Part shown: positions 1-41,711 of the stretch, one piece after another
Numbering within the stretch: position 1 is the stretch's first letter
Layout of the letters: each line of letters begins with the position of its first letter
Source of the DNA: a bacterium
GTDB taxonomy: Bacteria; Patescibacteriota; Saccharimonadia; Saccharimonadales; JAGQNK01
DNA: 41,711 nucleotides
Direction: 5' to 3'
Assembly (NCBI GenBank): GCA_029557815.1
Contig: JAKQHX010000049.1
Location: 1 to 41,711 of the forward strand
Position numbers and translations under genes: made by a program
Notes under the pieces: model-generated
The model's database searches: none
Told to the model about the DNA's origin: nothing
Seen by the model: the letters and a program-made list of their open reading frames with translations, nothing else

Positions 1-77
1 TGGTGACCCCGGCGGGATTCGAACCCGCGATCTTCTGGATGAGAACCAGATATCCTAAACCGCTAGACGACGGGGCC
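1..77 (-). tRNA. tRNA-Glu (anticodon CTC), CCA end encoded
   Basis: Reverse complement GGCCCCG...TCTGG-TTCTCAT-CCAGA...CGGGTTCGAATCCCG...CGGGGTC-ACCA. Acceptor stem, anticodon stem and T-arm all pair; loop TTCTCAT gives anticodon CTC. Confidence 0.95.
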
Positions 78-189
78 AAGTGCTAACAGGGGCAAATTTT
101 AACACCTCATGACCTATATTTCAAGTTGCACAACCGGATAAAAACAGAGATACTAATAAATATAAGCGGTTTGGTGGAATTCTATTTAG

Positions 190-1944
190 ATGCAGTACAT
201 TAGTGAAAAGTGGCTCCGGTTATTCAACTACTACTATTTCTTGGTCGTGGCAGTCTTGTTCGGAATGTACATATATTTTGCCATCCACCAACAATCTTTG
301 ATGGTTTCCGGGAGAAGTATGTACGGGGTGAGCGTCGCGACTGGTATCTTTGCAGCCGCAGGAGTATTTTATAATCTACTTCTGTTGCGGCTCATCCGAC
401 GTACAAACATTTGGCTGGCCTACCTGTTGAGCTTCAGTTTTTTTGCGCTCACGTGCAATGCAGCCACAGAGTCATCCCTGGAGTATTCAAGCTCATATAT
501 TTATCTCATTCATAACGTTTTCATTGCTTTTGGGGCTGTTACGTTTGGCCCGATCATAGCCCTCGTGATTCTTGGAATCGTGGGGGTTGTCTTTGCCATG
601 ACTGTATCTGGTACCGCAGAGTCATCTTTATTAGGCATACGGGGTGATGCTGTTAGTATGATTTTCAGAGTTGCCGGCGTGGCTGTTCTGCTTTATTTTT
701 TGCGTGACAAATACCATACGGTCAGCCCCTCGCAGCAGGACAACTACATCGAACGTTATTTCGTAAAAAATGAGGTCGTCAAACTCCTGACTGATTCTCT
801 TAGCGACGGCGTAATCATCATCGACAAGAACGAGAACATCAAATCCATCAACCCTGGCGCGCTGAAACTTCTTGGACAAGAGAAAAAAGACATCCTGGAC
901 CTCAACTATCGGAGCGTCCTGAAATTTGCATCGCTTCAGCACGAAAAACTCTTACCCGAAAACGAGCCGGTTGCAAAAGCGTTGAAAGAACAGGCATCGA
1001 ATAACCAGGAACTTATCTTGACCGTAAAGGACAACCAGGAACTCTTTGTCGATATCACCGTATCAGTCATCATGAACCCCCAGTCCCATGACCTGTACGG
1101 TGCCGTTATTATCCTTCGTGACTTCACCAAGAGAAAGCAAGAAGAAACCGCCCGCAGCGAGTTTATCAGTACCGCATCCCACGAAATGCGCACACCAGTG
1201 GCAGCCATCGAGGGCTATTTGGGGCTTGCATTGAACGATAAGGTGGGCACCATCGATGAACGTGCACGCGGATACCTGGAAAAGGCCCATGCGAGTACCG
1301 AACACCTCGGCCGGTTGTTCCAGGATCTGCTCCTCAGTGCCAAAGCCGAAGACGGCCGACTCATGAGCCGCCCTAAAGTCGTCGAAATGGGACAATACCT
1401 GGAACAACTTGTCGATACGCTACGCTTCACCGCAGAAAAGAAAGGCCTGCTCATGGACTTTACGGTAGGTGCCAGCGCGGCCGAACAGTCTGACTCCATG
1501 AATGGCAAAATGATAAAGCCGCTCTACTATACCCACGTTGATCCGGATCGCATGCGTGAAGTCATCACAAACCTGTTCGACAATGCCGTCAAATATACTG
1601 AAACCGGGAAAGTCACTGTCGGCCTGACAGGCAACAACGAAGTCGTACAGCTATTCATCCGTGACACCGGACCGGGTATTCCGGCGGCAGACATTGGCCA
1701 CCTGTTTCAGAAATTTTACCGCGTAGACAATTCAGCAACCCGGACCGTGGGCGGCACAGGACTCGGGCTCTTCATCTGCCGCAAGATTGTGGAACTCTAC
1801 AACGGCCGCATCTGGGCCGAGAGCGAGTTAGGCAAGGGTAGTACGTTCTTCATAAACCTCCCTCGGCTCAACAACCAGAAAGCAGCCGAACTCCTGAAGT
1901 CCGAGGCAGCAGAAGACGCGAGTGTAAGCCCTCTTGATAAATAG
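190..1944 (+). CDS. Membrane-bound PAS sensor histidine kinase
   Basis: N-terminal hydrophobic multi-TM region, PAS-like segment (LLTDSLSDGVIIIDKNENIKSINP), HisKA box (FISTASHEMRTPVAAIEGYL), HATPase N/G boxes (NLFDNAVKYT, DTGPGIP, GGTGLGLFICRKIVE). Confidence 0.95.
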   Translation: MQYISEKWLRLFNYYYFLVVAVLFGMYIYFAIHQQSLMVSGRSMYGVSVATGIFAAAGVFYNLLLLRLIRRTNIWLAYLLSFSFFALTCNAATESSLEYSSSYIYLIHNVFIAFGAVTFGPIIALVILGIVGVVFAMTVSGTAESSLLGIRGDAVSMIFRVAGVAVLLYFLRDKYHTVSPSQQDNYIERYFVKNEVVKLLTDSLSDGVIIIDKNENIKSINPGALKLLGQEKKDILDLNYRSVLKFASLQHEKLLPENEPVAKALKEQASNNQELILTVKDNQELFVDITVSVIMNPQSHDLYGAVIILRDFTKRKQEETARSEFISTASHEMRTPVAAIEGYLGLALNDKVGTIDERARGYLEKAHASTEHLGRLFQDLLLSAKAEDGRLMSRPKVVEMGQYLEQLVDTLRFTAEKKGLLMDFTVGASAAEQSDSMNGKMIKPLYYTHVDPDRMREVITNLFDNAVKYTETGKVTVGLTGNNEVVQLFIRDTGPGIPAADIGHLFQKFYRVDNSATRTVGGTGLGLFICRKIVELYNGRIWAESELGKGSTFFINLPRLNNQKAAELLKSEAAEDASVSPLDK

Positions 1945-1967
1945 CAGGTTTCCCTTCTTTAATCTCG

Positions 1968-1976
1968 TGATACAAT
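1968..1976 (+). promoter_or_regulatory. Extended -10-like promoter (TGATACAAT) upstream of the response regulator
   Basis: TGN-TACAAT motif about 43 nt upstream of the ATG at 2019, which is preceded by a GAGGAA SD-like sequence. Confidence 0.4.
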
Positions 1977-2018
1977 ATTTATTAACATAAGCATGTCTAA
2001 CTAACAGAGGAACCACCT

Positions 2019-3089
2019 ATGGCAAAAATCATGCTCGTCGAAGACGACAACAACTTACGCGAAATTTATGAAGCGCGTCTGTTAGCAGAGGGGTACGAAA
2101 TAGTTTCCGCCGAAGACGGTGAGCAAGCCCTCGCAATGGCAGTCAAAGAAAAGCCCGACCTCATTATCAGCGACGTCATGATGCCGAAAATCAGCGGATT
2201 TGACATGCTTGATATTTTGCGTAGCACCCCTGAGACAAAGCATACGAAGGTGATTATGATGACCGCGCTTTCACAGGCCGAAGACAAGGCCCGCGCGGAT
2301 AAGCTCGGAGCAGATAAATACCTTGTGAAATCCCAGGTTACGCTAGAAGACGTAGCCAAAGTGGCGCGCGAAGTATTGCAGGACGAGGATACGGTGCCGG
2401 CCAGCAGCGCTGCACCCGCAGCCCCAAGTACTCCAGCTGCTCCTGCGGAACCGGCTGCCGCACCAGCAGCGCCGGCTCCCGATCCCATGACTCAGACGCC
2501 AGCAGATGATCCCGCGGCCGCCGCTCCACAATCACCACCCGCGCCAGCGCCAGATCCGGTAGTAGACCCCGCTACGCCCACACCCGCCGCAACAGCCGAC
2601 GACACCACCCAGTCTGTTGCCAGCGAATCCGCAGACGTAGAGAAACAAATATCCGACTTCGTTCAAAATATACCTGGCAGCACTCCACCTACGGAAAGCG
2701 CTGATGCTACCAATGCAGCGGCCGATACAGCTGCGGACATGGCAAACGCCGTCAATAACTTGCTACAGAAACCTGCCGAAGACAATGCGGCCGCAGAGCC
2801 CGAAAAGCCCGCCGCACCTCTCGCGAGCAATCAGATAGCTGGCAAAAAAGTCATAGCACCACTAAACGACTTGTCCGCAAAAAGTGGCCCCGATCTTGAT
2901 GCTCTCCTGGCCAAAGAAATGGGTCAGGCACCTGTCGAACCGCCTGCACCTTCGGCGGCGGCAATGCCACCCGCCCCAGAAAACCCCCAAAACGCTGCCG
3001 CTACGCCAGCAAACGAGGCACCTGTCGACGTACCCCTCCCTGGAAACGTCCAGACACCAGGCAACGATCCCAACAATATTGCACTGTAG
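2019..3089 (+). CDS. CheY-like response regulator with long Ala/Pro-rich C-terminal extension
   Basis: Receiver domain KIMLVEDDNNLREIYEARL...DLIISDVMMPKISGFDML...VIMMTAL...KYLVKSQ, followed by about 230 aa of low-complexity A/P/D/E-rich sequence. Confidence 0.9.
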   Translation: MAKIMLVEDDNNLREIYEARLLAEGYEIVSAEDGEQALAMAVKEKPDLIISDVMMPKISGFDMLDILRSTPETKHTKVIMMTALSQAEDKARADKLGADKYLVKSQVTLEDVAKVAREVLQDEDTVPASSAAPAAPSTPAAPAEPAAAPAAPAPDPMTQTPADDPAAAAPQSPPAPAPDPVVDPATPTPAATADDTTQSVASESADVEKQISDFVQNIPGSTPPTESADATNAAADTAADMANAVNNLLQKPAEDNAAAEPEKPAAPLASNQIAGKKVIAPLNDLSAKSGPDLDALLAKEMGQAPVEPPAPSAAAMPPAPENPQNAAATPANEAPVDVPLPGNVQTPGNDPNNIAL

Positions 3090-3101
3090 TACCATTGTCG
3101 T

Positions 3102-3761
3102 ATGAGACTGAACAAATTTGTCGCCCTCAGTACCGGCATGTCGCGCCGGGCTGCCGATACTTTGGTCGCTCAAGGGAAAATTATTATTAACGACTCAATC
3201 GGGCAGCTTGGCCAGCACATAGATACCACTCTCGATATCGTGACGCTCGACGGCAAAATTCTGGAGCTGCCCCGGGAATCGGTCACTATTATGCTACACA
3301 AGCCGACCGGATATGTTTGCTCCAGGGACGGCCAGGGCAGCCGAACCATCTATGATATCCTGCCACCGCACTATCACACACTCAAGCCTGTCGGCCGACT
3401 TGACAAGGACTCATCGGGTCTCCTGCTTCTGACCAATGACGGTACGCTTGCTCATAAACTTACACATCCGAGCTTTCAAAAAGAAAAAGTATATGAAGTC
3501 AAATTGGACCATGATCTGAAAGAAGCGGATCTTGATGCAATTACAAAAGGGGTAATCCTGGACGACGGCCCGAGCAGTCTAAGCCTGACCCCCGTGTCCG
3601 CTAGCAACACTGACTGGATAGTCACTATGCATGAAGGCCGTAACCGCCAGATCCGCCGCACATTCGAAGCCATCGGCTACAAAGTCGTAAAACTCCACCG
3701 CACCCATTTTGGCTTGTATAGGCTAAACGATCTCAAGCCGGGTAAATTCAAGGAAGTATAG
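3102..3761 (+). CDS. S4-domain 16S/23S rRNA pseudouridine synthase (RsuA/RluB family)
   Basis: S4 start MRLNKFVALSTGMSRRAADTLVAQGKIIIN; catalytic motif GRLDKDSSGLLLLTNDG; EGRNRQIRRTFEAIGYKV. Confidence 0.95.
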   Translation: MRLNKFVALSTGMSRRAADTLVAQGKIIINDSIGQLGQHIDTTLDIVTLDGKILELPRESVTIMLHKPTGYVCSRDGQGSRTIYDILPPHYHTLKPVGRLDKDSSGLLLLTNDGTLAHKLTHPSFQKEKVYEVKLDHDLKEADLDAITKGVILDDGPSSLSLTPVSASNTDWIVTMHEGRNRQIRRTFEAIGYKVVKLHRTHFGLYRLNDLKPGKFKEV

Positions 3762-3762
3762 T

Positions 3763-6606
3763 GTGCGTACCCCGAAAAAATCCGTCCAAACCAGTTCCCG
3801 GCCGAATCGACTCATGCTCGCTATCATGGTTTGGTTTTCGCTCTGCTGGTCGTGGACGCTATCAACCGATAGTCTGTCACTGTCCGGTTCTCGTACCCAA
3901 GGCCTGGTCATTGCATCCGTCGTTTCCGTTATCATAGTTGGCTTATCAACTGTCGTCGTATGGCAGACGATGAGACTAGTCAAACAGCTATTTGCGACTC
4001 GGCCTCTGTGGCAAGCCGTACCGATATCCTTGCCGATATTTGCCCTGTGTGACTTTTTGGTTGCGTGGCTGACTGCCATCATCTGGATTGGACCCCAGGG
4101 GAGCATTGACAACATACTGCCGCTTAGCTCTCCGACCCTTCTCCTTATCAATACGCCATTTGGGTTTGCCAGTAGGATCATCGGCTTTTTTGGGCTGGCT
4201 GCTTTTGCGTGGCTGACTGTCTTCTTGCTCGTTCACAAAACCAGTCGCAAGACCGCGCTGATCCCCGTGGTTATACTCGGCATAATTTCACTTATCGGCT
4301 GGGGTATGTACGGTGCTGCTAATGGTTCAGTATTCCAGGCAAAAATAATCAGTGAGGTGCTTGATAAGCGCGTTCCGACGGTTGATGCGAAAGACGCCAA
4401 GTTAGTCATATTTCCAGAATACGGCCTGAATGGAGTCAGCAACGATAACCTTATGAAACGCCTCTACAGCACGAATCAGAAAAACTATTTTGTCGGCTCA
4501 CAAGAAGTCTGGCTACCAGGGAGAAGCAGTCACTATAACACGCTGCTATTTGGCAATACGCAGCAGGGGATTACACAGACCCAGAACAAGTATCGACTTA
4601 TCCCGGGCGGCGAAGATTTATCTTATACTGCCCGCATCGGGCTTCACCTCGCCAACCAGACTGATACTCTCAGTTATTTTACCTTCAACAAAGCTGTCAT
4701 AAAGGGCGACAGACAACTCAAGCCAGTCAGAATCGACGATGAGACCATAGTGGGCGCGGCCGTTTGCTCCAGCATCATCTCGCCGCTCGACTACCGGCAG
4801 TTTGTCAAAGCCGGCGCGACGGTGCTTAGCAATTCCGCATCGTTAGAGATATTTGGCGGCACACTCGTATTCAACCAGCAACAAAAATCTCTGGCTCGTT
4901 TCATGGCCATTGCGAACGCCCGTTATTTCCTGCAGTCAGCCAACGGCGATCGGGCGTATGCTATCAATCATAATGGGCAAACGGTTGTTGAGACAGGCGA
5001 AAACCGTGTATTGGATGTAAACGTCCAGAACAATTCCAAAAAGACACTTTATACCCTCTCCGGGGAATGGCTGGCATGGACAGGGGCGGGACTAGGGCTG
5101 CTGCTTGCGGTTCGTTTCCTATACAAAAAACGCTCAGGCACAAAAAAAACAATCCTCCGCCTCGCCAAAGCCATAAGCATATTCTGCTTACCATTCTATG
5201 CTGCCTCTGTTAAGATAAGGATGATGAAAAAACTACCAATCGTTGCAATCGTCGGGCGGGCCAACGTTGGCAAATCGAGCTTATTTAACGCTATCCTGGA
5301 CCGGCGGGAAGCCATCGTCGCCCGCGAAGCCGGCACGACCCGGGATAGCATCATGGCTAAGGCCTCATATAACGGTCAGGACTTTTGGCTGGTTGATACG
5401 GCCGGGATGAAAGACGCCGAGGATGAATTCGAATTTACCATCCAGGAACAGATTACCCAGGCTGCGGATAGCGCAGATGTCATTTGGGTCGTTATCGAAG
5501 CCAGCACCATTGTGACCGAAGACGATCGTCGCGTCGCCAAACTGGCGCTCAAAAGCCGCAAGCCAGTTATGCTGGTAGTCAACAAGATCGACAAGAAGCC
5601 CAAGGCCGATCCGGTTGACTTCCAGAAGCTCGGCATCAAGCCGATACTGCTCACGAGCACCACACAGCACAGAGGTATCGATGCGCTGCTAGACACATTG
5701 GTGGCGAATATACCCAAAGCGACACTCAAAGAAGCTGACGACCGCATCAGCGTAGCTCTCCTAGGTCGTCCGAACGTTGGCAAATCCGCCCTCTTCAACA
5801 CACTTGCCAAGAAACAACAGGCTATCGTCGCTGACCGCGCCGGCACCACCCGCGACATAAACCGCAGTATCGTTCGCTACAATGGCCGTGAAGTCGAACT
5901 CATGGATACGGCTGGCATACGTCGTTCCGGCAAAATCGGGCAAGGCATAGAACGTTTTAGTGTCGTTCGCTCGCTGGCTGCCATCGAGCAAGCTGACGTC
6001 TGTCTCCTGCTTATGGACGCAAACGAGCTGAATGTCCAACTGGATCAAAAGATCGCGGGCATGATAAAAGAAGCGGGCAAAGGCCTGATTCTCGTTGTCA
6101 GCAAATGGGACTCGGCCGACAAAGACGCCTATACGCGCGACCACATGGCACCGCAAATTGCCGCCAAGTACGATTTCGTACCGTGGGCACCTCTCATATT
6201 CACGAGTGCCGTAACTGGCCAGAATGTCGCAAAGATATTTGACCTGGTGCTAGACATCGACAAGAAGCGCCATACGCGCATACGGACAACAGTTCTCAAT
6301 AAATGGCTTCGGCAGATTACCGAAGAGCATCCGCCTGCAGGGCTCAAAAACCGCACGCCAAAACTCAACTATATCGTCCAGGAAGAACAAGACCCGACGA
6401 ACTTCAAGGTCTACGGTGCGCACACCAAGTTGCTCCACTGGAGCTATAAACGCTTCATGGATAGGCGATTGCGTGAGGAATTCGGCTTCGAGGGTACGCC
6501 AGTACGGTTCTGGCTCTTTGAAAAGCACGAAACCCACAAGCACGGCCAGAGCCCAACCAAAGAGCGCAATAAGCAAATCCGTCGCCGTGAGCGCACCAAG
6601 CCCTAA
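3763..6606 (+). CDS. Continuous ORF: Lnt-like CN-hydrolase (N-terminal half) fused in frame to Der/EngA double GTPase (C-terminal half)
   Basis: N-terminal half: multiple TM helices then a nitrilase-like domain with candidate triad Glu (VIFPEYGLNG), Lys (NKYRLIPGGE), Cys (VGAAVCSSI). C-terminal half: two GTPase domains (GRANVGKSSLFN / GRPNVGKSALFN) and a KH-like C-terminus. No stop codon between them. Confidence 0.85.
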   Translation: MRTPKKSVQTSSRPNRLMLAIMVWFSLCWSWTLSTDSLSLSGSRTQGLVIASVVSVIIVGLSTVVVWQTMRLVKQLFATRPLWQAVPISLPIFALCDFLVAWLTAIIWIGPQGSIDNILPLSSPTLLLINTPFGFASRIIGFFGLAAFAWLTVFLLVHKTSRKTALIPVVILGIISLIGWGMYGAANGSVFQAKIISEVLDKRVPTVDAKDAKLVIFPEYGLNGVSNDNLMKRLYSTNQKNYFVGSQEVWLPGRSSHYNTLLFGNTQQGITQTQNKYRLIPGGEDLSYTARIGLHLANQTDTLSYFTFNKAVIKGDRQLKPVRIDDETIVGAAVCSSIISPLDYRQFVKAGATVLSNSASLEIFGGTLVFNQQQKSLARFMAIANARYFLQSANGDRAYAINHNGQTVVETGENRVLDVNVQNNSKKTLYTLSGEWLAWTGAGLGLLLAVRFLYKKRSGTKKTILRLAKAISIFCLPFYAASVKIRMMKKLPIVAIVGRANVGKSSLFNAILDRREAIVAREAGTTRDSIMAKASYNGQDFWLVDTAGMKDAEDEFEFTIQEQITQAADSADVIWVVIEASTIVTEDDRRVAKLALKSRKPVMLVVNKIDKKPKADPVDFQKLGIKPILLTSTTQHRGIDALLDTLVANIPKATLKEADDRISVALLGRPNVGKSALFNTLAKKQQAIVADRAGTTRDINRSIVRYNGREVELMDTAGIRRSGKIGQGIERFSVVRSLAAIEQADVCLLLMDANELNVQLDQKIAGMIKEAGKGLILVVSKWDSADKDAYTRDHMAPQIAAKYDFVPWAPLIFTSAVTGQNVAKIFDLVLDIDKKRHTRIRTTVLNKWLRQITEEHPPAGLKNRTPKLNYIVQEEQDPTNFKVYGAHTKLLHWSYKRFMDRRLREEFGFEGTPVRFWLFEKHETHKHGQSPTKERNKQIRRRERTKP
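5221..6606 (+). CDS. der: Ribosome-assembly GTPase Der (alternative separate start inside the 3763-6606 ORF)
   Basis: MMKKLPIVAIVGRANVGKSSLFNAIL is a canonical Der N-terminus; tandem ATG at 5221/5224; extended -10-like TGTTAAGAT just upstream (5208-5216). Confidence 0.75.
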   Translation: MMKKLPIVAIVGRANVGKSSLFNAILDRREAIVAREAGTTRDSIMAKASYNGQDFWLVDTAGMKDAEDEFEFTIQEQITQAADSADVIWVVIEASTIVTEDDRRVAKLALKSRKPVMLVVNKIDKKPKADPVDFQKLGIKPILLTSTTQHRGIDALLDTLVANIPKATLKEADDRISVALLGRPNVGKSALFNTLAKKQQAIVADRAGTTRDINRSIVRYNGREVELMDTAGIRRSGKIGQGIERFSVVRSLAAIEQADVCLLLMDANELNVQLDQKIAGMIKEAGKGLILVVSKWDSADKDAYTRDHMAPQIAAKYDFVPWAPLIFTSAVTGQNVAKIFDLVLDIDKKRHTRIRTTVLNKWLRQITEEHPPAGLKNRTPKLNYIVQEEQDPTNFKVYGAHTKLLHWSYKRFMDRRLREEFGFEGTPVRFWLFEKHETHKHGQSPTKERNKQIRRRERTKP

Positions 6607-6718
6607 TCCGGAGCTTTGCTTGCATCTTCGCTAGGGTGATGCGAAACTTGGTATCATGGCATTGTTTCAGAAAAATCCCCATAGTGACCGGCAGCATCAA
6701 CCGTTATTTTCAGTCGGC

Positions 6719-7297
6719 ATGAACAAGACGGTCCTACTTGTCGGGCTTGGAAACATCGGCAAAGAGTACGACCACACACGCCATAATATCGGTTTCGCAT
6801 GCCTTGACGCGTTCGCCTCGGCCCATACATTTGACGACTGGATTGAGAAAAAAGACTTCAAATGCCTCATGACAATGAAAACACTCGGTGACACCCGCGT
6901 AATACTCTGCAAGCCTACGACATTCATGAACCTAAGCGGTGAAGCCGTCCAAAAAGTAGCTCATTTTTATAAAATCCACCGGGGGCAAATCATAGCCGTC
7001 CATGACGAGCTCGCCATACAGTTCGGGCAGATTAGAACCAGGGTAGGCGGGTCAGACGCCGGCAACAACGGCATCAAGTCCCTTATTGCCCATATTGGTA
7101 TGGACTTCGGCCGCATCCGCATAGGCATCGATGGGAACAAGCCTCAGCAAATGGACAGCGCAAACTATGTCCTGGCGAAGTTCACCCAGGAAGAGCAGGG
7201 CCACATTCCAGCGCTTACCCGTGAAGTCACTAGCATTTTGACCGAATTCATCTTTTCTGGACAGCTTCCACACGACACCCGCAACTTCCTCATATAA
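6719..7297 (+). CDS. pth: Peptidyl-tRNA hydrolase
   Basis: MNKTVLLVGLGNIGKEYDHTRHNIGF; KPTTFMNLSGEAV; HDELAIQFGQIRTRVGGSDAGNNGIKSL. Start taken at the internal Met at 6719. Confidence 0.97.
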   Translation: MNKTVLLVGLGNIGKEYDHTRHNIGFACLDAFASAHTFDDWIEKKDFKCLMTMKTLGDTRVILCKPTTFMNLSGEAVQKVAHFYKIHRGQIIAVHDELAIQFGQIRTRVGGSDAGNNGIKSLIAHIGMDFGRIRIGIDGNKPQQMDSANYVLAKFTQEEQGHIPALTREVTSILTEFIFSGQLPHDTRNFLI

Positions 7298-7429
7298 GTA
7301 AATGGGCTCCGGGAGGGTGAATCACACCTGCGGCATGACGTAAGGGAATCTTCACTTGAAAACTTGTTTTCAAAGCAGAAGTTCCGGGGTCGCGGAACGT
7401 GACTGGACACGATAAAATAAATACAACTA

Positions 7430-7815
7430 AAAAGAGTCTACAGAGGGGGTGGGCACCGCTGTAGACTCATTTCAGGAGCCAATGCAAGCATTCGCTCCAA
7501 TACCCTTCAACCCACCCGAGCGTAAGCGTCGATGTCCAAAACTCCATAAAGACTCGCGCCGCCCAGACACACTGGGCATACCTGAAGTACTCACTTTGAA
7601 CCGGGATGGCTCCTATCTAAAACAGGAGTCAAGTTAAAGGGGTTAGTTTGTTTTAGAACGCTGCCCGCTCTCGCATGGCGAGTTGGACACCGCTAATATA
7701 AGTGGAGGGTAACAACTTAAGACTAGCCGTTCTAAAACAATCTAACAAAAGTTTCTCTAAAGAAACTGTTAGAATAGGGGTATAAGGTGCGTAATTCCTC
7801 TTATGCGAGGATTAC
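7430..7815 (+). ncRNA. Candidate structured RNA (family not recognised)
   Basis: Several long complementary segments in the pth-dprA gap: 7434-7443/7459-7468 (10 bp), 7447-7453/7511-7517 (7 bp crossing), 7642-7660/7728-7746 (18 of 19), 7750-7756/7761-7767 (7 bp), 7791-7815 (GTAATTCCTC/GAGGATTAC). Confidence 0.5.
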
Positions 7816-7939
7816 AGGTTGCTATTTTAGCAAAATTATTATAATTGTCAATACTTTTTTGACGTTTTGTCCATTATAAGCATAACCATAGCTATTTAGC
7901 CCCTATCACTTTTGCTTTATACTGAAAAGTATCACACGT

Positions 7940-8797
7940 ATGACTATCGCCACGATTACGATCCAGGCTGACGCCTACCCCAGTAGCTTGCAGCAGATTC
8001 CAGATGCTCCTAAGACCTTGCATATCCTTGGCGACCTGAATAGATTACTGGAAGGGCCTTCTCTAGCGGTAGTAGGTAGCCGAAAGGTCACACCATATGG
8101 TAGAGGAGTGACAGAAAGCCTGGTAACGGCAGTTGCCACGAGAGGCATCACGATCATCAGCGGACTGGCGCTCGGTGTTGATGCCATTGCACACAAAGCC
8201 GCCCTAGATGCCGGCGGCAAAACAATCGCGGTGCTGCCGTGCGGATTGGACAAGCCCTATCCAGCGAGCCATCGGCAGCTTGCCAGGCGCATCCTGGAGC
8301 AGGGAGGGGCGCTTGTAAGTGAGTATCCGCACGCCACGCCACCCCTGCAGCACCATTTTATTGCGCGCAACCGAATAGTGTCAGGACTGAGCGACGCCGT
8401 ACTGATTACAGAAGCTGCCAGCAAAAGCGGCACGATGCACACTGTCGCCTTCGCGCTGGACCAAGGCAAGACGGTCATGGCAGTGCCGGGCAATATCACC
8501 AGCGAGCTGTCCCAGGGCACGAATAACCTCATCAAAACTGGCGCTCTACCGGTTACATCACCACAAGATATTCTTGAGGCACTTGGCGTTGGTGAACAGC
8601 TACAGATGGACGAAATCCTGCCAGCGAACGAACAGGAAGCTGCCATCCTTAACCTGATGAAGCAAGGAGTAACCGATGGAAATGAACTGCAATCGGCAAG
8701 CCAACTGAGTGCTACAGAGTTTAATCAAGCCCTGACCATGCTGGAAATCACCGGCAAGATTCGCGCCACCGGCGCTGGCCATTGGTCCAGAGTCTAG
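7940..8797 (+). CDS. dprA: DNA processing protein DprA (Rossmann-fold DNA-uptake/recombination mediator)
   Basis: LAVVGSRKVTPYGRGVTESL...TIISGLALGVDAIAHKAALDAGGKTIAVLPCGLDKPYPASHRQLARRI...FIARNRIVSGLSDAVLITEAASKSGTM. Confidence 0.97.
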   Translation: MTIATITIQADAYPSSLQQIPDAPKTLHILGDLNRLLEGPSLAVVGSRKVTPYGRGVTESLVTAVATRGITIISGLALGVDAIAHKAALDAGGKTIAVLPCGLDKPYPASHRQLARRILEQGGALVSEYPHATPPLQHHFIARNRIVSGLSDAVLITEAASKSGTMHTVAFALDQGKTVMAVPGNITSELSQGTNNLIKTGALPVTSPQDILEALGVGEQLQMDEILPANEQEAAILNLMKQGVTDGNELQSASQLSATEFNQALTMLEITGKIRATGAGHWSRV

Positions 8798-8879
8798 GTA
8801 AAACCCTGCATAAATGCCCATCTTACTCTCCTTTGAGGGTTACTATATACTTTACATTTTATCACATTTATGCTGAAAT

Positions 8880-11800
8880 ATGTCTCTCATGTCCGAAAAG
8901 TTGACACAAGAGGAATCCCTAGCCCATGCCCAGGGGTCGGAATATGCGGCCTTGTGCCTTGAAGCCATGCTACTGGGCCAAGAAGCGCCCGTACCGCCGT
9001 TTCAGCTTATTACCGAAGTTGCCGGCACTCTCGTCGTACGAAACGTAGCAGAAGGTGATATAAGCCTACGACCGACCGACAATCCGTATGCATCCGAGGA
9101 TCATATAGGCTCCCAGTATAGACATGAAATACGAGACCTAAGAGAAGCTCAGCATGAAGTTTCGGAAGGAAGCTATAGCCCGCTTAGCAAAATCGAGGAA
9201 TATACGGGCACCTCGCTTGGCGAACACTGCTTCAGCCCTTCCGCTGTTAGTATGGTAGCTGGTTGGATCGATGGCTCTGGCTACAACACGACGCGCTGTC
9301 TAAGCAAGCGGGCAGCGACAGAGGCAATCCTCAGCCCGGAAGGCTTCCTGGCAGCAGTAGATAAAATCGGTCGCGAAGAGCCCCGGGTGCTCATTGGAAA
9401 CATAGGGACATTGTCAAATTTCGTACCTTCTGAAGAAATCCGTGAGTGGATAGACGCAGTGTCGACATCCAGGCATCAACGAGACGGATCAGCATTTTTA
9501 AATAACCTGAGTAAAGTGACTGATTATTTTGAAGACGAACCTGATGTCTTGGCAGAGCGAGTCAAAAGCGCGCTCAATTCGGCCTATCCCACCACAGCCT
9601 TGGATATGCTTACCGGACGAGCCACTATCTTACAATATCTAACACCTGCCGAAGCCCGAGCCATAACAGCCGAAAAGCTGAGCGCGACCGCCAGTGCTGC
9701 GTCATTCCCTCACCGGGACCAGCTCGACAAGCTCGTTGAACTTGGCTTAGCCAAGCCAGAACAAATTGAACAAACCGTGCTTGATGCACTTATAGACCAC
9801 AACGACTCATCAATCTCAACTGCTTTAATAAAGCTCGCAGAAACGCTGTCTGAGGATGGCATCCGGCAAGCCAAAGATAGGCTTTTAGAAAAGTTCCATG
9901 AGCCGGTTCCTGAAGATGAAGCATACAAAGAACAACAAGCACTTGATGCTATTGTTCGAAGCAGGCTGTTCACAAAGGATGAGCTACGGGACGTTTTCGA
10001 ATCACGTCTTGGAGGAGGGCAGGGCTCACAGCTCATAAGCCACATAGACGCTGTCGCAGAGACGCTAACGGCAGATCAAACAAAAGACCTGCTGCGCCAA
10101 GCAGCAGCAGAAGGAACGGCGCATAAAGCCTTATTCAAATCCACATTAAAGGGTGTATTGAAGAATCTCGACCTTGAACCTGAAACGGTATTTGAACTCG
10201 CCAAGCAATCGGTCCTCGTCCCGTTTTACAGCAGCCCAAAGGATGCGCTAGAGTTCGTTGAGCTACTGCCACCAAGCATGCGGCCAACACTCATCAGAGA
10301 AGTGACTGAAAAATGTGCATTAGCAAAAGTTTTGTACGAAGAATCTTACAACTACGAGCAGCAAGGTAATTTCCAGTGGTTGCCATATCTGGGTTCTCGA
10401 GGTGACGCTGTAGAGTTTCTGCGCGACCGAATTGATCGTGCGCATGGGTTTGATTTTGCGGCACAAGCGCTCTATTGGCGAAGCGATAAAAACTACCTGC
10501 AGCTTGAGTTATTTACAAGCAGCGAAGTCCGTGCGATGGTACAAGATCGTATACATGGTGTTGATGAGGAAGGGAATTACGAATACACGGCTTATGAGAT
10601 ATTCAATAACCACTCGTTAATCAGTGCCGTCATACAGGATCGTGAAGAAATGGCTGACCTGATTCGACAAAGAGCAATTGAGACACCAGGGGCTCTGTTC
10701 GACAACTGGCAGCCAGCATTCAGCGACTACTTCACACCGGAAGAAGTCATGGATCTTTTGGAGGCACAGTGGCCAAAAGATATGACGGAGCCACCAAGAG
10801 TTAGAGAAAAGCTTGAGGCGTACCTGCCACAAGACAGATTGATTGAGCTCTACTCCACTCATATCGCATTATGTGATACCGAAGAAGACATAAGCCTTGG
10901 TATTGACGAGCTCATCGACCAGATGGATGACCAGACCGCACAGCTATTCATCCAAAAGCTGCTTGATAAAAACCCATATCGACTCCTGGAAAGCACATAC
11001 GCGGCCGAGCGACTGAACACTACCATGGAAGACTTCCGTCAGTGGATAGACCAATATACCGGCAGCTTTGCACCCAAGACACTCGCCAAGATAAACAGGC
11101 GCCTGGATCGTGCAACCCCATACCAAAAGCGTCTGCTAGACAAAGACAAGGACGATTTATACCAAGCTTTTGCCTGGATAAATCAAGCTGGTTTGGTCGA
11201 TACCTTTGACCGACTGAGCCAAGGTGCAAAATCTGAAAAAACTGAGCGTGAGCTGTTGCATCTCCTATCGGCGGTGGCTCGTCAACATGCCTGGTACGAG
11301 CAAGCGCCTCTTGATGAAGTCGCTAATCTAAAAGACCTGCGCATCCTTGTCGAAGACGTAACGCTCAGCGAACTCGGCATAGGAAAACTTACCACGGAAC
11401 AGCGGACAAATTTTCGGAAGCACGTTACGGATATTTTGCCGTTCGCAGTATATACATCGCGGTATGCCGAGTCAGAACAACACCGCACGCTACTGAAAGA
11501 CATGCTCTCATCTACGACAACGCCTGATGGATATGCATCGTGGCGCTTTGCTTTAGATACACCCCTTGAACAGCTGAAATCCCTCGGCTGGGTGCCAAGC
11601 GGATTAACTACCGAGCAGCTCCAGCTTTGGCAGACAGACCACGGGGAAGTCATCACCTTGGGGGAAGCCCGAAACGATGCGGTCGGAACCGATATAGCTG
11701 AACTGATTCGACAGAACCGAGAACACCTTGGCATAGAAGAAAAACTGGATGACCCAGATATGCAGGCTCGCCTCGATCAGCTCGTCCGCAATCTTGGGTA

Positions 11801-12554
11801 TGAACTAAAAGAAGCCCACGCCAAGCGTAAGCAAGGCACGGGGAATGATAAGGCTGACGAAATCAAGGGGTGGTTAGGTGAAGCAAAGTACTTGCGAGCC
11901 GTCCACCTGCTTCAATACGCAGATCACTTTAGCGCCCCTCAGATCAAACAAGTACTGCGCGATTTCAAGGCCGGACTTCCTGAGGATGGACGATTCTTGA
12001 GCGATCGTGTTGAAGAAATGTTGGCATTTGCCGGAAATACCCTTGAGAACGTGAGTATCACCGACACCAGCGACCCTCAAATAACTATTGAGGTCGGTGC
12101 CAAACCGGTGCCTTCCTGTCAGCACTACGCCAACGGCTCAATGAATCATGACCTGCTTGGCTACTTTGATATCGACACCAAACCTGTTGTTATCAGAGGG
12201 AAGGACGGCAACATCGCAGCACGCGCCATCATGCGTCTACTGGGTACCGAAACCGGCGAACCGGTACTCTACTTAGAACCAAGCTACACTTCTTACAGTC
12301 AGTCACAGGTTGACCAGGCAATGAATGAATTCTTAGCCCAAAAAGCCGGCAAGTTAGGCATAGCCTACATAACCGACCAGCAAGCCGACATAGATAACGA
12401 GGAGGTAGCGGTTTATTCAAATGGCTCCCGCGCGCCAGGTCGTTATTCCGATAGCCTGTATGAGACAGACCATGAAGGATACAGCTATGCCATTGGTACC
12501 ACAGTAGATAGTGCTGTAGTTGTGCAGACACGGCAAAAAAACGTAAGTGACTAA
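8880..12554 (+). CDS. Very large uncharacterised protein (1224 aa), predominantly helical with a distinct C-terminal domain
   Basis: Single long ORF with coherent codon usage; no family recognised by eye; C-terminal segment PSCQHYANGSMNHDLLGYFDIDTKPVVIRGKDGNIAARAIMRLL...GEPVLYLEPSYTS looks like a folded domain. Confidence 0.85.
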   Translation: MSLMSEKLTQEESLAHAQGSEYAALCLEAMLLGQEAPVPPFQLITEVAGTLVVRNVAEGDISLRPTDNPYASEDHIGSQYRHEIRDLREAQHEVSEGSYSPLSKIEEYTGTSLGEHCFSPSAVSMVAGWIDGSGYNTTRCLSKRAATEAILSPEGFLAAVDKIGREEPRVLIGNIGTLSNFVPSEEIREWIDAVSTSRHQRDGSAFLNNLSKVTDYFEDEPDVLAERVKSALNSAYPTTALDMLTGRATILQYLTPAEARAITAEKLSATASAASFPHRDQLDKLVELGLAKPEQIEQTVLDALIDHNDSSISTALIKLAETLSEDGIRQAKDRLLEKFHEPVPEDEAYKEQQALDAIVRSRLFTKDELRDVFESRLGGGQGSQLISHIDAVAETLTADQTKDLLRQAAAEGTAHKALFKSTLKGVLKNLDLEPETVFELAKQSVLVPFYSSPKDALEFVELLPPSMRPTLIREVTEKCALAKVLYEESYNYEQQGNFQWLPYLGSRGDAVEFLRDRIDRAHGFDFAAQALYWRSDKNYLQLELFTSSEVRAMVQDRIHGVDEEGNYEYTAYEIFNNHSLISAVIQDREEMADLIRQRAIETPGALFDNWQPAFSDYFTPEEVMDLLEAQWPKDMTEPPRVREKLEAYLPQDRLIELYSTHIALCDTEEDISLGIDELIDQMDDQTAQLFIQKLLDKNPYRLLESTYAAERLNTTMEDFRQWIDQYTGSFAPKTLAKINRRLDRATPYQKRLLDKDKDDLYQAFAWINQAGLVDTFDRLSQGAKSEKTERELLHLLSAVARQHAWYEQAPLDEVANLKDLRILVEDVTLSELGIGKLTTEQRTNFRKHVTDILPFAVYTSRYAESEQHRTLLKDMLSSTTTPDGYASWRFALDTPLEQLKSLGWVPSGLTTEQLQLWQTDHGEVITLGEARNDAVGTDIAELIRQNREHLGIEEKLDDPDMQARLDQLVRNLGYELKEAHAKRKQGTGNDKADEIKGWLGEAKYLRAVHLLQYADHFSAPQIKQVLRDFKAGLPEDGRFLSDRVEEMLAFAGNTLENVSITDTSDPQITIEVGAKPVPSCQHYANGSMNHDLLGYFDIDTKPVVIRGKDGNIAARAIMRLLGTETGEPVLYLEPSYTSYSQSQVDQAMNEFLAQKAGKLGIAYITDQQADIDNEEVAVYSNGSRAPGRYSDSLYETDHEGYSYAIGTTVDSAVVVQTRQKNVSD

Positions 12555-12685
12555 GCCCACAAGACCACGGCGTCGGTTGATAGACAATATCAATATCATA
12601 GAGACAAGTCGCTTGCATTTATATGGCAGAACGTAGTAGTGTTATTGGCTGTGGCTGATTTTACCAGTACACTAAAATAATACTT

Positions 12686-14998
12686 ATGCCTAAACACCTC
12701 GTAATCGTTGAAAGCCCAGCCAAAGCAAAAACTATTGAGAAGTATCTCGGTAGCGACTTCAAGGTGCTCTCATCCGTAGGACACATCCGCTCCATAGCCA
12801 AAAAGAACAAAGACGGCGGAGACGCGGTAGAAATCGCAAACGGCTTCAAGACCACCTACGAGATTGACCCGGACAAGAAAAAGATTATCACAGAGCTTAA
12901 AAAAGCTGTCAAAGCTGCCGATGACGTCTGGCTGGCGACTGATGAAGACCGCGAAGGGGAAGCCATCGCCTGGCATTTATGCGAGGTTCTGAAGCTAGAT
13001 CCAAGCAAGACCAAACGTATCGTATTCCATGAGATTACCAAGGGTGCTATCGATGAAGCCATCAAGAACCCACGGACCGTAGATATGGACCTGGTGCAAG
13101 CACAGCAAGCACGCCAGATACTCGACCGTATTGTCGGTTTCGACCTATCGGATGTCGTCCGAAAGAAAGTACCGGGCGGCATTAGCGCGGGCCGCGTGCA
13201 ATCACCAGGTGTCCGCCTGCTCGTCGAGCGCGAACGAGAAATCGAGGCATTTGAAAGCTCGTTCAAGTTCCGTATAACTGCCGAATTCGAGGCGCAGGGC
13301 GAAACGTTCAGAGCGGAGCTGCCGAAACGTTTCGACACTGAGGAAGAAGCCAGGACGTTCCTGGAAAGCTTGCTGGGAGCTACATTTACAGTCGGTGACG
13401 TCAAGAAGAGTCCTGCTACCCGCAATCCTTCCGCGCCATTCACCACCAGCACCCTGCAACAAGATGCAAACAGCAAGCTAGGCTTTAGCGCTAAAGCCAC
13501 TATGTCCACCGCACAGAGACTCTACCAAGAAGGTAAAATAACCTATATGCGAACCGATTCCGTCAACTTAAGCGGCCAGGCACTCGCCCAGATGTCGGAC
13601 TATATCAAGACGACTTTCGGCAACGAATACCACCAGGTCAGGAAGTTTAAGACAAAAGGCTCGGGAGCCCAGGAAGCACACGAAGCAATCCGACCGACCG
13701 ACGTAGGCGTTGAGCAGGCAAGCAGTGACGAATACGGCCAGAAGCTTTACGATCTAATTCGTCGCAGGACGCTTGCGAGCCAGATGGCACCTGCAAAGTT
13801 AGAAAAAACAACCGTTACGATCACGATTTCCACAAGCAAAGAAGTTTTCGAGGCCAAAGGTGAAGTCATCGTTTTTGATGGTTTTCTCAGAGTCTATGGC
13901 GGCAACAAGAAAGAGGCCGACATATTACCGGCAGTCAGCGCAAACGACACGTTGTCCATGCAATCGGCACAAGCAAAACAATTATTCGCCAAACCCCCCG
14001 CTCGCTACACCGAGGGCAGCCTTGTCAAGAAGCTCGAAGAACTCGGTATTGGCCGGCCGTCCACTTACGCAACGATTATTAATACTATCCAGGTACGCGG
14101 CTATGCAGTAAAAGGCGAGTCTGAAGGCGTACCACGTGACATCGTTACCCTGAACCTCGAAAATAATCAAATCAACCGAGAAATCATCCAGGAAAAGACC
14201 GGCTCGGATAAAGGCAAGCTTGTGCCGACCGCTAGCGGTCAGGTCATGAGTGATTTCCTGGGCAACCATTTTAACCCAATCGTCGATTATGGCTTTACCG
14301 CCAATGTCGAAGAAGAGTTCGACGACATTGCCGAGGGCAAACTGCAACGTAACAAAATGCTTCAGGATTTCTATACGCCATTCCAAGAGCTCATTGAAAA
14401 ATCCGGCGGCATCGACCGCAGTACCGTTGCCCAGGCCAGAGAAATTGGCATCGATCCAAAGACCGGCAAACCGGTACTGGCCCGTTTCGGTCGCTTCGGC
14501 CCCATGCTGCAACTCGGTACTACAGACGACAAAGAGAATAAGCCCCAGTTTGCTCCTATGCCAAGCGGCGCAAAGATCGAAACAGTCACGCTAGAACAAG
14601 CCCTGCACGCCTTTCAACTACCGCGCATCGTCGGACAGACAGATGACGGCCAGGACATCAAAGCCAATATCGGTCGCTTCGGCCCCTATATCCAGATAGG
14701 CAAGTTGTTTGTATCGATCAAACCGCTCGACCCTCATACCATTACGCTTGAGGAAGCAAAGGAGCTCTACGCTGCCAAGCTACAAGCCGAGGCCGAGAAA
14801 AACATCGCGGACTTCGGCGATGGCATCAAGGTCCTAAAAGGACGGTATGGCCCGTACATTACTGATGGTAAAAAGAATGCCAAAATCCCCAAAGACACCG
14901 AGCCGACATCAGTTACACATGACCAAGCCAAGAAGCTTCTCGCCGAAGCTCCGTCAGCCAAAAAACGCTTCGCTAAACGCAAAACTGCCAAAAAGTAA
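12686..14998 (+). CDS. topA: DNA topoisomerase I (type IA)
   Basis: MPKHLVIVESPAKAKTIEKYLG; TDEDREGEAIAWHL; active-site region ITYMRTDSVNLS; C-terminal FGRFGPMLQLG / IGRFGPYIQIG / LKGRYGPYITDGKKNAKIPK repeats. Confidence 0.98.
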   Translation: MPKHLVIVESPAKAKTIEKYLGSDFKVLSSVGHIRSIAKKNKDGGDAVEIANGFKTTYEIDPDKKKIITELKKAVKAADDVWLATDEDREGEAIAWHLCEVLKLDPSKTKRIVFHEITKGAIDEAIKNPRTVDMDLVQAQQARQILDRIVGFDLSDVVRKKVPGGISAGRVQSPGVRLLVEREREIEAFESSFKFRITAEFEAQGETFRAELPKRFDTEEEARTFLESLLGATFTVGDVKKSPATRNPSAPFTTSTLQQDANSKLGFSAKATMSTAQRLYQEGKITYMRTDSVNLSGQALAQMSDYIKTTFGNEYHQVRKFKTKGSGAQEAHEAIRPTDVGVEQASSDEYGQKLYDLIRRRTLASQMAPAKLEKTTVTITISTSKEVFEAKGEVIVFDGFLRVYGGNKKEADILPAVSANDTLSMQSAQAKQLFAKPPARYTEGSLVKKLEELGIGRPSTYATIINTIQVRGYAVKGESEGVPRDIVTLNLENNQINREIIQEKTGSDKGKLVPTASGQVMSDFLGNHFNPIVDYGFTANVEEEFDDIAEGKLQRNKMLQDFYTPFQELIEKSGGIDRSTVAQAREIGIDPKTGKPVLARFGRFGPMLQLGTTDDKENKPQFAPMPSGAKIETVTLEQALHAFQLPRIVGQTDDGQDIKANIGRFGPYIQIGKLFVSIKPLDPHTITLEEAKELYAAKLQAEAEKNIADFGDGIKVLKGRYGPYITDGKKNAKIPKDTEPTSVTHDQAKKLLAEAPSAKKRFAKRKTAKK

Positions 14999-15003
14999 GC
15001 TCC

Positions 15004-15564
15004 ATGACAAGCCCGACGCCGGAATCAGAACTTCACTTTAGACGTATCGAAATTACCGTTTCCGACCACGTGTTGCCAGAAATAGTCTCAGCGCTTGGAG
15101 GGATTGCCGCCAAACATGACCTTGATATGCAAGTAAGACTTTCCGACAGTGACGTAGCAGGAATCGTAATCGAAAGCACAGAGCCGATGTTTAACCCGTT
15201 GCTTATAGACTGGATGGTGACCGATGAATCCACCGATCCGGTTCCGGTCATCCCAAAGACCAAGCTTGCTGCGGCCGAAACACGGGATTTCCGGGGTCTT
15301 GCCGAGCGTTCTTTCAATGCGATTTCTAGCGCTACCTCCCGGGCTCCAGTATCCAGGGGTTTGTGTGAATTCGTCTTTCGCCAAGAAGGAAAGGTCCAGG
15401 GCTTCAAGGCGGACCGCTTCACCGATATGGTCGGCTACCTCTCACAACCGTTCGCCTTTCCAAAAAGCTTCGGTAGCAAAAGCCTGGCTTTTTTCTATCA
15501 CGTACAAGAAAACTTATACCTCCCATCAGCCGGTGCCGGTATCGACACAACAATTGTAAAATAA
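15004..15564 (+). CDS. Hypothetical protein
   Basis: 186-codon ORF starting 5 nt after topA, same strand; no family recognised. Confidence 0.7.
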   Translation: MTSPTPESELHFRRIEITVSDHVLPEIVSALGGIAAKHDLDMQVRLSDSDVAGIVIESTEPMFNPLLIDWMVTDESTDPVPVIPKTKLAAAETRDFRGLAERSFNAISSATSRAPVSRGLCEFVFRQEGKVQGFKADRFTDMVGYLSQPFAFPKSFGSKSLAFFYHVQENLYLPSAGAGIDTTIVK

Positions 15565-15740
15565 TATTATTTATCCACAATTTTACAGGGAAGCAATATA
15601 TCTTATCATAGCTTTCTATGTCATAGTTTAGGCATTCTCGTCTATTTCGTGCTACAATATAGCCACAAGCTTGTTAACAGAGGAGGGAAGTAATATTTCG
15701 CTCCGAAAAGGCAACAAATTTAAGCATATAAGCATGGTTG

Positions 15741-15769
15741 TTGACTTTTTGTAAAAGTTGTTTTACTAT
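15741..15769 (+). promoter_or_regulatory. Sigma70-type promoter for the sigma4/HARE-HTH gene
   Basis: TTGACT (15741-15746), 17-bp spacer, TACTAT (15764-15769). Confidence 0.7.
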
Positions 15770-15815
15770 AGCAGTAATAACCTTAGAAATTTAGTACGTA
15801 ACAAGGAACAGGGAA

Positions 15816-16853
15816 ATGACCGCAACAAGCCCAAGCCAACTCCAGATTGAAAGCATAATTACCGACATCCTCGGTACTATCGACCGCGAAAGGGAACGTG
15901 AAATCATTGCTCGTCGCTATGGTCTCTTCGACCGGAAGGAAACGCTGGAGCAAATTGGGGAACTGCTCGGTATCACCCGCGAACGGGTACGCCAGCTGGA
16001 AAAGGCTGTTATGGCTCGGCTCAAGGCTATGGCTGACGCTGGACAGCTTCCACACATTCAAGAAGTCCAAACTGTGCTGCTTGATGAAGTTCGTGCCATG
16101 GGCAAAGCCGCGCGCATTTCTGATCTCAGTGCCCGCCTAACAAAAGACAACTCACGTATCGATCAAGCTCGTGTATCGTTCCTGTCCGCCCTCAGCCCAA
16201 AGATTGCCGTCGTTGATGAGAACGATCATTTTCATCACTCGGTCGGCATTGCCGACGAGCATGACGAGAAAAAGATCAAAGATCTCGCCACCAGAACCAT
16301 CGAGGCTATCAAGAATATTGGTGAGCCTACCACTATCGATAAGGTAGCCGAGCAGGCAAAGTTGCAAGATCCTGAACACGCCGCGGCATTGGCTCGCACC
16401 TCTAAGCACCTGGCCACACTCAATGGCAAGTGGGGCCTCGTCAAATGGCCGACGGTAAACCCAAAGAATATCCGTGACAAAATCTATGTCATCCTCCAGG
16501 AAACAGGGAAACACATGCATTTCAATGAGATTGCCGAAGCCATCAAGCAGAGCGACTTCAAACGCAAAGACGTCACGACTCAGGCTATTCACAACGAACT
16601 TATCAAAGACAAGCGTTTCGTCCTCATTGGTCGTGGTATTTATGCCCTCAAGGAATGGGGCTATCAGAAGGGAACGGTCGCTGACATAATCACTGAGGTA
16701 CTCAAGAAAGCGAACGAGCCGCTACACCGTGACGAGATCGTCAAGCAAGTACTCCAGAGCCGCCATGTCAAAGAAACGACTATCCTGCTGAACCTCCAGG
16801 GCAAGCCGCAGTTCAAGCGAGTCGCCAAAGCCACCTACGCCCTCGCCGAATAA
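15816..16853 (+). CDS. Sigma-70 region 4 domain fused to HARE-HTH domains (RNA-polymerase-associated regulator)
   Basis: REREREIIARRYGLFDRKETLEQIGELLGITRERVRQLEKAVMARLK is a sigma region 4 signature; C-terminal NIRDKIYVILQETGKHMHFNEIAEAI...ALKEWGYQKGTVADIITEVLKKANEPLHRDEIVKQVL resembles tandem HARE-HTH/RpoE-delta domains. No sigma region 2 seen. Confidence 0.85.
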   Translation: MTATSPSQLQIESIITDILGTIDREREREIIARRYGLFDRKETLEQIGELLGITRERVRQLEKAVMARLKAMADAGQLPHIQEVQTVLLDEVRAMGKAARISDLSARLTKDNSRIDQARVSFLSALSPKIAVVDENDHFHHSVGIADEHDEKKIKDLATRTIEAIKNIGEPTTIDKVAEQAKLQDPEHAAALARTSKHLATLNGKWGLVKWPTVNPKNIRDKIYVILQETGKHMHFNEIAEAIKQSDFKRKDVTTQAIHNELIKDKRFVLIGRGIYALKEWGYQKGTVADIITEVLKKANEPLHRDEIVKQVLQSRHVKETTILLNLQGKPQFKRVAKATYALAE

Positions 16854-16993
16854 AGAGTAGCTACTCGGGCGTTGAATAATCCAGAGTTGTCCGAGCCAGG
16901 GAAGCTGGCAGGGTGCATATACGCTCCCTCTTCCGGCTGCATACAGTAGATGGCTGTTCATATATGTTTATGTACAAAATGCGAACATACATA

Positions 16994-17197
16994 TTACACG
17001 AGTAGGCAGACGCCGTTGCGACAATATACATGGGAGGCACCTCATGAGAATCCGGCTGGAGCCCGCAAAGCAGGGTGCGGCAAAATATGAGCCGCTGGAG
17101 TCGGAATGATAGAAAAATTGAACCCACAGGGCGTGGATAGTGAACCAAATGCAAACATAGACATGACGTCGCACAATGTATATTTTACGACTCGTAA
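16994..17197. ncRNA. Candidate structured RNA (strand uncertain, family not recognised)
   Basis: Nested complementarity: ACGAGT 16998-17003/ACTCGT 17190-17195; AATATACAT 17023-17031/ATGTATATT 17176-17184; CCGGCT 17052-17057/AGTCGG 17099-17104 enclosing two hairpins (17062-17075 and 17077-17095). No convincing ORF. Confidence 0.45.
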
Positions 17198-17618
17198 GTA
17201 GTGCCCTAAGATGATTGGCAATACGCCCCCTACAGGGGACTAGAACCTGTTTATGCAGCAGAATGCGTTTCTATTTATCTTTTCTGTACATCAAAGCTTA
17301 TTTATCCTGCATCTCTTGCTGCCCAGGATACGTCTCTGAAGCACTTCTGCTAGCTTGTTGCCACTATCGACAGACGTGACGTTGTATTTAGCGACATAGT
17401 TTGACTTTTCCACAGTAATGCTGTGAAAATATTTGCTTTTTTATCATTTAGTTTGTTTTATATATTATTCCCCTGGCCTATACCTGATATCTATAATATT
17501 TGACTTTTTATAATATTCGTATCTTTGTATAGTTTTTTTGGACAATTGCCAGTTTCTACCTATACGAACATTTTACGAACATTCTAGGGCAGAGCGGTAG
17601 AGGGATTCCCTTTAAGTA

Positions 17619-18539
17619 CTACTTGTAATAGACCTTACCCGGTACGCGCACATCCAAGTATTCCTGCGGAGCAACCCCGTCTTGCTCTAACTTCTCTTTC
17701 GTAGCGATGAGCGCACCGGCCTGCACCCTGCTCTCCCCGGCTAAATCAAACTTCACATAGTATGATGGTCCACTCTCTAGACGAAGATGCATTTCATTTG
17801 CCACCGGCGGCAAAGACATAGACCTGATCTTGTGGCCCTTGTCGGCAAGCTGCATCGCAACTTCCCGAACGAACGCTACCGTCCCCTCGGGCAAAGCATA
17901 TTCTCCACGCTCCAAGGAAAGGCCACTCTCGTCCTGCAGGACGGGCAACTTATCGCGTATAGAACTATCCACATCAGATGCCTTGGAGATAGTACGGCCA
18001 CTCTCATCGATGACAAAACTATCTGTATGCGTAACCAGAATAAGCGCCGGCTCCGTCGGATTGACCTGCACGATCGGCCGCCGCCCAACTAGTGGCAGAA
18101 TAATCGAAACTTCTCCTAGTTCAGGAAATTTGTCCTGAATTTTCCTCGCGACTTCATCTGTATTAATAAGCAACTTGCTTTTAGTATAAATAGACTCGTT
18201 AAATATGGCTCTAACCTCTGGCACGTATGCGTCCAGCTGTCCGGCAGCCATACCCTTGCCATCGCCTCCTATGGCCTGCAGTTTTACCTGACCACTTAGC
18301 GTAGAAATATACACGAGACAAGCTGCTACAATAACACCCGCCGCAAGCGACGGTGCATAGCTCAACCATTTACGTGTGTCAAAAACGACCAACCGCTTTT
18401 TCTTACCAGGCTGTTCAACGCGGCGACCCTGTGAACTATCACTTGAGGATCGGCTCGCATAGTAAGAAAATACATTCGCCGTCTGCTGTGGACGAACGTT
18501 TCTAGCCGGTACATGTGGTGTTTGTTTTTTGCGAAACAT
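17619..18539 (-). CDS. ftsQ: FtsQ/DivIB-like cell division protein (single TM, POTRA-type)
   Basis: Position after murG in the dcw cluster; cytoplasmic basic N-terminus, single TM (SLAAGVIVAACLVYIST), then extracytoplasmic domain (VRAIFNESIYTKSKLLINTDEVARKIQDKFPELGEVSIILPLVGRRPIVQVNPTEPALILVTHTDSFVIDESGR). Confidence 0.75.
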   Translation of the reverse strand: MFRKKQTPHVPARNVRPQQTANVFSYYASRSSSDSSQGRRVEQPGKKKRLVVFDTRKWLSYAPSLAAGVIVAACLVYISTLSGQVKLQAIGGDGKGMAAGQLDAYVPEVRAIFNESIYTKSKLLINTDEVARKIQDKFPELGEVSIILPLVGRRPIVQVNPTEPALILVTHTDSFVIDESGRTISKASDVDSSIRDKLPVLQDESGLSLERGEYALPEGTVAFVREVAMQLADKGHKIRSMSLPPVANEMHLRLESGPSYYVKFDLAGESRVQAGALIATKEKLEQDGVAPQEYLDVRVPGKVYYK

Positions 18540-18542
18540 ATC

Positions 18543-19697
18543 TTAGTGCGTCTTGTTTTCTGCTACTTCTAATAGTACCATTGTCAGTTTGTGCGTGGCG
18601 TCAGGAATGGTCATCTCCTGAAGGCGCTTTCCTAGGCGGGCACGTGCCTGTTCATCCTGCAAGAGTTCACGAATCGCGCCGTCTAAGACACCTTGGTCAC
18701 TTATAATCGTTGTTTCTTTTACAATTTCTGCTGCTTGTGCCTTTTCAAAATGTTCTGCATTCTTAACTTGGTGACCACCGGTAAGCAAAGGGTTCGGCAC
18801 CACAATACAAGCCTTACCCTGCACCCCTAGCTCAGCCATGGCGTTCGCGCCCGCCCTTGTCACTACCACATCAGCTGCACCCGTGTACTGGTAGAGCGGG
18901 AAAAACAGCTCCGCAACGTGCAGACGATCATGCGTGAACCCTTCATATATACCGGCCTTCCCTTTTCCCACCTGATGGATTACATACAGGTTCGGGAAAT
19001 CCTGGAGAAGCGGCGGCAAAATAGTCTTCACGGCCTTATTAATAGTAGCGGCCCCTCCGCTACCACCGGTTATAAGCAAAAGCTCGCATGTGGTCGGTAC
19101 TCCAATCTCACGCTTGAAGGCAGCTTGCTGCTTGGCAGAAACCGGACCGTAATCATCACCGACCAACACACCAACATATTTTACGCTCTCTGAAGGATAG
19201 CTATAGTACTCTGCCGGCATTGCCGTGGCGTGGTATGTGGCCCAACGGGCAACCAGACGGTTTGCAAGCCCTGGCAACGCGTCCGAGTCATGTGTTACGA
19301 ACGGAATTCGCCAAAAAGCTGAAGCGAGCCCAGCCGGCACGCCGACAAAGCCGCCTTTCAGAAGCACCACGTCCGGATTCAGGCGTCTCATAAGCAGCAG
19401 GGCTTGAAGCGTACCAAAAGCAAAGTAGAAAAGGTCCCGTATGTTCAGTAAATTCGTACGCACATCCAGCAGCCTTTGGAGCCATGATTCACCATGATAA
19501 CGACGGAACTTACCTGCATAGACCGTACGAATGTCATCAATATCCGTATTCCCTGCTGTCATTTCCGCATATTTACCATTGCGCTCACCGATATATACAA
19601 TGTATGCATCTGGATGAATGCGCTTCAGCTCATGTGCGACGGCCAGGATCGGCGTGATGTGGCCGCCTGTTCCGCCGCCAGTCAGCACTATTTTCAT
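18543..19697 (-). CDS. murG: UDP-GlcNAc:undecaprenyl-PP-MurNAc-pentapeptide GlcNAc transferase
   Basis: MKIVLTGGGTGGHITPILAVAHEL; LLLITGGSGGAATIN; DVVVTRAGANAMAELGVQGKACIVVPNPL. Good SD (AAAGGAACGCACATG). Confidence 0.96.
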   Translation of the reverse strand: MKIVLTGGGTGGHITPILAVAHELKRIHPDAYIVYIGERNGKYAEMTAGNTDIDDIRTVYAGKFRRYHGESWLQRLLDVRTNLLNIRDLFYFAFGTLQALLLMRRLNPDVVLLKGGFVGVPAGLASAFWRIPFVTHDSDALPGLANRLVARWATYHATAMPAEYYSYPSESVKYVGVLVGDDYGPVSAKQQAAFKREIGVPTTCELLLITGGSGGAATINKAVKTILPPLLQDFPNLYVIHQVGKGKAGIYEGFTHDRLHVAELFFPLYQYTGAADVVVTRAGANAMAELGVQGKACIVVPNPLLTGGHQVKNAEHFEKAQAAEIVKETTIISDQGVLDGAIRELLQDEQARARLGKRLQEMTIPDATHKLTMVLLEVAENKTH

Positions 19698-20901
19698 GTG
19701 CGTTCCTTTCTGAAGTTAGTCTACCGGGCATACCGAGCTCTGCGTTGACCGCATAAGAGGTGTAGCGCGAGACATTAAACACCAATCCTACGGCGGCCAT
19801 GACAAAAACCACGCTCGTACCACCATAACTGATGAAAGGCAACGTGATGCCCTTGAGCGGCAAGAGCCCTATCATTGCGCCGATATTAATGAATGCCTGC
19901 GTACTCAGCCAAGCCAGCACACCTGCAACGATTAATCTCGAAAAATCATCCGGTGCCCTTTCCATAATGTTCTTTATCCGTGCAAAAAACACCCCGAATA
20001 GACATACGAGGAATGTAGCGCCGACAAAACCAAATTTTTCCGACACGATGGCGAATATCGAGTCGTTTGCCGCTTCTGGCAGATAGCCAAAGGCCTGTCC
20101 ACTATTTTGCAAGCCGATGCCAAACAAACCGCCCGACCCAACTGCGATGAGCGCCTGGCATGCCTGATAGCCTGCGTTCTGACAGTCACGCTCCGGGTTC
20201 ATGAATGTCGAGATACGGTCCCGACGGTAACTGAACGGTAGAATGAGTATCATAAGTGCGACCGCTACGACCAATCCAACCTGAGCTACTCGCATGAGCG
20301 GCAAACCGGCCACAAAAGCCATAGCGGCGGTCATTGCCACGATCACTGCTGTCGACCCAAAATCACGCTGTAGAATAGCCACTACGAGCCCGATGACGCC
20401 TAACATAACGACAATCGGCTTGAGCGCTTTTGCTGTGCTATGCATTTCCCCTCGCCTGATACGCTCCTCCAAAAACGCTGCAAGTCCTATGATAAGGGCC
20501 ATCTTAACAATCTCGACAGATTGTAAAGACAGGCCGCCAAAGCGTATCCACCGATGAGCCGGATACTCTGGGCTGACTGGAGTCACGAGCGCGATAAGCG
20601 TTGCCAGGACAGCTACTACCAACAGTGGCCGCTGAAAATGACGCCATTTGTGGTACGGCACAAACGTCACGCCAGTGAAAGCAATGAGCCCCAGTCCTAT
20701 TGCAGTAAGTTGCTTGGTTACGAAATAATTCTCGCCGACCTCTCTTTGGGCACTTAGCCCGGGGCTAATAGCATAGACGACGATAAGCCCAACAACGAGC
20801 AACATAACGCTCAGAAGCACCAAGATATAATCTGGCTTGTGTTTTCTTATGGCCGGGCCCCGGTTTGCCAGTAACGGACGCCGTGCCGTTTGCGGCCTCA
20901 T
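19630..20901 (-). CDS. ftsW: SEDS-family FtsW/RodA protein
   Basis: Start taken at MRPQTARRP (20901). TM-rich; YFVTKQLTAIGLGLIAF; EIVKMALIIGLAAFL; RDFGSTAVIVAMTAAM; LKGITLPFISYGGTSVVFVM. Confidence 0.92.
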   Translation of the reverse strand: MRPQTARRPLLANRGPAIRKHKPDYILVLLSVMLLVVGLIVVYAISPGLSAQREVGENYFVTKQLTAIGLGLIAFTGVTFVPYHKWRHFQRPLLVVAVLATLIALVTPVSPEYPAHRWIRFGGLSLQSVEIVKMALIIGLAAFLEERIRRGEMHSTAKALKPIVVMLGVIGLVVAILQRDFGSTAVIVAMTAAMAFVAGLPLMRVAQVGLVVAVALMILILPFSYRRDRISTFMNPERDCQNAGYQACQALIAVGSGGLFGIGLQNSGQAFGYLPEAANDSIFAIVSEKFGFVGATFLVCLFGVFFARIKNIMERAPDDFSRLIVAGVLAWLSTQAFINIGAMIGLLPLKGITLPFISYGGTSVVFVMAAVGLVFNVSRYTSYAVNAELGMPGRLTSERNAHENSADWRRNRRPHHADPGRRT

Positions 20902-21935
20902 TATTTGCTCCCAAGGAGATACAGCATCAGGCCAACCACACCCGCGACCTGGCCAAGAATCCAAAAACGCATCGTGACTTTGGTTTCTGGCCATCCGATA
21001 GCCTCAAAATGATGGTGAATCGGAGAAGAAAGAAACACCTTTTTGCCATGGCGCAGCTTACGTGAAGTGCGGTTGATAATGACAGAACCAGTTTCTGCTA
21101 CGTACACTGCACCGACAACCGGCAATACGTAGATAGTGTCAGTTTGGAGCGCAATGATGCCAAGCGCCGTTCCAAGTGCAAATGAGCCTACATCGCCCAT
21201 AAAGAACCGGGCAGGATGAATATTGAACCATGTATAGCTGAGTAATGCCCCTACAATTGATAAACAGAAGCCTGCGAGCGCGTATTTACCTTGGGACGCT
21301 GCGATAATCGTATAGACCGTAAAAGACGAAACCAACAGACCGCCAGCCAAACCATCCAAGCCGTCAGTGATATTCACCGCGTTAGCAGTTGCTATGACCA
21401 CAAACCAAAATACCAAAATTACTGACGCCCCCAGCGCTACTTCGCCAAAACCAAAATTGAGGCTCGTCACGTCAAGCTTTCCGTAAAACCACAAACCACC
21501 AACGAGCGCTACGATACTATGCAGGAAAAATTTTATCTTTGCCCGCATGCCAGCTATGGCACTGCTTCCACGGATGTTCATCCAGTCGTCAATAAACCCG
21601 ATCAGGCCAGCTCCGACCATACCGGCAAGCGGCAACCACGTTTGGCCTCTATCAAGGTTGGCGAGTACCGTCACGAGACCTACGGCGAGGATGAACACAA
21701 CACCAGCCATATTTGGAATATTACGCTTATGCTTGGCGGCATGGAGCTTCGCATACACGGTGGCCTTGCCACCCGACCACGAGTCGGTACGCTGCTTCTT
21801 CCACCATTCATACTTGTAGGCGATGGTCGTATAAAAAGGTGTCAACGCCATGCTGACTGCAAATGTCAGGAAGCTCAAGAACAAAATTTGTATCAAAGTA
21901 TTCGTCTGGACTACGATGTTTATAGTTTCTGTCAT
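20901..21935 (-). CDS. mraY: Phospho-MurNAc-pentapeptide translocase
   Basis: VLANLDRG...LIGFIDDWMNI; NAVNITDGLDGLAGGLLVSSF; FNIHPARFFMGDVGSFALGTALG; SPIHHHFEAIGWPETKVTMRFWI. Confidence 0.96.
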   Translation of the reverse strand: MTETINIVVQTNTLIQILFLSFLTFAVSMALTPFYTTIAYKYEWWKKQRTDSWSGGKATVYAKLHAAKHKRNIPNMAGVVFILAVGLVTVLANLDRGQTWLPLAGMVGAGLIGFIDDWMNIRGSSAIAGMRAKIKFFLHSIVALVGGLWFYGKLDVTSLNFGFGEVALGASVILVFWFVVIATANAVNITDGLDGLAGGLLVSSFTVYTIIAASQGKYALAGFCLSIVGALLSYTWFNIHPARFFMGDVGSFALGTALGIIALQTDTIYVLPVVGAVYVAETGSVIINRTSRKLRHGKKVFLSSPIHHHFEAIGWPETKVTMRFWILGQVAGVVGLMLYLLGSK

Positions 21936-21999
21936 AATACGTTCGTTTTATTATACCTTATTCTCATACGTGATTGACCCCTTCGTCGGTCACACTCCA

Positions 22000-23763
22000 T
22001 TAGCTTCTAGGGGTAACTCCAAAATTATTTATTAACATTCCGGTCAGGTCAACAAAGAGAGGTGCTGCCGCTTCTGCTCCGGCATAACCAGGAATCTTTG
22101 GCGTATCGACACGAACGACAATCACATACTGCGGCTCATCGCCACCAACAAATCCCATGAACATACCGTTAAACGCATCGCTGTAATAACCACCATCAGG
22201 CTTTGCCACCTCGGCAGTACCTGTTTTGCCACCTATGCTATACGCCGGATAGGTTCTCTTGAAGCCATACACGAAACTGTTTTTTTCAATCGTATATTCC
22301 ATCATCTCTTTGATGGTTTTGCTGACTTCTTTGCTCACCACATTTTCGCGGATGACTTTTGGATTTTCTATATGCTCTTTCCCGTCGGTGCCGATTGTCT
22401 TTTCTATGAGGTGCGGTTTATGGTATGTGCCACCGTTTACTACACTGGCAAGCGCAGCACCCATCTGGAGGGGGGTCGCCGTCATACCCTGGCCAAAGCT
22501 TGTGTTCGCGTAACGTATATTGAGGCCGTACCCTTCATTTGGGTCCGGGATAACTCCGCCTGACTCGTATCCCTGTTCCACGCCTGTCGGTTTGCCGAGC
22601 AAAAAATGGTTCACCATATAATCGTGCCATCGTTCGCGAGCTTGCTGGTTTATTTCGCCTCCACCCATTTGCATAAGCAGCCAAGCTGCTCCGGTATTCA
22701 GTGAAAGCTGCAAGATATCGCGAACACTTCGGGTCCCTGCCCCGCCGTCTTCTTCAATGTTGCTCACAACCGCGTCATCAATCTTGTACTGGCTGGGATC
22801 GTAGTACGTTTGGTCTTTGTGCACCACGCCCATATCGAGAGCGGCGGCGGCTGTGAGTGGCTTCATGATAGAGCCAACTTCCAGAGGTGCGCTTACGGTC
22901 GCGTTAGTGAACCGGTTGCCATCTTCTACTTTATAAAATTCAGCGGGATTAAAGGTTGGGTAGTTAGCCATGGCCTTGATGGCGCCAGTTTTTGCTTCCA
23001 TAATCAGTGCCCCGCCAGAGCCTGATCGAACCCTCTGCAGTCCGGCTTTCAGAAGATCCTCCAGCTGTTTCTGCATACCGATATCTATCGTCAACACGAC
23101 ACGCTTGCCTGCCTTGGGTTCAATATTGATGTTATTTTCATTGGCGGCCAGAGGGACGCCTGCCGCATCCGTAATGGCCTTCAGCTGGCCGGGCGTGCCT
23201 TTGAGGTCTCCGTCCAAAGCCTGTTCGACGCCATACTTGCCTTCGCCTTCGTCGTTCACGAACCCAAGTACTTGCGCCGCCAGGTTTCCCTGAGGATACG
23301 TACGATACGGCACCTCACGGGTTCCAATGCCCTTGAGTTCAAGCTTGGTAATCTTATCGCTCTGAGCTTTGGTCAGTTTCTTGGCCAGGATGACGTATCT
23401 GGTATCTTTAATTTCCAACGCTTCCTGATATTTATTGGCGTCACCACCAATAGCCCGGGCCAACTCATCAGCAGCAGTCTTTGAATCCTTTACGTATACC
23501 GGATCGGCGTAGAGAGTATAGAGTTTTTCATTCAAAACTATCGGTACAGTTGCATCGCCGTTGTGAGCTTCTATAACCCCCCGCTCTGGAGGAATTTGAT
23601 ACTCTTTGAGCTGACTGCTCAGTGCAGCCTTTTGATAATAATCATGTCTGATAACTTGTAGGTAAAAGAGCCGGACAACAAACACCGCACACACCAATAG
23701 TAACAAGGCGTACCATACGCGGATACGCTGAATAGGGGTCAGGAATGTACCGTTTAAATTCAT
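22000..23763 (-). CDS. ftsI: Class B penicillin-binding protein (FtsI/PBP2-like transpeptidase)
   Basis: N-terminal TM; transpeptidase motifs SIMK (PLEVGSIMKPLTAA), SLN (LQLSLNTGAAW), KTGT (SIGGKTGTAEV). Confidence 0.94.
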   Translation of the reverse strand: MNLNGTFLTPIQRIRVWYALLLLVCAVFVVRLFYLQVIRHDYYQKAALSSQLKEYQIPPERGVIEAHNGDATVPIVLNEKLYTLYADPVYVKDSKTAADELARAIGGDANKYQEALEIKDTRYVILAKKLTKAQSDKITKLELKGIGTREVPYRTYPQGNLAAQVLGFVNDEGEGKYGVEQALDGDLKGTPGQLKAITDAAGVPLAANENNINIEPKAGKRVVLTIDIGMQKQLEDLLKAGLQRVRSGSGGALIMEAKTGAIKAMANYPTFNPAEFYKVEDGNRFTNATVSAPLEVGSIMKPLTAAAALDMGVVHKDQTYYDPSQYKIDDAVVSNIEEDGGAGTRSVRDILQLSLNTGAAWLLMQMGGGEINQQARERWHDYMVNHFLLGKPTGVEQGYESGGVIPDPNEGYGLNIRYANTSFGQGMTATPLQMGAALASVVNGGTYHKPHLIEKTIGTDGKEHIENPKVIRENVVSKEVSKTIKEMMEYTIEKNSFVYGFKRTYPAYSIGGKTGTAEVAKPDGGYYSDAFNGMFMGFVGGDEPQYVIVVRVDTPKIPGYAGAEAAAPLFVDLTGMLINNFGVTPRS

Positions 23764-23780
23764 TAATCTCCAAGTCTGCG

Positions 23781-24128
23781 CTAATTCTGGACGACACCCG
23801 CAGGGACAGCGCTCACGAGTTTGTTTGCAACTTCACTATTTTTGATACGTTCTTGAGCCTGCAAACGAGCAGAGTCTATCGCCAACTGGTCATGTTCTGC
23901 GCGAAGTCCGATTTGCTTGTCTTTTAAATCATTGATTTGGTAACTATAGGCGTTTGTCTTTGTTACCTGCGTGAGGTACAGGAGTCCTACCAGACAAGCC
24001 AACACAATGAGAATAATTGTGTTGCTGACCGGTCCAACGGCTTTACCTTTTGAGCGAAAGCTCGTAGTATTTTGGCTGCGAGCGGCGTAGCGTTGCCGAC
24101 CCACCGCCAGTGATGATGAGTATGTCAT
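23781..24128 (-). CDS. ftsL: FtsL-like small membrane/coiled-coil protein
   Basis: 115 aa, located between rsmH and the PBP as ftsL usually is; single TM (TIILIVLACLVGLLYLTQVTKTNA) followed by heptad-like segment. Assigned from position and topology rather than sequence similarity. Confidence 0.6.
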   Translation of the reverse strand: MTYSSSLAVGRQRYAARSQNTTSFRSKGKAVGPVSNTIILIVLACLVGLLYLTQVTKTNAYSYQINDLKDKQIGLRAEHDQLAIDSARLQAQERIKNSEVANKLVSAVPAGVVQN

Positions 24129-24169
24129 ATGTTTGTTTTTGTGTTTTGTTTTAAGTGATACTTCTTTGT

Positions 24170-24199
24170 CCCCTGGCGCTTATTCAAAAGCGCCAGGGG
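24170..24199 (-). repeat. Perfect 12-bp stem hairpin between the small ORF and ftsL
   Basis: CCCCTGGCGCTT-ATTCAA-AAGCGCCAGGGG; no clear U-tract in the minus-strand direction. Confidence 0.85.
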
Positions 24200-24232
24200 T
24201 TCCTTTTATACAAAGTTAGGTTAGGCCGTTAA

Positions 24233-24292
24233 CTAAACAACCCGAACTTTTACCTTGTATGCACGGGAGAGGTTTTTTACCTGGATTGGCAT
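24233..24292 (-). CDS. Small ORF, 19 aa: MPIQVKNLSRAYKVKVRVV
   Basis: ATG preceded by AAAGGAAGAGGC (SD-like AAGGA, 6-nt spacing); located between rsmH and ftsL, followed by the 24170-24199 hairpin. Too short to be in the ORF track. Confidence 0.5.
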   Translation of the reverse strand: MPIQVKNLSRAYKVKVRVV

Positions 24293-24339
24293 GCCTCTTC
24301 CTTTCTTGTTAGTGCACCCACCCTATTTTGGAGCAGATG

Positions 24340-25245
24340 CTATTTTTGTTTCACTGCTGCACGAAGCTTTGCACTGCGTGTTCGCGGATTAAAAACGATT
24401 TCATCCGAGTCGGCCATGACGGGCTGTTTTGTATACAGCGTCAGGACGGCGTCGTAGCGATCACCAGCCAGCTCATTAAACGACCGTTTAATGATCCTGT
24501 CTTCCAGGCTATGGAAGCTGATGACCACTATTCGCCCTCCCGGGGCTAGCAGATCCACCCACAGAGGTACAGCGTGTTTGATTTGGTCAAGCTCGCTGTT
24601 TACCGCAATACGAAGCGCTTGAAACGTTCGTGTTGCCGGATGTACCTTACTATGCCCCGGCCAAGCTTGGGCAACGATTTTTGCAAGCTCTGTTGTCGTA
24701 GCAATCGGACGGTGTTCCACTATCAGACGAGCTATTTTCCCAGCTCGCGGCTCTTCACCATACTCACGAATCAGGTCACGTAACTCCACTTCATCATAGG
24801 TATTGACTATGACTTCAGCCGTTACGCTTTGTGTCTGGTCCATGCGCATATCCAGCGGCCCTTCGGTCTTCAGGCTAAAACCTCTGCTTGCATTGTCAAG
24901 GTGCGGTGACGAAACGCCCAAATCGGCCAAAATCAAATCGAATTGCCTTTTTGCCTTCAGTAGTTCTCGGCTTGCCCCCAAAAAATCCTGGTGGATTATC
25001 TGGATGCCACGTCCCAAGAACTTTTCTTGCAAATATGCAATTGCATTGTGATCGCGATCTACCAAAGTAGAAGTGCTTGGTTGTAAGGTACGTTCCAGTA
25101 CATGGCTCGCGTGCCCTCCATATCCGGCTGTTAAGTCCAGATATGATTCCCCTTTTTTTGGTTGGAGATATCGGAGAACTGCCGTCAGCAGCACTGGAAA
25201 ATGTTGATTGGTTTGATTTTGGTTGTTTGTGTTGGTGTTTTTCAT
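24340..25245 (-). CDS. rsmH: 16S rRNA (cytosine-1402-N4)-methyltransferase
   Basis: HFPVLLTAVLRYLQPKKGESYLDLTAGYGGHASHVLE; FDLILADLGVSSPHLDNASRGFSLKTEGPLDMRMD; ATRTFQALRIAVNSELD; LAPGGRIVVISFHSLEDRIIKRSF. Confidence 0.97.
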   Translation of the reverse strand: MKNTNTNNQNQTNQHFPVLLTAVLRYLQPKKGESYLDLTAGYGGHASHVLERTLQPSTSTLVDRDHNAIAYLQEKFLGRGIQIIHQDFLGASRELLKAKRQFDLILADLGVSSPHLDNASRGFSLKTEGPLDMRMDQTQSVTAEVIVNTYDEVELRDLIREYGEEPRAGKIARLIVEHRPIATTTELAKIVAQAWPGHSKVHPATRTFQALRIAVNSELDQIKHAVPLWVDLLAPGGRIVVISFHSLEDRIIKRSFNELAGDRYDAVLTLYTKQPVMADSDEIVFNPRTRSAKLRAAVKQK

Positions 25246-25274
25246 GCAAATGTTTGTTTTTGTCCTATATAAAG

Positions 25275-25303
25275 ATTATATAGGGATTTTTTTGCAAGGT
25301 CAC
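25275..25303 (-). promoter_or_regulatory. Predicted rsmH promoter
   Basis: On the minus strand: GTGACC (25303-25298), 17-bp spacer, TATAAT (25280-25275). The -10 lies inside inverted repeat CCTATATAA-AGA-TTATATAGG (25264-25284). Confidence 0.55.
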
Positions 25304-25705
25304 CTATCTAGCAGTCAGCTTTTTGTGTTTTGGATAGTTTTTGTTTTTGTGTGAGAGTTTTTCATTTGAAAACTCTGGTGTTGATTTTGATATACTTGGA
25401 ACTTTTTGTGGGTTCTTTGGGAACCTACGATGTTCTAAGCTCGAAATCAACTTTTGAGAGACTTATGTGTGAGGTGGAGTTTTGGGAGGTGTTTTGATGT
25501 AAGGTGCTAAGGTTTTTTGTATGGTTGCCTTCAGCCCATATGCTAACTGCCAGATAGCTAACCTTCCATGAGACACCCCTTCGGGGTTTCTCATCGCGCG
25601 ATGCGCCGGAGTAAATCCGTCGCTCCGGCTGCTCTTCCCGATAGGAAGCGCAAAAAGCCGATTATCTGACGACTGATCCGAATTTTTAAAGGACTGCCGG
25701 GGAAA

Positions 25706-26065
25706 TTACTGTGCTGCCGTGAGACGCCAGTATTTTCCTGCTCGTACTGCGGTAACGTCGCGGTCTATGCCTGCGTAGTCCAAAAGATGCTGCTCAATCA
25801 CGATGCGGCCTTGTTTTTCATCTAACGCCGCTTCCGTCTTGCCTGCCCTGAACTTGACGTTCAGGTCCGCTGTCCGTTCATCCAGGATATTGCCTTGGAG
25901 CTCTGGCTCCATCAGCTCATCCCATACAGACTTTGGATACAGGTGCAGATAGTTTTGGAATCCGCGTGTCAGCACTACTCCAGATGCAAACTCGTCTCGA
26001 AGCTCAGTTGGAATCGTCAACCTGCGCTTGTCGTCAAGCTTCCTCTCGAAATAATCTACTGCCAC
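25706..26065 (-). CDS. mraZ: Transcriptional regulator MraZ
   Basis: KLDDKRRLTIPTELRDEFASGVVLTRGFQNYLHLYPKSVWDELM ... LDEKQGRIVIEQHLLDYAGIDRDVTAVRAGKYWRL; first gene of the dcw cluster. Confidence 0.92.
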   Translation of the reverse strand: MAVDYFERKLDDKRRLTIPTELRDEFASGVVLTRGFQNYLHLYPKSVWDELMEPELQGNILDERTADLNVKFRAGKTEAALDEKQGRIVIEQHLLDYAGIDRDVTAVRAGKYWRLTAAQ

Positions 26066-26129
26066 ACGCCCGTCCCGTTTAAATTGCTAGTGGTTTTTAT
26101 TTTTTTGGATGAGTAGTCTTTTTTGGGCT

Positions 26130-26176
26130 ACCCACATTTACCCACTGACATCAGTCTACAACCCACCACTACCCAC
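26130..26176 (-). promoter_or_regulatory. MraZ-type operator: four GTGGGT boxes upstream of mraZ
   Basis: Plus-strand ACCCAC at 26130-26135, 26140-26145, 26161-26166 and 26171-26176; start-to-start spacing 10, 21, 10. Confidence 0.85.
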
Positions 26177-26291
26177 TTGCAAGTACTTTTATATGAAATA
26201 ACGGCTAATCTATAGCCGTTATCCACAGTTTCGTCAAAGCATGCACCGTATCCACAACATGTGGTGTAAGGTCGCCGTATCGTGCCACTAA

Positions 26292-26723
26292 TTACTTGCG
26301 GCTGCCGTCGTCACCCAGAACTACTCCGCCAACTTTCAAGCACACAGCTGGGTCTACGTTCTGTATGCGAGCGACATCACCGGGTTGTGCTGCCATCGAC
26401 CCATCTATGAAGAACCGTGGGTCTTCGTCGCCATTTCTTACGCGGCCACCGGGTGTTACTACTTCTACTTTCTCACCCCGAACATCATCACCACTACGTT
26501 TGATGTCAGACCGTATACCGTCAATCGTATCTCCTGAATGAATGGGTACGTCACAAGCGGGTTGTGCAGCATTTGCACGAGCGCTATCAATAGCTCCTTC
26601 TACTACATGAGTAGTCGCACCACCGACAACTGCGCCGGTTCCCAATAAAGCTAGCGCCATTCCTCTACGGAATCGACGTGAAGGCATTTGGTTTGATTTT
26701 GCTGGGGTTGTTTCTTTTTTCAT
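26292..26723 (-). CDS. Hypothetical membrane-anchored/secreted protein
   Basis: Start at MKKETTPAKSNQ (26723); basic N-terminus then TM (GMALALLGTGAVVGGATTHVV) and an extracytoplasmic domain. Confidence 0.7.
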   Translation of the reverse strand: MKKETTPAKSNQMPSRRFRRGMALALLGTGAVVGGATTHVVEGAIDSARANAAQPACDVPIHSGDTIDGIRSDIKRSGDDVRGEKVEVVTPGGRVRNGDEDPRFFIDGSMAAQPGDVARIQNVDPAVCLKVGGVVLGDDGSRK

Positions 26724-26758
26724 AGTTTCTATACTATAGCACAAGTACGATGATTTTG

Positions 26759-27763
26759 TCAACTTTCTTGTGTAAGTAAATCGATTAAACACACTGCTGT
26801 GGCTTCTGCGTCGTGGCGGATTAATGAACGATGGATAAACGTATCGTTCTCGTTGCGACTCGCACCCTGATGTGCGAGGAATTTGCCGCCAATCGCCTGG
26901 TAGTCGGCACTCTGCAATGCCGACTTGTCTACATGAACCGGAAATTCTCCGTCAAGCGCGTATGCCTCAAGCAATCGTTTAGTAGGCTTGTCTGTGTTAA
27001 ATAGCACGGTATCGATGGTTCCCTGGCCTATGAGCCTTTCTAACTCCGAGACGTAATCGTGAACCGTGAAGTCAGCAGTGTGATTCGGCTTGTTAATGAG
27101 ATTACAAACGTACACCACCCGGGCCCGAGCCTCAGATAAAGCCTCTTTTACGCCATTGACCAGTAGTGCTGGCATGAGTGATGCGTATAAATTCCCGGGC
27201 GCTATGACTATCAAATCCGCTCGAGCTATCGCAGATTTGGCTGCTGGGCTAATAGCTGCATCCGGCTCAAGCCAAAGCATCGGTGCGTCACGTTTGCCGC
27301 TAAACGAAGTTTTTTCGATCGTATACTGCCCAACTATTTGCCGATCGTGCAACTTCATACAAAGCTTGCAGTTAGTTAACGTCATTGGCACAACTTTGCC
27401 GCGAATATTCAAAACTTTGCTGGCGACTTTCACCGCCTCGGCAAAGTCATTCGTAGTCATTTCAACCGTACTAAGGAAAAGATTGCCGAATGAATGCCCT
27501 TCCCAGGAGCTACCGGCAGGATAGCGATAGTTAAATAGTGTACGAAGCTCTTCGGATGACTCACTGAGTGCCACCAAGCACTGCCGTATATCTCCAGGCG
27601 GCAATACACCGAACTCATCACGCAGTTGCCCCGTCGAGCCCCCGTCATCAGCCATATTTACGAGAGCTGTGATGTTCTTGGTGTGCTTCTTAAGTGCCTG
27701 TAATAGTGTAAAGCTGCCTGTGCCGCCGCCGATAACAACGATGCGAGGATTCAACTTTTCCAT
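26759..27763 (-). CDS. YvcK/CofD-family (GlmR-like) protein
   Basis: RIVVIGGGTGSFTLLQALKKHTKNITALVNMADDGGSTGQLRDEFGVLPPGDIRQCLVALS; GNLFLSTVE; LIVIAPGNLYASLMPALLVNGVKEAL. Confidence 0.95.
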   Translation of the reverse strand: MEKLNPRIVVIGGGTGSFTLLQALKKHTKNITALVNMADDGGSTGQLRDEFGVLPPGDIRQCLVALSESSEELRTLFNYRYPAGSSWEGHSFGNLFLSTVEMTTNDFAEAVKVASKVLNIRGKVVPMTLTNCKLCMKLHDRQIVGQYTIEKTSFSGKRDAPMLWLEPDAAISPAAKSAIARADLIVIAPGNLYASLMPALLVNGVKEALSEARARVVYVCNLINKPNHTADFTVHDYVSELERLIGQGTIDTVLFNTDKPTKRLLEAYALDGEFPVHVDKSALQSADYQAIGGKFLAHQGASRNENDTFIHRSLIRHDAEATAVCLIDLLTQES

Positions 27764-27768
27764 ATACC

Positions 27769-29037
27769 TTAACCTTTATTGATATTTTTTATGCGAAGGG
27801 CAAACCACTTAGCGCTGGGACGAACCGTACGCCTCATACCATGGTCACGGTCGACTTTCACAAGCCCGAACTTCGGCCACCAGCCAAACTTCCATTCAAA
27901 ATTATCAAGCAGACTCCAGTGTAAATAGCCACGCAAATCCACCCCTTCACTTATGGCTTTTTCCATAGCTACAATGGTCTCTTCGAGCCACCATCGACGG
28001 TAGCCGTCCGAATCATCAGCGACACCGTTCTCGGTAATAAAAATTGGCTTCTTGTAGTGCGACCACGTCCTGAGCAACAACGGGTATAAGCCTTCTGGCT
28101 CCATGTACCAACCCAGATCACTGAGTGGCACTTTGGGGTTGTTTCGCCAGAAACCCTTGTAGTAATCACTAAAGTAATAATTAAACCCAACAAAATCCTG
28201 TTGTTTGCGACAACGGTTCAGAAACCACCAATTCCAATAATAGCGCATCCACTTAGTCGATATAGTGTCAATAAAGCTGTGTGGCCGTTTGGCTTGGATA
28301 TTAGCCAATTGGGCGGCTAAGCCGATTTGCAGGCTTGGCTTATGGTTCTTCAGAATTTTGTAGGCTCTCTTATGAGCCGCCAACAGGTTGAAATATACCC
28401 TTGAGGCATGAGCCACACCCTTTTCCTGGGGTGGCCACTCCCCTATCGCGTAACTCAGCGTCGTATAGACATTGGGTTCATTGAGCGTGATGACATATGT
28501 CAAATCTTCGGTCAGCTCTTCGGCGACCTTTTTCACGAAGCGCTCGAAATACTTCAGGTTACTTCGCTTTACGAAGCCGCCTTTGTCAGTGAACCACGTC
28601 GGCATCGTCCAGTGCCATAGGTTTGCAAACGGCTCAATGCGCCGGGCACGGAGCTCACGTATATATTCTCTGTAGTGTTCAATAGCAGCCTCATCCCACT
28701 TCCCTTCCTCAGGCTCGAGACGCGCCCATTCGATACCGAAACGAAACGCATTGAGATTCAGCTGCTCAATAATATCGAAGTCTTCTTTGTACCGCTTGTA
28801 GTGTTCAACTCCACGCCCAGATACGTAGTTGTTGGGATCTTCGGCCTGCTCTTTTATAGCTTGCCATGACGGCAAGGCCCCAAGCCGCTGATGTGCCGTT
28901 TGGGCTAGTTCTTTTGCGTGCGCCAGCTCCCAGACCGTCCACTGGTTCTCGCTACCACCGTCAACCTGGTGGCCCGCCGTACTCGCTCCCCAGAAAAAAT
29001 GTTTCGGAAATATTTTGTCATTATTGTTTTCATTCAT
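27769..29037 (-). CDS. Glycoside hydrolase family 1 (beta-glucosidase-like)
   Basis: FFWGASTAGHQVDGG; LNAFRFGIEWARLEPEEG; acid/base TLNEPN; nucleophile ITENG; DLRGYLHWSLLDNFEW. Confidence 0.95.
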   Translation of the reverse strand: MNENNNDKIFPKHFFWGASTAGHQVDGGSENQWTVWELAHAKELAQTAHQRLGALPSWQAIKEQAEDPNNYVSGRGVEHYKRYKEDFDIIEQLNLNAFRFGIEWARLEPEEGKWDEAAIEHYREYIRELRARRIEPFANLWHWTMPTWFTDKGGFVKRSNLKYFERFVKKVAEELTEDLTYVITLNEPNVYTTLSYAIGEWPPQEKGVAHASRVYFNLLAAHKRAYKILKNHKPSLQIGLAAQLANIQAKRPHSFIDTISTKWMRYYWNWWFLNRCRKQQDFVGFNYYFSDYYKGFWRNNPKVPLSDLGWYMEPEGLYPLLLRTWSHYKKPIFITENGVADDSDGYRRWWLEETIVAMEKAISEGVDLRGYLHWSLLDNFEWKFGWWPKFGLVKVDRDHGMRRTVRPSAKWFALRIKNINKG

Positions 29038-29058
29038 CTAGCCAGCATTATACCAGTC

Positions 29059-29772
29059 CTAACGATATTCGGGGTTTTCAAAATCAAAGCGCGTACCGGC
29101 ATCCCACGCTGTGCGTTGGTTGCCGTGCGCCGGTACCCCACCGGTATCCTTCAGTATTTTGGCAAAGTGCAACAGGTTCCAGGTCATAAACGTTACGTTT
29201 CGGTTCGTAAAGTCGTTTTCCGGACCGCCGGATCCTTCCTCGGAATAGCTTGGTCCTGGCCCGGCTGGACCGACCCAATAGGCATCTGCTTGCGGCGGTA
29301 TAGTGAAACCGACGTGCTGAAGACTATAGAGAATGTTCATCGCGCAATGCTTGGCACCATCTTCGTTGCCGGTGATAATCGTGCCACCAACCTTGCCATA
29401 GTATGCATACTGCCCGGCGTCGTTCAGTTCACCGGAATTTGCATACAGCCGTTCAATAAGCTTTTTTGTCTGCGAACTGTTATCTCCCAGCCATATCGGT
29501 CCGGCTATAACTACGATATCTGCATCTTTCACTCTCTTATACAGGTCCGGCCATTCGTCAGTCTTCCAGCCATGCTCCCGCATATCCGGATAGACGCCAG
29601 TCGCAATGTCATAATCAATCGGACGTATGGCCTCTGTTTTTACACCTTGCTTATCCATAATCTTTTTACTGACTTCGAGCAGCGCATCGGTATTGCTCGA
29701 CTCAGGTGATTTCTTGAGCGTGCAATTAAAAAACAGCGCCCTCAAACCAGAATAATCCTGTCGTTGACCCAT
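29059..29772 (-). CDS. NAD(P)H-dependent FMN reductase / flavodoxin-like oxidoreductase
   Basis: ALFFNCTLKKSPESSNTDALLEVSKKIM; DADIVVIAGPIWLGDNSSQTKKLIERL; KVGGTIITGNEDGAKH. Confidence 0.88.
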   Translation of the reverse strand: MGQRQDYSGLRALFFNCTLKKSPESSNTDALLEVSKKIMDKQGVKTEAIRPIDYDIATGVYPDMREHGWKTDEWPDLYKRVKDADIVVIAGPIWLGDNSSQTKKLIERLYANSGELNDAGQYAYYGKVGGTIITGNEDGAKHCAMNILYSLQHVGFTIPPQADAYWVGPAGPGPSYSEEGSGGPENDFTNRNVTFMTWNLLHFAKILKDTGGVPAHGNQRTAWDAGTRFDFENPEYR

Positions 29773-29804
29773 CTTGACCCCTCCTTACCCAAATATTGTA
29801 CAGG

Positions 29805-30524
29805 TTAGGCCTTTGCCCGAGCAGCAAGATAAAATACTTTTTGTTCGGCCGGCAGTCGTTCGATGGCATATCGCAACTGGGTCCGGGGCATTTCGTGGGC
29901 ATGCTTATCAAGGAAATCTGTAAGTAATTGCTCGTCAACCCGTTTACCTACTTCCCGCAGCATCCAGCCGACAGCCTTCTGGACAAGATCGCGCTCGTCA
30001 TGAAGTAGAATCTCGGCCAAGTCCAGTGTCGTTAGCGGATCACCCTTTTTGATATAGCGGAATGTACTTAGGATAGCCACGCGTTTTTCCCAAATATCAC
30101 TGCTTTTAGCGAGTGTGTGTAACAATTTTCTATCGGCGTTCTCCAAATGTGCGCCCACCACATGTTCGGCCGATACGTCTATGATATCCCAACTATTTAT
30201 CCGGCCTATCCGGACATTTTTCATATAAAGGTCAAATATGTTCTGCTTTTCATCGTCACTCGCATTCGGGTAGGCATTAGCAAGCATAATCACTGCTGCT
30301 ACCCTATGTTCATGAACTGCACTATCTAGTAATTTTTGCACCTCTTGCAATGGTAGGCCACGAAAGGTTTTGCAAACCTGACGTGTCAGCGGCACCTTCA
30401 CCCCAATGAAAACGTCGCCCTCGCCATATTGTCCTGGCCCCGTTTTGAAGAACCGTTGCAACACTGGTACGTTATCAGTTACGGCATGGCTTTGCAGTGC
30501 TGCTTTTACATCATCTGCAGTCAT
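29805..30524 (-). CDS. AlkD-like HEAT-repeat DNA alkylation repair protein
   Basis: FFKTGPGQYGEGDVFIGVKVPLTRQVCKTFRGLP; SWDIIDVSAEHVVG; WEKRVAILSTF; DLVQKAVGWMLREVGK. Start taken at ATG 30524, 2 nt after the NYN stop. Confidence 0.92.
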   Translation of the reverse strand: MTADDVKAALQSHAVTDNVPVLQRFFKTGPGQYGEGDVFIGVKVPLTRQVCKTFRGLPLQEVQKLLDSAVHEHRVAAVIMLANAYPNASDDEKQNIFDLYMKNVRIGRINSWDIIDVSAEHVVGAHLENADRKLLHTLAKSSDIWEKRVAILSTFRYIKKGDPLTTLDLAEILLHDERDLVQKAVGWMLREVGKRVDEQLLTDFLDKHAHEMPRTQLRYAIERLPAEQKVFYLAARAKA

Positions 30525-30526
30525 TT

Positions 30527-31105
30527 TCAAGAGGTTGGTTTCCGCCGTTTGTGATCAAAGTAAGCTAGTTCCCGCCGTGACTGGTCGATACGATCAACGT
30601 ACTTGTCATAGGCGTTATAGAGACCAGAGTAGTGTCCGCTAGGTGCTAGTAGTTTCAGCAACTTACCCTCTTGCTCCAAATACTCCACCAGTGAGTAAAA
30701 ATCGCCGTCACCAGAAACAATAACAGCCTTGTCGTAGTTTTTTAGCTCTTTCATGGCCCACAACACCAAGTCTGCATCGATGTTACCTTTGGTCTTTTTT
30801 TCTTCTTCTCTGTCGGATTTATCCTTTGGATCAGTTTTTTCTGTCACCTCTGGACGCGGCCTGGTCATGTCAAAAGTCGGCTTTAGAACGACCATGTAGC
30901 CAGTGTCGTGTAGTTGGACGTACATGTCCTCGAACTCCGGCACATAACCAATGAACATAAAGGCTTTTGTTACGCCGTATTTTTCTGTCAGATGTTCGCG
31001 AAATTTGCGCCAATCCATTTTCCAGCCTAGCCGCTGAGTACTGATGTTCAGGTTCTGGCTATCAATAAAAGCGTAGATATTTTTCTTTTTCCGGCGGCGT
31101 CTCAT
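30527..31105 (-). CDS. NYN-domain (PIN-like) protein
   Basis: NIYAFIDSQNLNIS; acidic sites and SGDGDFYSLVEYLEQEGKLLKLLAP typical of NYN/LabA proteins. Confidence 0.9.
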   Translation of the reverse strand: MRRRRKKKNIYAFIDSQNLNISTQRLGWKMDWRKFREHLTEKYGVTKAFMFIGYVPEFEDMYVQLHDTGYMVVLKPTFDMTRPRPEVTEKTDPKDKSDREEEKKTKGNIDADLVLWAMKELKNYDKAVIVSGDGDFYSLVEYLEQEGKLLKLLAPSGHYSGLYNAYDKYVDRIDQSRRELAYFDHKRRKPTS

Positions 31106-31118
31106 ACCATTAGTCTAT

Positions 31119-31499
31119 CTACCTATGGCCTGCGATACAAATCATATTGCCGCTGGGATCCTTGAACCAGGCCGCTTTGTAGTTGCCCGTCACATACATT
31201 TTGTCTTCGGCTACAATTTTCTTACCACGACTATCACGAAGCTCGAATTTTACGCCACGCCCTTTCAATATCTGTACGAGTTTTTCGGGGTCAGGTACCA
31301 GCCAGATAACAGCCGGTGTCTTACTCGTGCCCGCAAATTCTGATACATATAAGGCAAACCGGGTGCCGCCCGCGTGATACCACACACCCATTTCATCTTC
31401 GTCAATAATGTCCATGCCAAGCGTTCTACTATAAAAGTCTATCGACTTCCTTAAATCTTTCACGGGGATAGTCGCGTATAACGGTATATCGCTTAGCAT
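31119..31499 (-). CDS. VOC-family (glyoxalase/bleomycin-resistance-like) protein
   Basis: IPLYATIPVKDLRKSIDFYSRTLGMDIIDEDEMGVWYHAGGTRFALYVS; AAWFKDPSGNMICIAG. Start taken at MLSDIPLY. Confidence 0.9.
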   Translation of the reverse strand: MLSDIPLYATIPVKDLRKSIDFYSRTLGMDIIDEDEMGVWYHAGGTRFALYVSEFAGTSKTPAVIWLVPDPEKLVQILKGRGVKFELRDSRGKKIVAEDKMYVTGNYKAAWFKDPSGNMICIAGHR

Positions 31500-31561
31500 G
31501 GCGAAACCTTTCGCTTGGGCTACAAAAGAGCCTATTTTCAATATACTCCTTTTTGCGATGT

Positions 31562-33100
31562 TTATCTGCGTTTTTCTAGGATCCGTATAGCATCCTCACC
31601 AAAGTGCTTTTTGAGCCGGGCGCGAATAGAGCCGGGATGACGTCCAAAAACTTTGGTAAGCTCCTTGACCGATATGCTAGCCTCGGCATCGAACAGCTTC
31701 ACAAGTTTCGCGTCATCAGACTCCGCCCACGGTTTGTACGCGTTCGGGTATTTTTCACGCATTTTATCGACTTTTTCACTCCATGTCCCAGGCGTTTGCG
31801 GCATCCTTGCGGTTTCTTTTTCACGCTGTCTAGCACGCTCCCGCAAATATTCAAATCGCGCGGCATCCTGCGCCGAACGGCTGCGCAAAGTCTCATCAAT
31901 CTCCAGCGCAACCGGACTAACGCGCAGTGCCATCTGATTGATACCGGCCAGACTGAGTGTCTCCAGGCTCCGCACCCTCGACAGAGCGACGTAACCCATC
32001 CCCTCTACGAACGCCCTGCGCAGATCGACACGCGCGGCATCCAATGTCATGCCCTGGCTTTTGTGTACGGTAATTGCCCAGGCCAGACGAAGTGGAATCT
32101 GACTCAAGCTCGCCCGTTTCTTATCCCCATCGCGTAGCTCCCAGGTTTCGGGGGTTATGGTAATTGTGCGTCCATTTTTTAGCTCGATAACCGGATATCC
32201 TGTATCGTTTTCAAAATCGATGACAACCCCAAGCGAACCGTTGACGTACTTTTTCTCCGGGTTGTTGCGAATACACATCACAAACGCACCTTTTTTGAGT
32301 ACAAGCTCTTCTTGTGCCAAGCACGATCTCTTAAGCGTATCGACATACGTAGATTTGCCACTGGTGTCCATAGCATAGACATGCGCCTCGTCATCAAGCT
32401 GCTGTAGGCGCGCCTGGTTAATTGCGTCGACATCCACGTTTGTGGTGTGAAGCTCGGTGGCCTCATCAAACGGGTCATATGCACCACGACGCTGGAGTAG
32501 GGCCTCTGCATGCCGGCGGCGCACATCACCAGCCCTGATAGCGTTGAGAATTTCTAAAAATTCATCATCGTTTTGGCGATGCTGCTCGGTCAGATAGCAA
32601 ACTGCCGGGCTTAATCGCTGCCAGACGGTAGCGTTGACCACAAACCCACCTGGCCGGCTACCCTGACGCGTCACTGGCGGCAGCTGAAAGAAGTCACCAC
32701 ATAAAACAACCTGAATACCTCCGAACGGCTCGTCACTTTCGCGGACTTTCCGAGCTACCTCATCTACCATATCCAAGCGGTAGTCATGCAACATTGAAAT
32801 TTCATCGATAATAAGCACATCTGTTTTCCGGATCGTATCACGCCGGCCCTTCAAAAGCCCCTCGTAAAACTTGGCTGGCAGTTCGTCATGGATACCAATG
32901 CCACTCCACGAGTGAATCGTATTCCCGTTCAAGTGAGTTGCCGCCAAGCCAGTGGTAGCGGTCACAGACACGTGCTTGCCCGCAGCTTTTGATCGCCGGA
33001 TAAACTCATGCAGTACATACGTCTTGCCGGAACCGGCCGGTCCGGTCAGTAGCACGCTCTCACCCGTCCCCATAATCTCTAGTGCCAAGGCCTGATCCAT
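31562..33100 (-). CDS. PIF1-like helicase with C-terminal SANT/HTH-like tail
   Basis: Walker A LLTGPAGSGKTYVL; VLIIDEISML; VLCGDFFQLPPV; AWAITVHKSQGMTLDAARVDL; YVALSRVRSLETL; tail WAESDDAKLVKLFDAEASISVKELTKVFGRHPGSIRARLKK. Confidence 0.93.
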   Translation of the reverse strand: MDQALALEIMGTGESVLLTGPAGSGKTYVLHEFIRRSKAAGKHVSVTATTGLAATHLNGNTIHSWSGIGIHDELPAKFYEGLLKGRRDTIRKTDVLIIDEISMLHDYRLDMVDEVARKVRESDEPFGGIQVVLCGDFFQLPPVTRQGSRPGGFVVNATVWQRLSPAVCYLTEQHRQNDDEFLEILNAIRAGDVRRRHAEALLQRRGAYDPFDEATELHTTNVDVDAINQARLQQLDDEAHVYAMDTSGKSTYVDTLKRSCLAQEELVLKKGAFVMCIRNNPEKKYVNGSLGVVIDFENDTGYPVIELKNGRTITITPETWELRDGDKKRASLSQIPLRLAWAITVHKSQGMTLDAARVDLRRAFVEGMGYVALSRVRSLETLSLAGINQMALRVSPVALEIDETLRSRSAQDAARFEYLRERARQREKETARMPQTPGTWSEKVDKMREKYPNAYKPWAESDDAKLVKLFDAEASISVKELTKVFGRHPGSIRARLKKHFGEDAIRILEKRR

Positions 33101-33152
33101 CAGACTATTTAGTATAGCGAACCGCTTACGTTTTTTCTGTTGTACTATTTTT

Positions 33153-34193
33153 CTACAGCACCTGTTTGAGCAACTCTTCTTCGTCCGGTTCCTTGATAAG
33201 CTTTTTGCTCTTTATCTCGTAGCGTAATCCTGTCAGCGGTGACTCCATATAGTCGTCATTGAGAAGGTTTACGAACTTATTCAGATCCTTGTCATCCATC
33301 AGGATGATTGCTCCGTTATCGTCCAACATCAGCTCAATACCAATATCATCAGCATGTTCGAGTAACTTTTCCTGATTCGTGATAGTCGGGTCAAGTTTCT
33401 GCAGTTTGTTAACAAGCGCTTTTTTGCCTTTGACCATCGCTTCCAGGGATTCTTCCTGGTAGCTTAGCTTATACGTCTCGCCAATCATTTTCATCTTGGC
33501 GATAGCAATACCGTACTTTTTGGCATTGTATCCAAACAAGCTTTCGAGTTTGGCCGGATTAAATACATAGATGTCTTGGTCCAGCACGAGCAGCTGGTTG
33601 TCGGCCGGAATCTGTAGCGAACCATCAGCATCAAATGGCACGAATCTTCCGTCCTTCATGAGCCAGGCGGTACTGCCCTTCATGAGTGATGAGCCAGGCA
33701 GTGACTTGATAATATAGAACGGCTTCTTGAGCTCGGGATGGCTACAGCGCACAAGCACTCCCTTGATACGCTTGAAATCATGCTCCTCTTCAACGAAAGA
33801 CTCAATTTCGTGCTCCTGAGTCTTGAGCCAACTCAGCAGTACGCGGGCGCTGTCGACGTTCTTCAGCCGCGTACGCTGCAACACCTTACCCTCAGCCTCG
33901 CCCTCTTCAAACTCACGGACGATCAAACCTTCTTCCGCACCGGTCAAAACGTACTCCAGCAGATTATCAATGAGTAGTGGTTCCAAGGTTTTACGCAAAT
34001 CTTTGCTGACGTTCGTTTTGTACACCACGTAGTTCTTATTGAACAGAAATATCTCTATGCGCAATTCTTCTTTTATTGGCACGAGGTTATTCGCCCACAA
34101 AAACACATCGGATGTTTCATAGTTTTCTTCGGCGCGGATTTCTGCTTTTTCCGCATTTGTTCGTTCCGTAGTTTCTGGTTGTACGTCTTCCAA
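33153..34193 (-). CDS. DUF4868/KwaB-like protein (tentative)
   Basis: Layout resembles DUF4868: PFYIIKSLPGSSLMKG...FVPFDADGSLQIPADNQLLVLDQDIYVFNPAKLESLFGYNAKK. Recognised from memory of the family pattern only. Confidence 0.55.
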   Translation of the reverse strand: MEDVQPETTERTNAEKAEIRAEENYETSDVFLWANNLVPIKEELRIEIFLFNKNYVVYKTNVSKDLRKTLEPLLIDNLLEYVLTGAEEGLIVREFEEGEAEGKVLQRTRLKNVDSARVLLSWLKTQEHEIESFVEEEHDFKRIKGVLVRCSHPELKKPFYIIKSLPGSSLMKGSTAWLMKDGRFVPFDADGSLQIPADNQLLVLDQDIYVFNPAKLESLFGYNAKKYGIAIAKMKMIGETYKLSYQEESLEAMVKGKKALVNKLQKLDPTITNQEKLLEHADDIGIELMLDDNGAIILMDDKDLNKFVNLLNDDYMESPLTGLRYEIKSKKLIKEPDEEELLKQVL

Positions 34194-34308
34194 TTTCGAG
34201 CTCCAAATTACAGCCCCTTATTATCATGAGGCGATTATGTAGATAATCAATGTGCCCTATTCTACCGGAAAACCCTACCAAACAATGCTGTAAAATTAGC
34301 CTTGTTGC

Positions 34309-34851
34309 TTATGTGACGTTTTTTTTGGCACGCTTCATGTATTCGGAATATGTCATAAAAGATTTGGTGTCTTTTACTTTGTCGACGAACAAGGTTCCGT
34401 TCAGATGATCGACTTCATGCTGTATGACGTGTGCAGGAAAGCCTTTGAATTCCCGGTGATGCTGGACGCCTTTTTCGTCAAAATATGTTACTTTCACCCT
34501 TTTGTACCTCGGTACCTGTGCGAACAAACCTGCTTTTCCCGGCCCGCAGCTAATGCAACCTTCCCACATCGGGTATTTCCGAGCGGATGTTTCCGTGATT
34601 TTGGGATTTATCAGTACGGCTTCGAATCGTTCCACTTTTTTACGATGTGGCAATGGCCTGATCGAGATTACAGCAAGCGCTATTGACTCGCCCACTTGTG
34701 GAGCCGCCAAACCCACGCCCAGCTCCTTTGCGGCTAACGTATGGTGCATGTCCGTTATGAGCTGCTGCAGCTTTGGCTGCAAAATTTCGTTTGGCAAAAT
34801 CTGCGCAGCCACTTTCCGCAGTATAGGATTACCGAATTCTGTGATTTGCAT
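34309..34851 (-). CDS. def: Peptide deformylase
   Basis: GVGLAAPQVG, EGCIS, QHEVDHLNG: all three metal-site motifs. Confidence 0.96.
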   Translation of the reverse strand: MQITEFGNPILRKVAAQILPNEILQPKLQQLITDMHHTLAAKELGVGLAAPQVGESIALAVISIRPLPHRKKVERFEAVLINPKITETSARKYPMWEGCISCGPGKAGLFAQVPRYKRVKVTYFDEKGVQHHREFKGFPAHVIQHEVDHLNGTLFVDKVKDTKSFMTYSEYMKRAKKNVT

Positions 34852-34876
34852 AGTTTGTAATTAATCCATAGATTCC

Positions 34877-35488
34877 TTATTCATGTACTGTTTCATGAAT
34901 ACCGTGCCTATACAAGCTAATTCCTAGCTGCTGACGACGGTACACGACAACTGCGGCAATTGCAGCGTTTATTACCAAAAAGTACACAGGATACAATAAG
35001 CTCTCTACCGAGTACGCAGTCAGTGAAGCGATGGTCATCAGCGGTCCAACAATAGCATACACAAACGTCTGCCACGTTTCCTCGTCCGGATCAATCCATG
35101 CATGCCGAAGCGTGGGCAATGCTCCTATCAGATCAATCAGGACCACCACAATAATCGCGGCAGCCGGCGAGTCAAGTGCCAGCCACAAAACTATGCCAGC
35201 GAGTGCCCCTGCCTGACACACAGCATCAAATCTCGTAAATTTCGCCACGCCGTATCTTAGCCCTAACAACACAACGGACATCACCCATATCATGACCGCA
35301 AAGGTTTGGATGGCCGTTTGCCACTCGCCTGCGACATACGCCGCGGCAGTCCCTACTCCAGTCAGTAGTGTCCAGTTGACCCATGAAACGATATTCGGCT
35401 TGGTCTTCCTCAAAATGATATCAACGAGATACGGCATCGCCGCCAACAACGTGGCTACAGCTCCCACTATCGCCAAAACGTCTTTCAT
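34877..35488 (-). CDS. Multi-TM membrane protein, PQ-loop-like
   Basis: Six or so hydrophobic helices, two similar halves (MPYLVDIILRKTKPNIVSWVNWTLLTG / ALPTLRHAWIDPDEETWQTFVYAIVG). Confidence 0.7.
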   Translation of the reverse strand: MKDVLAIVGAVATLLAAMPYLVDIILRKTKPNIVSWVNWTLLTGVGTAAAYVAGEWQTAIQTFAVMIWVMSVVLLGLRYGVAKFTRFDAVCQAGALAGIVLWLALDSPAAAIIVVVLIDLIGALPTLRHAWIDPDEETWQTFVYAIVGPLMTIASLTAYSVESLLYPVYFLVINAAIAAVVVYRRQQLGISLYRHGIHETVHE

Positions 35489-35531
35489 GGTGCACTTATC
35501 ATATCAGATACGGCTCTTGTATAATAAAGGC

Positions 35532-35822
35532 ATGGCCAAGCATCAAGAGTATTGGTTCAAACGCCGTCGTTATGGCTGGGGATGGACACCTGCCACTTGG
35601 CAGGGTTGGTTATCTATCCTAGCATTCCTTTCCGTAGTAGTAGGTGCTGGATTGCAGCTGCCGCCAAAGCCCCAACAACCACGCGGCGGTGAGCTGGCCG
35701 GCCTTTTCGTTATACTCATCGGCAGTACTGTCATATTGACACTTATCAGTTATGCAAAAGGCCCCTCCCCACGCTGGCGCTGGGGCAAAAAGCCGTCTGA
35801 CGACCCAAGTGAAGACATTTAG
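35532..35822 (+). CDS. Small two-TM hypothetical protein
   Basis: MAKHQEYWFKRRRYGWGWTPATWQGWLSILAFLSVVVGAGLQLP...; start taken at ATG 35532. Confidence 0.8.
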   Translation: MAKHQEYWFKRRRYGWGWTPATWQGWLSILAFLSVVVGAGLQLPPKPQQPRGGELAGLFVILIGSTVILTLISYAKGPSPRWRWGKKPSDDPSEDI

Positions 35823-35874
35823 TTTTCATTCATAAATATTTTACTTATATTATCATTTGTGTTAAAATATATGG

Positions 35875-36759
35875 ATGAATGTATCTGTGTCTAGTGGCAT
35901 AGAGGTATTGCCAGATGCCACGATGGCTATGCTGCTTGGTGAACTAAACACCGAGTCACGGTGTGTATTGGCTACCGCCACGCCAAATGAACTCGTGCCT
36001 GTTCAGTATGTCAGAGAAGACCTCATGGCCCGAAATGCGCTTGGACTCGTTTCACGCGAGCGTTTCAACCTCAATAGTATTGTGAATTCCTTTTCTCCAG
36101 CAATCATATCCAAGTCAAAGGACCCTCTGGATGGATCGGTATGGATACAGAGAGGTATCACCCAGCCCGCTGATTCGGACCTATCCCAAGACCCTTCCGG
36201 AGCAGCCCAGGAAACTACTAACCCTGTAGGGGATTTTATTGCAGGCATGTCAGGTTCCCTGCTCGCCTTTTCTGCGAAGTATGGCATACCCCTAAGGAGC
36301 CTCGTCGGTGAAAAACATGCTCCCAAAAAGCACGGTATCTCTGCGACAGAAATAAGACTTGGCGTAGTTGCGACAGTCGTGAGGCTCGCCCAAACCGGAC
36401 AGCCGTTTACGGGCAATCAAATCAGGGAGTATACCGAGGATCTTGACCTTATGGAACGACCAGTCAGGTCACACCTCAGTGACCTTGTGAAATATGGATA
36501 TCTGCAATGCGACGATTCGAAGCGACCGAAAGTTTACCATACCGTCGAGCTTCCTGATAGGACCGACACACAGGAATTAATGACTGACTTTTTGCGCATT
36601 GTCGGAGAATTTGCCATAGGCTCAATCCGTGCTCAAGAAGATGGCATCCAACGGGGTCAACAGATACTTGACGATTCGGTACTACTCCCTCGTCTCATAC
36701 AAAAGTCATACGATGCATCAGGCCATACCGGCAAGAGCTTTACCCGACGGGTAGTATAA
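35875..36759 (+). CDS. Hypothetical protein with winged-helix-like region
   Basis: GVVATVVRLAQTGQPFTGNQIREYTEDLDLMERPVRSHLSDLVKYGYLQ resembles a wHTH; extended -10 TGTTAAAAT at 35860-35868. Confidence 0.7.
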   Translation: MNVSVSSGIEVLPDATMAMLLGELNTESRCVLATATPNELVPVQYVREDLMARNALGLVSRERFNLNSIVNSFSPAIISKSKDPLDGSVWIQRGITQPADSDLSQDPSGAAQETTNPVGDFIAGMSGSLLAFSAKYGIPLRSLVGEKHAPKKHGISATEIRLGVVATVVRLAQTGQPFTGNQIREYTEDLDLMERPVRSHLSDLVKYGYLQCDDSKRPKVYHTVELPDRTDTQELMTDFLRIVGEFAIGSIRAQEDGIQRGQQILDDSVLLPRLIQKSYDASGHTGKSFTRRVV

Positions 36760-36796
36760 ATCCTGCCGCCAGGTCAAATACACATACGTCTTCAGA

Positions 36797-36982
36797 TTAC
36801 TTCAGGATGCGCTGAATACCCGACCAGCCGAGGCTACGCCAATAGTTATTTTCTTCAGAATCATTGTTGTGTAAGTATTTTTCAACACTGGCACCAATGA
36901 ATTCCATTGCGTAGGCTGCCCGTACATATGCCGGCAATGCTTGCAGTTCCCCGGTTGTAAGCACACCGCCTTGTTCTACCAT
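36797..36982 (-). CDS. Small hypothetical protein
   Basis: 61 aa ORF directly following the 36987-37919 gene on the same strand. Confidence 0.5.
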   Translation of the reverse strand: MVEQGGVLTTGELQALPAYVRAAYAMEFIGASVEKYLHNNDSEENNYWRSLGWSGIQRILK

Positions 36983-36986
36983 AGCC

Positions 36987-37919
36987 TTAGGTCGGATTCA
37001 CGAAGCTCAAAACTATTCTCAAAATGACATATATCAGTACCAACGCGGCTGATAGTCGTTTCAGGAATTGGCTTTTGTTCAACGCCATGCCCTGAATGGC
37101 TACCGTCTGGCGCCCGACGTGCATCGGCAACCTTTCGTCACGGTAGGTCTGAATGTTTTGCATCAACTGGTTCTTAATCGCAGTGAGCTTCTGGGACATG
37201 AGCAGCAAGTCACTTTCGTTTGTGTATATAGGCCCATAGAGGCAGACCATGTCACCTACTATCTCTATGTCATATTCGGCAGCATCAATCAGTGCATGCA
37301 TGACATCGGGACTTATAAAACTCATGCTATCTATCGTGTAATCGTCTGGAAAATACGTCGCGAAGTACTCATCAAAATTACCTTCCAAACTATGCAATTG
37401 GTTGCGCTTGAAGGTAAATCGAAACTGTCTTCCCCTGGCCTTTTTTGAGTCGAAAAATACATTCGGTAATTTGCGGGGTAGCTTCGCAAACATGACACCG
37501 TAATATACGGTTCCGGCACGATACTCCCCGTGCTTTGTCTTTCGATAGTAATTATACGAAAAGTCACAGTACTGCCACTGATTGGCGTCAATGTAGTTCC
37601 AGAAACGCTCATCACGGCTGCCCTCCACGTGCATTGGAGCAATACTATGGACATCCGAGATGTTCGACCATATCGGCACATACATGTAGCTGTTCTGCAA
37701 AGCAAATGCCTCTCTCGTATCAGCTAGCCGATTGACTTTTTTATTGATTACCCACGTTTCCCGAGAGCGTACAGCAAAGAAAACCAAGAAAGCCACGAGC
37801 GCAACGTAACCTGCATGTTCTTCGTAACCACTAAGCGTAACAATGACAAGCACAAGCACTATCACCCATATGCCGATAATCGCATGCCGGGCATACATGC
37901 GGTTCATATAAATTTTCAT
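36987..37919 (-). CDS. Membrane protein, DUF3137-like
   Basis: N-terminal TM pair, soluble domain (YYGVMFAKLPRKLPNVFFDSKKARGRQFRFTFKRNQLHSLEGNFDEYFATYFPDDYTIDSMSFISPDVMHALIDAAE), C-terminal TM. Confidence 0.75.
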   Translation of the reverse strand: MKIYMNRMYARHAIIGIWVIVLVLVIVTLSGYEEHAGYVALVAFLVFFAVRSRETWVINKKVNRLADTREAFALQNSYMYVPIWSNISDVHSIAPMHVEGSRDERFWNYIDANQWQYCDFSYNYYRKTKHGEYRAGTVYYGVMFAKLPRKLPNVFFDSKKARGRQFRFTFKRNQLHSLEGNFDEYFATYFPDDYTIDSMSFISPDVMHALIDAAEYDIEIVGDMVCLYGPIYTNESDLLLMSQKLTAIKNQLMQNIQTYRDERLPMHVGRQTVAIQGMALNKSQFLKRLSAALVLIYVILRIVLSFVNPT

Positions 37920-38003
37920 CCTAGCTCAATTGTAGCAGGTCAAAGTCCCGCACGCTCAAGTATGTGGCGCACTGATAGAGAGCTATCATGCTAGACTAAA
38001 AAT

Positions 38004-38453
38004 ATGAGCAGACGAATCGCCGTGCGGGGTGTGGTCGTGGACGAACGTGGCCGGTTACTTTGCGTACGGCTCAAAGCCTACGGCGGGAGATCCGAGCGTA
38101 CATTCTGGTGTCTGCCCGGTGGTGGTATCGATAGTAACGAGACACTGTTTGATGCAATAAAACGCGAAATGATTGAAGAGACCGCTATCACCCCGGTGAT
38201 TGGTGAGCTCCTCTATGTACATCAGTTTGCCTTCGAAGGCAAAGAACAATTCGAATTTTTCTTTCATATCACCAATACTGATGACTACAAAAATATCGAT
38301 CTGTCTGCTGCTACGCATGCAGAGGAGGAAATTGCTGAACTCGCATTCGCCGACCCAAAGGCTATCTATATCCTGCCCGAATTCCTCGCCACAGAAAATC
38401 TCACACAACACATCTGCGACAAAGTCCCCGCCAAACTATTTAGCTACCTGTAG
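38004..38453 (+). CDS. Nudix hydrolase
   Basis: Nudix box GGGIDSNETLFDAIKREMIEETAI. Confidence 0.93.
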   Translation: MSRRIAVRGVVVDERGRLLCVRLKAYGGRSERTFWCLPGGGIDSNETLFDAIKREMIEETAITPVIGELLYVHQFAFEGKEQFEFFFHITNTDDYKNIDLSAATHAEEEIAELAFADPKAIYILPEFLATENLTQHICDKVPAKLFSYL

Positions 38454-38566
38454 AGAGGCCATCCATACAAACGAACTTCCCGGAATCTGCTCACGTCTGG
38501 GCTTGCTTTATTTAGATTTATATACATAATGAATTATGGAAGTAGGTTCAGCGGGATTCTTATGGA

Positions 38567-38656
38567 TCCGTCCATTGCGGTTACTTCACAAACAACATTA
38601 ATGAACGTTGTTTGTGAGGAGCCGTGTTTTTGTTTCTCACAAACAGAAAGGACGGA
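38567..38656 (+). promoter_or_regulatory. Candidate bistable leader RNA with SD sequestration
   Basis: TCCGTCC 38567-38573 pairs GGACGGA 38650-38656 (covers part of SD); TCACAAACAAC 38586-38596 pairs GTTGTTTGTGA 38607-38617; GTTTGTGAG 38610-38618 alternatively pairs CTCACAAAC 38636-38644. Confidence 0.6.
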
Positions 38657-38659
38657 CAT

Positions 38660-39115
38660 ATGGCAACACTCGAACGAGCCATAGACATAGCAACACAAAT
38701 ACACGAGGGCCAAACCCGGTTTGATGGCAGCCCGTATATCAGTCACCCGCTCAGGGTTATGGGGACAGTCGCCGCCCAAGGCCACTCTGTTGAAACACAA
38801 ATCGTCGCGGTCATGCACGATGCGGTGGAGGATAGTGACGGAGAACTTACATTCGACGACCTTCGTCGTGATGGCTTCGGTGATGAAGTAATATTCCCCT
38901 TACAGCTGCTCACAAAAGAAAAAGGTGCAGACTACGATTTCTACATCCAACGCCTAGCTGTCAACCCACGATCACGCGCAGTCAAAAAAGCTGACCTCTT
39001 CGATAATATGGACCTAACAGGGCTTGATAATCCTTCGCTCAAACGCATCGAAACCATAGAAAAATACGGTCGTTCCCTGCTCTACATAGCCCGCTTTCCC
39101 CAACCCCGTATATGA
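38660..39115 (+). CDS. HD-domain phosphohydrolase, small (p)ppGpp-hydrolase/RelA-SpoT-HD-like
   Basis: AIDIATQIHEGQTRFDGSPYISHPLRVM; IVAVMHDAVEDSD; AVKKADLFDNM. Start taken at ATG 38660 with SD AAAGGA. Confidence 0.85.
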   Translation: MATLERAIDIATQIHEGQTRFDGSPYISHPLRVMGTVAAQGHSVETQIVAVMHDAVEDSDGELTFDDLRRDGFGDEVIFPLQLLTKEKGADYDFYIQRLAVNPRSRAVKKADLFDNMDLTGLDNPSLKRIETIEKYGRSLLYIARFPQPRI

Positions 39116-39121
39116 TGTCAG

Positions 39122-39547
39122 CTAGACGCCGAGGAGACCTATGACGAGTGCCATCAACATGATGGTGGCAAACTCGTTACCAATATTTAGAAATGTCAGC
39201 TGCCTTGGGCGACCTTCGAACATATCATGTGTCGCGAACCGCACCGCGGTAAGGCCAAGCCATAGCCAAAACCCTGTGGTCAGCGCATCTTGCAAGAAGC
39301 TATTGCCAAAGAAACTATTTGACAGAAATGTCACATGCGCCAAAACATACGCCGTAATGAGCGAGATGATGAAGGTCGAGCCAAGCAGTACTGTCATCTC
39401 GTTCGACTTCATCTCACGCTTCATGTCTACCTTGGCAAGCTTCGCCCACGTCTTTCCAAAAATGCCCATGGAATACCAGACACTTCCGATAATCATAGAC
39501 GACACAGCCGCCAGTAATACTGCCAGATAATTTACTTCGACATTCAT
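39122..39547 (-). CDS. DUF1761-like membrane protein
   Basis: VNYLAVLLAAVSSMIIGSVWYSMGIFGKTWAKL; four TM helices. Confidence 0.8.
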   Translation of the reverse strand: MNVEVNYLAVLLAAVSSMIIGSVWYSMGIFGKTWAKLAKVDMKREMKSNEMTVLLGSTFIISLITAYVLAHVTFLSNSFFGNSFLQDALTTGFWLWLGLTAVRFATHDMFEGRPRQLTFLNIGNEFATIMLMALVIGLLGV

Positions 39548-39608
39548 GACTTTTTGCCCTCGCTTATATACCTCTGATTATGCACCGTGCCAGACAAAAT
39601 ATAAATAG

Positions 39609-40736
39609 TTACTTTGAGTCCACTCGTAGGTTGACGCTCCCAAACCGATGCATAGGCCACATATCATCAAATACGCCAAAAGCCGAGGCTGTCGTTTCGA
39701 CATCAGCCGCCCTGAACCCACCATTAGAGCGCTGCAAACAGCTGCGGGTAAAGACATCCGGGCTCTTTATGAGTGCCATGTCGCGAAGTTCCGCCGGCGA
39801 TACATTCAAGAGGAGATGCTTCGCTAAACGAAACTGCGCCGCAACCTGCAGAATTCTTTGTTGCCGCTGGTCTGCTTCCGCGAGAGCCTCGGCCAATGTG
39901 GGCTCATACCTGACAAGCTCTTCTGTTTGGGAAAGTCTCTGCTGACGAGCCCGCTCCTCGTCGTCACTCATCGCTTCGTGATACTGCCGGGATAGATCCT
40001 GGAACTTAGAAAGTGAACCAAAATGCGCATATATTGCCTGGCGCGAAGGGCCAACACCTGCGGCCGACAGCCGGTTAAGCCTCCGAGCCGTTATAGCTTT
40101 GTCAGGATTCTGTCGATAAAACGCATCTGCCCAATCGAAGTAATCTTCTTCCGCCCAGCCGTTACAACTTGGATAGCCAATGAGCTCGTGAAAAACAGCC
40201 AGCCTACCGAATCTTCCCTGTATCTCATTCACTGTTGGAAAATCGCCAAGCCGCCTGAATTCACCCCTGCCCGCGGCCGCAATATCAAATCGAGTTGGGC
40301 GGCCTCCCACGATACTCGCCAAGTGTTGGCCAGCCTCTACGTAGTCAGCCTTAAGCCAATCTTGAAAACGAAATTTCGGGCGAAAGCCAAAATGTGCTTG
40401 CACTTTTGAAAGCGTTGTACGCTCATATATGGTTTTCTGGTTTGGTACAAGACCAAGTATCGATGCTCTGTCGATGCTTGTCCGTAAGGGTGGAGGGTCT
40501 GTTGCCGGATCCAGCTCCAACACATCCACAAGCGGCCGGAAAAGCTCGGCAAACTCAGTATCATCTAGCTCACCGTATCTGACGCTCGACCCACGATTAT
40601 AAGTCATCAATTCTACCGTTTCATCCAAAATAACCCGGGCAAGTATGTGCCGGGTAGAAGTATCTATCTCTGGAACCTGGCCGGGCAAAGATTCAAAACC
40701 AGGCAGTTCCTGTCGAACGTCAAAACACACAGGCAT
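39609..40736 (-). CDS. Hypothetical protein with homing-endonuclease-associated-repeat-like DNA-binding helices
   Basis: Repeated units such as ITARRLNRLSAAGVGPSRQAIYAHFGSLSKFQDL and LGLVPNQKTIYERTTLSKVQAHFGFRPKFRFQDWL. Confidence 0.65.
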   Translation of the reverse strand: MPVCFDVRQELPGFESLPGQVPEIDTSTRHILARVILDETVELMTYNRGSSVRYGELDDTEFAELFRPLVDVLELDPATDPPPLRTSIDRASILGLVPNQKTIYERTTLSKVQAHFGFRPKFRFQDWLKADYVEAGQHLASIVGGRPTRFDIAAAGRGEFRRLGDFPTVNEIQGRFGRLAVFHELIGYPSCNGWAEEDYFDWADAFYRQNPDKAITARRLNRLSAAGVGPSRQAIYAHFGSLSKFQDLSRQYHEAMSDDEERARQQRLSQTEELVRYEPTLAEALAEADQRQQRILQVAAQFRLAKHLLLNVSPAELRDMALIKSPDVFTRSCLQRSNGGFRAADVETTASAFGVFDDMWPMHRFGSVNLRVDSK

Positions 40737-40783
40737 AGATATATTATAATATATTTGAATGTTTTTTACAATTTTTAGGTTCG

Positions 40784-41491
40784 TTATGGTTCGGCTATGA
40801 CTGCTTGACCCAAACTGCTCACATACTGTACGGCAACTGCGCCTGCACCAGCGATGCGTTCAGTAACTATACCCTCTCCTCCACGTGATACGATTATTGC
40901 TTTGCAACCCAAGTTAGCTGCCAATTCCGCGTCTACATGCTGGTCGCCTATAACAACCAGTTCTTCTGCGGAGACATCCCAATCGTCGAGCAGTGTCCCC
41001 AGAACGCTTCTGTCCGGCTTCTTAACCGCAACTTCATCACCACAAATAATATGCTCGATATGATCAACCAGCGTAGAGCGCTCCACTATACTACGCGGGC
41101 TGGCATTGCCCCGCCCTGCATGACCTCTGTTGGTTACAACTACTTGGCGAATGCCGGCAATCGAGAGTCGGCGTGACAGATCCAATGCATCTTCAAACAA
41201 GTGCCCCTCGACCTCCAGGTAGTGCCCGTCTTGCCCAGCCAAAAAATCTTGTTCGAACTTGGTCCGGTCTTCTTCGCTTAGCTTATCCCCAAACAGCGAC
41301 GCAATGGTATCACCAAGCGAACCATGGTAGTTTGCCAGCATTTCCTCTTCACGTGGAGTATCAATACTGAAGCGCGGTGTTATTTCGGCTATCAAGGCTT
41401 GGAATATACCAAAACTATTCAGTAAGGTTCCATCCAAATCCCAGATGGCAACTTTCGTTTCTGGCGGTATGGTGGCTACTTCTTGGCTCAT
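40784..41491 (-). CDS. HAD-superfamily hydrolase (phosphoglycolate-phosphatase-like)
   Basis: IWDLDGTLLNSF; VVVTNRG; VKKPDRSVL; VVIGDQHVDAELAANLG. Confidence 0.92.
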   Translation of the reverse strand: MSQEVATIPPETKVAIWDLDGTLLNSFGIFQALIAEITPRFSIDTPREEEMLANYHGSLGDTIASLFGDKLSEEDRTKFEQDFLAGQDGHYLEVEGHLFEDALDLSRRLSIAGIRQVVVTNRGHAGRGNASPRSIVERSTLVDHIEHIICGDEVAVKKPDRSVLGTLLDDWDVSAEELVVIGDQHVDAELAANLGCKAIIVSRGGEGIVTERIAGAGAVAVQYVSSLGQAVIAEP

Positions 41492-41617
41492 AACTAAATT
41501 GTAGCAGTTATTCTATATTGTTTTGCCAAAGTCCCTATACAGGCCTCGAGTATGCTTTTATGTAACCACGCAGCGCTTTTGTTTATCTGCTCTTTTGCTG
41601 GGAGAATACATACTACC

Positions 41618-41711
41618 ATGTCCGAATTGCACGAACACAAACATGAACATGACGACCCGGGACTGCTAAAAAGAATCCGAGGTATCTCCACGATCAATTT
41701 TCTCATTGGCG
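41618..41711 (+). CDS. Start of a CDS truncated by the window end; His-rich N-terminus
   Basis: ATG at 41618: MSELHEHKHEHDDPGLLKRIRGISTINFLIG...; open to the window end. Confidence 0.5.
   Translation, partial: MSELHEHKHEHDDPGLLKRIRGISTINFLIG

Follow-up and report, generated by a model that had tools for sequence, protein, structure and literature searches.

Ultrasmall, host-dependent bacteria make up the lineage considered here, and RNA regulation in these organisms has barely been explored. To our knowledge, no riboswitch for (p)ppApp is known. Small riboswitches of the xanthine/NMT1 type consist of a P1 helix, a conserved internal loop and a P2 helix, with an expression platform that acts on P1. 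The leader described in this work appears to share this general architecture, but differs from that type in its loop sequence and has no covariance match in Rfam 15.

The ykkC subtype 2a riboswitch recognizes the guanosine alarmone ppGpp and raises expression when bound (PMC7266159, PMC5912903), as we propose for a guanosine alarmone and the present leader. However, the ykkC RNAs are characterised by three hairpins (PMC5912903), and subtype 2a mainly controls amino-acid genes, whereas the element found here is one nested two-helix domain of ~50 nt that controls hydrolases. On nucleotide binding, subtype 2c, a (d)NDP riboswitch, is predicted to increase the expression of nucleotide hydrolases of the Nudix and HAD types (PMC7266159). 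Such induction of a hydrolase by its own substrate is what we propose here as well, but the sequence and fold are unrelated and the enzyme is an HD_4 hydrolase of the RelA/SpoT type. The regulated protein belongs to the same family as Aph1, MESH1 and the small alarmone hydrolases. The Aph1 hydrolases of phages are immunity proteins that cleave the (p)ppApp (pppApp) produced by a toxin (PMC12226406). In Xanthomonas, an orphan enzyme of the small alarmone hydrolase group accepts several alarmones and NADPH as substrates (PMC9765508). We found no report in the literature of riboswitch control of Aph1, MESH1 or small alarmone hydrolase genes, and searches by motif sequence and by topic gave no description of the element.

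Architecture of the leader

The window, i.e., the whole stretch of 41,711 nucleotides that was analysed, carries the leader and the gene of an HD_4 protein (Table 1). An earlier note on this DNA had described a bistable leader in which segments A and C compete for segment B, with an outer helix TCCGTCC:GGACGGA that includes part of the Shine-Dalgarno (SD) sequence. All these segments, as well as the SD sequence and the ATG, are present where the note had placed them. Folding of positions 38530-38680 with RNAfold gave -51.6 kcal/mol, compared to -33.7 +/- 3.4 kcal/mol for shuffled sequences (z -5.2; 0/200 as good). The stretch that had been delimited, 38560-38662, covers the A/B/C region but starts too late, as the conserved part begins at 38539. 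The whole element extends over ~38537-38662, with A, B and C in its 3' half. In the first leader alignment, made with same-order genomes, the best-conserved block was GAAGUAGGUUCAGCGGGAU-loop-AUCCGUCCAUUGCGGUUACUUC (38539-38587), which lies upstream of most of the delimited stretch.

Two parts were missing from the earlier description. One is an aptamer-like domain, and the other is the U-run by which the A:B hairpin becomes an intrinsic terminator. The aptamer-like domain has a near-invariant internal loop, GG(n)nCA / GUCCAnUGCGG. The A:B hairpin is regarded as an intrinsic terminator because it reaches down to the GCGG of the conserved block and is followed by a U-run. Since the terminator stem includes this GCGG, the 3' strand of P1 and the GCGG are common to both folds. 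Transcription in the window is predicted to start at ~38537-38539.

Table 1. Positions in the window of the leader elements and the regulated gene.
Feature	Position	Strand	Remarks
Predicted -10 box CATAAT	38525..38530	+	5/6 match to TATAAT; 11 nt before GUAGG core
Aptamer-like domain, ~50 nt	38539..38588	+	22-member alignment A7; P1, internal loop, P2
P1	38539-38545 with 38581-38587	+	helix of aptamer-like domain
P1b GC	38551-38552 with 38577-38578	+	helix of aptamer-like domain
P2	38554-38559 with 38564-38569	+	helix of aptamer-like domain
Outer helix, TCCGTCC	38567-38573		
Intrinsic terminator	38577..38631	+	-25.8 kcal/mol, z -7.4
Terminator 5' arm GCGGUUACUUCACAAACAAC	38577-38596	+	includes segment A and P1 3' strand
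Segment A TCACAAACAAC	38586-38596		
Terminator 3' arm	38607-38625	+	includes segment B
Segment B GTTGTTTGTGAG	38607-38618		
Terminator U-run	38627-38631	+	follows A:B hairpin
Alternative B:C hairpin	38607..38646	+	15 contiguous pairs including G-U; shuffles as good 0.003
Segment C CTCACAAAC	38636-38644		
Shine-Dalgarno AAAGGA	38647..38652	+	unpaired bulge in aptamer-held fold; partly paired in terminator fold
Outer helix, GGACGGA	38650-38656		
HD_4 protein gene, 151 aa	38660..39115	+	regulated gene; start ATG 38660; Pfam HD_4 E 4.5e-8

Distribution of the element

Covariance searches covered ~1,990 genome slots in overlapping samples. The resulting 22 members belong to two classes of the phylum within which the distribution was searched, and are spread over many families of one order and the second class. 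Comparison of the leader DNA with 100 related genomes gave four same-order genomes with the same leader before an HD gene, and a pattern search added a further member (G144). With a covariance model built from six leaders, two genomes of another class of the same phylum were found, after which successive models gave eight more genuine loci in one large family and six in other families of the order. The matches of L246 and L248 are weak (25-26 bits), yet both are located upstream of HD genes, information that was absent from the RNA search. Among the other HD loci retrieved from related genomes, which encode long Rel as well as short HD proteins, L023 and L032 were the sole carriers and are true members.

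Three candidates were dropped, two being weak matches in coding sequence (L247 and L249) and one lacking the element (L064). In viral contigs, 57 and 118 stretches fit the core patterns, with the best reaching only 20-23 bits; these were treated as chance matches, and all eight that were inspected sit inside open frames of 111-779 codons. The element was absent from the five phage HD_4 loci and the one proteobacterial relative that were examined. A Streptococcus phage (KT337351.1, 10553-10966; L258) has an HD_4 hydrolase near a MuF-domain gene, without the leader.

Two subtypes occur. The first, GUAGG(U)UCAGCGG..GCGGUUAC, has a longer P1; in the second, GUAGGACAGCGG..GCGGCUAC, P1 is 4 bp long. 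A -10 box with at least 5/6 matches is present within 20 nt in 18/22 members, where 2.2 would be expected, and its spacing is nearly fixed inside each subtype. In the second subtype the distance from the end of a TATAAT-like box to the core is 6 nt, so the predicted start approximately coincides with the first base of P1.

The Rfam 15 search of the window gave only a tRNA; no meaningful match covered the leader when the threshold was relaxed to E 5, and 15 other leader loci had no match to the leader either. The ykkC/ppGpp covariance models matched neither the window leader (gathering threshold or E<=5) nor any of these 15 loci. There was likewise no Rfam 15 match to a T-box, a thermosensor, a ribosomal-protein leader or other cis-regulatory families in Rfam.

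Covariation in the aptamer-like domain

The earlier note had looked to covariation among related leaders for a verdict on its bistable structure, and compensatory changes are indeed present. In the alignment of the 22 sequences, 91.5% of the cells are paired, and two-sided changes number 62, compared to 23.4 in shuffles. The covariation score was 0.518 against 0.183 for shuffled alignments, with 0/500 shuffles as high, and the signal was lost when the partners were slid by 1-3 columns. P1 varies from GAAGUAG:UURCUUC to GUAAUAG:UUAUUAC in the second class and to GUAGUAG:UUGCUAC, while P2 is wholly rewritten. Across the same alignment, in which the P1 and P2 sequences vary, the internal loop changes little or not at all, and such an arrangement of an invariant loop between varying helices resembles a binding pocket. 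For P2, pairing of C14-G43 and G15-C42 was considered next to G16-C42; the latter is favoured by G076, which has U16-A42 and a G15 opposite an A.

An element of this kind is hardly a thermosensor, as the earlier note had considered, since an internal loop that is almost invariant in sequence is not needed for temperature sensing. The outer helix TCCGTCC:GGACGGA, through which a thermosensor or a translational bistable leader was supposed to operate, does form part of the minimum-energy fold of the window, but neither its conservation nor SD sequestration by it could be upheld. It is specific to the window, being absent in 14 relatives that have the same core and form at most five contiguous pairs upstream of the start codon, whereas the terminator and the aptamer are what is conserved. 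Regulation by this outer helix is thus very unlikely.

The terminator switch

In 21/22 members, a hairpin with a stability of -10 to -31 kcal/mol starts at the GCGG of the aptamer and leads into a U-run, and the 5' arm of the terminator consists of the P1 3' strand and the GCGG in 21/22. The member that has no recognizable terminator, L266 (L266:1501-1543), is located directly before its HD gene and may act on translation instead. For the window leader, the aptamer fold is at most ~1.3 kcal/mol above the minimum free energy until the transcript reaches ~38613. Once B is transcribed, the terminator is better than the aptamer-held fold by 6-10 kcal/mol. In the aptamer-held fold of the full-length leader, B is paired with C and the SD sequence is located in a bulge. 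As folding of the aptamer excludes the terminator, we argue for a switch of the ON type.

Mutual exclusion of A:B and B:C, as the earlier note had it, is real and is kept by compensatory change in relatives. The native A:B pairing outdoes all 300 shuffles in 15/15 leaders tested. For B:C, the native pairing exceeds the average strength of non-native ones in 12/15, and in 9/15 it surpasses at least 97% of shuffles. Contiguous B:C pairs number 15 in the window and L035, 13 in L036, 11 in L037 and L243, 10 in L242, and 9 in L042 and L038. Among members that have B:C the runs span 7-15 pairs, and most HD_4 leaders keep the pairing with different sequences. Translational control, as had been suggested, seems genuine in only some members: pairing of C with the SD sequence is significant in some homologues, with L036 and L037 showing the strongest, but falls short of significance in the window. 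The main output appears to be transcription termination.

The three copies of TCACAAAC in the window, both direct and inverted, could also be viewed as half-sites of a transcription-factor operator in the DNA. This is most improbable, because the arms of the relatives differ in sequence with their pairing kept, and because the arms are downstream of the predicted start and hence inside the transcript. A structured cis-regulatory RNA with a terminator switch is, on the other hand, very well supported, and the covariation in 22 members strongly supports the view that the HD gene has a bistable leader that regulates it in cis.

We propose that the RNA would start at or just before P1 and that a small ligand in the internal loop would hold P1 closed, which would block the base of the terminator. 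RNA polymerase could then read on into the hydrolase gene, and pairing of B with C would leave the SD sequence free. When the ligand is missing, the terminator, favoured by the 6-10 kcal/mol given above, would form and the message would be cut short.

Three hallmarks of riboswitches are found in this element: a covarying structured domain in the 5' UTR (22 members), an expression platform that is exclusive with the aptamer (21/22, plus the energetics in the window), and a link in sense orientation to functionally related genes (HD_4 in 17/22). It would count as a riboswitch, but no known class was found to include it. The leader probably represents an undescribed riboswitch class that acts as a transcription-attenuating ON switch.

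The regulated HD_4 proteins

A gene of the HD_4 (RelA/SpoT-hydrolase) type is the first or second open reading frame downstream in 17/22 members, which strengthens the link to alarmone hydrolases that had been a guess in the earlier note. All 14 downstream proteins that were aligned are HD_4 proteins with the residues of RelA/SpoT-type hydrolases. Their identity to the window protein is as low as 24-34% and their length ranges from 151 to 264 aa. Nine residues, R20, Y26, H29, H53, D54, E57, D58, D112 and N116 in the numbering of the window protein, do not vary among the 14, and they correspond to the residues for metal and substrate in RelA/SpoT hydrolases and in MESH1. Besides HD_4, the window protein gave partial matches to RelA/SpoT models, and the family profile retrieved structures of Rel, SpoT, MESH1 and small alarmone hydrolases. 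With the window protein alone, the best solved relative was the (p)ppApp hydrolase 7smg (E 3e-21), in which Arg20 is not kept at the aligned position. The 151-aa protein is predicted to be a small alarmone hydrolase of the RelA/SpoT type.

The short invariant loop and the tight coupling to one type of gene (HD_4 in 17/22) would also suit a protein-binding leader, in which the HD hydrolase or another RNA-binding protein on the internal loop blocks or permits the terminator, similar to autogenous attenuation in ribosomal protein leaders. We consider this unlikely, since divergence of the HD proteins to ~25% identity, and to the unequal lengths given above, has left the aptamer intact, and the five loci without an HD gene would need a separate RNA-binding protein. 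Sensing of a small molecule by the RNA itself is the likely mode of action.

Ligand and genomic setting

Because the regulated gene is mostly of the HD_4 RelA/SpoT/small-alarmone-hydrolase type, the likeliest ligand would be the hydrolase substrate or a close relative. In order of likelihood, (p)ppGpp would come first, followed by (p)ppApp, pGpp or another pyrophosphorylated nucleotide. The invariant Arg20 and the Rel proteins of most carriers would speak for (p)ppGpp, and the similarity to 7smg and the missing synthetase in the window's genome for (p)ppApp. A RelA_SpoT synthetase domain is present in 13/16 carriers tested, and was not found in the window's genome (96% complete), G057 and G599. 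If (p)ppGpp is the ligand, a source of it would be required in these last three.

The cassette of leader and HD gene is located between Nudix and DUF1761 genes in the window (38004-39547), between dnaK and dnaJ in three genomes, and before an aspartate-carbamoyltransferase-like gene in two. In the closest genome compared, G001 of the same genus, the cassette is absent and an unrelated 239-aa gene lies between the same flanks, which indicates that the cassette locus is variable.

Such variable sites, with absence from the one congener compared, are in line with a special case of the proposed switch, in which the leader would bind (p)ppApp or some other toxic alarmone and provide inducible immunity against pyrophosphokinase toxins instead of feedback in the stringent response. 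The relation of the window protein to 7smg, the role of phage Aph1 hydrolases that cleave pppApp as immunity proteins (PMC12226406) and the synthetase domain not found in the window's genome point in the same direction. However, Arg20, invariant in 14 HD proteins but not kept in 7smg, would better fit hydrolases of guanine alarmones, and a full-length Rel is also present in most carriers, which makes an immunity switch rather improbable. The broader proposal is a new class of riboswitch, without relation to ykkC, for a pyrophosphorylated nucleotide alarmone, be it (p)ppGpp or perhaps (p)ppApp, which would switch on the enzyme that degrades this alarmone. This proposal is tentative, with a chance that we put slightly below even.

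If the assignment as a riboswitch is correct, the leader would be a small, well-defined new class in a lineage where RNA regulation is little explored. If an alarmone is sensed, RNA would have solved the recognition of ppGpp-like ligands a second time and independently, or that of (p)ppApp for the first time, and substrate-induced alarmone turnover would be run by RNA alone. With an aptamer of ~50 nt, the question of the ligand can be addressed with one synthetic RNA.

Leaders without a downstream HD gene

Five of the 22 members (L056, L245, L261, L263 and L265) have small uncharacterised proteins downstream instead of an HD gene; in other genomes, some of these are encoded in one operon with an HD gene. 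A family of ~100 aa with the motif DNFHxMDE..ERYxSGxxD is encoded at L245 (L245:1125-1457, minus strand) and L263, and before the HD gene in L262; it has distant relatives on plasmids of Bradyrhizobium, Caballeronia and Granulicella. A second family of ~98 aa, LPDGD..VFEQTD..LAPNGGD.DYEY..FFSY, is encoded by the first open reading frame in L261 and by the second, after the HD gene, in L264, and had no match in NCBIfam or among plasmids. The leader would tie these small protein families to alarmone metabolism. A LOOT RNA (RF03000) is present at L263:1006-1123 (minus strand), ~380 nt from the leader copy. At L055:1157-1182 (minus strand) and L056:552-577 (plus strand), a common CTGACAAGTRCTACYAWAAYCCCGGG followed by a GC-rich hairpin is found downstream of the first open reading frame after the leader, and this combination is a second conserved element in two genomes of the second class.
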